Source of the DNA: a bacterium
Lineage (GTDB): Bacteria > UBA9089 > JAHJRX01
Direction of reading: 5' to 3'
Length of the DNA: 46,526 bases
Assembly: GCA_018830565.1 (NCBI GenBank)
Contig: JAHJRX010000084.1
Location: 1 to 46,526, forward strand
In this document: piece by piece, positions 1 to 46,526 of the stretch
Position numbering within the stretch: position 1 is the first letter of the stretch
Layout: the number at the start of each line of letters is the position of its first letter
Translations under genes and position numbers: made by a program
Notes under the pieces: model-generated
What the model saw: only the letters and a program-made list of their open reading frames with translations
Database searches by the model: none
Told to the model about the DNA's origin: nothing

Positions 1-138
1 AGAAAGGTGCATATTCTTCCATTGGATCACCCTTGGAGGAAGTTTAAAATAAACCCATATAAAAGATCATTTTTATCTAATACAAAATAGGACATTTCTA
101 TTTAACGGAAAACAGGACATTTTCATTTTGCTGTTACA
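1..138 (+). mobile_element. Right end of an insertion sequence (transposase C-terminus plus terminal repeat)
   Basis: Frame 1 is open from the window edge to a TAG at 88-90 and encodes the last 29 residues of a transposase. It contains the motif LDHPWRKFK, which resembles the C-terminal 'DHPWR' signature of integrase-core transposases of the ISNCY/IS481 type. After the stop come two copies of AGGACATTT and then TGCTGTTACA ending near 138, which looks like the terminal inverted repeat. The sequence beyond 138 is the start of an hsdR-like gene on the other strand, so the element has landed in that gene. The family assignment rests on remembered motif similarity, and the rest of the element lies outside the window. 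Confidence 0.6.
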
Positions 139-189
139 TAAAATTTGTTCAATAGATTCTTCAAAAGCATTTTCGTTGATTATACTCAT
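139..189 (-). pseudogene. hsdR: Type I restriction subunit HsdR, 5' remnant cut by an IS
   Basis: On the minus strand an ATG at 189-187 overlaps the TGA that ends the original reading frame of the preceding yhcG-like gene (186-188), a typical ATGA translational coupling. The frame reads MSIINENAFEESIEQIL and then runs into the terminal repeat of the insertion sequence at about 138. N-termini of this kind (INEKAFEEAI...) are familiar from HsdR subunits, and the position downstream of hsdM and hsdS fits. Only about 17 codons remain here, so the restriction subunit is presumably lost unless the rest lies beyond the element. The identification is an inference from a short stretch plus context. 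Confidence 0.5.
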
Positions 190-1003
190 TGCTCCACCTC
201 ATCAAGAAGTTTTCGTATCTGCTCTGGTGCCGGCAATTCTTTCTGACTTTCAGTTCAATGGCAACCAGACATTTTAACCTGCGGTGATAGAGTAAAATAT
301 CAATGAAAAATTCTTCACCCTCTATCTCAAGACGAAACTGATTGCCCATAAATGCAAATGCCCCACCCATTTCTACCAGAAACTTGTTAACCTTCGCTAT
401 CAATGCCCGTTCAAGCTCCATCTCTCTATGTTCTTCGCCTAATTCCAAAAAATCAAAGGTATATTCATCCTTGACCGCCAGTTTTGCCTGATTTTTGATT
501 TTTTCAGGCAGGACTTTATTGAAATTCGTCTGACCCAGCAAGGTTTTTTCATAACTCTGATTTTCAATTTGGTGAATCAGGACATTCTTTGTCCAGCCGA
601 ATTTTTTGGTCATGCGGATATAGAATTCACGCTCAAGATCGTCTTTACATTTAGCCATAATAATAATATTATTATGTGTCCATCCAATTTCTGCAACCAT
701 TGGTTGCAGATTTGGCTTGTTCTCATATTCCACAAAGAAATTGCGCATGTACCATATATTTCTTTCGGAATAACCCTGTACACCAGGAAATTCAAGCTGT
801 AAATCTTTAGCAAGGTTTTCTACTATGGATTTGCCCCAGCCATGCTTCTTTTGACGGTCAACAATCATCTTACCAATATCCCAGTAGAGGCTGATGAGTT
901 CTTTATTGACCGCTCTCAAAGCTTCATATTGTGCCGAACGGATACGCTGCTTTACATCCTGCAACAAATTGCCATATTCATTTGTTGGAATTTTATTTAT
1001 CAT
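161..1003 (-). pseudogene. YhcG-family (DUF1016) PDDEXK nuclease with C-terminal internal deletion
   Basis: The first ~250 residues match the YhcG/DUF1016 family: an N-terminal helical domain (residues ~10-95, with LYWDIGKMIV and YSERNIWYMRNF) and the start of a PDDEXK nuclease core (FIDILLYHRR...IELK, residues ~234-252). Family members usually continue ~80-100 residues beyond IELK. Here the frame shifts at about 240-250 and reads into an unrelated tail. In the neighbouring frame the DNA directly after IELK encodes KELPAPEQIRKLLDEVEQ and a stop at 186-188, which looks like the normal family C-terminus. A roughly 70-codon, out-of-frame internal deletion explains this. The start overlaps the hsdS stop by 4 bp, so it belongs to the RM operon. 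Confidence 0.7.
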
Positions 1004-2286
1004 TGATGTTCACTCCTTACATCAATTTTTCCGGTTACTACATTGCTGATAAGAGACTGACGGTATTCTTTGAGGGTTTCGATTTGGGATTGGATGTTCT
1101 GAGTTAAATCATCAATCTTGGCAGTTTTCTGGTCAAGAAAGTTGGCGATGAATTGTTGTTCGGAGAGAGGAGGGAGAGGGATTAAAAGATTTTCGATAAC
1201 ATTCATGCCAATATTCTGTTGTGTGCCATAACTCCAAAACAACTGCACCGATGTTTGAAACTCCTTAGAATTCATTGCTGACAAAACAAACCTCGCATCA
1301 ACTTTTTTTTGATGCACACGAATTACAGCTAATGGTGACCATATGTTAAATTCCTCATCGGTTTCAACAATAGCCAAATTTCCAGTTGTTGCCCCTGACT
1401 TAATCATATAAATGTCATCACGCTTGGGATGGTATTTCAAACTATATCTTCTATGATCATATTCTGAGATAAAACCTCTTTTTCTTTCAAAATTAATTTT
1501 GTTATCCCGAATAGCTTCCGCAGAGACAAATGGCACACCTTCATCAAGGATTTCAGGTGTTTCATGTGGTCCGTCCGTAACTGGTGTGTCAACGATTCTT
1601 TTTATTGGTGAAACTCCCCAATGCTCCGGCACCTTGCCAATCCATTCAACCCCTGAATCCTTCATCTCTACATTTGGGTCAAGTCCCTTTGTCACCGCGT
1701 GAGAGATAATCGCCTGCCGTTTTTCTTTCAGAAGCTCTACCAGCTTTTCATTCTTCTTAATCAGCTCATCAATTTTGGAAGTTTTCTGGTCAAGGAAGTT
1801 GGCGATAGATTGTTGTTCAGAAAAAGGGGGAAATGGAATAATGATACGAGATAAATCTGATTGAGTTAATTTGTCTCTTGTGCTTCCTGTAATATATTTT
1901 TCGTAATCAACACAATTCAGAGAATGCATGACAAATCTTATATCACTATTTTCATAGATTTTCAGAATGTGTGCATGATTATTCACCCAAAACTTGCCTT
2001 TTGCAGTGAATGCTACATCTTTATTTTCAAGAAAGAAGGGAGCCCCATCTTCACCAATCAACAAATATTCTCCATCAAATAGGTAATCATTTACATAGCC
2101 TATAATTCCTGTTGCTCCATAGTACGGATAAGAACCTTCCACTTGTCCTCGTTCTTCTGCACTTAATGGAACCCTAATATTATCGAGGTTCTCCGTAGCA
2201 TACTTCAACCTCTTCACTTCCCACCCCTCTGGTATCTCTCCCAACCATTCAATCCCTGAATCTTTATATTTTGGATATTTCTTCAT
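1000..2286 (-). CDS. hsdS: Type I restriction-modification specificity subunit HsdS
   Basis: This 428-residue protein has the two-fold repeated architecture of HsdS. Each half starts with a conserved entry motif (KDSGIEWLGEIPEGW near residue 7, KDSGVEWIGKVPEHW near 209), followed by a variable target-recognition domain. Each half ends in a conserved helical spacer (SEQQSIANFLDQKTSKID and SEQQFIANFLDQKTAKID). The two target domains set a bipartite DNA recognition site for the HsdM methylase. It is transcribed with radC-hsdM-fic but separated from fic by 156 bp that hold several palindromes. Its end overlaps the yhcG-like gene by 4 bp. It appears intact. Confidence 0.92.
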   Translation of the reverse strand: MKKYPKYKDSGIEWLGEIPEGWEVKRLKYATENLDNIRVPLSAEERGQVEGSYPYYGATGIIGYVNDYLFDGEYLLIGEDGAPFFLENKDVAFTAKGKFWVNNHAHILKIYENSDIRFVMHSLNCVDYEKYITGSTRDKLTQSDLSRIIIPFPPFSEQQSIANFLDQKTSKIDELIKKNEKLVELLKEKRQAIISHAVTKGLDPNVEMKDSGVEWIGKVPEHWGVSPIKRIVDTPVTDGPHETPEILDEGVPFVSAEAIRDNKINFERKRGFISEYDHRRYSLKYHPKRDDIYMIKSGATTGNLAIVETDEEFNIWSPLAVIRVHQKKVDARFVLSAMNSKEFQTSVQLFWSYGTQQNIGMNVIENLLIPLPPLSEQQFIANFLDQKTAKIDDLTQNIQSQIETLKEYRQSLISNVVTGKIDVRSEHQ

Positions 2287-2321
2287 TTATTTTCGTCCCC
2301 GCCTTTCTGACCAAGGCAATT

Positions 2322-2340
2322 GTGTCAGCACTGCTGACAC
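2322..2340. promoter_or_regulatory. Perfect 19-bp palindrome upstream of hsdS
   Basis: GTGTCAGCACTGCTGACAC is perfectly palindromic around a central C and lies 36 bp before the hsdS start. On the plus strand it is followed by TTTTTC. It could be an operator for hsdS-yhcG-hsdR. A terminator role is less likely because no convergent gene ends here. Its centre, CACTG, recurs in the palindrome upstream of radC (6310-6338), which suggests a shared regulator. Confidence 0.4.
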
Positions 2341-2381
2341 TTTTTCTTACAAACACATGTTTACTTAACACCCGTAATATA

Positions 2382-2458
2382 TTAAAGTATAATATAAAAA
2401 TCCATATTATACTTTAACGCCCCCAAAGTATAATATAAAAACCTATAGTTTACTTTGG
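2382..2458. repeat. Two adjacent AT-rich inverted repeats between fic and hsdS
   Basis: The first inverted repeat is perfect: TTAAAGTATAATAT (2382-2395) and its complement (2404-2417) with an 8-nt loop. The second, imperfect, pairs CCAAAGTATAATATA (2423-2437) with TATAGTTTACTTTGG (2444-2458) and overlaps the fic stop codon. Both share the core AAAGTATAATAT. Two related palindromes in tandem suggest a binding site, possibly for the winged-helix tail of the Fic protein, although an RNA hairpin/terminator role is possible. Confidence 0.4.
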
Positions 2459-3582
2459 AACAATTTTAGATAATCATCAAAAGCAAACAATTTGTTTCTT
2501 TTATATCCGGTTACTTCCTTTAATATTCCTAACTTCTCAAAATCATTAACCAAAGAAATGGCAGACCTCGGAGTTATCTTAAAAAGATTAACCACATCAT
2601 CAATACTTACTATTGGTTTACTATAAAGATAAAAAATAAATTCCCTTCCTTTTTCTGCTTTTCTGTTGAGTTTCACTATTTTTGCGTCAATATCATTTTT
2701 AAGTTTTAATGTTTCTTGAAATGTTTTTTTTCCTTTCTCTGCGGTCGATATAATCCCGTTTAGGAAAAATTTCATCCAGTGTGATAGATCGTTAGTTTCT
2801 CGTACATGAGAAAGAGCGTCATAATAAGATGTTCTGTTTTTTTCAAAGAAATCAGACAAATACAATGAAGGTTTCCTAAGCAGTTTATTGGCAACTAAAT
2901 AAAATGTTATCATTGCTCTGCCGCAGCGACCATTTCCATCATTAAATGGATGAACGGTCTCAAATTGATAATGTGCAATGGCTATTTTAATAAGATGAGG
3001 CACTTCTATCTCTTCGTTGTGCAAAAACTTCTCAATATCACTCATAAGTTCAGGCACTTCATCGTGGGTTGGTGGTACAAAAACAGCATCTGATGGGTTT
3101 GAACCCCCAATCCAGTTTTGGCTTCTACGAAATTCTCCCGGTAATTTGTGTTCCCCACGAACCCCGGTCAGTAAAATTTTATGCATCTCTTTTAATAATC
3201 TATTGCTTAATGGTAATTTCTCAAGTTGTCCAATAGTATGCTTCATTGCCGTTATATAGTTTTGTACCTCTTGCCAGTCATCTCTTCTTTCAGGAACTAT
3301 AACACTCTTATCCATTATTGCTTCATCTATGTTAGTTTTTGTACCTTCAATTTTGCTTGATGCCTGTGCTTCTTTGACAATATGCATTTGAATAAAAACA
3401 TCTACATCCGGGACTATTAATGAAAATGCGTTTAGTTCACCCAATGATTGAGTGGCTTTTTCTAATAAGACATTGATTTTGGGGTCATCCCAAATCCAGG
3501 AATGATTTATTTTTTCAGGTAGAAAACTTTTATATTGATATTGTTGTCTGTAAGCACCAGACTTATAATCTCTAAGGTTCAT
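2443..3582 (-). CDS. Fic family protein (AMPylase) with N-terminal inhibitory motif and C-terminal winged helix
   Basis: This 379-residue Fic protein carries the complete catalytic motif HPFNDGNGRCGR at residues 211-222, so it should transfer AMP or another nucleotide moiety to protein hydroxyls. An inhibitory-helix motif of the class II type, SSKIEG, lies at 75-80. The last ~60 residues (KPIVSIDDVVNLFKITPRSAISLVNDFEKLGIL) read as a winged helix-turn-helix, common in this subfamily. It is nested between hsdM (ATGA overlap) and hsdS in a type I RM operon. Fic/Doc-type genes recur at such loci, perhaps as a backup defence or control layer. The target protein is not predictable. Confidence 0.85.
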   Translation of the reverse strand: MNLRDYKSGAYRQQYQYKSFLPEKINHSWIWDDPKINVLLEKATQSLGELNAFSLIVPDVDVFIQMHIVKEAQASSKIEGTKTNIDEAIMDKSVIVPERRDDWQEVQNYITAMKHTIGQLEKLPLSNRLLKEMHKILLTGVRGEHKLPGEFRRSQNWIGGSNPSDAVFVPPTHDEVPELMSDIEKFLHNEEIEVPHLIKIAIAHYQFETVHPFNDGNGRCGRAMITFYLVANKLLRKPSLYLSDFFEKNRTSYYDALSHVRETNDLSHWMKFFLNGIISTAEKGKKTFQETLKLKNDIDAKIVKLNRKAEKGREFIFYLYSKPIVSIDDVVNLFKITPRSAISLVNDFEKLGILKEVTGYKRNKLFAFDDYLKLFQSKL

Positions 3583-5585
3583 CTTAATACCTCTATCAAT
3601 AACCCTTCTGTTTCTTTTTCCAACACCAGAATATCTTTGCGAATCTCTTCAAGGCTTCTGAGTGGTTTATATTTATAAAATTCTTTTGTAAAGCTGATTT
3701 CGTACCCAACCCTTGTCTTCTTCTCATCAATCCAGGCATCAGGCAGATGGGGTTTTACCTCTTTCTCAAAATATCCGTGTATATCCTCATTAAGGGGGAC
3801 ATTCTCATAATCCCGCAACTCAGGGTTTGGCTCAGGGTTGCCATGCTTGTTAGAGATTATGTCTGCTGTTTCGTCATGCTCTGAAAGGGCTTTTAATATT
3901 GCCTTATTCAAGGATTTGTCCGCATCAAGGTTTCGTTCTCTGAAAACATCAGCCAATACTGATTGAAATTTATCTCTGTTTTTATACACTGTATCCCCAA
4001 TAGATTTGAGAGCTATGATAATCCTTTCCTGCAGATTTTTCCCTTCTTCTATCTCCTTAAGCTGTTCATCTATTTTCTTCTTCTTGCTTTCTGCCAATTT
4101 AAGAAAAGCCTGTTCATCCTTCAGCCGCTTGATACGCTCAGCACTTGCCTGAAAATTAAGCTGAAAAGGTCTTTCAACCGTAATCTTGTAATAGCCGAAA
4201 GTCTCATTTAAGAATATCTTACTCTTGTCTGATTCCTCAAAGGATTTGTAAATATCCACAATCTTACCCATCTGTTCATCTGTTATGTGATGCCGTTTAT
4301 TCCCTAAGCTCTTTCGCATATTCTCAAAATATTCCCGGGCATCTATCAATTGAACCTTACCTTTTCTTTCTGTTGATTTTTTGTTGGTAACAATCCAGAT
4401 ATAGGTAGAAATCCCTGTGTTATAAAATAACTGGTCAGGTAAGCCAACTATTGCCTCAAGCAAGTCATTCTCAATAATCCATTTCCTAATCTCGCTTTCA
4501 CCGCTTCCGGCATCGCCTGTAAAAAGCGGAGAGCCATTAAAGACAATGGCTATTCTGCTGCCATTTTCTCGGACAGGCTTCATTTTGGAGATCATATGCT
4601 GTAAAAATAACAATGAGCCGTCGCTGATACGGGGAAGCCCGGCACCAAACCTGCCCTCAAAGCCAAGTTCCTCAGCCTCCTTCCTGACATCGGATTCTAC
4701 CTTTTTCCATTCAACACCAAAAGGCGGATTTGAGAGCATTAAATCATAGGTTTCACCAGCAAGCTGGTCTTCTGAAAAGCTATTGCCCTTTTTGATGTTA
4801 TCAGCCTCTTCACCTTTTATTAAGATGTCCGACTTGGCGATGGCGAATGTTTTGGGATTAAGTTCCTGGCCAAAAAGAAAGATCTTTGCCGTAGGGTTTA
4901 TATGTTCAAGGTCATCTTTGGCTGTAGTAAGCATTCCTCCTGTGCCGCAAGCCGGGTCATAAATAGTGCGGATAATATTCTTTTGTTTTAATCCGCCGTT
5001 GCCTGCGATGAGAAATCGTACCATTAACCTTATAACTTCACGCGGGGTAAAGTGTTCACCGGCTGTCTCGTTTGACTGCTCGCTGAATTTCCTGATAAGT
5101 TCTTCAAAGATTGTACCCATTTCATGGTTTGCGACAATATCTGGATGCAGGTTTGTTTCGTTAAACCGCTGGATAATCAGATAGAGAAGATTTGCTTCAT
5201 CTAATTTCTTTATCTCATTTTCAAATTCAAAATTTTCCAATATGTTGTACATATTCTGGCTAAAACTGTTAATATAGGCTCTGAGATTTTTAGCGATGTT
5301 GTTAGCATCCTGCAATAAGCTCTGGAAGGTAAATTTAGAGATGTTGTAAAATGGATAGCCAGAGACCTTTGTGAGTATTAAGTCTTTATTTTCTATGCCT
5401 CGCTCCTTGAGTTCCTGATTCTTTTCCAAAACCCTTTCTTTCGTTGGCTCTAAGACATCATCAAGCCTTTTAAGAATAGTAAGGGGAAGAATCACATCCT
5501 GAAATTCTGCCTGTTTATAATCACCACGCAGTAGATCCGCAATACTCCAGATAAAATTAACCTTCTCCTGAAAATTATGATTCAT
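3579..5585 (-). CDS. hsdM: Type I restriction-modification DNA methyltransferase HsdM
   Basis: This 668-residue N6-adenine methyltransferase is the modification subunit of the type I system. It has an N-terminal helical HsdM_N domain (to ~150), the loop GEHFTPREV (176-184), the SAM-binding motif I DPACGTGG (210-217) and the catalytic motif NPPF (286-289). A long C-terminal extension with coiled-coil character (residues ~480-560) suits contact with HsdS. It overlaps radC by 4 bp upstream and fic by 4 bp downstream, so translation is coupled. All key residues are present, so methylation could persist even though the restriction subunit looks lost. Confidence 0.93.
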   Translation of the reverse strand: MNHNFQEKVNFIWSIADLLRGDYKQAEFQDVILPLTILKRLDDVLEPTKERVLEKNQELKERGIENKDLILTKVSGYPFYNISKFTFQSLLQDANNIAKNLRAYINSFSQNMYNILENFEFENEIKKLDEANLLYLIIQRFNETNLHPDIVANHEMGTIFEELIRKFSEQSNETAGEHFTPREVIRLMVRFLIAGNGGLKQKNIIRTIYDPACGTGGMLTTAKDDLEHINPTAKIFLFGQELNPKTFAIAKSDILIKGEEADNIKKGNSFSEDQLAGETYDLMLSNPPFGVEWKKVESDVRKEAEELGFEGRFGAGLPRISDGSLLFLQHMISKMKPVRENGSRIAIVFNGSPLFTGDAGSGESEIRKWIIENDLLEAIVGLPDQLFYNTGISTYIWIVTNKKSTERKGKVQLIDAREYFENMRKSLGNKRHHITDEQMGKIVDIYKSFEESDKSKIFLNETFGYYKITVERPFQLNFQASAERIKRLKDEQAFLKLAESKKKKIDEQLKEIEEGKNLQERIIIALKSIGDTVYKNRDKFQSVLADVFRERNLDADKSLNKAILKALSEHDETADIISNKHGNPEPNPELRDYENVPLNEDIHGYFEKEVKPHLPDAWIDEKKTRVGYEISFTKEFYKYKPLRSLEEIRKDILVLEKETEGLLIEVLR

Positions 5586-6277
5586 AAGATATCTTTCTCC
5601 TTAAAACTGAATGAGTTATTATCGGCAACAATAATATGGTCTAACACATCTATTCCAACAATTTTGCCTGTCTCAAGTATTCTTTTGGTAATATCTATAT
5701 CGGCATCTGACGGCTCAGGATTACCAGAGGGATGATTATGGATTAAAATTATTGAAGACGACAGGGATTGGATTGCCTCCTTAAAAACCTCACGCGGATG
5801 AACAAGGTTTGTATCTAATGTGCCTGTAGAGATGGTGCTTATTTTAATAAGATTGCTTCTTGTATCTAAGCAGAGTATCAAAAACTGTTCCTTCTTTTTG
5901 CCCTTTAGCTGTTGTTTTACTAATTTGATAACATCTTGATGGCTTCTAACCGCTATCTGTTCTCCGTCATGCCCATCTTTCCTTTTTGCCAGCTCAAAGG
6001 ACGCTTTTAACTGGGAGGCTTTTGCTGGTCCTATTCCTTTTATGGCAGACAATTCCTCTATGGAAGCCTCTGATATATTTTTAATATTACCAAAGGCACT
6101 CAATAACCGCTGTGCCGTAACCATTACTGATTCGCCTTTTATCCCCCTGCCGAGTATCAAAGCCAGAATTTCCTGCGAAGAAAGTGCCTCTGCTCCGTGT
6201 TTTTGAAGCCGTTCCCTTGGCCTTTCAGATTTTGGCAGGTCATTGATGGTAAAGTTGCTATTTATTGTTTTAGACAT
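5582..6277 (-). CDS. radC: RadC-like JAMM/MPN domain protein
   Basis: The 231-residue protein has a RadC_N/helix-hairpin-helix segment (IKGIGPAKASQLKAS, ~79-93) and a JAB1/MPN metalloprotease-like core with the metal motif HNHPSGNPEPSDAD (180-193). RadC proteins are common in mobile and defence islands; their molecular activity is unsettled and the old DNA-repair assignment was withdrawn. It is the first gene of the RM operon and overlaps hsdM by 4 bp. A strong palindrome 33 bp upstream (6310-6338) is the likely operator for the operon. Confidence 0.88.
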   Translation of the reverse strand: MSKTINSNFTINDLPKSERPRERLQKHGAEALSSQEILALILGRGIKGESVMVTAQRLLSAFGNIKNISEASIEELSAIKGIGPAKASQLKASFELAKRKDGHDGEQIAVRSHQDVIKLVKQQLKGKKKEQFLILCLDTRSNLIKISTISTGTLDTNLVHPREVFKEAIQSLSSSIILIHNHPSGNPEPSDADIDITKRILETGKIVGIDVLDHIIVADNNSFSFKEKDIL

Positions 6278-6309
6278 CTAAATTATCCTCTTACATAATG
6301 AGACCAACT

Positions 6310-6338
6310 CAATTTTGCAGACACTGTCTACAAAATTG
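6310..6338. promoter_or_regulatory. 29-bp palindrome upstream of the radC-hsd operon
   Basis: CAATTTTGCAGACA (6310-6323) and TGTCTACAAAATTG (6325-6338) form an inverted repeat with one mismatch around a single central base. It sits 33 bp before the radC start, where a repressor site would be expected. Its centre, CACTG flanked by complementary arms, resembles the hsdS palindrome at 2322-2340. Confidence 0.45.
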
Positions 6339-6443
6339 GATATGTTTTATAAAATAATAAGGCATTATATATATTTCTCCAAGCAATAGTCAAGTCCCTT
6401 GCCAGCTGTGTAACAGTAACTTTTAGTTCTTTGTCAACAATTC

Positions 6444-6692
6444 TAATTATGAAAACCTTGCAAGAAGATTGAGAGGACTGTGGCTAATGATAACACTATC
6501 TCTATTGATGGACAGGTTACTCAGATACCACCCAACAAAATAAGATTCTCTTTGGTTAAAACTAAGGTGACTGTTTGTATTCTTGAGGATGACAGGGTCT
6601 TTGTTTTATGTAAAAGCTCTATCATTTGTGAAGAGATCCTGTTAAAAGGAAACAAAAACAAGACAAAAAGGGTATTTTATGGACACGGATAG
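6444..6692 (+). pseudogene. C-terminal fragment of an ISNCY/IS481-type transposase
   Basis: From about 6453 the plus strand encodes KIERTVANDNTISIDGQVTQ and continues to a stop at 6690-6692. The run 'ANDNTISxxGxxxQIPP...SLxKxKVxV...DxRxFVL' is the beta-barrel-like C-terminal region that follows the integrase core in ISNCY/IS481-type transposases. The catalytic core and the terminal DHPWR segment are missing, so this is a remnant. It begins at a copy of the short repeat CAATTCTAATTATGAAAA (about 6443-6460), which recurs elsewhere in the window, suggesting the junction is repeat-associated. A GTG at 6480 could start a 70-residue peptide, but I regard it as dead. Confidence 0.5.
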
Positions 6693-6731
6693 AGGGAAGT
6701 TCTGTTTTAGGTAAGTGTTCATAAGTATTTC

Positions 6732-7838
6732 TTATTCTTCCCTTCTTGTTTGTCTGGCGTAAACTAAAGCTATGGTGCGATAGACGAAGTGGGCTAATTT
6801 GGAATATGGGGCGTAAAAAAAGAGGAAGAATACGGATACTAAGTGGATAAAATAAATGGGATAGGCAAGGATAGCCATATCTGCCAACCTTGTAATTTCA
6901 GCAAGCAAGCCGGATAAGACTACGGCGTAAAGGACACCAATAAACAACCAGTCGAAATAACTGCCAATACTCGCCTGTTTCTTTACCTTAAGTCGGTTGA
7001 TGACCATCAAACTAATTCCTACAAGGAGTATTACCCCACTAACATTACCAATGAGTTTTAGTGGAGATAATTGTGGATAGGGTGAATGCTGACCCAGGAT
7101 ATACAGGTAAAACACGGCTAAGGCTGTGGTAATAGCAAGTCCGATAAATCCATACAATACACCTATATGAGCCAGGGATCTTCCTTTGTTCACCTCGCAC
7201 TTGTTAAACCTGCTGTGTGTCAATATCTCGATTATCACCGGGATAATGGAGGGAATAAGTCCAACCCCGACACACTTATTCTCGCCTTGTGTATGCAAAT
7301 CCTTCCAGAATCGTAGGACACCTATTCCAAATGCCAGTGTTGCCAATATTGCTATTGGAAGAAATATAGCATCTACAAGGGTGTGCGGCAGGAAATGACC
7401 AAAAACTATCTTGCCTTGCGGGATATTCAAATGTCCGCTAACTCCAAGCACCGCCAGAAGAACCAGGACAGGAAAGGCAATAAGGAGTGGTAGATATTTT
7501 ATTTGCCCAACCATCATCGCCAGGAATTTAGGGAAGGCATAATGGGCAATCGTGAGTTTTCTGATAGCACCAATTACCTCACCCGGCTTGGCTCCTCTTG
7601 GGCAATATGCCGTGCAGTCACTACATTGGTGGCAAAGCCAGATATCCGGGTCGCTGACTAATTTATCCTTCAGACCCCACTGAGCATTAATCATCTCCTT
7701 TCTTGGAAATGGGTTATTGTCCGGGGATAATTTACATATCACCGCACAGGTAGCGCATTGGTAGCATTTTTTAAGCGAGCTTCCACCTGCTGAAATTATT
7801 TGTTTGACAAATTTTAGGTCAGGCTTTATATTCGCCAT
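6732..7838 (-). CDS. qmoC: QmoC, membrane subunit of the quinone-interacting oxidoreductase
   Basis: The 368-residue protein fuses an HdrC-like iron-sulfur domain to an HdrE/NarI-like cytochrome b domain, the hallmark of QmoC. Two CX2CX2CX3C clusters lie at Cys25/28/31/35 and Cys69/72/75/79. The rest has about six hydrophobic segments with histidines suitable for heme b ligation (for example in GQHSPYPQ and YFIHLVSVFF). Qmo passes electrons between menaquinol and APS reductase. It is the last gene of sat-aprBA-qmoABC and is separated from qmoB by 89 bp containing a hairpin. Confidence 0.93.
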   Translation of the reverse strand: MANIKPDLKFVKQIISAGGSSLKKCYQCATCAVICKLSPDNNPFPRKEMINAQWGLKDKLVSDPDIWLCHQCSDCTAYCPRGAKPGEVIGAIRKLTIAHYAFPKFLAMMVGQIKYLPLLIAFPVLVLLAVLGVSGHLNIPQGKIVFGHFLPHTLVDAIFLPIAILATLAFGIGVLRFWKDLHTQGENKCVGVGLIPSIIPVIIEILTHSRFNKCEVNKGRSLAHIGVLYGFIGLAITTALAVFYLYILGQHSPYPQLSPLKLIGNVSGVILLVGISLMVINRLKVKKQASIGSYFDWLFIGVLYAVVLSGLLAEITRLADMAILAYPIYFIHLVSVFFLFFYAPYSKLAHFVYRTIALVYARQTRREE

Positions 7839-7860
7839 TTTTTTCCTCCATATTTATCCG

Positions 7861-7912
7861 CAGATAAAGGATATAGGTTTTATAGGACATATAAGACTTG
7901 TATCCTTTATCT
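7861..7912 (-). repeat. 13-bp inverted repeat between qmoB and qmoC
   Basis: CAGATAAAGGATA (7861-7873) pairs perfectly with TATCCTTTATCTG (7900-7912) across a 26-nt loop. In the operon transcript this would form a stem just before the qmoC ribosome-binding site (TGGAGGAAAAAA). It may process or stabilise the mRNA. It lacks the U-run of an intrinsic terminator. Confidence 0.4.
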
Positions 7913-7927
7913 GTGAAATCTGTGGAT

Positions 7928-10177
7928 TTAAAATCCCTTAAACGGATTCGGTCCTACCTTCTCTATCGTTTCCATAAACTCCTTAAATATCCCAGGCAAT
8001 AAGTCATATTCGTTTATCGAAAGTTGCACCATCTTAACTCGATCAGATTCAAGTCTCAGTCTATCTAATGTCTCTTTAACCTTACTCAGCCTATAATTTG
8101 CCAGCTCACTTCCTTTGATAAAATGACATTGGTAATCATCCCCATGCTTACACCCTATCAGCATTATTCCATCAATCCCTTTTGACAGGGCATCGGATAT
8201 CCAGACAAGGTTTATTGAGCCAAGACATCGGACAGGGATAACCCGAAGATATGGGGTAATCAGGAGTCGGTTAGCACCAGCCATATCAAGGGCAGGAATC
8301 GCATCGTTTTCACACATAAAAGCCAGTATCCTGGGTTTTTCCTCGTCCTCTTCCGGCACCTCAATTGCCTTCATCATAGATGAGATTATATCAATGGAAT
8401 AATTCTTGAAATTGATTATTCGTTCCGGGCAGGCACCAAGACAAGTCCCACACCTTCTACATCTGGTCAGACCGGGCAATGGGTTAAATTTTTCGTCTTC
8501 ATTAATAGCACCAAATGGACACTCGTCTGTGCATCTCTTACACTGGGTACATCTTTGCATAAAAAACTCCGGGTAGCTTTCGTCCCCTACCCTTGGATGG
8601 ACAGCCTTGCCCTGGCTGATAAGTTCAATACATTGGATAGCCTTAAGTGCCGCACCGCGGGCATCATCCATACTTGCCCCCATATCCATCGGATGACGGA
8701 CACAACCTGCGGCATATATTCCTGTGCGACGGGTTTCATACGGGAAGCAAATGAAGTGGGAATCAGGGAAGCCATACCTTAACTGCGGTAGCTCAGGCCC
8801 CTGTCGATAGTCAAGATTCAAGATGTCAGAACGAATGATAACCTCGTTAGGTGCGACTGCCTCTGCTACCTTACATTCCTCTCCTTCCTGCGTCGGTTCT
8901 TCGCCGGTTATAGCCTCATCAAGGCAAGCCTTTATCGCTGTTGCCGGCACTATCCCTGTTGCCAGAACAACCAAATCTGCCTCGACACGGATATTTTCTC
9001 CAAGCAAGGTATTTTCAACCGTAACGGCTAAATTATTCCCCTCAATCGGCTGGACATTAACTACCTCTCCCTTAGTTAAAAATATTCCCTCGTCCTCCTG
9101 GGCACGGATATAAAAATCCTCATATTGCCCCATAGTTCGCATATCCTTATAAAATATATAAGCCGCAGCATCTTGATTTTGCTCACGGACATAAATTGCC
9201 TGTTTCAGAGAGGTCATACAGCAAAAGGTTGAGCAATAGGGAAGATGGTCAGGGTCACGACTGCCGGCACATTGAATAAAGGCTATATTCATTGCCTCCT
9301 TACCATCAGATGGTCTGGTAATTTTGCCCTTTTTTGCCATCTCTTCCATTTGGACATTGGTAATCACATTTGGTGAGTTGCCAAATCCAAGATGGGAGAG
9401 TTTCGTGGCATCATACGGCACAAAGCCGGCGGCTAAAACGATTGCCCCCACACGAAATTGCGAAGGCTTGCCTTCCTGCTCCAGCGTTACATCAAACACC
9501 CCGGGTCCACCGGCAATTTTCTTAATCTTAGCCGAGGTATAGACCTTAATATTGGGGTTTGCCTCTATCTCCTTGACCATTGTTTCATAGGGTAGTGATT
9601 GCAGCTCTTGATACGGGGGTTGCTTGGGGAATTGTTTATAAAGCTTAGTAGCAAACCCTCCAAGTGTCTGTTCCTTTTCCACCAGTACCACCTGTCGACC
9701 GGCTTTACCTGCCTCAATAGCCGCAGTCATACCGCTAATGCCGCCACCAACCACCAGTATAGTTCTACTTATCTCACCCTCAGGTTTATAAGGGATTGAC
9801 ACCTCAGTCTTTTGTGCCTTAATGATACCCATACGGAGATAGTCTTCTGCCATCATCTGGGTATCTTCGTTATTTATCGGCTGACTCCAGATAACTTGTT
9901 CACGCAGATTCACCCGCTCCATGATTTTATTGGTATCAAAGGCGAATACATCCTGATTCACCCGTGAGGAACATGCGGCAATGACTATGGTATTTACTCC
10001 CTCCGTCTCGCTATCGTTATTAATAATTCCAATTCCTTCTTCGCCACACAAATACGGATGAGTTTTACACACAAGGGCTTTATACTTTCCGGTTGCCACC
10101 TTTGAGAGTTTTTCTATATCAATGGATTCTCCAATCCCACAGCCTGTACAAATATAGACGGCTAATTTCTTATCCAT
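7928..10177 (-). CDS. qmoB: QmoB, HdrA-MvhD fusion flavoprotein subunit
   Basis: This 749-residue protein has an HdrA-like FAD domain (nucleotide-binding VVGGGISGMTAAIEAGKAG near 142-160), two [4Fe-4S] ferredoxin motifs (CTQCKRCTDECP and CRRCGTCLGACP, ~545-590) and a C-terminal MvhD-like domain (RVIPVRCLGSINLVWISDAL). This is the QmoB domain order. In the Qmo complex it partners QmoA and QmoC to move electrons to APS reductase and may take part in flavin-based electron confurcation, as proposed for the family. It starts 6 bp after qmoA ends, and its length fits known QmoB. Confidence 0.94.
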   Translation of the reverse strand: MDKKLAVYICTGCGIGESIDIEKLSKVATGKYKALVCKTHPYLCGEEGIGIINNDSETEGVNTIVIAACSSRVNQDVFAFDTNKIMERVNLREQVIWSQPINNEDTQMMAEDYLRMGIIKAQKTEVSIPYKPEGEISRTILVVGGGISGMTAAIEAGKAGRQVVLVEKEQTLGGFATKLYKQFPKQPPYQELQSLPYETMVKEIEANPNIKVYTSAKIKKIAGGPGVFDVTLEQEGKPSQFRVGAIVLAAGFVPYDATKLSHLGFGNSPNVITNVQMEEMAKKGKITRPSDGKEAMNIAFIQCAGSRDPDHLPYCSTFCCMTSLKQAIYVREQNQDAAAYIFYKDMRTMGQYEDFYIRAQEDEGIFLTKGEVVNVQPIEGNNLAVTVENTLLGENIRVEADLVVLATGIVPATAIKACLDEAITGEEPTQEGEECKVAEAVAPNEVIIRSDILNLDYRQGPELPQLRYGFPDSHFICFPYETRRTGIYAAGCVRHPMDMGASMDDARGAALKAIQCIELISQGKAVHPRVGDESYPEFFMQRCTQCKRCTDECPFGAINEDEKFNPLPGLTRCRRCGTCLGACPERIINFKNYSIDIISSMMKAIEVPEEDEEKPRILAFMCENDAIPALDMAGANRLLITPYLRVIPVRCLGSINLVWISDALSKGIDGIMLIGCKHGDDYQCHFIKGSELANYRLSKVKETLDRLRLESDRVKMVQLSINEYDLLPGIFKEFMETIEKVGPNPFKGF

Positions 10178-10183
10178 AGTTTT

Positions 10184-11449
10184 TTACCCCCTCACCACAC
10201 TCTGAATAGCTCTCAAGGCGGTTCCGGTAGCGTCCTGAACAGATGAGGATACATCTGCCGGTCTTTTGGCTACACCAGCCGCATAAATTCCATTGCCCTG
10301 CTCAAAATTGATAAATCCATTTTTATCACGAACGAGGCAAGCCTCATTAATATTTACCGACAACCCATTCGTTGGTTGCATGCCGCAGGCTAAAACCACC
10401 ATATCCACATTTACCCTGATTTTCTTGCCGGCCAATATGTCTTCAGCCTCAACAATCAATTCCTTAGTATTGGCATCCTCAACGAGGTGGTACACCTCCT
10501 CAACAGAGGCTACCTTACCTTTAATCAGAGATACCTTTTCATCGCCGGATACCTTTGTCAAAAAGTCCTCATACTTGCCGGGTGTTCGGACATCAATATA
10601 AAACATGTAGGCTTGCGAGTCAGGAATATTTTCCCGCACATAGGTAATCTGCTTCAAGGATGCCAGACAGCAGACAGCCGAGCAATATGGCAGGTGATTT
10701 TCATCACGCGAGCCGGCGCATTGCACAAAGGCTACCTTCTTTGGCTCTTTCCGGTCAGATGGACGCAGGATTTTACCTTGCGTGGGTCCGGTTGGCGCCG
10801 CCAACCGCTCCATCATTATATTGGTAATTACATCCTTATATTTGCCAAAGCCGAGGTTATCAATTCGTGTGGCATCGTAAGGCTGCCAGCCGGTGGCGAC
10901 CACAATTGAGCCGACATTGATATTTTTAGTTTCTGCCTGCATCTCAAGGTCAATCGCTCCATATTTGCAGGCGTCAACGCAAGAGCCACATTTTATGCAG
11001 GCTTTCTCATCAATAACATAATTATACGGAAAGGCTAACTGATGGGGAAGATAAATGGCTTTGGTACCTGTCAACCCAAGATTAAACTCATCCGGTCGCT
11101 GGGCAGGACATACCTTGGCGCATTCTCCACAGGTAGTACATTTTTGTGTTACAAACCGTGGCTGAATCCGCAGGGTAACCTCGTAATCCTTTTCCTTGCC
11201 GGTAATTTTCTCTACCTCTGTGAGGGTAAAGTATTTAATCCGATTGTTTGTTCTGATGCGGCGGAGGTTTATCTCCAGCCCGCAGTAAGGTGGACAGAGT
11301 TTAGGGAAATAACGATTCATCTGAGCGACCCTGCCGCCAAGGTATGGGTTTTTCTCAACGAGAATAACATTATACCCGGTTTCAGCCGCCTCAACCGCAG
11401 TGGTTATGCCGCTGATTCCACCACCAATTACCAGAATATCCTTAGCCAT
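10184..11449 (-). CDS. qmoA: QmoA, HdrA-like flavoprotein subunit
   Basis: This 421-residue HdrA-like flavoprotein begins with a Rossmann FAD motif (ILVIGGGISGITTAVEAAE). The start is the ATG at 11449, placed well after GGAGG; a TTG one codon earlier is less likely. It carries two complete ferredoxin-type motifs, CTTCGECAKVCP and CIKCGSCVDACK (~115-165). As I remember them, Desulfovibrio QmoA proteins have partly lost these ligands, so their retention here is noteworthy. QmoA binds QmoB and contacts APS reductase. It lies between aprA and qmoB, with a GACAAGTC-type repeat in the spacer from aprA. Confidence 0.93.
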   Translation of the reverse strand: MAKDILVIGGGISGITTAVEAAETGYNVILVEKNPYLGGRVAQMNRYFPKLCPPYCGLEINLRRIRTNNRIKYFTLTEVEKITGKEKDYEVTLRIQPRFVTQKCTTCGECAKVCPAQRPDEFNLGLTGTKAIYLPHQLAFPYNYVIDEKACIKCGSCVDACKYGAIDLEMQAETKNINVGSIVVATGWQPYDATRIDNLGFGKYKDVITNIMMERLAAPTGPTQGKILRPSDRKEPKKVAFVQCAGSRDENHLPYCSAVCCLASLKQITYVRENIPDSQAYMFYIDVRTPGKYEDFLTKVSGDEKVSLIKGKVASVEEVYHLVEDANTKELIVEAEDILAGKKIRVNVDMVVLACGMQPTNGLSVNINEACLVRDKNGFINFEQGNGIYAAGVAKRPADVSSSVQDATGTALRAIQSVVRG

Positions 11450-11462
11450 CAATTTACCTCCA

Positions 11463-11512
11463 GTTCTTATCAGTCAGACAAGTCAGACTTGTCTGACTTG
11501 TCACTGTTACCT
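11463..11512. repeat. GTCAGACAAGTC palindromic repeat between aprA and qmoA
   Basis: The spacer carries an alternating run of GTCAGACAAGTC and GACTTGTCTGAC units that folds back on itself. Related copies occur at about 25775-25800, 26168-26200, 30772-30800 and 32636-32662, always in gaps or at gene edges of the sulfur clusters. Confidence 0.6.
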
Positions 11513-11535
11513 CTCTCACACCTGCCAAAAATTAC

Positions 11536-13461
11536 TTACTTAGACACTAAATCCTTATGTGCCTTTTTCATCATTGTCCATTGACCTGTCTTTGTATCTA
11601 CCTTGGAATTGACAAAACATTTCCAGTTCGCATCATCAATCAGGTTATAGTCTGCACGGTAGTAAAAGCCTGGATACCTTGATTCTTCACGGAATAAGAT
11701 ATGTCGCAGATGTGCCTCTGCTGTCCAGATTCTGTGATAATTCTCCCAGCATCTCAACAACTCGTGCAGGTCCTTAGCCCCCATCTTTCTGGCATCTTCC
11801 TTGAGTATATCAAGGAGTTCCAACGCCTTTCCCAACATAGTCTTACCGGTTACATACCATGTTCCACAACCACCACCATATTCATCCATAATCTTGTTAA
11901 GCCGAAACATCAACATTCTCGGCTTGATATAATTTGGATTAATCTCCGGGTCTGTCGAATACCCTTTATTTGCCTCATAATTAATGAACGGCAGGTAAAT
12001 TTCATCTGCCAATTCCCTTTTGTCTTTGGTAATAGTTTGGACAAAATCCTTATGGTCAAGCACGAATTTAACCGCAGATTTAGCGGCAATTCTACCTTCA
12101 ACATGAGAGCCTGATGAGAATTTGTGTCCTGATGCACCCACACCATCACCTGCCGTAAATAAACCTTGAACCGTAGTCATTCTATTGTATCCCCATTGCC
12201 ATTCTGCCGGTGCAATATCCTCAGGACCACTAACCCAGAGTCCACAGCAACCTGAATGCGAACCTAGCAAATAGGGTTCTGTCGGCATAAGTTCAGACAT
12301 TGTTTCCTCAGGAGCAATATTCATACCTGCCCAATGTCCTGCCTGTCCAATGCACATATCAAGGAAATCCTCCCATGCCTCAGATTCAAGTTCCCGGCAT
12401 TTTTTCTTGTCATTACCATAAGATTCAAAGAGGTTTTTCATAGCGGTTGGAGTATCCATATAAATAGGACCCCTACCTTCTTTTAACTCCTTAAGCATCT
12501 GATGATTTCTCAGACATGTTGGAGTTACTTTAGAAGCACCATACGGCAAATAATCGTTAAGCATAGCCGCATTCTTTACACTGTAATCCTCACCTGCGGC
12601 ATTCATTGCCTTTGCCTTAAACAGTAAAAACCATGCTCCCACCGGTCCTGCCCCATCTTTGAATCGAGCTGGGACAAATCGGTTTTCCATCATGGTTAAT
12701 TCAGCCCCTGCCTGAGCGGCCATAGTGTATGTCGAGCCGGCATTCCAGATAGGATACCATGCCCTGCCCATACCTTCACCGGTTGACTGCCTTGGTCTGA
12801 ATATATTTACAGCACCACCGCAAGCCATAATAACGGCATTAGCTCTAAAGATATAAATCTTATTCTCTCTTGTGCTAAAACCAACTGCCCCGGCAATCCT
12901 GTTTTCTTCCTTACCATCAAGCAATAAACTGACAATAAAAACCCGTTCATAGATATTGTCCATACCAATAGCTGTTTTAGCCGCTTCAGCCACAATGGTT
13001 TTATATGATTCACCATTAATCATTATTTGCCACTTACCGGTTCTGACAGGCTTGCCACCCTTTTCAAGTGGTATATCTTCAGAGCCGTGTTCTTTCCAGA
13101 CCGGCAATCCCCATTCCTCAAATCTATGAACTGAATCATCAACATGTCTGCCAACATCATAAATCAGGTCATCACGCACCACACCCATAAGATCATTAGA
13201 AACCATTTTGACATAAGCCTCAGGTGTATTCTCTCCAAGGTAGGTATTGATGGCTGAAAGCCCTTGAGCAACAGCACCGCTTCTTTCCAAAGCCGCTTTA
13301 TCCACCATGGTAATTTTCATATTTGGCGAAGCCCATTTTTTCACTTCAAATGCCGCTCCGCATGCTGCCATGCCACCACCGATAATTAAAATATCGGTTT
13401 TTATTTCTTCTATCTGTGGCTCTTTACAAAAATGTGAAGTATCTCTCGTTTGTACTGACAT
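11536..13461 (-). CDS. aprA: Adenylylsulfate (APS) reductase alpha subunit AprA
   Basis: The 641-residue flavoprotein has the N-terminal FAD fold (TDILIIGGGMAACGAAFE) and the AprA signatures GAVAQGLSAINTYLGE, ENRFVPARFKDG and LGSHSGCCGLWVSGPED. The C-terminal region ends in HILFREESRYPGFYYRAD, typical of AprA. It reduces APS to sulfite and AMP, with electrons delivered through AprB. Length is normal for the family (about 640-665). It directly follows aprB (15 bp gap) with a strong AGGAGG ribosome-binding site. Confidence 0.96.
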   Translation of the reverse strand: MSVQTRDTSHFCKEPQIEEIKTDILIIGGGMAACGAAFEVKKWASPNMKITMVDKAALERSGAVAQGLSAINTYLGENTPEAYVKMVSNDLMGVVRDDLIYDVGRHVDDSVHRFEEWGLPVWKEHGSEDIPLEKGGKPVRTGKWQIMINGESYKTIVAEAAKTAIGMDNIYERVFIVSLLLDGKEENRIAGAVGFSTRENKIYIFRANAVIMACGGAVNIFRPRQSTGEGMGRAWYPIWNAGSTYTMAAQAGAELTMMENRFVPARFKDGAGPVGAWFLLFKAKAMNAAGEDYSVKNAAMLNDYLPYGASKVTPTCLRNHQMLKELKEGRGPIYMDTPTAMKNLFESYGNDKKKCRELESEAWEDFLDMCIGQAGHWAGMNIAPEETMSELMPTEPYLLGSHSGCCGLWVSGPEDIAPAEWQWGYNRMTTVQGLFTAGDGVGASGHKFSSGSHVEGRIAAKSAVKFVLDHKDFVQTITKDKRELADEIYLPFINYEANKGYSTDPEINPNYIKPRMLMFRLNKIMDEYGGGCGTWYVTGKTMLGKALELLDILKEDARKMGAKDLHELLRCWENYHRIWTAEAHLRHILFREESRYPGFYYRADYNLIDDANWKCFVNSKVDTKTGQWTMMKKAHKDLVSK

Positions 13462-13476
13462 TTTTCGCCTCCTTTC

Positions 13477-13914
13477 TTATACCTTTGCCGGAACAGGAAG
13501 TGTCTTTCCTGCTTCCGTGAACAAGTTTAGATTATTAAGGTCAGCCTCTGTTGGTTGTGGCTTACCCTCATAAGGTTTAATTGAGCCCTCAGGTGTCGTC
13601 CGAATAGGAAACTTAAACCTTTTAATATTTCCATTTCTGAACTGGACTGTCCACATAATAGAATCCGTACCTCTTAAGGGAATAATTTTACCTCCCATAG
13701 GCACGATATCTGCATAGGCTCTAATCTCAATAGCCTGTTGGGCACATATCTTGGCACAGCAGTAACACTCCCAACATTGCTCAGGCTCCTGATTGAAAGC
13801 CTTAGTCTTCTCCTCATTCAACCTATACAGATCGTTCGGACAGATATACTGACAAGCCGTCTTATCCTGCCCTTTACACCCATCACACTTTTCTGCGATA
13901 ACAAAACTTGGCAT
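13477..13914 (-). CDS. aprB: APS reductase beta subunit AprB (ferredoxin-type)
   Basis: The 145-residue electron-transfer subunit carries the two [4Fe-4S] clusters of AprB: an atypical first motif with an insertion (CDGCKGQDKTACQYICP, ~10-26) and a second CWECYCCAKICAQQAIEIR (~48-66). A beta-rich segment and a C-terminal tail that wraps around AprA follow. It passes electrons to the AprA flavin. AAAGGAGG precedes the ATG. Upstream lies a ~290-bp tandem repeat that separates it from sat. Confidence 0.95.
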   Translation of the reverse strand: MPSFVIAEKCDGCKGQDKTACQYICPNDLYRLNEEKTKAFNQEPEQCWECYCCAKICAQQAIEIRAYADIVPMGGKIIPLRGTDSIMWTVQFRNGNIKRFKFPIRTTPEGSIKPYEGKPQPTEADLNNLNLFTEAGKTLPVPAKV

Positions 13915-13930
13915 TTATTTTACCTCCTTT

Positions 13931-14220
13931 TAATTTCGAATGTTTAATGTTTAATGTCGAATTTCGAATGTTAATTCATTTCAATCCGCAATTCGCTTTT
14001 TAATTTCGAATGTTTAATGTTTAATGTCGAATGTTAATTCATTTCAATCCGCAATTCGCTTTTTAATTTCGAATGTTTAATGTTTAATGTCGAATTTCGA
14101 ATGTCGAATGTTAATTCATTTCAATCCGCAATTCGCTTTTTAATTTCGAATGTTTAATGTTTAATGTCGAATGTTAATTCATTTCAATCCGCAATTCGCA
14201 ATTCGCAATTCGCAATTCCC
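13931..14220. repeat. Tandem TTCGAATG-type repeat array between sat and aprB
   Basis: Four units begin at about 13931, 14001, 14064 and 14141 with lengths of roughly 60-80 bp. Each starts TAATTTCGAATGTTTAATG and ends TTTCAATCCGCAATTCGC; they differ by small internal duplications. The array fills the 361-bp gap between sat and aprB, where I see no gene. Related single copies occur at 20600-20680, 22043-22124, 22497-22610, 27706-27762 and 28500-28560. Units are contiguous, without unique spacers, so this is not a CRISPR. Confidence 0.8.
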
Positions 14221-14275
14221 TAAATCACCTCCCTTTAGTAGGAGTTTAGGGTGTTTTCTTCCACCCCAACCCTGA

Positions 14276-15493
14276 TTATTTCTCTCCCCGCGCATGTTTA
14301 TGTAACTTGATTTCCACCTTTTCCTCTAATGTCGCGTAATACTCCTTTAATACCTCCAACACCTCAGGTCGGCTGAAGTGGTCAGGAATTTTCTCGTCTT
14401 CGGACAGCATTTTTCTAAGCATTGTGCCACTCAAATTCACTCGGTCTGCCTTATCGTGAGGGCAGGTCTTGGTTGACGCCATACCGTCACACTTAAGGCA
14501 ATAGAAAGTCAGGTCAATCTTAAGCGGTTGAAGTAAAAGAGAGCCGCTGGGAATTTCATTAAAGATGTGTTGGGCATCATAAGGACCGTAATAATCACCG
14601 ACTCCGGCGTGGTCCCGACCAACAAGTAAATGGCTGCAGCCATAGTTCTGACGAAAAACCCCATGCAGTAATGCCTCGCGTGGCCCACCGTAACGCATCT
14701 CCATAGGATAAACACCCTGAATACAGGTATCCTTGACAAAATACTTTTCCACTAACAGGTCAATTGCCTTTACTCGGACATCTCCGGGTATATCCCCTTC
14801 TTTGAGTTTACCGACTAATTGATGAATATACACGCCATCGCAAATCTCAACAGCTATTTTAGCCAGATATTCATGTGCCCGATGCATAGGATTTCGTAAT
14901 TGCAGAGCGGCTACCGTGCTCCAGCCTTTTTCCTGAAAAAGTGCTCTGGTCTGTGCAGGACGCATATATTTATCACCATATTCAGCCGGGTAATGAAGTT
15001 CATTCAATACCTTTACCGGTCCGGCAAGATTTACCTCTTCCTGAGTCATAACCTTATGCACCCCGGGATGGGCATGGTCGGTTGTCCGGAATACTTGCCT
15101 GCACTCATGCTCCTTGTCAATCGTGTATTTCTCCGTTACCTTCATTGTGCCCATTAATTCGCCGGTTTCCTCATCAATCAAGGCAACCTCTTCACCCTTT
15201 TTCAAACTATCCGCCTGTCCCTTGGTTGTAGAAAGTGTAATCGGAATAGGCCAAAACAGATCGTTAGTCATCTTATATTCATCGCAAACACCCTTCCAGT
15301 CATCATAACCCATAAAACCATCCAATGGGGTAAAGGCACCCATACCCATCATAATCAAATCAGATGTCTCCCGAGAACTCATTTTAACCTCGGTTAAGGT
15401 TTTTGCCTTCTTCCGCTCTTCGTGGAGTTCATCTCCTTGAAGTAGTAAAGGCTTTAGATTTCCACCACCATGTGGTGCAATTAATTTTGACAT
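14276..15493 (-). CDS. sat: Sulfate adenylyltransferase (ATP sulfurylase)
   Basis: This 405-residue enzyme makes APS and pyrophosphate from ATP and sulfate, the activating step of sulfate reduction. It carries the catalytic motifs [15 protein letters not shown] and [20 protein letters not shown] and, near the C-terminus, a Cys/His cluster ([16 protein letters not shown]) seen in prokaryotic ATP sulfurylases. I chose the ATG at 15493 ([11 protein letters not shown]), which has AAAGGAGG at the right distance; an upstream in-frame start would add seven residues. It is first in sat-aprBA-qmoABC. A 205-bp AT-rich gap upstream should hold the promoter. Confidence 0.96.
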
Positions 15494-15673
15494 ACCTTTT
15501 TCCTCCTTTATCATGAATTTTAGTCAGCGTTTAAGATTATCGCTGATTCAGTAATCAGTAATTTGATAATTAATTTATATTATTCAGTAGCATAAATTTT
15601 TTTATCTGGCAAATTATAAGATTTTATATGTAGATAAATTTTCTTTATGGAGTAGATTTTTTGTTCAGGCGAT

Positions 15674-15745
15674 AAATAGGGAGCAGGAAGCAAGTTCCTT
15701 ACTCTCTGCCTCCTTGCTCCTTGCTCCTTGCTTCTTGCTCCTTAC
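15674..15745. repeat. Low-complexity CTTGCTCC repeat overlapping the LysR gene 3' end
   Basis: Runs of the heptamer TTGCTCC and variants (CTTGCTTC) fill this stretch. The inner part codes for the last ~16 residues of the LysR-type regulator, and the outer part lies in the spacer before sat. Confidence 0.6.
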
Positions 15746-16637
15746 TCGAGGTTGGACTGAGGAAACTCAAGAATTGTTCCATAGGTTTGGTTCTAAAATG
15801 CCCATGTTTTAAAATGATGGTAAAGTCTCTTTGGAATCTGAGACCCTTTATTCGAAGTATTTTGAGGGAATTTAGTTTCTTTTCTTTTAATACCGCCCAT
15901 TGTGAGATAATGCCTATGCCAAGTCCTGTCTCTACTGCCGACTTGATTGCCTCTGATGAGCCTAATTCCATCTTGATATTCAAATCAGACAATTTTATTT
16001 CCGCCTTCTCTAATATCTCTTCTATCACCTTTCGAGTTCCAGAACCTTGTTCACGGAAGATAATCGGTTCCTTCTTAAACTCATCTTGTTCTATTTCCTT
16101 TTCTTCTTGCCAGTGGTGTTTTACAGAGGCAATAACGACTAATTCATCTTCAATAAACTTCTCAACCAGGATGTCCCTATGGCTTACCGGTCCTTCAACC
16201 AAGCCTAAATCGATTAAATTATTTAAAAGTTGGGAGGTTATCTCTTTTGTATTGGCATTGGTAAGAAAAATCTCAAATTTGGGGTATAGGTCTTTAAATT
16301 TACCCAATATAGTAGGTAAAAGATACTGACCAATGGTAGTAGATGCACCAATCACTAATCTGCCATGAGAGGTTTGAGTTAAATCCGCTATTTCCTTTTC
16401 TGCCTTTTGATAAAGGTTTAAAATATCCCGGGCATATTTAAAAAGAATCTCTCCTGCCGGTGTCAGGCTAACTTCACCCTTTATACGGTCAAATAATCTT
16501 GCCTCCAAAGCTTCCTCTAGGATATGAATTTGATGACTAACCGCCGGCTGACTTAGACATAAAATATTAGCGGTATTAGAAAAGCTCTTTTCATTTGATA
16601 GTGTATAAAATGTCCTTAAGGAAAAACGGTCTAACAT
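15699..16637 (-). CDS. LysR-family transcriptional regulator
   Basis: The 312-residue protein has an N-terminal LysR winged helix-turn-helix (residues ~3-62, with SFSNTANILCLSQPAVSHQIHI in the helix-turn-helix) and a periplasmic-binding-like effector domain (~90-290). Its position directly upstream of sat and next to an anion exporter suggests control of sulfate activation or sulfite export, as for CysB/CysL-type relatives; this is inferred from context. The C-terminal ~16 residues (KEQEARSKEQGGRE) come from a heptameric DNA repeat and are probably not part of the ancestral protein. Confidence 0.88.
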   Translation of the reverse strand: MLDRFSLRTFYTLSNEKSFSNTANILCLSQPAVSHQIHILEEALEARLFDRIKGEVSLTPAGEILFKYARDILNLYQKAEKEIADLTQTSHGRLVIGASTTIGQYLLPTILGKFKDLYPKFEIFLTNANTKEITSQLLNNLIDLGLVEGPVSHRDILVEKFIEDELVVIASVKHHWQEEKEIEQDEFKKEPIIFREQGSGTRKVIEEILEKAEIKLSDLNIKMELGSSEAIKSAVETGLGIGIISQWAVLKEKKLNSLKILRIKGLRFQRDFTIILKHGHFRTKPMEQFLSFLSPTSSKEQEARSKEQGGRE

Positions 16638-16813
16638 AACAAATTACCCCTTACTACCCTTCTTCATAATTACTTCCTTATTTACATCAATATGTTTTAT
16701 AAAGAAAAATTATCTCTACATAAAATTTTAGAAATTGACACACAGGAAATTTTATAGTAATATTTTATATCTAAGTCGTTTAAATATCAAGTGTTTTTTG
16801 GGGTGCCGCAGGT

Positions 16814-17005
16814 ATGGAGATAAAAGACACAAGCGTTATTCTTTTACCGGAGGAGATTATTCAACTGATAGGTATCTGTGAAGATGCCAACAAGGATAAT
16901 GCCTTATCTTTCTTAAAAGAACTTCGCAAAAAAGTAGAAAAGGTTCAAAGTGGGGCTCGTTCTTCATACCAACGAGGTGGACACATAGGACAAGCTAAAT
17001 TTTAG
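16814..17005 (+). CDS. Small protein of unknown function (63 aa)
   Basis: This short open frame starts at ATG 16814, has a helix-rich composition and a basic C-terminal half (KELRKKVEKVQSG). It lies in the divergent region between the LysR gene and the exporter gene. I do not recognise it. The ribosome-binding site is weak (CCGCAGGT). It could be a genuine small gene or a chance frame. Confidence 0.35.
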   Translation: MEIKDTSVILLPEEIIQLIGICEDANKDNALSFLKELRKKVEKVQSGARSSYQRGGHIGQAKF

Positions 17006-17047
17006 AGGGCAGATAAGCCTGATTTTATACCATTAACCAACTAATAA

Positions 17048-17164
17048 AGCACTTATTAATGAAAATTTGACATAGAGCAAATTAATTTGAGGGCAAACAA
17101 GTTTATCTTTTATTGCTCGGTATTATTTCCTATGTCCGGTTTTCGTTAATAACTACTATAAAGG
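17048..17164. repeat. Inverted-repeat element just upstream of the TauE-like gene
   Basis: AGCACTTATTAATGAAAA (17048-17065) is an imperfect inverted copy of TTTTCGTTAATAACTACTAT (17140-17159). The stretch 17048-17088 matches, in reverse complement, 43911-43951 upstream of queA with about three differences in 41 bases. A third arm lies at 37278-37298 upstream of ahbC. The right end supplies the AAGG that precedes the downstream start codon, so this small dispersed element may contribute to promoter or translation signals. Confidence 0.55.
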
Positions 17165-17173
17165 AATAAACAG

Positions 17174-18133
17174 ATGTTATCGCAAAAACTGAAAAAATTA
17201 ATCCTACCCATACTCTTTTTAAATTTAATTATCGTGCCTGCATTTGCCTCTCAAGGAACTTCTGCCCCTACTGTTTCAGGTCCACAGGTGGTCTGGTGGG
17301 TCTGGCCATTAGTCCTTTTTTTGGTTACATTCATTTTAGGCATACTGGCGGTGCTGGGTGGGGTTGGAGGAGGGGTACTTTATGTACCAATTATTGGTGG
17401 TTTTTTCCCTTTTCATCTTGACTTTGTGAGAGGAGCAGGATTATTTGTTGCTCTTTCTGGTGCTTTGGCAGCAGGACCAGGTCTTTTAAAAAGGAATTTA
17501 GCTAATCTACGGTTGGCATTACCTGTAGCATTAATTGCCTCTACTTCGGCAATAGTCGGGGCAATAGTTGGACTGGCTATTCCCACAAATATCATCCAGA
17601 CACTGCTTGGTATAACTATTATATTTATTGTGATTATTATGGGGTTGGCAAAAAAGTCTGATTTTCCAAATGTTCCCAAACCAGATAAATTATCTCAATC
17701 TCTGGCTATTATGGGGATTTATCGGGAAGAATCATTAGGAAAAGATGTCCAATGGTGCATTCATAGAACACCTCAAGGATTAGCTTTATTTGTTCTTATT
17801 GGTATTATGGCCGGTATGTTTGGGCTGGGAGCAGGTTGGGCTAATGTTCCAGTATTAAATCTGCTCATGGGTGCTCCTTTGAAAATCGCGGTTGGGACAA
17901 GTAAATTTTTGCTTTCAATTACCGATACCTCTGCCGCCTGGATATATCTTAATGAGGGAGCAGTTTTACCTATGATTGTTGTTCCCTCTGTTGTAGGAAT
18001 AATGCTTGGCTCTATGGTTGGGGTTAAACTATTAGTTAAGGCAAAACCAAAGAGTATCAAATGGGTGTTGCTTGGCATTTTAACCTTTGCAGGTCTAAGG
18101 GCGTTACTCAAGGGTGTGGGAGTGTGGCCATAA
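17174..18133 (+). CDS. TauE/SafE-family anion exporter (probable sulfite exporter)
   Basis: This 319-residue membrane protein has an N-terminal signal-like helix and about eight hydrophobic segments. It has the two-fold TauE/SafE (DUF81) arrangement with glycine-rich motifs GGVGGGVLYVP and FGLGAGWANVPVLN. Family members export sulfite, sulfoacetate or related organosulfur anions. A place next to sat and the LysR gene suggests release of sulfite or uptake/efflux balance during sulfur respiration. The longer extracellular loop (~165-205) resembles versions found in sulfate reducers. Substrate is inferred. Confidence 0.85.
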   Translation: MLSQKLKKLILPILFLNLIIVPAFASQGTSAPTVSGPQVVWWVWPLVLFLVTFILGILAVLGGVGGGVLYVPIIGGFFPFHLDFVRGAGLFVALSGALAAGPGLLKRNLANLRLALPVALIASTSAIVGAIVGLAIPTNIIQTLLGITIIFIVIIMGLAKKSDFPNVPKPDKLSQSLAIMGIYREESLGKDVQWCIHRTPQGLALFVLIGIMAGMFGLGAGWANVPVLNLLMGAPLKIAVGTSKFLLSITDTSAAWIYLNEGAVLPMIVVPSVVGIMLGSMVGVKLLVKAKPKSIKWVLLGILTFAGLRALLKGVGVWP

Positions 18134-18140
18134 TAAGGAA

Positions 18141-18259
18141 TAAGCGTTCAGGTGTCAGGTAAAACCAGGAAATTCAAAAAAGCAAAGAATATGATGCCTC
18201 TCTTTGCTTCTCTACATAAAATACTCTAATTTTCTTAATACCTGACACCTGAACGCTTA
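18141..18259. repeat. MITE-like element with perfect 21-bp inverted ends
   Basis: TAAGCGTTCAGGTGTCAGGT plus A (18141-18161) is perfectly complementary to 18239-18259. Between them lies a second small stem, AAGCAAAG/CTTTGCTT (18179-18186 and 18202-18209). The element occupies nearly the whole gap between the exporter and the next membrane protein gene, so it could be a non-autonomous element or a large transcript hairpin. Confidence 0.6.
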
Positions 18260-18277
18260 CAATAAGGAGAATAAAAA

Positions 18278-18697
18278 ATGACTGAGGATAGAACAAAGCC
18301 TTCAGAAAAACAACTGATATATGCTAATATTTTAAATATTGGTATGTGGACCGGACTTTTAATCCTTATAGTTAGTTTTGTAATTTACATCTCTGGAATA
18401 CTACCAGGTTTTATCCCTATTGAGGATATACCTAAATATTGGGGAATGAAATCTAAGGAGTATATTCATCTCCTTAATGCCCCAACTAAATGGGGATGGA
18501 TAACTATGGTAGGTAAGGGAGATTACCTGAATTTTATTGGTATTGCTATCTTAGCCGGTTTGAGCGTAGTCTGCTATCTATTTATTTTACCTTCCTTAAT
18601 TCGTAAGAAAGATAAATTTTATATTGTTATTGTTGTTTTAGAAATAATTGTTTTATCACTTGCCGCAAGTGGAATTCTCACCGTAGGTGGACATTAA
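18278..18697 (+). CDS. Small membrane protein of unknown function, exporter neighbour
   Basis: The 139-residue protein has three clear transmembrane segments (~19-45, 86-107, 112-134) and a polar, probably extracytoplasmic loop between the first two (~50-80, containing WGMKSKEYIHLLNAPTKWGW). It follows the TauE-like exporter in the same direction, has an AAGGAG ribosome-binding site and ends at a large inverted repeat. It recalls DUF1634-type partners of TauE exporters, but I cannot confirm the family. Confidence 0.6.
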   Translation: MTEDRTKPSEKQLIYANILNIGMWTGLLILIVSFVIYISGILPGFIPIEDIPKYWGMKSKEYIHLLNAPTKWGWITMVGKGDYLNFIGIAILAGLSVVCYLFILPSLIRKKDKFYIVIVVLEIIVLSLAASGILTVGGH

Positions 18698-18758
18698 GAA
18701 TTAAAAATTGAGGAATTAAATGCAATCTGATAAATAACTTAACATAATAGTTGTATTT

Positions 18759-18830
18759 CCACCCCCTACCCCCGCCAGCGGGGGATAAGTTTGTACGAGG
18801 CTGTCCCCCGCTGGCGGGGGTAGGGGGTGG
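18759..18830. terminator. Bidirectional 27-bp perfect hairpin between convergent genes
   Basis: The arms 18759-18785 and 18804-18830 are perfectly complementary over 27 bases (core CCCCCGCCAGCGGGGG) with an 18-nt loop. The plus-strand membrane protein gene ends at 18697 and the minus-strand dsrL at 18908, so the hairpin can end transcription from both sides. The same arm sequence occurs inside dsrN (29640-29676), so it is also a mobile or dispersed repeat. Confidence 0.6.
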
Positions 18831-18907
18831 ATTTTCCCTACGAGGTATGTCAACTTAATTAATGGATTGCATATAAAAAATAATTCTCAATTTTTAATTC
18901 TTTTATC

Positions 18908-20584
18908 TTACAGCATATCAATATATCCGCAAGGGCATTCCTCGGCGCATTTCTTACAACCCTGACATAGTGCCAGATTAAACTCGTAATGTTGACCCTT
19001 GGGTTGTTTCTTGACGGCACTATCCGAGCAGAAGGTATAGCAGTTATCGCAATCAAAGCACAGCCCGCAACTTAAACATCTTTTCGTTTCTGTTATTGCC
19101 GCAGATTCATCAATAGTAAAGGCAACCTCGTTAAAATTATTTACCCGTTCTGCCGGGGCTAAGTATGAAGTTTGTGTTCGTGGCAGGATATCGTAGTAAT
19201 TAAGATTCATATTGGTCTGGCGAATTACTGTGGGAGCAATAATTTTGGCTAATTCTCTTTCCCGCAGGTAATTGTCCATTGTCTCAGCGGCTTTTCTGCC
19301 AAGCCCAATTGCCTCGGTAGCAAGCCCAAGTTGGTTGGTAACATCACCACCGGCAAATACCCCTTTTAGCCCTGTCTGCCCTCTCTCATCAACAGTAATC
19401 CAGCCCTTTTCATTTTTAAGTTCTTCTAACCCTGTCCAGACAGGCGACTGGCTGATGGCGGCGATGATTGCCGTGGCATCCACCGTAAATTCAGAACCCG
19501 CAATAGGTATCGGTTTTCTTCGTCCACTTTCATCCGGCTCACCCAATTCCATGCGGATACATTTCAGTCCTACCGCTTTATTGCCTTTCCTTAAAACTTC
19601 CACCGGGGCAACCAACAGTTCTAAATGGATTCCTTCCTCTTCTGCTTGATTAACCTCGTGGGCAATAGCCGGCATCTCTACCTTAGTTCGTCGGTAGAGG
19701 ATAGTTACATCTGCCCCTTGTCTTCTGGCGACCCTGGCGGCATCTATGGCACTGTTTCCACCGCCGATGACCAGTACTTTGTTTCCCAACTCCACCTGTT
19801 GGCCGGAATTAATTTTATTCAGGTAATCAGCCCCGGTAAAGACATTGACTACATCTTCACCCGGGATATTTAGACCAAGCCCTTGATGAGCACCAATAGC
19901 CACATAGATGGCATTATATTCCTTTTGCAACTGTTCAATATTCCCAACCCTGGTGTTGTATTTAATCTCCACGCCCAGGGCTAAAATCTTGTTAATTTCA
20001 GCGTCTAAGATATCCTCTGATAATCTATATCTCGGTATGCCATAACGGAGCATACCACCTGATTTCTCATACGTCTCAAAAATCGTTACCCGGTAGCCTC
20101 TTCTGGCTAACTGGTAAGCACAGGAAAGCCCTGACGGACCAGAGCCGATAACCGCTACCTTTTCTGGATATATGTCCGGATAAAGCCGTTTATGTGCCAG
20201 ATTGTTCTTGATACCGTAGTCACCAATAAATCGCTCCATATTGTTGATAGAAACAGCCTCGTCCTTTTCCTGTCGCGTCAGTTCCTTGCGGTTACATTCC
20301 TTTTCACAAGGATGTGGGCAAACCCTGCCGCAAACCGCTGGAAATGGGTTTTTATCCACCAAAATATACCAACCCATTTCAAACGACTGAGCATAGTTCC
20401 TTTTATAACCTTCGGATTGACTGATAGTGGTTAAATATCCCCTTATATCTATTCCACTGGGACAGGTAAATGTACACGGTGGTGTTTTAGGGGTATATTT
20501 AGGTCGAAGTGTAGAGGTTTCTCTACCTCCCCGCAAACCAATTTTGGTTAAATCTCTTTTTCTTATTTTAATTACTATAGCCAT
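18908..20584 (-). CDS. dsrL: DsrL-like NAD(P)H-dependent iron-sulfur flavoprotein
   Basis: The 558-residue protein resembles the GltD/NfnB-type oxidoreductases of the DsrL family. It has an N-terminal cysteine-rich Fe-S domain (CTFTCPSGIDIRGYL; CGRVCPHPCEKECNRKE), FAD binding (VAVIGSGPSGLSCAYQLARR), NAD(P)H binding (VLVIGGGNSAIDAARVARR) and C-terminal ferredoxin motifs (CLSCGLCFDCDNC; CQGCKKCAEECPCG). DsrL exchanges electrons between pyridine nucleotides and DsrAB. It is best known from sulfur oxidisers, with a DsrL-2 type in reducers. Here it ends the dsr operon after dsrD. It is shorter than the ~650-residue Allochromatium protein and lacks the extra C-terminal part. A generic GltD-like oxidoreductase is the alternative. 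Confidence 0.8.
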   Translation of the reverse strand: MAIVIKIRKRDLTKIGLRGGRETSTLRPKYTPKTPPCTFTCPSGIDIRGYLTTISQSEGYKRNYAQSFEMGWYILVDKNPFPAVCGRVCPHPCEKECNRKELTRQEKDEAVSINNMERFIGDYGIKNNLAHKRLYPDIYPEKVAVIGSGPSGLSCAYQLARRGYRVTIFETYEKSGGMLRYGIPRYRLSEDILDAEINKILALGVEIKYNTRVGNIEQLQKEYNAIYVAIGAHQGLGLNIPGEDVVNVFTGADYLNKINSGQQVELGNKVLVIGGGNSAIDAARVARRQGADVTILYRRTKVEMPAIAHEVNQAEEEGIHLELLVAPVEVLRKGNKAVGLKCIRMELGEPDESGRRKPIPIAGSEFTVDATAIIAAISQSPVWTGLEELKNEKGWITVDERGQTGLKGVFAGGDVTNQLGLATEAIGLGRKAAETMDNYLRERELAKIIAPTVIRQTNMNLNYYDILPRTQTSYLAPAERVNNFNEVAFTIDESAAITETKRCLSCGLCFDCDNCYTFCSDSAVKKQPKGQHYEFNLALCQGCKKCAEECPCGYIDML

Positions 20585-20599
20585 AGCAACCTCCTTTCT

Positions 20600-20674
20600 T
20601 AATTTCGAATTTCGAATTTCAAATTTGGGGAAATTCCAATCCCCAATCCTATATCCTCAATCCAAAATCCAAAA
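20600..20674. repeat. AATTTCGAATTTC repeat copy between dsrD and dsrL
   Basis: The spacer carries AATTTCGAATTTCGAATTTC followed by CCAATCC/CAATCCAAAATCC steps, a member of the TTCGAATG repeat family seen between sat and aprB and around the dsrA-dsrB insertion. No gene is visible. Confidence 0.55.
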
Positions 20675-20926
20675 TTACATCGCCGCTCCTTCCTGATGCG
20701 GTATCTCAATAAATGTCCCTCCAAAATAAGTATAAACACATCTCTCTGAATCTATCAACATTCTTACCGCTCCCCTTGCATCTTCTTTGGAGACCATATC
20801 CTCACCAAATTGAGCAACCATCTCTTTCGGCAAGTCATTGGGTTTAAACTTCTTTTTACCAGCATACTCTGCTATCATTTTATACATTGCCTCGGCTATT
20901 TCCTCAACAGACATTTTATCTGCCAT
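20675..20926 (-). CDS. dsrD: DsrD, small winged-helix activator of dissimilatory sulfite reductase
   Basis: The 83-residue protein lies immediately after dsrB, the conserved place of dsrD. It fits the family pattern: an N-terminal helix, a KKKFKPNDLPKEM segment matching the KFYFNDF region of known DsrD, and a C-terminal beta wing (CVYTYFGGTFIEIP). DsrD is found mainly in organisms that use DsrAB reductively and has been reported to stimulate DsrAB sulfite reduction. Sequence identity to the Desulfovibrio protein is low by eye, so position carries part of the assignment. Confidence 0.78.
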   Translation of the reverse strand: MADKMSVEEIAEAMYKMIAEYAGKKKFKPNDLPKEMVAQFGEDMVSKEDARGAVRMLIDSERCVYTYFGGTFIEIPHQEGAAM

Positions 20927-20944
20927 TTTTGCTTACCTCCTCCC

Positions 20945-22024
20945 TTACTTCATCTGTGTTGTTGTTCTATAGGTTTTGCCCGCGTGCTTGAAGTCATCGA
21001 TGTGGTATTTAGTGAACTTAATTCCAGTCAGGTCAAAGAATTTTGGCCAGCCAATCCTATTTATCCACTCACCTACACGCTCATATTTTCTGGCTCCTTG
21101 AGCGTATATTTCAACAATACTTTTAACCGCAGACACAGTTTCAGGCCATCTTGGTGGATTATTAGGTAGAAATGGTATGGCTAATTTAGTGAACATAGGA
21201 GTTGTTCTGGCATTAGAAACCTTACCACCTACCCAGATAGAGATCCCATCATTTAATGGGTCAGCAATCGGCATCGCCGGACAAACCGTGTAGCAATTGC
21301 CGCAATACATACAATTATCTTCATCAACTTCTACAGATTTCTTGCCATCAATTATAGTTGGTCTTATCGCCGCCAGCGGACAAGAGGCTATAACCGAAGG
21401 AATTTCACAAAGATTTGACAACCTTTCACGATTAATCTTTGGTGGTCTGCGGTGGACTCCCAAAATAGCAATATCCGAGCAATGCACCGCACCGCACATA
21501 TTCAGACAGCAAGCAACCGCAATCCTTAATTTATGCGGCAATTCTATCTTCCCGGTAAAGTAGTCGCACAATTCATCCATCACCGCCTTGACAATCCCTG
21601 AGGCATCAGTAGCTGAAGAATGGCAGTGAACCCAACCCTGGGTGTGGACAATATTAGAGATGGTATTCTTCGTGCCTCCTACCGGAATACCATTGGCAGA
21701 TAAATCATTGATTAATGGGTCAATATTATCCTTGTTACCCAGCATAAATTCAACATTGTTTCTTGAGGTAAATCTCAAATATCCCTCACAATATTTCTCG
21801 GCTAAATCGCATAATAGTCGGACAAAATCGCTACTCATCAACCTGGGTGAACCTGCCCGCACGGTATAAATCTTATCATCGCTTTCTGCTACATGAACCA
21901 ATACCCCCGGTTTTAATACCTCATGATATTTCCATTTACCATAGTTATTTTTGATAATTGGGTGTAGAAACTTTTCATAATGTGGTGGACCTATATCAGT
22001 CCGTCTTTTTTGTGGTGTTGCCAT
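20945..22024 (-). CDS. dsrB: Dissimilatory sulfite reductase beta subunit DsrB
   Basis: The 359-residue subunit has the sulfite reductase siroheme/[4Fe-4S] region ([20 protein letters not shown], ~165-185), preceded by [17 protein letters not shown]. It also has an inserted ferredoxin domain ([18 protein letters not shown], ~245-262), the normal DsrB layout. With DsrA it forms the alpha2beta2 enzyme that reduces sulfite and loads the sulfur onto DsrC as a trisulfide. Unusually it is separated from dsrA by about 580 bp of repeats and a broken gene; it keeps its own AGGAGG ribosome-binding site. The frame is intact. Confidence 0.96.
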
Positions 22025-22042
22025 GTTAAACCTCCTTTTTAA

Positions 22043-22124
22043 ATTTCGAATTTCGAATGTTGAATGTTGAATGTTAAATTTAATCTTTTTTCAATTCGCA
22101 ATCCGCAATCCGCAATTCGCAATT
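22043..22124. repeat. 82-bp direct repeat, dsrB-proximal copy
   Basis: This copy runs from ATTTCGAATTTCGAATG to CCGCAATTCGCAATT and is almost identical to 22497-22578. The two copies bracket the broken four-helix-bundle gene between dsrA and dsrB. Confidence 0.85.
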
Positions 22125-22477
22125 ATTTATTAATTTTAGCCGTTTTACCTGTTGAAATAAAGATGGCTAAAAGTTCTTTGGCTTCATTCATAAGATTTTC
22201 AACCTTTAACAGGTTTATAATATTAGATTCAGTCAGTAGTTCCAGCCAATATATAGTTTCATCTACTTCTTGCGTGACAATTCCAAATCTTAGAGATAAA
22301 ATCTGCTTTTGATCTCGCCCGTGTAGCCTCACGATAATTTGCTCCCACAGATGTGCCTGACCGTAAGACTTGATTTCCAAGTATACTTGACTCTTTTGTG
22401 TTAGGTAATGTACCAACAAGTCTAATAATTCTTAAAGCAAATTCCTTCGTTCTTTTCCGAAGTTCCTCTTGATTCAT
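22123..22477 (-). pseudogene. Frameshifted four-helix-bundle protein (23S rRNA IVP family) inserted between dsrA and dsrB
   Basis: The 5' part (from ATG 22477) encodes KEFALRIIRLVGTLPNTKES and GTSVGANYREATRARSKADFI, the signature of the S23/IVP four-helix-bundle family. The 3' part in the next frame encodes QEVDETIYWLELL, the rest of that signature. Removing one base from the A-run at 22285-22287 joins them into ADFISKIGIVTQEVDETIYW, about 118 residues, the normal length. So the gene carries a one-base insertion (real or an assembly error). These proteins occur in rRNA intervening sequences and widely as stand-alone, repeat-associated genes; their role is unclear. It is out of place inside the dsr operon. 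Confidence 0.8.
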
Positions 22478-22496
22478 TCCTATTTCCTTCTTCTAC

Positions 22497-22610
22497 ATTT
22501 CGAATTTCGAATGTTGAATGTTGAATGTTAAATTAAATCTTTTTTCAATTCGCAATCCGCAATCCGCAATTCGCAATTTTCAATTCGCAATTCGCAATCC
22601 GCGATTATCC
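22497..22610. repeat. 82-bp direct repeat, dsrA-proximal copy, plus extra AATTCGC units
   Basis: Positions 22497-22578 repeat 22043-22124 almost exactly, and further CAATTCGCAAT steps continue to about 22607, ending at the dsrA stop codon. The direct repeats bracket the inserted gene. Confidence 0.85.
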
Positions 22611-23792
22611 CCCTTCTTCCTCGTAATATTCCTCGTAGAATATATACGGATTGTCTCTGGGTTGAAAGACCATTTGTGGCACAGGTTCAAGCCCTATTTT
22701 TTCCAGAAAATTGCCCAAACCTATCCGTTGAATACATTCACCAATCCGTTCTCTTGCCTTGCCATATTCATCCCAGAAGTCCCAGATTCTTCGGATAAGG
22801 GATTTTAGCTCATCATAAGGTGGCTCAAGTTTCATAAATGGCACGAGCACCGAAGAAAGTTGAGCACCTTCGACGATGGGCGCCTTTGCTCCAATAAGAA
22901 GACAAGCACCTTTATCTTCTCCCGGTCGAAGTGCTTTGGGCATAACATTGATACAGTGCATACATTTACTACAGCCTTCATCATCTATCTTTAATTCCTT
23001 TCCATCCCATTGGATACACCTTTTAGGACAGAGATTTGCTACATTAGATTGAATATCAAACCCTGAATCGGCATATTCCTTAACCGCACTCTGGTCTATG
23101 CGGATGTTATCCCGCCATATTCCGATAATCGAGAAATCACTTCTGGCAATCGAGGCGACACAATCATTAGGACAACCAGCCATTTTAAATTTCCATTTGT
23201 ATGGGAAAAATGGGCGATGTAACTCGTCCTGATAGGTCATAGTTAAATCATAAGTAAGTGCCATCGTATCATAGCAGGCAAATTCACATCGAGCAGGTCC
23301 CAGGCAACAACTTGGGGTTCGCACATCAGACCCTGAACCACCTAAATCCCAATCTGCATTTGATAAATCAGTAAACAGGGGTTCTAATTTATCCGTATCT
23401 GCTCCCAGAAATATCAAATCACCGGTAGAGCCGTGCATATTAAGTATTCCTGAGCCGTATTTGTCCCAGATATCCATTAATTCCCTTAATGCCGTTGCGG
23501 TGTAAAACCAGCCTGAAGGTTGATTAACCCGAACAGTATGAAAATGGGCAGCTCCCGGGAATTGGTCACCTACATCTGAAAATCTGCCGATAACTCCCCC
23601 ACCATAGCCTTTGACACCTACTATACCACCATGTTTCCAGTGAGTCATCTTGTCCTTATAAGAAAGCTCAAGTTGCCCCAGTAGGTCTTTTGCCTTTGGA
23701 CTCCGCTCGGCCAATTTCTTTAAATCCTTCACAAAACTTGGCCATGGACCCTCTTCTAATTCGTCTAAAAGCGGTGTTTTCAAATCAGACAT
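22605..23792 (-). CDS. dsrA: Dissimilatory sulfite reductase alpha subunit DsrA
   Basis: The 395-residue subunit has the siroheme-[4Fe-4S] ligand pattern [15 protein letters not shown] and [15 protein letters not shown] and an inserted ferredoxin-like motif ([21 protein letters not shown], ~300-320). The N-terminus ([20 protein letters not shown]) is typical of DsrA. I start at ATG 23792, which has AGGAGG nine bases upstream; the open frame extends 24 codons further but that extension overlaps dsrP and lacks family similarity. It pairs with DsrB to reduce sulfite. Whether the enzyme is of reductive or oxidative type needs a phylogeny; DsrD and Qmo context favour reductive. Confidence 0.96.
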
Positions 23793-23832
23793 TTTTTTAT
23801 TCCTCCTTTTTCTTTTGTAGATATAGGTTGCC

Positions 23833-25008
23833 TTATTTTTTTGCCTCTGTTGGCAATAAGGCAAAGAGTTTTAGCCCTAAGACATACAGCAGACCAACAA
23901 TCGCTAAAATCCCGACTGCCTGAATAACCTCTAACGGACTAATCAAATAACTGCCTATTGCCCCATCCATAAATGGACTACTGACCTCATAACCCGGAAA
24001 TAGTTCTACTGGAAATACCTGGCCCGGGATAACAATAATGAATCTTTCACACAGCACGCCAATAACTACCAATACCGATGAAAACACAATCCAGCCAATT
24101 GAATCTTTAGTTTTTGGGTTAAAAAGTATAATAGCCGGGATAATAGAGCCAATAAGTATCAGCCCAATCCAAAAGACTAAGCAATATTCATTGCCACTAA
24201 ATAAAAGGAAATGTGCTGCCTCGTAAGTTGCCGGGGCATAAAGTCGGGTCAGGTTTTCAATGACAATAAGGTAGAAAACAACGAGGATAAATGCCACTAA
24301 TAATCTACTCAAACCTATAATTAATTGCGGGTCTAAATATCGCTTAGTGCATTTAAAAGTCAGCAAAAGCAAGATAATGATTAACGCCGTTCCGGAGGAT
24401 AGTGCGGCGGCAACAAAACTCGGTGGAGTCAAAGGCGAATGGTATAATTCACGACCACTGACAAAGCCAAAAATAGCCCCAGTCCCACTATGAACACAAA
24501 TTGCCCAGACAACGGCTAATGTCCCTATTGCCTTAACCCATTTTGCCCTCTCGGTGAACATTGCCCAGAGATAGACAATGCAGATAACAATATAGGCTGA
24601 ATACAGAAAACCGTTCCAGGAGAAGATAGAGGTTGGGTTCAGGTAGAAAAATGCCATCGTAATCCGCTCCGGTCTGCCGAGGTCAAGACTGAGAGATAAT
24701 AATGCTCCCACTAAAAGCAGTGCGGCTAAATAAGCCGCTACCCTGGCGAAGCTTTTGTATTCTGTTTGCCCAAATACGGATGATAAAGAAGATAGCACCA
24801 GTGAGCCGGCACTTAAGCCAATTAAATAAATGGTCAGGACAATCGGCATTCCCCATGGTACCTGGTTATTCATTCCGGTTAGATAATGCCCCTTGGTGTA
24901 CATCAGGTAAGAGGAATACAGACCACCTGAGGCTAACACAGTCAGCACTGCTACTAACAGATAAAATCTAATTGTTTTACCCTCTATTTTAGTGAAATAT
25001 ATCTTCAT
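23833..25008 (-). CDS. dsrP: DsrP, NrfD/PsrC-type membrane subunit of DsrMKJOP
   Basis: The 391-residue integral membrane protein has about ten hydrophobic segments in the NrfD fold, with family-typical stretches [29 protein letters not shown] and [19 protein letters not shown]. It forms the quinone-interacting, periplasm-facing module of the DsrMKJOP complex together with DsrO and DsrJ. It sits between dsrO and dsrA; the gap to dsrA is only 40 bp, so co-transcription is likely. Confidence 0.93.
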
Positions 25009-25062
25009 CCTTTAGTTACCCTCATCAGAAAAATAGGTCTTATAAGACTTATCGCCATTACT

Positions 25063-25758
25063 TTACAATCCTAAGTAATAGACCTTTGGCTTTGAGCTTA
25101 AATCAGGTCGAATGGTTTTAGTTTTACCTGAGGCAATTAATTTAGCTATCTCGCTTTGTGAGTTATTCAAATTGCCAAAAACCATAGCCTTTTCCGGGCA
25201 AGCATCAACACAAGCCGGCATAAGCCCTTTATCTATTCTGTGGACACAAAAATTACATTTTTCCACTACCCCATGCATTCGTTTGGGAACATCAGGGTTA
25301 GTCCATTTATTAGTTTTCTTAAACACAAACGACCTCGATTTATAAGGACAGACAATCATACAATATCTACACCCAATACATCTATGTTCATCAATCAAGA
25401 CAATCCCGTCCTTACGTTTAAAGGATGCCTTAACCAAGCAGACCTTAACGCAAAATGGGTCTTCGCAATGGTTACATAGCAAAGGAATAGGTCGGTTTTG
25501 GGCATTAGGGAATTTGGGTTTTATGTTAGCCACCCTGAGCCAATAGTTATCTGGTGGGACATTATTTTCTTTGCGGCAGGCGTCTACACATATGGTACAG
25601 CCTGGCTTACATTTGTTTAAATCAATCACCATACCTAATTTAGTCTTTCCAGAAGCAGTATCTTCTGCCCGTAAAAGGGAGACTAATTGAGGTAATGGGG
25701 CTATGGCTGCTCCTAATACCAATCCACCACCTATTTTAAGAAAAGTCCTTCTATCCAT
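25063..25758 (-). CDS. dsrO: DsrO, periplasmic iron-sulfur subunit of DsrMKJOP
   Basis: The 231-residue protein starts with a twin-arginine signal (MDRRTFLKIGGGLVLGAAIA), so it is exported folded through Tat. It carries four [4Fe-4S] ferredoxin motifs (starting near CKPGCTICVDAC, CNHCEDPFCVKVC, CIGCRYCMIVCP and CNFC...CVDACP). This is the DmsB/PsrB-like electron-transfer subunit paired with DsrP. The pattern and place between dsrJ and dsrP are canonical for DsrO. Confidence 0.94.
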   Translation of the reverse strand: MDRRTFLKIGGGLVLGAAIAPLPQLVSLLRAEDTASGKTKLGMVIDLNKCKPGCTICVDACRKENNVPPDNYWLRVANIKPKFPNAQNRPIPLLCNHCEDPFCVKVCLVKASFKRKDGIVLIDEHRCIGCRYCMIVCPYKSRSFVFKKTNKWTNPDVPKRMHGVVEKCNFCVHRIDKGLMPACVDACPEKAMVFGNLNNSQSEIAKLIASGKTKTIRPDLSSKPKVYYLGL

Positions 25759-25801
25759 AATTACCTCTTCTCAATTGTCCGACTTGTCAGACTTATAACA
25801 A

Positions 25802-26164
25802 TTAACGCCCCCGACCCTCTGAATAATAATGGCACTCAAAGCATTCCGGTTTCACACCAACATAGTTATGACATCTGTTACAAAATTCCTCACGATTAGC
25901 GTGGCAGGTGCGGCAGTTTGCCAGACTATGAGCAGTATTCCTTCTGCCACAACGAACTACCTTTTCCCGTTCTTTTTTAAGAATATCCATGTGATTTGCC
26001 CGCATGTAATTTGTCTCTTCCACGCATTTGCCTGGTTTATGAATTACCATGTCAGGTTTTGGCACTTTGTGACCTACTCCTCCACGCAAGACATTCAATA
26101 ACACCGGGGATGTAATTATTACTAAAAAGATTAGGACGCCGATGATAGCTAATAGCTTTTTCAC
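25802..26164 (-). CDS. dsrJ: DsrJ, triheme cytochrome c of DsrMKJOP
   Basis: The 120-residue protein has an N-terminal uncleaved signal/anchor (residues ~4-27) and three CXXCH heme c motifs at 84-88 (CRTCH), 95-99 (CNRCH) and 108-112 (CFECH). The region GKCVEETNYMRANHMDIL (46-63) is typical of DsrJ and contains Cys47, a candidate for the unusual His/Cys heme ligand. I start at GTG 26164, preceded by TGGAGGATAATT; the longer open frame to 26302 overlaps dsrK and is encoded by repeat DNA. Hemes would be attached by the ResB/CcsA system at 35-37 kb. Confidence 0.9.
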   Translation of the reverse strand: MKKLLAIIGVLIFLVIITSPVLLNVLRGGVGHKVPKPDMVIHKPGKCVEETNYMRANHMDILKKEREKVVRCGRRNTAHSLANCRTCHANREEFCNRCHNYVGVKPECFECHYYSEGRGR

Positions 26165-26195
26165 AATTATCCTCCAGTCAGACGAGTCCGACAAG

Positions 26196-27686
26196 TCAGA
26201 TCTGTATAGCCTTTGAGACAAGTTGATGGACACCGCCAACCATCTCCATTGGCAAGCCATATTTAGGGAATACGGCGGTGAACTGGGCTTTACAGACAGC
26301 ACAAATAAGGGCGAAGAAATTTACTCCGTGGCTATCCACCACTTGTTTTAAGGCTTGCATTCTGGGCATTACCCCGGCTACCCGCACTTGCATAAGTTCA
26401 TCTGTAAGTAAGCCGGCACCTGCCCCACAGCAAAATGTATTTTCTTTAATCGTTTCCTCCGCCATATCCACATATTTATTACAAACCGCTTTAATCAATG
26501 CCCTGGGGATTTCAAATTGACCACCTGCACAATTACCCATTCTGGATGCCCGGGCAACATTACAGGAATCATGGAATGTTACGCTGAACTCGTCATTTGC
26601 CGATTTATCAATCTTCAACACCCCACGATTTATCAAATCCATAGTGAACTCACAAATATGTTGTGGTCCCGGATATTTTGGGTCAAGGGTATCAAACGGA
26701 CCAACCAATGTATTCCAGAAGCTGTAGGCAACCCGCCAGGCATGACCACATTCACCTACAATAAGTCGTTTTACCTTTAAATTGCGGACTGCATCGGCAA
26801 TTCTTTGGGAAACCTTCTGCATAATACTATAATTTCCGATAAACATCCCAAAGTTACCAAACTCAGCCGCATGGGAACTTATTGTCCAACTTATTCCAGC
26901 CTGATGGAAGACCTTGGCGTAACCAATTAATGATTCTATATGAGGTGAGGCAAAGAAATCCGCAGAAGGGGTAACCAAAAGTATCTCTGCTCCCTCCTCA
27001 TCCATCGGCAGCCGAACATCTACACCTGTGGCTTCCTTTATCTCTTCCTCAACAAATTCAAGGGTATTCTTCAAAGCATTTGGCTGAAGCCCTAAATTAT
27101 TGCCTATGGTTAAAACCTTGCCTAAAACCTCTGTGGTATATTTCTGCCCGACACCTATGGCATCCATTATTTCCCTTGCCGCCATGCAAATCTCAGCGGT
27201 ATCTATACCATAAGGGCAATAAACAGAACATCTTCGGCATTGGGAACACTGATAAAAATAGACATACCATTCATTCAGCACATCCTCGGTCAAATCCTCA
27301 GCATTAGCCAATTTACCGAGCATCTTACCTGCCGGGGTAAAATATCTACGATAGACCTTCCTCAATAACTCCTGTCTGGCTACCGGCATATTCTTTGGGT
27401 CTTTGGTACCGAGGAAGAATTGGCATTTATCCGCACACGAACCACATCTGACGCAAGTGTCTAAATAGACCTGAAGGGACTTATACTTTTTTAGCAGTTC
27501 ACCCATTTTGGCAATAGCCTTTTGCCTCCAATCCTCCACCCGCTGAGTTGGAAAGCCAAGGATAGCCATATCCTTTTCCTTGCATGGATAGCTTCTGAAC
27601 TTATCGCCGGAAGCCGCCCCTTCTTTAATCCTGGGTATCTCGATTCTACCTGTAATTTCAGGAATTTCTATTTCTACCTTCGCCAT
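26196..27686 (-). CDS. dsrK: DsrK, HdrD-like iron-sulfur subunit of DsrMKJOP
   Basis: The 496-residue cytoplasmic subunit has two ferredoxin clusters (CVRCGSCADKCQFFLG ~77-92; CSQCRRCSVYCPYG ~145-158). It also has CCG-type motifs that bind the noncubane-type catalytic cluster of HdrB/HdrD (HDSCNVARASRMG, FCCGAGAG, ICAVCKAQF). DsrK is the proposed site where DsrC trisulfide or heterodisulfide is reduced. Its length is slightly below Desulfovibrio DsrK. It lies directly downstream of dsrM; the 76-bp spacer is a repeat-derived hairpin. Confidence 0.94.
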   Translation of the reverse strand: MAKVEIEIPEITGRIEIPRIKEGAASGDKFRSYPCKEKDMAILGFPTQRVEDWRQKAIAKMGELLKKYKSLQVYLDTCVRCGSCADKCQFFLGTKDPKNMPVARQELLRKVYRRYFTPAGKMLGKLANAEDLTEDVLNEWYVYFYQCSQCRRCSVYCPYGIDTAEICMAAREIMDAIGVGQKYTTEVLGKVLTIGNNLGLQPNALKNTLEFVEEEIKEATGVDVRLPMDEEGAEILLVTPSADFFASPHIESLIGYAKVFHQAGISWTISSHAAEFGNFGMFIGNYSIMQKVSQRIADAVRNLKVKRLIVGECGHAWRVAYSFWNTLVGPFDTLDPKYPGPQHICEFTMDLINRGVLKIDKSANDEFSVTFHDSCNVARASRMGNCAGGQFEIPRALIKAVCNKYVDMAEETIKENTFCCGAGAGLLTDELMQVRVAGVMPRMQALKQVVDSHGVNFFALICAVCKAQFTAVFPKYGLPMEMVGGVHQLVSKAIQI

Positions 27687-27705
27687 TTTAATTCATCCTT
27701 ATTAC

Positions 27706-27762
27706 TAATTTCGAATGTCGAATGTTGAATTTATTTTCAATTCGACATTCGACATTAGTAAT
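27706..27762. repeat. TTCGAATG-family hairpin between dsrM and dsrK
   Basis: TTTCGAATGTCGAATGTTGAA is followed after a few bases by its near complement TTCAATTCGACATTCGACAT, filling the gap between the two genes with a stem-loop of the same repeat family as the sat-aprB array. Confidence 0.6.
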
Positions 27763-28488
27763 TCAATCCCACGGATTCACATGCCGTTTTTCCCTTGAAT
27801 TATCTACCTGATGTCTGGTTGGGCTAAAGAATATTCCACCGGCATGCATTAATTTGCTAAACGGAAAATAGATAAGCAAAATCAATATCAATGTAAGATG
27901 TATCAAAAATATTGGGTTTGTCGGCACTGCCTCAGGCTTGAAGGAAATCAAGCCTAATGTAAATGCCTTGACACTAACCAAATCAGGTCGGGTGATATAT
28001 TTAAGCAAAACACCACTGGCGCCAATGCAAAATATAAGTGCCAGGATAAAATAATCCGCTAAGATAGATATGTAGGCTGTTTGGTCGATAAATATCCTTC
28101 GTAGTCCAAGATACCCAATAGCCAAAAGGAGGATATAGCCGGCATAATGTCCTATATTTTGGAAGAATACCTGAAAATACATCAGGCACTCCGGCACAGG
28201 ATGGATAAAATATCTGGTATGACTGATTAAAATCACAAGCAGTGATGCATGAAGAACAGCACCACCAAGCCAGATAAATTTATTGCCTTTGAACAAACTG
28301 CGGAAGAATAATGCCTCGCAAGCGACACGAATGCCCGCTCCAAAGGCAGTGGTAGGGGCTGGAGTAGTAGGAATTTTAAGTGGGGATGGGGTTGCTCCAT
28401 ATTTCCAAATCTTAGTCAGGAAACCAAGAATAAAAATAGCTATAGCTATGTAAGTAAAGATAGTATAAAATACCGTTAAAGGATTCAC
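27763..28488 (-). CDS. dsrM: DsrM, cytochrome b membrane subunit of DsrMKJOP
   Basis: The 241-residue protein is a NarI/HdrE-like di-heme cytochrome b with five to six hydrophobic segments and candidate histidine ligands (AVLHASLLVILISHTRYFIH, SKLMHAGGIFFSPTR). I start at GTG 28488, which has AAAGGAGG directly upstream. The open frame extends 20 codons further, but that extension comes from repeat DNA. DsrM oxidises menaquinol and passes electrons to DsrK. It is shorter than Desulfovibrio DsrM (about 330), closer to the compact form. It follows dsrC. Confidence 0.88.
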   Translation of the reverse strand: MNPLTVFYTIFTYIAIAIFILGFLTKIWKYGATPSPLKIPTTPAPTTAFGAGIRVACEALFFRSLFKGNKFIWLGGAVLHASLLVILISHTRYFIHPVPECLMYFQVFFQNIGHYAGYILLLAIGYLGLRRIFIDQTAYISILADYFILALIFCIGASGVLLKYITRPDLVSVKAFTLGLISFKPEAVPTNPIFLIHLTLILILLIYFPFSKLMHAGGIFFSPTRHQVDNSREKRHVNPWD

Positions 28489-28563
28489 AGCTACCTCCTT
28501 TAATTTTAGATTTTGAATTGAAATCTTTCCGAAATCTAAAATCCGCAATCCAAAATTTCTTCC

Positions 28564-28899
28564 TTATACACAACCTGTCGGTTTAGGAAGTCCTGCAATC
28601 TTACATGCCTGCTTGGCTGGTCCAGCAGGAAAAAGCTCATAAAGATATTTGTTATTGCCTTTTTCAGGGCCAAACATCTTTGCCATCTCTTTTATCAAAA
28701 TCTTAATCATCGGTGCAATCTGATACTCTTTATAATAACTCTTTAAGAAATTCACTACTTCCCACTGTTTCTCATCCATCTCAATATCTTCTGTTTTGGC
28801 AATCTCCAGAGCTATCTCTTCGTTCCAATCATCAAGATTCAGAAGATACCCCTCTTCGTCTGTCTCATAAAATTTCCCCTTTAATTCAAATCCTTCCAT
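28564..28899 (-). CDS. dsrC: DsrC, sulfur-carrier protein
   Basis: The 111-residue protein ends in KQACKIAGLPKPTGCV. It has both redox cysteines of true DsrC: the penultimate Cys110 and Cys99 ten residues before it (CX10C). It accepts sulfur from DsrAB as a trisulfide and delivers it to DsrMKJOP. TusE homologues lack the second cysteine, so this is functional DsrC. AAAGGAGG precedes the ATG. The ~90-bp AT-rich gap upstream of it, after dsrN, may hold its own promoter, since dsrC is often highly expressed. Confidence 0.96.
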   Translation of the reverse strand: MEGFELKGKFYETDEEGYLLNLDDWNEEIALEIAKTEDIEMDEKQWEVVNFLKSYYKEYQIAPMIKILIKEMAKMFGPEKGNNKYLYELFPAGPAKQACKIAGLPKPTGCV

Positions 28900-28986
28900 A
28901 ATTTTTACCTCCTTTCCTTTTTTTATTTATATCACAGTAATTTAAATATAGTAAATTAAAAAATTTTTATAGTCCGATAAATAAAA

Positions 28987-30399
28987 TTAATAAACCTTCC
29001 TCTTTTTCACACACCTTTGAATAAAGGCAACAAATTGGGATGCCCACTGAGGAACACCAACACTGTGTAAATGGGTATAGCCGGCGATAACATTTTTATA
29101 GATAATTCCATCGTGAGAACCATCTATACCTTTGCCACGAATAACCCTGAAAGCAAAATCCAACCCCTGTGGATTAATAATTTGTGAATAGTGGAATTCA
29201 TGTCCGGGGATTTCTCCATCAAAGCAAAACCAGTTAGACTTACCTGTTTGTTCCAAAGTTACATAACCATGTCCTTGTGGTTTTTCATAGACCTTGACAT
29301 CACAGGGTAGAGCACCAACCATCTCTTTAGTTGTCCCGTTGTAGGATATACTTTTGGCTAAATACATCAAACCACCGCATTCAGCATAAACAGGCATACC
29401 TTGTTCTATTGCGGTTTGAATCTCCTGCCGCAGAATTCTATTTTCTGACAGGGTTTCTATAAACATCTCCGGGAAACCACCGCCAAAGTATAAACCGTCC
29501 ACCTCCGGTAACCGACTATCCGTCAAGGTATTAAACGGTATAAGTTCTGCTCCTGCCTGCTGAAGTGCAACTAAGTTCTCAGGATAGTAAAAGGTAAATG
29601 CCGTGTCCCTGGCTATTCCAAGTCGCACGGTTGGGGAAGAGAAATATCCCCCGCTGGCGGGGGTTAGGGGGTGGATTCCGTTCTGTTCTAATTCAGGCAA
29701 AAAAGGGGAGGATTGCCTCACTGCTGATGCAGATAGTTTCAGCACCGCATCTAAATCTACATATCTTTTCACGGCATTAGCGAGAGATTCAATTATCGGC
29801 ATTAACCGGAAATCCTCTTTTAGGGGCATTAATCCTAAATGCCGTTCTTTAATCTCAATCTCATCTAATTTTGGTAAAACACCCAATACCTCTACATCGC
29901 AGTATTGAGTAATAGCGGATTTTAGCTTTTCTTCATGCCGTGTGCCGGCAACCTTATTTAATATAATGCCTCTGATTAAATTATCCGGCTCAAATTGTTG
30001 ATAACCAAGCAAAAGGGGTGCTATCCCTCGTGTCATTCGACTTGCATCTATAACTAAGATAGCAGGTGCTTTCAATAGTTTAGATAGATATGAGGTGCTG
30101 TCCTTGCCTTCCCTGTCCAAGCCATCATAGAAGCCCATATTTCCTTCTATAACGCTCAAATCAGCATCCTGACCGGCTAATTGAAAAACCTCAATGAGTT
30201 TTTCCTCACCCATCATAAAGAAATCTAAATTATGGCATTGGGTCTTGGCAGCCGCAGTCAACCACATCGGGTCGATATAATCAGGCCCTTTTTTAAAGGG
30301 CGCCACCTTCAAACCTTGTTCTTTTAGTGCGGCACATAACCCTATGGAGATGGTTGTCTTACCCGAACTTCTCCCTGGGGCAGAGATAATGATTCTCAT
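28987..30399 (-). CDS. dsrN: DsrN, cobyrinate a,c-diamide synthase-like siroheme amidase
   Basis: The 470-residue protein has the CbiA/CobB layout: an N-terminal P-loop ATP-binding domain (APGRSSGKTTISIGLCAAL) and a C-terminal class I glutamine amidotransferase domain with the catalytic Cys in PVYAECGGLMYLA and a His in GHEFHYSQI. In dsr clusters this protein is DsrN, which amidates siroheme to siroamide for DsrAB. A true cobalamin role is the alternative, but no other cob genes are nearby. Residues ~241-253 (HPLTPASGGY) are encoded by a palindromic repeat arm inserted in frame in the linker between the domains. It abuts the CGGC gene with no gap. Confidence 0.88.
   Translation of the reverse strand: MRIIISAPGRSSGKTTISIGLCAALKEQGLKVAPFKKGPDYIDPMWLTAAAKTQCHNLDFFMMGEEKLIEVFQLAGQDADLSVIEGNMGFYDGLDREGKDSTSYLSKLLKAPAILVIDASRMTRGIAPLLLGYQQFEPDNLIRGIILNKVAGTRHEEKLKSAITQYCDVEVLGVLPKLDEIEIKERHLGLMPLKEDFRLMPIIESLANAVKRYVDLDAVLKLSASAVRQSSPFLPELEQNGIHPLTPASGGYFSSPTVRLGIARDTAFTFYYPENLVALQQAGAELIPFNTLTDSRLPEVDGLYFGGGFPEMFIETLSENRILRQEIQTAIEQGMPVYAECGGLMYLAKSISYNGTTKEMVGALPCDVKVYEKPQGHGYVTLEQTGKSNWFCFDGEIPGHEFHYSQIINPQGLDFAFRVIRGKGIDGSHDGIIYKNVIAGYTHLHSVGVPQWASQFVAFIQRCVKKRKVY
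29640..29676. repeat. Palindromic repeat arm inserted in frame inside dsrN
   Basis: TATCCCCCGCTGGCGGGGG and the following TTAGGGGGTGGATT match one arm of the perfect hairpin at 18804-18835, differing by one extra T. It lies inside dsrN without breaking the frame and adds about 12 residues to an interdomain linker. Confidence 0.8.
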
Positions 30400-30744
30400 T
30401 TACTCTTCCTTAGTCGTCGTGCCTTTTATAACCCTTATCTTTAGCTTTTCTTCAATATCCTTAGCACTCTGGTCAATATGTTTACATCTCGGTGGCTTGT
30501 AGCAACAGGAAGCCAACATAATCACATCTGCCTGCACTAAATCCTTCATCACCTCTGCCTTCTCAAACCTACCCTTACCCGGACAGCCATTACAGGAGCA
30601 AAAGGCAACAATAACCGGATTATCAAGCTCTTCAAATCTACCCTTTTTGTTCATACAGGCAAGAAAACAACTAACATGTGAGCTATATTTTGCACAGCCC
30701 ATATCCCAACGCAATTTGCAGGCAATAATACCTACCTTGGTCAT
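30400..30744 (-). CDS. CGGC-domain metal-binding protein
   Basis: The 114-residue protein is rich in conserved cysteines: KVGIIACKLRWDMGC, CFLACMNKKGRF, AFCSCNGCPGKGR and LASCCYKPPRCKHI. This is the CGGC domain pattern (PF08821 as I recall), proposed to bind metal or Fe-S; its role is not known. I start at ATG 30744 with AAAGGAGG upstream; the frame extends 15 codons further into repeat DNA. It lies between an MvhD-like gene and dsrN, so it may support redox chemistry or cofactor handling for sulfite reduction. Confidence 0.7.
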   Translation of the reverse strand: MTKVGIIACKLRWDMGCAKYSSHVSCFLACMNKKGRFEELDNPVIVAFCSCNGCPGKGRFEKAEVMKDLVQADVIMLASCCYKPPRCKHIDQSAKDIEEKLKIRVIKGTTTKEE

Positions 30745-30777
30745 AAATCTACCTCCTTTTAAATCTTTCTGACCAGT

Positions 30778-30846
30778 CAGACAAGTCAAACTTGTCAGAA
30801 AGACACTGTATTCATTTTTACGGCTAATTTTGCCAGGTCATAGACC
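30778..30846. repeat. 69-bp duplicated 3' end, copy A
   Basis: This stretch matches 32638-32706 with only about five differences. It contains a GACAAGTC-type palindrome and encodes the last ~14 residues (DLAKLAVKMNTVSF) of the MvhD-like protein. Confidence 0.85.
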
Positions 30847-31330
30847 TTACCGATAAGCCATCGCAGCCTTTCTTTCCGGGCTACCATTAAGGCAATATTC
30901 ATCTTTTCCTCAAGGTCATTCCTCTCTGCCAGTGGTGGTAAATCCTGAATCCGTTGCGTAAATCCAGAGACCACCTCAGCAAATCGTGCCCCTTCTGCGG
31001 CAGAGACCCAATCAAGCATAAATCGTTCATGCTCAATGCTGCATTGCTTAAGCACCTTTTCCACAAAATGCATCTTCTTTTCTGCCTGACAATTACCGTT
31101 TTGATAGTGGCAGTCACCCGGATGACAGCCTAGAACAAGCACCCCATCAGCCTTGGACTTAAATGCCCGAAAGATAAAGACAGGATCAATTCGACCTGAA
31201 CACATCACCCTGATTACCCTCAGATATGGTGGATATTGGATACGAGAAACCCCAGCCATGTCTGCACCAGCATAGGCACACCAATTACATAAAAAACCGA
31301 TTATTTTAGGTTCAGAGTTTTTAATCCCAT
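30795..31330 (-). CDS. MvhD-like iron-sulfur protein with a probable frameshift at its 5' end
   Basis: The protein contains MAGVSRIQYPPYLRVIRVMCSGRIDP and GVLVLGCHPGDCHYQNGN, the MvhD/FrhD signature (methyl-viologen-reducing hydrogenase delta family). This protein passes electrons to HdrA-type flavoproteins. Upstream of the first in-frame ATG (31259) the DNA also encodes the normal family N-terminus, IGFLCNWCAYAGAD, but its expected ATG (31328-31330, with AAAGGAG upstream) is out of frame by one base at an A/T run (31318-31322). The C-terminal ~16 residues (VYDLAKLAVKMNTVSF) are not MvhD-like and are shared with the DsrE-like protein. Partner HdrA is reduced to a fragment nearby, so function is doubtful. 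Confidence 0.7.
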
Positions 31331-31391
31331 GATATTTGCTCCTTTAACTTGTAAGATTAGATAGTGAACTTCTACAAGTAGGCAAATAGTT

Positions 31392-31859
31392 TCACTCCAC
31401 CGTCTTTTTCTTTTCTTCCATATTTGTCAACTGAATTCCGTAATCAAGGTTTGATTTCGATACTTCTTTACCTTCGCAAATAATTGTATTTACCCACTTA
31501 TGCAATTCTATAAGCAATACGAAGATTCCATCAAAATCAACAGGTTCTTCCTCCTCTTGATAAATATCATAACGAAATTCAACAGCAAAAGGAGTCAAAA
31601 AACGAATATCTTCTAATTTTTCTGGTAAAATAATACCATGTTTTTTACCCAAGTCTATCAAGTCTGTCAATCGATGAGTAAATGGAACTTCAATCCCCTG
31701 ATAGGCTAAGACTGCTTTAAGCATCTTCTCAGCCGTTTGCTGAGCATGAAAACCTAAGATTTCTTCAGCAATGTCTGGGTCTTGCCGCCATTTTTCAAGA
31801 ACAATCATATCTTGAATAGCCTTACACAAAAACATTTCTGCAAGTTTACGATTTTTCAT
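31392..31859 (-). CDS. HEPN-domain protein of an MNT/HEPN pair
   Basis: The ~155-residue helical protein (from MKNRKLAEMF; ATG 31859) has the HEPN hallmark GFHAQQTAEKMLKAVLAYQG followed by FTHRLTDLIDLGKKHGI. It overlaps the nucleotidyltransferase gene by 14 bp, the classic MNT-HEPN arrangement that in studied cases is a toxin (HEPN RNase) controlled by nucleotidylation. The RX4-6H ribonuclease motif of active HepT-type toxins is not clear here (FRYDIYQEEEE occupies that region), so activity is uncertain. It is an insertion within the dsr-associated genes. Confidence 0.78.
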   Translation of the reverse strand: MKNRKLAEMFLCKAIQDMIVLEKWRQDPDIAEEILGFHAQQTAEKMLKAVLAYQGIEVPFTHRLTDLIDLGKKHGIILPEKLEDIRFLTPFAVEFRYDIYQEEEEPVDFDGIFVLLIELHKWVNTIICEGKEVSKSNLDYGIQLTNMEEKKKTVE

Positions 31860-32163
31860 AACACAATCGCCCTTCAGTTTTTGCCCTATACATAACAGTT
31901 CCAGGTACATCAGACCATTCGTTAAATGTGGATTCACTCATTACCAAGATATCTACAGGAATACACATTGAACGAATTGCATCATGGAGACGAACCATCT
32001 CCTTCCGTCGGCTCTTTAGTACTTGCTCGACGACTAAAAAGTCTAAATCAGATTGCTTTCGAGCATCTCCACGAGCATAGGAACCAAACAAATATATCTT
32101 TTGTGGTTTTGCTGCTTTTATCAACTGCTCGATTGCTTTTTTAATTATCTCTTCAGAAATCAT
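31846..32163 (-). CDS. Minimal nucleotidyltransferase (MNT) of an MNT/HEPN pair
   Basis: The 105-residue protein carries the nucleotidyltransferase signature GSYARGDARKQSDLDFLVVE (residues ~27-46), with the GS and DxD metal-binding residues intact. It is the likely antitoxin/modifier of the following HEPN protein. It starts 18 bp from a palindromic element (32181-32308) that truncates the hdrA remnant upstream, which suggests that the pair arrived with, or beside, that element. Confidence 0.85.
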   Translation of the reverse strand: MISEEIIKKAIEQLIKAAKPQKIYLFGSYARGDARKQSDLDFLVVEQVLKSRRKEMVRLHDAIRSMCIPVDILVMSESTFNEWSDVPGTVMYRAKTEGRLCYEKS

Positions 32164-32180
32164 GGATTAACTCCATTTTT

Positions 32181-32308
32181 TGTAACTGTTCAGACTATAC
32201 ATCAGAAGTGTAAAAAGGGGGATAAGAAAATAAGAAAAGATATGGTTATTATTCATTTTTAATTTATAATTTCCTTATCCCTTTTTCTTACACTACCTGA
32301 CTGTTACA
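32181..32308. mobile_element. MITE-like palindromic element truncating the hdrA remnant
   Basis: The 128-bp stretch starts TGTAACTGTTCAG and ends CTGACTGTTACA, and most of its interior is also complementary (AGTGTAAAAAGGGGGATAAG near 32207-32226 against CTTATCCCTTTTTCTTACACT near 32274-32294). This fits a small non-autonomous element. Its right end supplies the last codons and stop of the hdrA-like fragment, so it inserted in or next to that gene. No clear target duplication is visible. Confidence 0.6.
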
Positions 32309-32644
32309 AATTATCTCGCATAATTTACTCCTAAAAGCCTTCAGCCTGCCAATGGCATGAGAGGCAGCAGCATTAGCTTGAGATATGGACTCATGGATTG
32401 ATTTTGGGCAGTGAGCCAGACCACACAAAAAGATCCCATCTGTGGCAAAGTCAACCGGTCGCAGCTTAGCATGTGCCTCTAAGAAAAAGCCGTCTTGATT
32501 CAAGGGTACCTTCAACTGTTTGGCCAGAACCTTATTATCAGATTGCGGCACAATAGCCGGAGCAAGAACGATCATATCCGCAGCTAACACCACATTCACA
32601 CCAAGTATCGGGTCAAATACCTCTACCTTTAATTTGTCTGACAA
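32288..32644 (-). pseudogene. Remnant of an HdrA-like flavoprotein
   Basis: About 100 residues match the central C-terminal part of HdrA: VEVFDPILGVNVVLAADMIV, VPLNQDGFFLEAHAKLRPVD, FATDGIFLCGLAHCPKSIHE and SISQANAAASHAIGRL. The N-terminal FAD-binding half and the C-terminal ferredoxin clusters are missing. The 5' junction lies in a GACAAGTC-type repeat that supplies a TTG start, and the 3' end runs into the MITE-like element. A normal HdrA is over 600 residues. Together with the MvhD-like gene it suggests a former HdrA-MvhD electron-transfer pair in this operon, now decayed. Confidence 0.75.
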
Positions 32645-32706
32645 GTCAGACTTGTCAGAAAGACACTGTATTCATTCGGACAGCTAATTTTGCCAGGTCA
32701 TAGACC
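32638..32706. repeat. 69-bp duplicated 3' end, copy B
   Basis: Near-identical to 30778-30846. It encodes the final residues (DLAKLAVRMNTVSF) of the DsrE-like protein and the flanking GACAAGTC repeat. The tail fits DsrE-like proteins, so this is probably the source copy. Confidence 0.85.
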
Positions 32707-33017
32707 CCGGAGAACTTTGCCCCTTCTACCAGGTCTTCTTCTTTAATTCCTCTAGCTTCCGCGCAAGGCTTACAAACCAGAATAGGTATCTTGAGAATCT
32801 GGCAAATCTCAAAGGCATCGCTAAACGCCGCCAAGCCCACACCTTGAATAGTCTCTTGTTGAGCAATCCCTTGTTTAGCGAAAATAGCCGCATCATTAGC
32901 CAGAAAGATAGTTACCGTATCTTTATTCTCTTTTGCCGCCTTGGCGGTTAAGAAAGCCAGGGATGCCCGATTGGGATCATCTAATCCACAGGTACACAAA
33001 ACTAAAAGTTCTGCCAT
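32655..33017 (-). CDS. DsrE-family sulfur-relay-like protein
   Basis: The 120-residue protein has the DsrE/DsrF-like fold pattern: an N-terminal beta strand (MAELLVLCTCGLDDP), a middle helix (ASLAFLTAKAAKENKDTVTIFL) and the loop ILVCKPCAEARGIKEED with a CXXC-like pair of cysteines. Members bind persulfide sulfur in sulfur transfer (TusD/DsrE) or occur as DsrE-like proteins beside sulfur-metabolism genes. It follows the SQR-like gene and precedes the hdrA remnant. It is not the DsrEFH complex of sulfur oxidisers, since no dsrF or dsrH follows. Confidence 0.78.
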   Translation of the reverse strand: MAELLVLCTCGLDDPNRASLAFLTAKAAKENKDTVTIFLANDAAIFAKQGIAQQETIQGVGLAAFSDAFEICQILKIPILVCKPCAEARGIKEEDLVEGAKFSGVYDLAKLAVRMNTVSF

Positions 33018-33095
33018 TAAAACACCTCCGAACTCCTGGAATTAATTCTTTAGAATTTCATTCGTTGCAATGAAAGGCTAACGCCTGAACTCCAA

Positions 33096-34373
33096 TTAAA
33101 CTCCGAATAAGGATTTACCCTCTTTGAGCATAGATACCTTTTTGCCTCTGGGACTGCAACGATTGGTGAGGATAGGGTCCCCCGGCAACTTACAGGTAAG
33201 AAGTTGATTCCAGTATGCCCATCTGAAGCCAAGTTTACCCTGATGATTTATCCTGGTTTCTTTTAGCAGAGAAAATGGTCCAATCACAGGGAATGGAAAT
33301 TTACCCGGCACCGGTTCTACCTTGTAATTAAAATCAATAAGCAATGCCTTGTTAAACCCGGATTCAATAAAGCAATTGGAATGTCCATCAAATTTTGCCG
33401 TTGGCTCTTTACCCTCTATTTCACTTAAAAGATTCTCAGTCATTACCTCAGATTCAAAATGAGCCACAGAGCCGGCTTTTGATGTAGGCAGGTCCGTGCC
33501 GTCACCAATAGAATAGATATTGTCGTGGCCAATAGCCTTCAGGGTCTGCTTATCGGTCCGAATATATCCTGCACCATTACCTAACCCGGAGTTCTCAATT
33601 ACCTCGGCACCCTCAGTAGGTGGAATAGCCACCAAAAGGTCATAATCCACTTCCTGTTTAGTATAAGATTTGATTTTTTTATTCACAAAATCAACCTCAC
33701 CAAGGTTAAAGTCCGGGGTTATCTTAATTTCCTTCTTTTTAGCTATTTCACTAAAAACACTACTGGCTATTGGTTTTGTGAATGCCCCTGCAAGAGGGGT
33801 AACAAGCTCTATCTCTACCTTATGACGAATACCCCTTTTATGAAAATAATAATCAGCGAGAAAAACAAATTCTATCGGTGCTACCGGACATTTAATAGGA
33901 TACTCAGCGATATTGAAGACCAATTTACCTTTTTCAAATCGTTCCAGTGCCCGTTGAATTTTTATAGCACCTTTAGGGGTGTAGAAATCAAATACATTTT
34001 TCTCATACCCATCCATCATCCCATCTATCTGTTCAGGGATAATCCTGCAACCCAGTGAGCTAACCAGCCAATCATATTGAAAGTCACCTGCTTTAGTCTT
34101 GACTTGTTTGTTTTGGTGAGCTATCTCTGTTATCTCTGAATTAACAAAATCTACACCTTTTGGAAGTAGTGTCCTTATCGGTCTGGAGATATCCGGTAGT
34201 TCCTTGTATCCACGAAACTTGAATGGAAGAAACAAAAGACCCGGCTGATAATAATGCAACGAATTCTTGTCTATAACTGTAATTTCCCATTCCTGTGGAC
34301 TTAATTTCTTGCGGAGATGATGAGCAGACATCACTCCTCCTGTTCCTGCACCTAAGATAACTATCTTCTTCAT
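33096..34373 (-). CDS. Sulfide:quinone oxidoreductase-like FAD protein
   Basis: The 425-residue flavoprotein has an N-terminal FAD motif (KIVILGAGTGGVMSAHHLRKK), a YPIKCPVAPIEFVFLADYYF segment around a conserved cysteine (~170), and IYSIGDGTDLPTSKAGSVAH near the flavin. This is the SQR/FCSD-like group of pyridine nucleotide-disulfide oxidoreductases. Cysteines at LGCRIIP (~108), KCPVAP and HSNCFIESG (~335) could form the sulfur-handling site. The C-terminus is short and not clearly amphipathic, so membrane binding is uncertain. It is the first gene of the dsr-associated minus-strand run. Sulfide or persulfide oxidation is an inference from family and context. Confidence 0.78.
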   Translation of the reverse strand: MKKIVILGAGTGGVMSAHHLRKKLSPQEWEITVIDKNSLHYYQPGLLFLPFKFRGYKELPDISRPIRTLLPKGVDFVNSEITEIAHQNKQVKTKAGDFQYDWLVSSLGCRIIPEQIDGMMDGYEKNVFDFYTPKGAIKIQRALERFEKGKLVFNIAEYPIKCPVAPIEFVFLADYYFHKRGIRHKVEIELVTPLAGAFTKPIASSVFSEIAKKKEIKITPDFNLGEVDFVNKKIKSYTKQEVDYDLLVAIPPTEGAEVIENSGLGNGAGYIRTDKQTLKAIGHDNIYSIGDGTDLPTSKAGSVAHFESEVMTENLLSEIEGKEPTAKFDGHSNCFIESGFNKALLIDFNYKVEPVPGKFPFPVIGPFSLLKETRINHQGKLGFRWAYWNQLLTCKLPGDPILTNRCSPRGKKVSMLKEGKSLFGV

Positions 34374-34587
34374 TTATACTACCTCCTTTAACAATTGATA
34401 ATTACTACTTACTACCCACACCTGCTCCCTGAACCCTTAAGGCTCTTCCGGAATATAGTGGGTAGATAAAAGATATAGACAAATTGCATCTGGATGAGAT
34501 AAAATAACACTCCTAAATCATCACAAAGAAAGGAGTGATACCCGCCAGCAATTCTAATTATGACTCGCTAATAATGGTTAGGCAAAG

Positions 34588-34786
34588 TAACAATCTTGAA
34601 CAGTGGGTTAAGTGCACTCCGCGCCACATTATTAATTTTATTGTGGCGGCAGTTGACCCGAAGAAAGACGAAACGATTTGTGATCCTGCTTGCAGAACGG
34701 CTGGATTTTTGATTTCCGCTTATAAACATATTCTCAAACAATATGAAATCCCCCTTAATCCCCCTTTTGATAAAGGGGGAAAGTAG
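34588..34786 (+). pseudogene. Fragment of a type I N6-adenine methyltransferase (hsdM)
   Basis: The frame encodes CTPRHIINFIVAAVDPKKDE and TICDPACRTAGFLISAYKHI, which match the FTPRxVI...DPACGTGGFL region of HsdM. The SAM-binding motif is damaged (CRTAG in place of CGTGG). The fragment ends in a CCCCCTT repeat that codes NPPFDKGGK by chance. It differs from the hsdM at 3.6-5.6 kb and is a dead remnant from another RM locus. Confidence 0.7.
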
Positions 34787-34806
34787 CAAAGCTGCAGGGG
34801 GATTTA
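34746..34806. repeat. CCCCCTT/AAGGGGG palindromic repeat
   Basis: AATCCCCCTTAATCCCCCTT is followed by TAAAGGGGGA and, further on, AGGGGGATTT, giving nested inverted pairs. Similar repeats are scattered in many uncultured bacterial genomes. The rest of the 34374-35065 gap, outside the hsdM fragment and this repeat, shows no gene. Confidence 0.6.
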
Positions 34807-35065
34807 AATCGCTTACTTGTTTATTTATTCCTTACCTGATTGGAGTGATAAGTATCTTGTTTTTGGCACTGGACTAGAATCTGTTTTGTAAATTTTCATA
34901 ATTAGAATTGCTGAGTGATACCCACCAGATACAAGAAAGAAATTATCTCACAGAACTTTTAGGGTTGCAATGATTTTTTGTAACAATAGGATATTTTTAT
35001 TTTGGCTTGTCAGGATTATATTTTAGATCTATTTACATTACAAATTTTGAGAGAAACAATGATTT

Positions 35066-36409
35066 ATGGACAAGATAAAAAAATTCTTTAGCTCAATCAA
35101 AGTAACGATAGCATTATTAATCATATTGACCCTATCTTCCATTATTGGAACTATTATTCCTCAAAATGGCGAGGAGCAAGCCTATATAAATAAATACGGA
35201 GAAAGTCTGTCTTACGTCTTCACTCTGCTCTCTATCACCGATCTTTACCATTCCTGGTGGTTTATAGGGATTTTAGCCTTACTGAACCTGAATATTATTG
35301 TTTGCACACTCCATAGGCTACCTTCTGTTTTTAAGCTAATCAATCGGCCTAAAAAAGAGATAGATACCCAGTACATTTCAAGCCTGCCATTAAATAGTAG
35401 GAACTTCTACCCTCTAGATATAGTTGATGCTCGTAATTTTCTGACAGACAGACTTCGTAAAAAAAATTATCATCTGTCAGTGATTAGCCAGAAACCAACA
35501 GAAATAACCCTTTTTGCAGAAAAAGGAAGATTTGGCAGAATGGGTTCATTTATAATCCATTCAGGCATTTTCATCATTCTGTCAGGTGGTGTAATTGGGG
35601 GCTTGTTTGGGTTTAAGGAGTATCTAGAGATAAATGAGAAAGAGATAGTTACTGTTCCTCATACTGATTTTCGCTTGCGGGTTGATGATTTTAATGTTGA
35701 ATTTTACCCTGCCTCTAAAATGCCTAAAGATTATAAGAGCACCTTAACCATTATAGATGAAGGTAAAGATATACTGACAAAGACCATAGAGGTGAATCAT
35801 CCACTGGTTTATAAGGGGGTGTGGTTTTATCAGGCAAGCTATGGTGTGGGTGAGGTGAAGGGGATAAATATAAACGTGCAAAAGAGCAATAATGATAAGG
35901 GGCAAGATTTCACGGTCAAAACAGGGGAGAGCATTATCATTCCGCAAACTAATTTCTCTTTTAAAATGGCACAATTCTTGCCGGATTTTATTATGGAGAG
36001 GACTAAAATATATTCTATTTCAAAAGAACTTAATAACCCAGCAGCTAAACTTAATGTGTATAAAGAGGGAAAATTCATATTTACCCAGTGGGTCTTTTAT
36101 AATTTCCCGGATTTTCATCCACTAAAGGTAGATACAGAGCTAAAATTTAAGCTGGTTGGATTTGACGCCCCTCAATACACAGGCTTGAAAATAGTAAAAG
36201 ACCCTGGGGTGCCAATTGTCTGGACAGGTTGCGGACTGTTGATAATTGGACTGATTCTCTCATTCTTCGTATTCCATCGCAGGTTATGGATTATATTGAC
36301 AAAAAAGGATAAAGATACAACCGCCTTAATTGGTGGAACGACTAACAAGAATAGATTTGACTTTGAGCAGGAGTTTGGGGAATTGGTAGAAGGAGGTAAG
36401 AATGGATAG
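35066..36409 (+). CDS. resB: ResB, cytochrome c biogenesis protein (system II)
   Basis: The 447-residue membrane protein has the ResB/Ccs1 plan: three N-terminal hydrophobic helices (IKVTIALLIILTLSSIIGTIIPQ; WWFIGILALLNLNIIVCTLHR; FIIHSGIFIILSGGVIGGLFG), a large periplasmic domain (~185-385) and a last helix before the C-terminus (IVWTGCGLLIIGLILSFFVF). It works with CcsA to deliver heme and attach it to CXXCH motifs outside the membrane. It overlaps ccsA by 8 bp. DsrJ is its most obvious client in this window. Confidence 0.9.
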   Translation: MDKIKKFFSSIKVTIALLIILTLSSIIGTIIPQNGEEQAYINKYGESLSYVFTLLSITDLYHSWWFIGILALLNLNIIVCTLHRLPSVFKLINRPKKEIDTQYISSLPLNSRNFYPLDIVDARNFLTDRLRKKNYHLSVISQKPTEITLFAEKGRFGRMGSFIIHSGIFIILSGGVIGGLFGFKEYLEINEKEIVTVPHTDFRLRVDDFNVEFYPASKMPKDYKSTLTIIDEGKDILTKTIEVNHPLVYKGVWFYQASYGVGEVKGININVQKSNNDKGQDFTVKTGESIIIPQTNFSFKMAQFLPDFIMERTKIYSISKELNNPAAKLNVYKEGKFIFTQWVFYNFPDFHPLKVDTELKFKLVGFDAPQYTGLKIVKDPGVPIVWTGCGLLIIGLILSFFVFHRRLWIILTKKDKDTTALIGGTTNKNRFDFEQEFGELVEGGKNG

Positions 36410-37223
36410 TTCTGTATGGTTTGGCATTGCCTTGGTAGTTTATGGATTGAGCACCTTGCTATACATAGGATCTTTGTTGTTCAAAAAGCTCAATTTAAGT
36501 CGAGTAGCTACCTTTGTGATAATAATAGGAGCTTGTGCCCATACAATAGGACTATTAATAAGAACAATAAAGGCAGGTCATGCTCCCTTTTCTAATTTAT
36601 ATGAGTCAATGGTCTTCTTCTCCTTGTCAATTGTTATTGTCTATTTTCTTATTGAATACAGGTATAAATTAAAGGTTATCGGCGCTTTTGTTAGTCCAAT
36701 CGCCTTTTTAGCCATTGCCTATGCCTCCCTGCTTCCACCCCAATACAAGAAGATTACCCCGCTGGCCCCTGCTTTGCAGAGCTATTGGTTAGAAATACAT
36801 GTCATTACCTGCTTTTTAGGTTATGCAGCTTTTACTGTTGCCTTTGGGGCAAGCGTTATGTATTTAGTTAAAGAGTGGCTTTCAAAAAGACCTCATGGCT
36901 TTTATCAAAAATTGCCGATAGAAGATTTACTTGATGAGTTAGGTTATAGGACTATTGCTATTGGGATGGTGTTTCTAACGCTTGGCATAATTACCGGTGC
37001 AGCCTGGGCAAATTATGCCTGGGGAACTTACTGGAGTTGGGATCCAAAAGAAACATGGGCATTAATTACCTGGCTTATCTATGCTATCTACCTCCATGCC
37101 AGGGTAACTACTGGCTGGCGAAAGAAAAAGGCTGCCTGGCTATCTATAATCGGATTTGCAGCCGTTATCTTTACCTATCTGGGGGTAAATTTCCTGATGG
37201 CTGGGCTGCATAGTTATGTGTAA
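36402..37223 (+). CDS. ccsA: CcsA/ResC heme export and ligation protein (system II)
   Basis: The 273-residue integral membrane protein has the heme-binding WWD region (WANYAWGTYWSWDPKETW, residues 202-219) and the conserved flanking histidines (His47, His133, His232). It has about eight transmembrane segments. CcsA moves heme across the membrane and joins it to apocytochrome c together with ResB. GAAGGAGG precedes the start inside the resB end. It lies upstream of the ahb heme-synthesis genes, so heme supply and heme attachment are encoded side by side. Confidence 0.92.
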   Translation: MDSSVWFGIALVVYGLSTLLYIGSLLFKKLNLSRVATFVIIIGACAHTIGLLIRTIKAGHAPFSNLYESMVFFSLSIVIVYFLIEYRYKLKVIGAFVSPIAFLAIAYASLLPPQYKKITPLAPALQSYWLEIHVITCFLGYAAFTVAFGASVMYLVKEWLSKRPHGFYQKLPIEDLLDELGYRTIAIGMVFLTLGIITGAAWANYAWGTYWSWDPKETWALITWLIYAIYLHARVTTGWRKKKAAWLSIIGFAAVIFTYLGVNFLMAGLHSYV

Positions 37224-37277
37224 CCCCAAATGACCATAGAGTGCAGAGAGATTACTTCAAAGATAAAAAATTCTATA

Positions 37278-37298
37278 TATAGTAGTTATTAACGAAAA
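37278..37298. repeat. Arm of the ATTAATAA dispersed repeat upstream of ahbC
   Basis: TATAGTAGTTATTAACGAAA at this place is the reverse complement of the repeat arm at 17140-17160 upstream of the TauE-like gene. No partner arm is visible nearby. The rest of the 165-bp gap between ccsA and ahbC is AT-rich and may hold the ahb promoter. Confidence 0.5.
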
Positions 37299-37388
37299 AA
37301 GAATATTTTTGAAATTTTAGTAAAATATCTTTGTGATTTAGTGTCAAGTTGTTTATAATTACCTTAATTAAACATATAAAGGTCTAAA

Positions 37389-38567
37389 ATGATTGGTCTT
37401 ACGAAACTACTCTGTGGCACTGCTACAGTCTCTGATGCTATAAAATTTGGCAGGGATAGTTCCCAGCTGCCACCCAATATGCTGCAATTTTCATCTGGTG
37501 AGCACCCATTAGTAGTCTGGAATATGACTAATAGATGCAATTTGCATTGTAAACATTGTTATATTAATGCCAATGACTATGAATATAAAGATGAACTTTC
37601 GACAGAGGAAGCAACTCGTCTCATTGATGATTTAGTTACAATCCAATCACCAGTGCTATTGTTTTCTGGCGGAGAACCCTTACTTCGTGAAGATATTCTT
37701 GAACTCGGTACTTATGCTTCTTATAAAGGATTACGTCCTGTCATATCGAGTAATGGGACACTTATTACCTTGGAGATTGCACAGAAGATTAAAGATGCTG
37801 GATTTCAATATGTTGGTATTAGCCTTGATGGTAGTCGTAAGACTCATGATGAATTTAGAGGAATTCAAGGAGCTTTTGATAGTGCAATTTGTGGAATTAA
37901 GAATTGTTTAGAGGCGGGATTGAGAACGGGTATACGATTTACAATCACTAAATATAATTATTTGGATTTACCTTTAATTATTGAGTTACTAATTAAGGAG
38001 AAAATTCCGCGATTCTGTATGTATCACTTAGTCTATGCCGGTAGAGGGAGAGGATTAGCCAAAGATGATATTACCCTTGAGCAAAAAAGAAATGTGATTA
38101 ACTTCTTAATCAATAAAACCCAAGAATTATTTAATCAAGGTATAGAGGTTGAGATTTTAACAACAGATAATCATGCCGATGGAATCTATCTCTATCAGTT
38201 AATTAAAGCTAAATATCCAAGTAGAACTGAGGAAGTAATGCAATTACTTAAGATGCATGGAGGTTGTTCTGCAGGTAAGAAATTTGCTAATATCGATTCT
38301 CAAGGTAATGTCCATGCATGTCAATTTTGGGGGCATAAAGACCTTGGTAATATTAGAGAGAGAAAATTTAGTGAGATTTGGAGGGATAGATCTAACGAAC
38401 TAATATGTGAATTACGCAATATAAAGAGTAAGATTAAAGGCCGATGTAGTAAATGTAATTACCTTGAGGTATGTGGTGGCTGTCGTATTCGTGCCGAGGT
38501 AGCCTATGGAGATATATGGGCAGAAGATCCTGCTTGTTATCTAACCGATGAGGAGATACTCGGATAA
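37389..38567 (+). CDS. ahbC: AhbC, 12,18-didecarboxysiroheme deacetylase (radical SAM)
   Basis: The 392-residue radical SAM protein begins MIGLTKLLCGTATVSDAIKF, typical of AhbC. It has the SAM/[4Fe-4S] motif CX3CX2C at Cys50/54/57 (CNLHCKHC) and a C-terminal SPASM-like cysteine cluster (GGCSAG...CQFWGH; CSKCNYLEVCGGCR) for auxiliary Fe-S. AhbC removes two acetate groups from didecarboxysiroheme to give Fe-coproporphyrin III in the alternative heme pathway of sulfate reducers and archaea. NirJ of heme d1 synthesis is the close alternative; the neighbouring ahbD and ahbAB favour heme b. Confidence 0.87.
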   Translation: MIGLTKLLCGTATVSDAIKFGRDSSQLPPNMLQFSSGEHPLVVWNMTNRCNLHCKHCYINANDYEYKDELSTEEATRLIDDLVTIQSPVLLFSGGEPLLREDILELGTYASYKGLRPVISSNGTLITLEIAQKIKDAGFQYVGISLDGSRKTHDEFRGIQGAFDSAICGIKNCLEAGLRTGIRFTITKYNYLDLPLIIELLIKEKIPRFCMYHLVYAGRGRGLAKDDITLEQKRNVINFLINKTQELFNQGIEVEILTTDNHADGIYLYQLIKAKYPSRTEEVMQLLKMHGGCSAGKKFANIDSQGNVHACQFWGHKDLGNIRERKFSEIWRDRSNELICELRNIKSKIKGRCSKCNYLEVCGGCRIRAEVAYGDIWAEDPACYLTDEEILG

Positions 38568-38590
38568 ATGAAGGAGGTAGCAAAGAAGAT

Positions 38591-39604
38591 ATGAACGTTC
38601 TCCTTCCTAACTTGATCGCCTGGGAGATTACCAGAAGCTGTAATCTCAATTGTAAGCATTGCCGTGCAAAAGCCAGTTTAGGACCTTATCCAGGCGAGCT
38701 TTCTACTCAGGAATGTTTTAAACTTTTAGATGATATTGCTGCTTTAGCTAAGCCTATAATTATCTTAACAGGCGGAGAGCCGATGCTCAGGGAGGATATA
38801 TATGATATTGCTAAACATGGAAACTCACTTGGGTTCAAGGTAGTCATGGCTCCCTGCGGTCTATTGATAAATGAGAAGACTGCCAGAAAGATAAAGGAGG
38901 CAAATATCCAGAGGATAAGTGTCTCTTTAGACGGAGCCACTGAAGAATTACATGATTTAATTAGAGGATTTAATGGGGCTTTCAAGGGAGCCCTAAGAGG
39001 TATTAAGTATGCTAAAGAGGCTGGGATAGACTTCCAGATAAACACCACTGTGAGTAAGTATAATCTGAAGGAGATACCTCATATATTAGATTTAGCTCAG
39101 GAGTTAGGCGCTTCTGTCTTTGACCTTTTCCTTCTTGTTCCCACAGGTAGGGGCAAAGAGTTAGTTGATTGCGAGATCTCTGCCCAGGAGTATGAAGAGG
39201 TAATGAACTGGGTTTATGATAAATCCAAAGACTCTCACCTGAGGATAAAACTGACCTGTGCACCACATTATAACCGGGTCTTACTCCAAAGGGAAGAACA
39301 TCCTTCGAATTCTATGACCAAGGGGTGCATGGGTGGTGTAACATTTGCTTTCATATCTCATATTGGCAAGGTGCAGATCTGTGGATTCTTAGAGATTGAA
39401 TGTGGAGATATCAGAAGAAAGACTTTTCCTTATATTTGGGAGAACTCCGAGGTCTTCAAGATAATAAGAAAGATAGATTCCTATTGTGGAAGATGCGGAT
39501 ATTGCGAATATCGAAAGGTATGTGGTGGGTGCAGGGCTAGAGCATATGGAATAACTGGGGACTATTTAGCTGAAGAGCCGTATTGTGTATATGAGCCTAA
39601 ATAA
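38591..39604 (+). CDS. ahbD: AhbD, heme synthase (Fe-coproporphyrin III decarboxylase, radical SAM)
   Basis: The 337-residue radical SAM protein has CX3CX2C at Cys17/21/24 (CNLNCKHC) and a C-terminal cluster CGRCGYCEYRKVCGGCRARA for auxiliary iron-sulfur centres. AhbD converts two propionates of Fe-coproporphyrin III into vinyls to finish heme b. The short N-terminus before the SAM motif and the pairing with ahbC match AhbD. It has a strong GGAGG 23 bp after ahbC and its end overlaps the ahbAB fusion gene. A NirJ-like paralogue is the alternative. Confidence 0.85.
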   Translation: MNVLLPNLIAWEITRSCNLNCKHCRAKASLGPYPGELSTQECFKLLDDIAALAKPIIILTGGEPMLREDIYDIAKHGNSLGFKVVMAPCGLLINEKTARKIKEANIQRISVSLDGATEELHDLIRGFNGAFKGALRGIKYAKEAGIDFQINTTVSKYNLKEIPHILDLAQELGASVFDLFLLVPTGRGKELVDCEISAQEYEEVMNWVYDKSKDSHLRIKLTCAPHYNRVLLQREEHPSNSMTKGCMGGVTFAFISHIGKVQICGFLEIECGDIRRKTFPYIWENSEVFKIIRKIDSYCGRCGYCEYRKVCGGCRARAYGITGDYLAEEPYCVYEPK

Positions 39605-40565
39605 GATGGAACTTTTAACCTTACTCCAAAGAGATTTTCCTTTAATCTCAAAACCTTTTTCTGTATTAGCAGAGAGGTTAGCTATCTCAGAGAGAGATCT
39701 CTTGGCTAAGATAGAGAAGATTCTCTCTGAGCAGAGAATAGTCCGGATAGGACCTGTCTTCGACTCTAAAAGGTTGGGTTATAAAAGCACTCTTTTAGCA
39801 GCTAAAGTATCTCAAGAAAAGTTAGAACAGGTAGTACCTGTAATTAACCATCTTAGAAGTGTTACTCATAACTATTTGAGAGAGGATGAGTATAACTTAT
39901 GGTTTGTCTTAATTGCCCCATCTGAGTTAGTTCTAAATAAAACTATTGCTGAATTAAAGGAAAGAACAAAGATAAGAAAGTTTCTCAACCTGAAACCCAA
40001 GAAGAGGTTTAAGATAAATACTAGCTTCGCATCGATCCAAAAGATTAATGAGATTAGAAAAACCTCTCCCGATCTACGGCTGGCAGAAGAGGATAGAAGA
40101 CTGATTAACAAGTTGACCTATTCTATCCCATTAGTATCCGCTCCTTTCAAGAGGATTGGAGAAGGGTTAGGACTTGAGGAAGAGGAGGTCTTAAATAAGA
40201 TCTCAAACTGGCTAAAACAAGGGATAATCAGAAGATTTTCAGCCGTAGTTAATCCGACTAAGATAGGATTTGAAGGTTCGGCTTTGGGGGTATGGAAGGT
40301 GGAGAAGGAAGAGGTAAATAAGGTTGGGAGATTGATGGCTGAATTTACAGAGGTAAGCCATTGCTACCAGAGGATTACCTGTCCTGAGTGGGGGTATAAT
40401 TTCTATACTATGCTTCATGGAAAAGATAGAAAGGATTGCCAGAGGATTGCAGAGAAACTATCTCTAGAATCAGGTGCCACTGAATTTAAGCTTCTTTTTA
40501 CCTTAAAGGAGCTGAAGAAAGAGACTATACACTATTTTGAGGAGGAAGGTGAGAAAGAGAGATGA
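39591..40565 (+). CDS. Fused AhbA-AhbB siroheme decarboxylase
   Basis: This ~324-residue protein is two Lrp/AsnC-like units in one chain. Each has a winged-helix start (ELLTLLQRDFPLISKPFSVL ~5-24 and INKLTYSIPLVSAPFKRIGE ~175-194), an 'RIGPVFD'/'RRFSAVVNP' strand and an AsnC-like ligand domain (THNYLREDEYNLWFVLI; SHCYQRITCPEWGYNFYTML). These are the AhbA and AhbB halves, which decarboxylate siroheme to 12,18-didecarboxysiroheme. In most organisms they are separate proteins. The gene overlaps ahbD; GTG 39585 and ATG 39606 are alternative starts. A DNA-binding regulator is less likely, given the ahbCD neighbours. Confidence 0.85.
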   Translation: MSLNKMELLTLLQRDFPLISKPFSVLAERLAISERDLLAKIEKILSEQRIVRIGPVFDSKRLGYKSTLLAAKVSQEKLEQVVPVINHLRSVTHNYLREDEYNLWFVLIAPSELVLNKTIAELKERTKIRKFLNLKPKKRFKINTSFASIQKINEIRKTSPDLRLAEEDRRLINKLTYSIPLVSAPFKRIGEGLGLEEEEVLNKISNWLKQGIIRRFSAVVNPTKIGFEGSALGVWKVEKEEVNKVGRLMAEFTEVSHCYQRITCPEWGYNFYTMLHGKDRKDCQRIAEKLSLESGATEFKLLFTLKELKKETIHYFEEEGEKER

Positions 40566-40605
40566 CTCAATTAATGGAATAAGAAGAAAATGCTACGATA
40601 ACAGT

Positions 40606-40630
40606 CCACCAATTCTCATTATGAAAATTT
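40606..40630. repeat. Single arm of the CAATTCTAATTATGA repeat
   Basis: CCAATTCTCATTATGAAAAT in the gap between ahbAB and ligA matches the inverted end found at 34548 and 46386 with one change. It is probably a solo remnant. Confidence 0.45.
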
Positions 40631-40646
40631 CTTTTGCCGATTATAG

Positions 40647-42677
<2,031 letters not shown>

Positions 42678-42740
42678 TAACTAAGCTATACTCAGACACT
42701 ACCGAAAATCTATTAGTCAGATAAACTTTAAGGTAAGGTT

Positions 42741-43871
42741 ATGTATCAAATACTTATTTTAATTTTTCTTTTTATCACCCTTTTTATCACTCCTGATGCC
42801 TTCTCTCAAGATTTAAGAGTTAAGATTGGTAGTTTTAAAAATATCTATCTTTCTTCTCCCTTGCCTTATGGAATTGTTCAAAAAGAGAGTCAAGAGGTTT
42901 TATATCAAGGCGATCTAACTAAAGAGGTTACAGTTCTTGGGAGAGGCATTGATATTTCTGGAATAGGGATTTATAGAGATCCTTTAGTAATAGAGTCTAG
43001 TTCAAAATCTTTTATAAAAATAAATAACAAAAGGTATCGGGGAAGCTTAGAACTTAGTGTTTCTGGGGATAATATTAAAGTAATTAATATTATTGATCTA
43101 GAGCAATTTCTATCTGGAGTAATCGGTGGAGAGATGCCTCCTAAATGGCCTGAGGAGGCTCTTAAGGCTCAAGTTATAGCTTCAAGAACATTTGCTTTAA
43201 AAAATAGAGGTAAGCATAAAGAAGAAGGATATGACTTTTGCAATGGTTGGCATTGTCAAGTTTATAAAGGGGTAGATGCCGAAACTTTGGAAATAAGAAA
43301 GATTATAGATGAAACTAAGGGGTTGGTTTTAGTTTATAACAATATACTTGCTAATACTCCTTTTCATTCTTGTTGTGGCGGAGTTACGGCTAAGAGTAGC
43401 TTAGTTTGGAATAGCACAAGTGAATACCCATATTTAGAGTATGCGATAGATCCTTTTTGCAAAGAAGCCCCTCATCAAAGATGGAGAGAAATAGTTTCGG
43501 AAGATACCATAAGAAAGAAACTATCAAAAAGGGACAGTAGCTTAGGGGAAATATATAATATTACTCCTATCAATATAGGATTAGATGGAAGGGCTAAGAA
43601 TATCTCAATTAACCACTCCAATGGAGAATTAATCTTAAATGGCAATGAATTTAGGTTAATTTTAGATCCAACCGTGATAAGAAGTACTCACTTTATTGGC
43701 ATTGAAAAGATAAAAGATAGATTTGTCTTTTCTGGATATGGATGGGGACATGGCGTAGGGCTTTGCCAATGGGGAGCAAAAGGCATGGCGGAAAGTGGTA
43801 AAAATTATCAAGAAATTTTAAGATTTTATTATCCAGGAACAAGCTTAAAAGATAGCTCTACCTCAAACTAA
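42741..43871 (+). CDS. SpoIID/LytB-domain secreted protein (probable peptidoglycan lytic enzyme)
   Basis: The 376-residue protein has a signal peptide (residues ~1-22, ending near AFS) and a SpoIID/LytB domain. It contains FLSGVIGGEMPPKWPEEALK, with the catalytic Glu in GEM, then AQVIASRTFAL, HSCCGGVT and the C-terminal GYGWGHGVGLCQWGAKGMA. SpoIID proteins cleave glycan strands after removal of stem peptides. Stand-alone homologues occur widely in non-sporulating bacteria, so it is no proof of sporulation. It lies between ligA and queA. Confidence 0.88.
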   Translation: MYQILILIFLFITLFITPDAFSQDLRVKIGSFKNIYLSSPLPYGIVQKESQEVLYQGDLTKEVTVLGRGIDISGIGIYRDPLVIESSSKSFIKINNKRYRGSLELSVSGDNIKVINIIDLEQFLSGVIGGEMPPKWPEEALKAQVIASRTFALKNRGKHKEEGYDFCNGWHCQVYKGVDAETLEIRKIIDETKGLVLVYNNILANTPFHSCCGGVTAKSSLVWNSTSEYPYLEYAIDPFCKEAPHQRWREIVSEDTIRKKLSKRDSSLGEIYNITPINIGLDGRAKNISINHSNGELILNGNEFRLILDPTVIRSTHFIGIEKIKDRFVFSGYGWGHGVGLCQWGAKGMAESGKNYQEILRFYYPGTSLKDSSTSN

Positions 43872-43910
43872 TCTGGTGAGGCCAAATTGCCATCACTGGT
43901 GAAGACTTTA

Positions 43911-43951
43911 AAATTAATTTGCTTTAGATCAAATTTTCATTAATAAGTGCT
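43911..43951. repeat. Inverted copy of the 17048 repeat, just upstream of queA
   Basis: The reverse complement of these 41 bases matches 17048-17088 with about three differences. It ends 11 bp before the queA start, next to the ATAAGG that serves as ribosome-binding site. Confidence 0.6.
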
Positions 43952-43961
43952 ATAAGGTTAT

Positions 43962-44984
43962 ATGAAACTACATGAGTTAGATTATCATCTACCCTCTGCT
44001 TTAATTGCTTATGAAGCTTTAAAAAAGAGAAGTCAAGCTCGATTATTAATTTTAAATAAAAAAGATGGTGGCCTTGAACATAAAACATTTAAAGATATTA
44101 TAGATCATCTTTACCCAGGTGATGTTTTAGTCTTAAATGATACCAAAGTATTTCCAGCTAGACTAAAAGGTATAGATCTCTTAAATTACTCTAAAGTAGA
44201 AATTTTATTATTAGAAGGTTTAGCTTCATCCAATATCTGGAAGGCTTTAGTTAAACCAAAAAAAAGATTAAAGATCGGTCAGGTCTTTAATTTTAAGAAT
44301 AAGATATTTGCCTATGTTTTAGACATTATCGATAATGTGGCTGTCTTAGAGCTAAATTATCAAGGAGAACTCTTTGAGCTCTTAGACCAGATAGGAGAAA
44401 TGCCTCTTCCTCCTTATATTAAAAGAAAGGAAAAAAAGAGTGATAAGACAGACTATCAAACAATTTATGCTAAAGAAAATGGTTCCATTGCTGCTCCTAC
44501 CGCGGGACTTCATTTTACTAAAGCCCTTTTAAAAGAAATAAGAAAGAAGGGAATAAGTATTGCCTATCTTACTCTCCATGTAGGATGGGGAAGTTTTAAA
44601 CCAATAAAATGCGAAGAGATAAAAGACCATGAGATGTGGTCGGAATTTTATCAAATAAGCCAAGAGGAAGCTGAGATTATCAACCAATGCCAAGGAAGAG
44701 TAATAGCAGTAGGGACAACTACTACCAGGGCTTTAGAATCTGCTTATTCCGAAAAAGAAAAGAAAGTTTTAAGCGGAGAAAGAACTACTAATATCTTTAT
44801 TTATCCTGATTATAAATTTAAAGTTGTTGATGCCTTAATTACCAATTTTCACTTGCCAAAGTCAACTTTATTAGCTTTGGTTTATGCTTTTGCTACAAAG
44901 AAGAAAGCCCAGAATGCTTATCAAGAAGCGATAGGTAAGGAGTATAAGTTTTATAGTTTTGGTGATGCTATGTATATTTATTAG
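43962..44984 (+). CDS. queA: QueA, tRNA preQ1(34) S-adenosylmethionine ribosyltransferase-isomerase
   Basis: The 340-residue enzyme matches QueA throughout: N-terminal YHLPSALIAYEAL, VLVLNDTKVFPARLKG, GEMPLPPYIKR, YQTIYAKENGSIAAPTAGLH and the C-terminal LITNFHLPKSTLLALVYAF. It transfers the ribosyl group of SAM to preQ1 in tRNA to give epoxyqueuosine. The length is normal for the family. It lies in a plus-strand run of chromosomal genes and is preceded by a dispersed repeat that ends next to its ribosome-binding site. Confidence 0.96.
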   Translation: MKLHELDYHLPSALIAYEALKKRSQARLLILNKKDGGLEHKTFKDIIDHLYPGDVLVLNDTKVFPARLKGIDLLNYSKVEILLLEGLASSNIWKALVKPKKRLKIGQVFNFKNKIFAYVLDIIDNVAVLELNYQGELFELLDQIGEMPLPPYIKRKEKKSDKTDYQTIYAKENGSIAAPTAGLHFTKALLKEIRKKGISIAYLTLHVGWGSFKPIKCEEIKDHEMWSEFYQISQEEAEIINQCQGRVIAVGTTTTRALESAYSEKEKKVLSGERTTNIFIYPDYKFKVVDALITNFHLPKSTLLALVYAFATKKKAQNAYQEAIGKEYKFYSFGDAMYIY

Positions 44985-44986
44985 TT

Positions 44987-45118
44987 TAAAGAAAGATAAA
45001 GATGAAAGGCAGGGATCTTAAGTTATTATTGTCTGCTACCGCTGATAATTTTATATTATTAAAGAAAGATAAAGATGAGAGGCAAGGATCTTAAGTTATT
45101 ATTATTTAGTTTTATATT
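44987..45118 (+). repeat. Tandem partial duplication of a gene start
   Basis: The ~43-bp stretch AAAGAAAGATAAAGATGA...CTTAAGTTATTATT occurs at about 44989-45031 and again at about 45062-45104. The first copy carries its own ATG (45002) but soon runs into a stop; the second begins the real gene at 45075. Confidence 0.75.
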
Positions 45119-46313
45119 AATTGCTTGCTTGGGTATTGCTTTACCTCCAAAGGCTATTTGTCTAAAACTTGATGTTTATGCCAAGCTGGACTTAGAAAAG
45201 AAAGGCGGCAAGGAAGAATTAGCACCCGAAGAATCTGATCTTAGCAAGGAAGCAAAAGAAAATGGGAATAAGGAAAGTGAGTTTAAAGAAATAAACATTA
45301 AAGAAGAGTTTGAAAAATGGAAGAAGGTTCTTTCATCCGTAGAAGAAGTAGTAAGAAAAAGCGAAGAAAAACAAGCCTTTGTCTTATTATGGCAAGCAAA
45401 AGAACTTTTTATGAAAGCTAAAATAGATGATGAGCAAGGTAAGATAGATAAAGTTTTAAGCTTCTTGCAAGAAATGGCTGAATTTATCTCTAAAGCTAAT
45501 AACCTTGCTTGTTCTTCTCTAGATCTCTCTAAAAAGATAACCTTAAGATTAATTTATTTAAATAAGTTAATCTTGGAAGTAGAAAATCTTCTTATTAACG
45601 AACCTAATAAAGAGATGGTGGAAAAAGCTAAAAATTTACTCTGGAAGGCTAAAAAAACTCAGGTGCAATCTCGGATGTTTTTAGATGATCGCGAAAAAGA
45701 GAAAGCCTTATCTTGTCTAAATGAAGGAGCAGCTTATTTAAAAGAAGCCTTGCTTGATCTTGGAAAAGACGAGCAGTTAGATAATAGAGAGCTGGCTTAT
45801 TTAAGATTAGTTAAATTGGCGACTTTAATTGCTGAAACAGAAAAAAGGTTAAGATCTGTTAACCACAAACAAGCTCAGGATATCTTTAATGATGTCTTAC
45901 AGGTAAGGAAGCTGGCTTTAAAGGCTTTTAAAGAGGAAGACTATTGGAAAGCCTTAGAAGGGACTAAAATTAGTACTAATTTGATAAGCAAAGTAAGCAA
46001 AGCGATAGAAGTTATTCCTCATCATAATAAAGATAGGAACAAGGATGATAATAAAGGAAATGCTCTTAAAGAAGGAGACCCTTCTCGTTTAGTTTATCTG
46101 GAATTAGGTAAAGGCTGGGGCTTAATTAAGAAAGCTAAAGAAAGATTAAGCTTAAATAAAGATAATCGTCTTCAAAAGATCTTAACCTTGAGTGAAAAAT
46201 ATTTTTCTAAAGCTTACCAATGTTATCAGAATAAAGACCTAAAGGAAGCTATGAGTAATTTAAGATTATCAAAATCTTTTGCTCTCAAGGTATTAGAAAT
46301 AGCCAATGAGTAA
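45075..46313 (+). CDS. Secreted helical-repeat protein of unknown function
   Basis: The 412-residue protein has a signal peptide (MRGKDLKLLLFSFILIACLG, cleavage near residue 29) and is otherwise charged and alpha-helical. After a Glu/Lys-rich linker (~45-80) there are four loosely related helical units of about 70-80 residues. Each has the pattern 'xxLLWxAKELxxKAK...AlxxLxxAxxxixKA' (near 95-140, 170-220, 260-305 and 345-405), reminiscent of TPR-like or helical-bundle scaffolds. I do not recognise a family. No catalytic motif or cysteine pattern is visible. It could be a periplasmic or surface structural protein. Confidence 0.65.
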   Translation: MRGKDLKLLLFSFILIACLGIALPPKAICLKLDVYAKLDLEKKGGKEELAPEESDLSKEAKENGNKESEFKEINIKEEFEKWKKVLSSVEEVVRKSEEKQAFVLLWQAKELFMKAKIDDEQGKIDKVLSFLQEMAEFISKANNLACSSLDLSKKITLRLIYLNKLILEVENLLINEPNKEMVEKAKNLLWKAKKTQVQSRMFLDDREKEKALSCLNEGAAYLKEALLDLGKDEQLDNRELAYLRLVKLATLIAETEKRLRSVNHKQAQDIFNDVLQVRKLALKAFKEEDYWKALEGTKISTNLISKVSKAIEVIPHHNKDRNKDDNKGNALKEGDPSRLVYLELGKGWGLIKKAKERLSLNKDNRLQKILTLSEKYFSKAYQCYQNKDLKEAMSNLRLSKSFALKVLEIANE

Positions 46314-46350
46314 AGTTTAATAATGAGTAAAGTTTAATCATGAAAAGATT

Positions 46351-46402
46351 ATAATTAGAATTGCTGAGATGGATGATACTTTGATTCAGCAATTCTAATT
46401 AT
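46351..46402. repeat. 17-bp perfect inverted repeat after the last gene
   Basis: ATAATTAGAATTGCTGA (46351-46367) and TCAGCAATTCTAATTAT (46386-46402) pair perfectly around an 18-nt loop. The arms equal the ends of the element at 34548-34911, so this is a short version of the same family; it may also act as a terminator. The remaining ~120 bases to the window end are AT-rich without a visible gene. Confidence 0.65.
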
Positions 46403-46526
46403 GAAAACTTACAAGACAGATTAACCTAATTTCTACGATTTTCATAGAAACATTAATGAATTTTCCCAAAGTTTGAATTAAAAAGAAACTTAATTTGATT
46501 CTAGTTCAGCCTTTTTAATCACACCT

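Follow-up and report, generated by a model that had tools for sequence, protein, structure and literature searches.

The dsrN gene of this bacterium carries, in frame, a palindromic unit of 31 nucleotides that we interpret, with a probability of roughly 0.6, as a solo, non-autonomous copy of a palindromic mobile element associated with DUF559 endonuclease genes. The unit lies at 29645-29675 of the window, the 46,526-nucleotide contig analyzed here, and belongs to a widespread class of palindromes that flank DUF559 genes.

The palindromic unit within dsrN

The gene (28987-30399, minus strand) codes for a CobB/CbiA-type a,c-diamide synthase of 470 residues (TIGR00379, 461 bits, with matches to PF01656 and PF07685), and dsrN is a fair name for it because it is part of a dsrP-O-J-K-M-C-N cluster, in which its neighbors code for DsrO, DsrK, DsrJ, DsrM and DsrC. 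The nearest named relative of the product is from a Candidatus Desantisbacteria MAG (~63%), an affiliation that we take as a hint. The unit (TATCCCCCGCTGGCGGGGGTTAGGGGGTGGA, plus strand) consists of the hairpin CCCCCGC-TG-GCGGGGG, with its core at 29648-29663 (plus strand), followed by the tail GTTAGGGGGTGGA; the G-rich tail at 29664-29675 (plus strand; TTAGGGGGTGGA) is kept among the copies. The unit spans codons ~242-252 and codes, on the minus strand, for the HPLTPASGGY segment of DsrN with the reading frame intact, as the first-pass annotation had proposed in describing a palindromic arm inserted in frame in dsrN. An alignment with homologues agrees with the idea of a unique insert: HPLTPASGGY is seen in the DsrN of the window and in none of the 80 homologues aligned, and the two closest of these, L083 (84%) and L084 (81%), are without the unit and represent the empty site. 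The insert had been estimated at about 12 residues; the insertion stands, but the net gain at the unit is 8 residues (24 nt), about 31 nt having been inserted and a few host bases replaced. A separate, 15-nt in-frame indel coding for VRQSS (29709-29723, minus strand), outside the unit and also missing in the two closest homologues, adds 5 residues, for a total of +13 relative to these proteins. No flanking duplication was found around the dsrN unit.

The PDB relatives of DsrN are too distant for placing the linker. In an AlphaFold2 model of the protein (36-sequence alignment; mean pLDDT of 90.6), residues 240-251 are the sole segment with a pLDDT below 50; this segment, predicted to be disordered, coincides with the peptide encoded by the unit, follows the final helix of the ATPase domain and precedes the initial strand of the amidotransferase domain, which supports the earlier assignment of the insert to the linker between the two domains. 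The model thus suggests that the insert forms a disordered, proline/glycine-rich linker segment, which probably has little effect on the DsrN enzyme.

The linker of a Chloroflexi MAG (UBA6077) shows that the dsrN case is not a one-off: at 5690-5800 of its locus (L139), the DsrN linker contains, in frame, a pair of inverted palindromic units that resemble the dsrN unit in architecture but not in sequence (PTPGPSPTGRGEASPPSLAGKGAGGLGPS), and, as read from the sequences, this appears to be an independent insertion at the same linker. A Dehalococcoidia MAG (L142, 5680-5790) has yet another palindrome-like, in-frame peptide in its DsrN linker (GLLRFARNDSVEVVIARSAATKQSS), a third sequence type at this place.

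A dispersed family of units

The 1.70-Mb genome was searched using the reversed core sequence as a control. The 16-nt core (CCCCCGCTGGCGGGGG), a 7-bp palindrome with a TG loop, has 50 exact copies and its reversed control none; the 28-mer formed by core and tail is found exactly at 24 places, and at 31 when up to three mismatches are allowed. The dsrN copy is identical over 28/28 positions to the commonest form in the genome. The length of the linker does vary among the 80 aligned DsrN homologues, as would also be seen if the segment had arisen by chance similarity or by local expansion of a G/C-rich linker, with no inserted element; however, the identity to a repeat of 24 copies and the 50 exact cores, against zero control matches, exclude a chance match, and we consider this explanation refuted.

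Two layouts of the unit are found. The first is exemplified at 18717-18877 by a MITE-like element with ends TGCAATCTGATAAAT...ATGGATTGCATATA, in which a left unit (18758-18785, minus strand) and a right unit (18804-18831, plus strand) are placed head to head, with their tails outward; the genome has ~21 related loci with pairs in this arrangement and with these ends, of which this is one. The first-pass annotation had seen in dsrN one arm of this hairpin. The dsrN copy is indeed a member of the same family, but it was not copied from these two arms, because both have a GTAG variant whose spacer is one base shorter. In the second layout, units are solo or border the DUF559 gene, and MITE ends are absent (dsrN, C20:12918, C52:15792, C76:1668 and a cluster at C79:38997-39726). 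The terminal inverted repeats typical of MITEs are therefore a property of the paired form, as at 18717-18877, and not of the solo unit in dsrN.

The majority of the units of the genome reside in the MITE-like element, whose ends are unrelated to the unit and whose spread may depend on another transposase. It could thus be argued that the solo units, including that of dsrN, derive from the TGCAATC...GATTGCA element as relics or by gene conversion, and that a nuclease of their own is needless. The solo units within genes, however, show no trace of the MITE ends, and four more genomes of the phylum have the 28-mer, where it seems to occur solo or as a DUF559 border; we regard a MITE origin of the solos as improbable. 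In these four genomes the unit, often with 28/28 identity, has 18 (G013), 8 (G018), 1 (G015) and 1 (G002) copies, and it was detected in 0 of the 22 genomes searched outside the phylum. Carriage of the unit by viruses was also considered and rejected, since the exact 28-mer has no match among 2.9 million viral contigs.

In-frame copies in other genes of the phylum

Copies of the unit are also found in frame in hypF, in smc, in hdrB and in a gene for an N-acetylmuramoyl-L-alanine amidase, in answer to the suggestion that other genes be searched for the same arm. HypF has a clean insert of 21 residues at the unit relative to PDB 3VTH and 4G9I, and in the amidase the unit falls between the two domains of the protein. 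Two units are present, in frame, in the SMC hinge region, where the net insertion is small in an alignment to 5H69. In the HdrB-like protein, the unit is at the identical place in two species, and the alignment to 8RVV is interrupted there. The hypF unit is flanked by a 28-bp direct duplication with 5 mismatches, and the hdrB unit by a 19-bp direct duplication with 1 mismatch in L185; the match flanking the amidase unit lies within native repeats. A DUF1016/YhcG gene (L203, 1980-2060) is cut short by a unit with a ~21-bp inverted target duplication, read by eye, which suggests fold-back or template switching.

Four different reading frames of the unit are used in genes. The GTTAG form is open in 4/6 frames, the remaining two requiring a GTAAG variant. 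Counting copies as genic or intergenic from the stretches around the matches, all five GTAAG copies found (5/5, representing four independent events) are genic, and the variant is seen in none of the ~55 other copies (Fisher p = 1e-5). The exclusively genic occurrence of GTAAG fits selection for an open frame; since the amidase copy had no need of GTAAG, a separate sub-lineage is also possible.

Units border genes for a DUF559 endonuclease

A single DUF559 gene is present in the genome (C79:39066-39386; PF04480, a Vsr-like PD-(D/E)XK endonuclease). It has the unit found in the window on either side, in inverted orientation (C79:38997-39446). One unit ends at the start codon, two inverted units follow the gene, and the reading frame extends into the downstream unit. 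The same layout of units and gene is found in G015; in G002, G013 and G018, shortened relics of DUF559 are located next to units or between them. Other genomes have DUF559 genes flanked by inverted hairpin-plus-G-tail units of a different sequence. We scored inverted repeats between the 140-bp flanks of DUF559 loci, taking a score of at least 14 as strong and 909 control ORFs as the null, which replaced a cross-pair null because shared G-runs contaminated the cross pairs. Strong flanking inverted repeats are present at 33/61 DUF559 loci from many phyla, as compared to 0/909 control ORFs: 19/30 in a first set (p = 1e-19) and 14/31 in a second set that takes in the named plasmids of Deinococcus proteolyticus, D. 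psychrotolerans, Pseudanabaena and Qipengyuania. The other 28/61 loci are without a strong inverted repeat, and some of these are domains fused into large proteins, or fragments. The tails point inward at most DUF559 loci and outward at some (for example, in Deinococcus).

The unit that borders DUF559 is also the one dispersed in the same genome. The unit bordering DUF559 in G134 has 99 copies at home and none in seven other genomes; that of G011 has 23 copies at home and none elsewhere; and that of G017 has 14 copies at home and 22 in G011, of the same phylum, with none in six others. The unit of G038, with 3 copies at home and none elsewhere, is a weak case. A border unit dispersed at home and absent from unrelated genomes is thus seen in the genome of the window, in G134, in G011 and in G017, and weakly in G038. 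In Sphingomonas parapaucimobilis a DUF559 gene separates sufB from sufC (L278, 692-1102), and in Deinococcus psychrotolerans another separates paaD from paaZ (L281, 665-1018); a location inside conserved operons is as expected of an inserted element.

As the main alternative, DUF559 could be a homing-type endonuclease and a parasite of pre-existing palindromes that are moved by something else, its gene having been inserted between them. Homology links the DUF559 protein to PDB 3HRL and, weakly, to 3R3P, which was named a mobile intron protein on deposition, and the units far outnumber the DUF559 genes in the genome; both observations would suit a parasite. In the genome studied here, however, the tails point outward in the MITE pairs but inward in the DUF559 cassette. 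This opposite orientation argues that the gene was not simply dropped between the arms of a MITE pair, although it weighs less than an exclusion. In each genome tested, the border units agree with the repeat dispersed there, a match that a parasite could also produce. Overall, we view the homing alternative as unlikely, but less so than the other rivals.

It is also conceivable that a Y1 (RAYT) transposase moves the units, which would then be classical REP sequences, with the DUF559 gene as a bystander. Three Y1_Tnp genes are present in the genome, and the paired, inverted units resemble REPINs (PMC3116915). Yet none of the three Y1 loci (0/3) has the unit in the flanks that were fetched, even at 4 mismatches, and in none (0/3) do inverted repeats between the flanks clearly exceed the background; the single DUF559 gene, by contrast, has units on both sides. 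A RAYT origin of the unit was rejected on the absence of the unit near any of the three genes, and the REP scenario as a whole seems to us about as improbable as a MITE origin of the solos.

Comparison with known palindromic systems

Rickettsia palindromic elements (RPEs), of ~150 bp and located in frame inside genes, resemble the unit in that they are dispersed palindromes which enter unrelated metabolic genes in frame and leave them intact (PMC10969869). This likeness had been raised by the first-pass annotation. It is real in effect, because the unit is also in frame inside other protein-coding genes of the phylum (hypF, the amidase gene, smc and hdrB, in addition to dsrN), but it does not extend to membership or relation: RPEs are ~150 bp long with one conserved peptide per family, whereas the unit is ~31 bp long, is read in four frames and borders a DUF559 gene. 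To our knowledge, no enzyme has been assigned to RPEs.

A parallel in organization is offered by REP/REPIN-RAYT, in which short, genome-specific palindromes, solo or paired, also flank an enzyme gene, so that the pairing of a palindrome with an enzyme is itself known (PMC3116915). Here, too, short palindromes are dispersed and frequently form inverted doublets (50 cores, ~21 paired loci). The enzyme of REP/REPIN is a Y1/HUH transposase, whereas the unit is near none of the three Y1_Tnp genes and the enzyme linked to it is a Vsr-like PD-(D/E)XK nuclease; moreover, the units also enter coding genes. Elements of the IS200/IS605 type share the arrangement of a small enzyme gene bordered by hairpins, but the DUF559 element is without a HUH enzyme and its borders are inverted copies of one unit, many of which are dispersed alone. 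The GC clusters of yeast mitochondria are short G/C-rich palindromes that include an in-frame, optional insert in var1; they differ in belonging to an organelle, and we know of no DUF559-type gene that borders them. Finally, Vsr-like homing endonucleases (PDB 3R3P) and DUF559 share a homologous nuclease fold and a tie to mobile DNA, to an intron in the former and to bordering palindromes in the latter.

The in-frame insertion of palindromes in Rickettsia genes (PMC10969869) and the palindrome-enzyme pairing of REP/RAYT (PMC3116915) are therefore already known. No description of DUF559 paired with palindromic repeats was found in the literature searched, which left out most subscription journals, and the novelty of this pairing is provisional.

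A model for the spread of the unit

We propose that the minimal mobile element would consist of a unit, a DUF559 endonuclease gene and an inverted unit, the unit serving as a border repeat of ~31 bp formed by a perfect 7-bp hairpin and a directional, G-rich tail. The borders could also spread alone, and solo units would then be non-autonomous derivatives. The Vsr-like nuclease, the putative mobilizer, may recognize the hairpin and/or tail and nick or cut the target, into which the unit would be copied by repair synthesis with template switching, a reaction that might sometimes duplicate 19-28 bp of the target. Copies in coding DNA would survive if placed in a loop or linker and in an open frame; the dsrN copy would have landed in the interdomain linker.

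Tentatively, and at slightly less than even odds, this model may be extended: DUF559 (Vsr-like) proteins could be the mobilizing enzymes of a large, unrecognized class of bacterial palindromic repeats, a nuclease-based counterpart of REP/RAYT whose members enter genes in frame and add linker peptides to core enzymes. Our observations suggest that the unit is an overlooked kind of tiny mobile DNA. Many bacterial genomes contain short G/C-rich palindromes of unknown origin, some of which are read as peptides such as HPLTPASGG or TPGPSPTGRG; if such palindromes had a fixed partner gene, a candidate enzyme would be at hand and their spread could be tested directly. If correct, DUF559, annotated as a family of unknown function, would gain a role, and the in-frame insertion of palindromes into core genes would not be peculiar to Rickettsia.

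Other repeats in the window

A second dispersed palindromic repeat (GTCAGACAAGTCAGACTTGTCAGA) occurs near gene boundaries at 11455-11496, 26159-26209, 30758-30799 and 32618-32659. It is overlapped by a 71-nt direct repeat, 92% identical between its copies at 30776-30846 and 32636-32706, which are 1860 nt apart. Intergenic, AT-rich, tandem-like arrays of TTTCGAATG / AATTCGCAATCCGC units are found at 13927-14224, 22037-22131 and 22491-22599.
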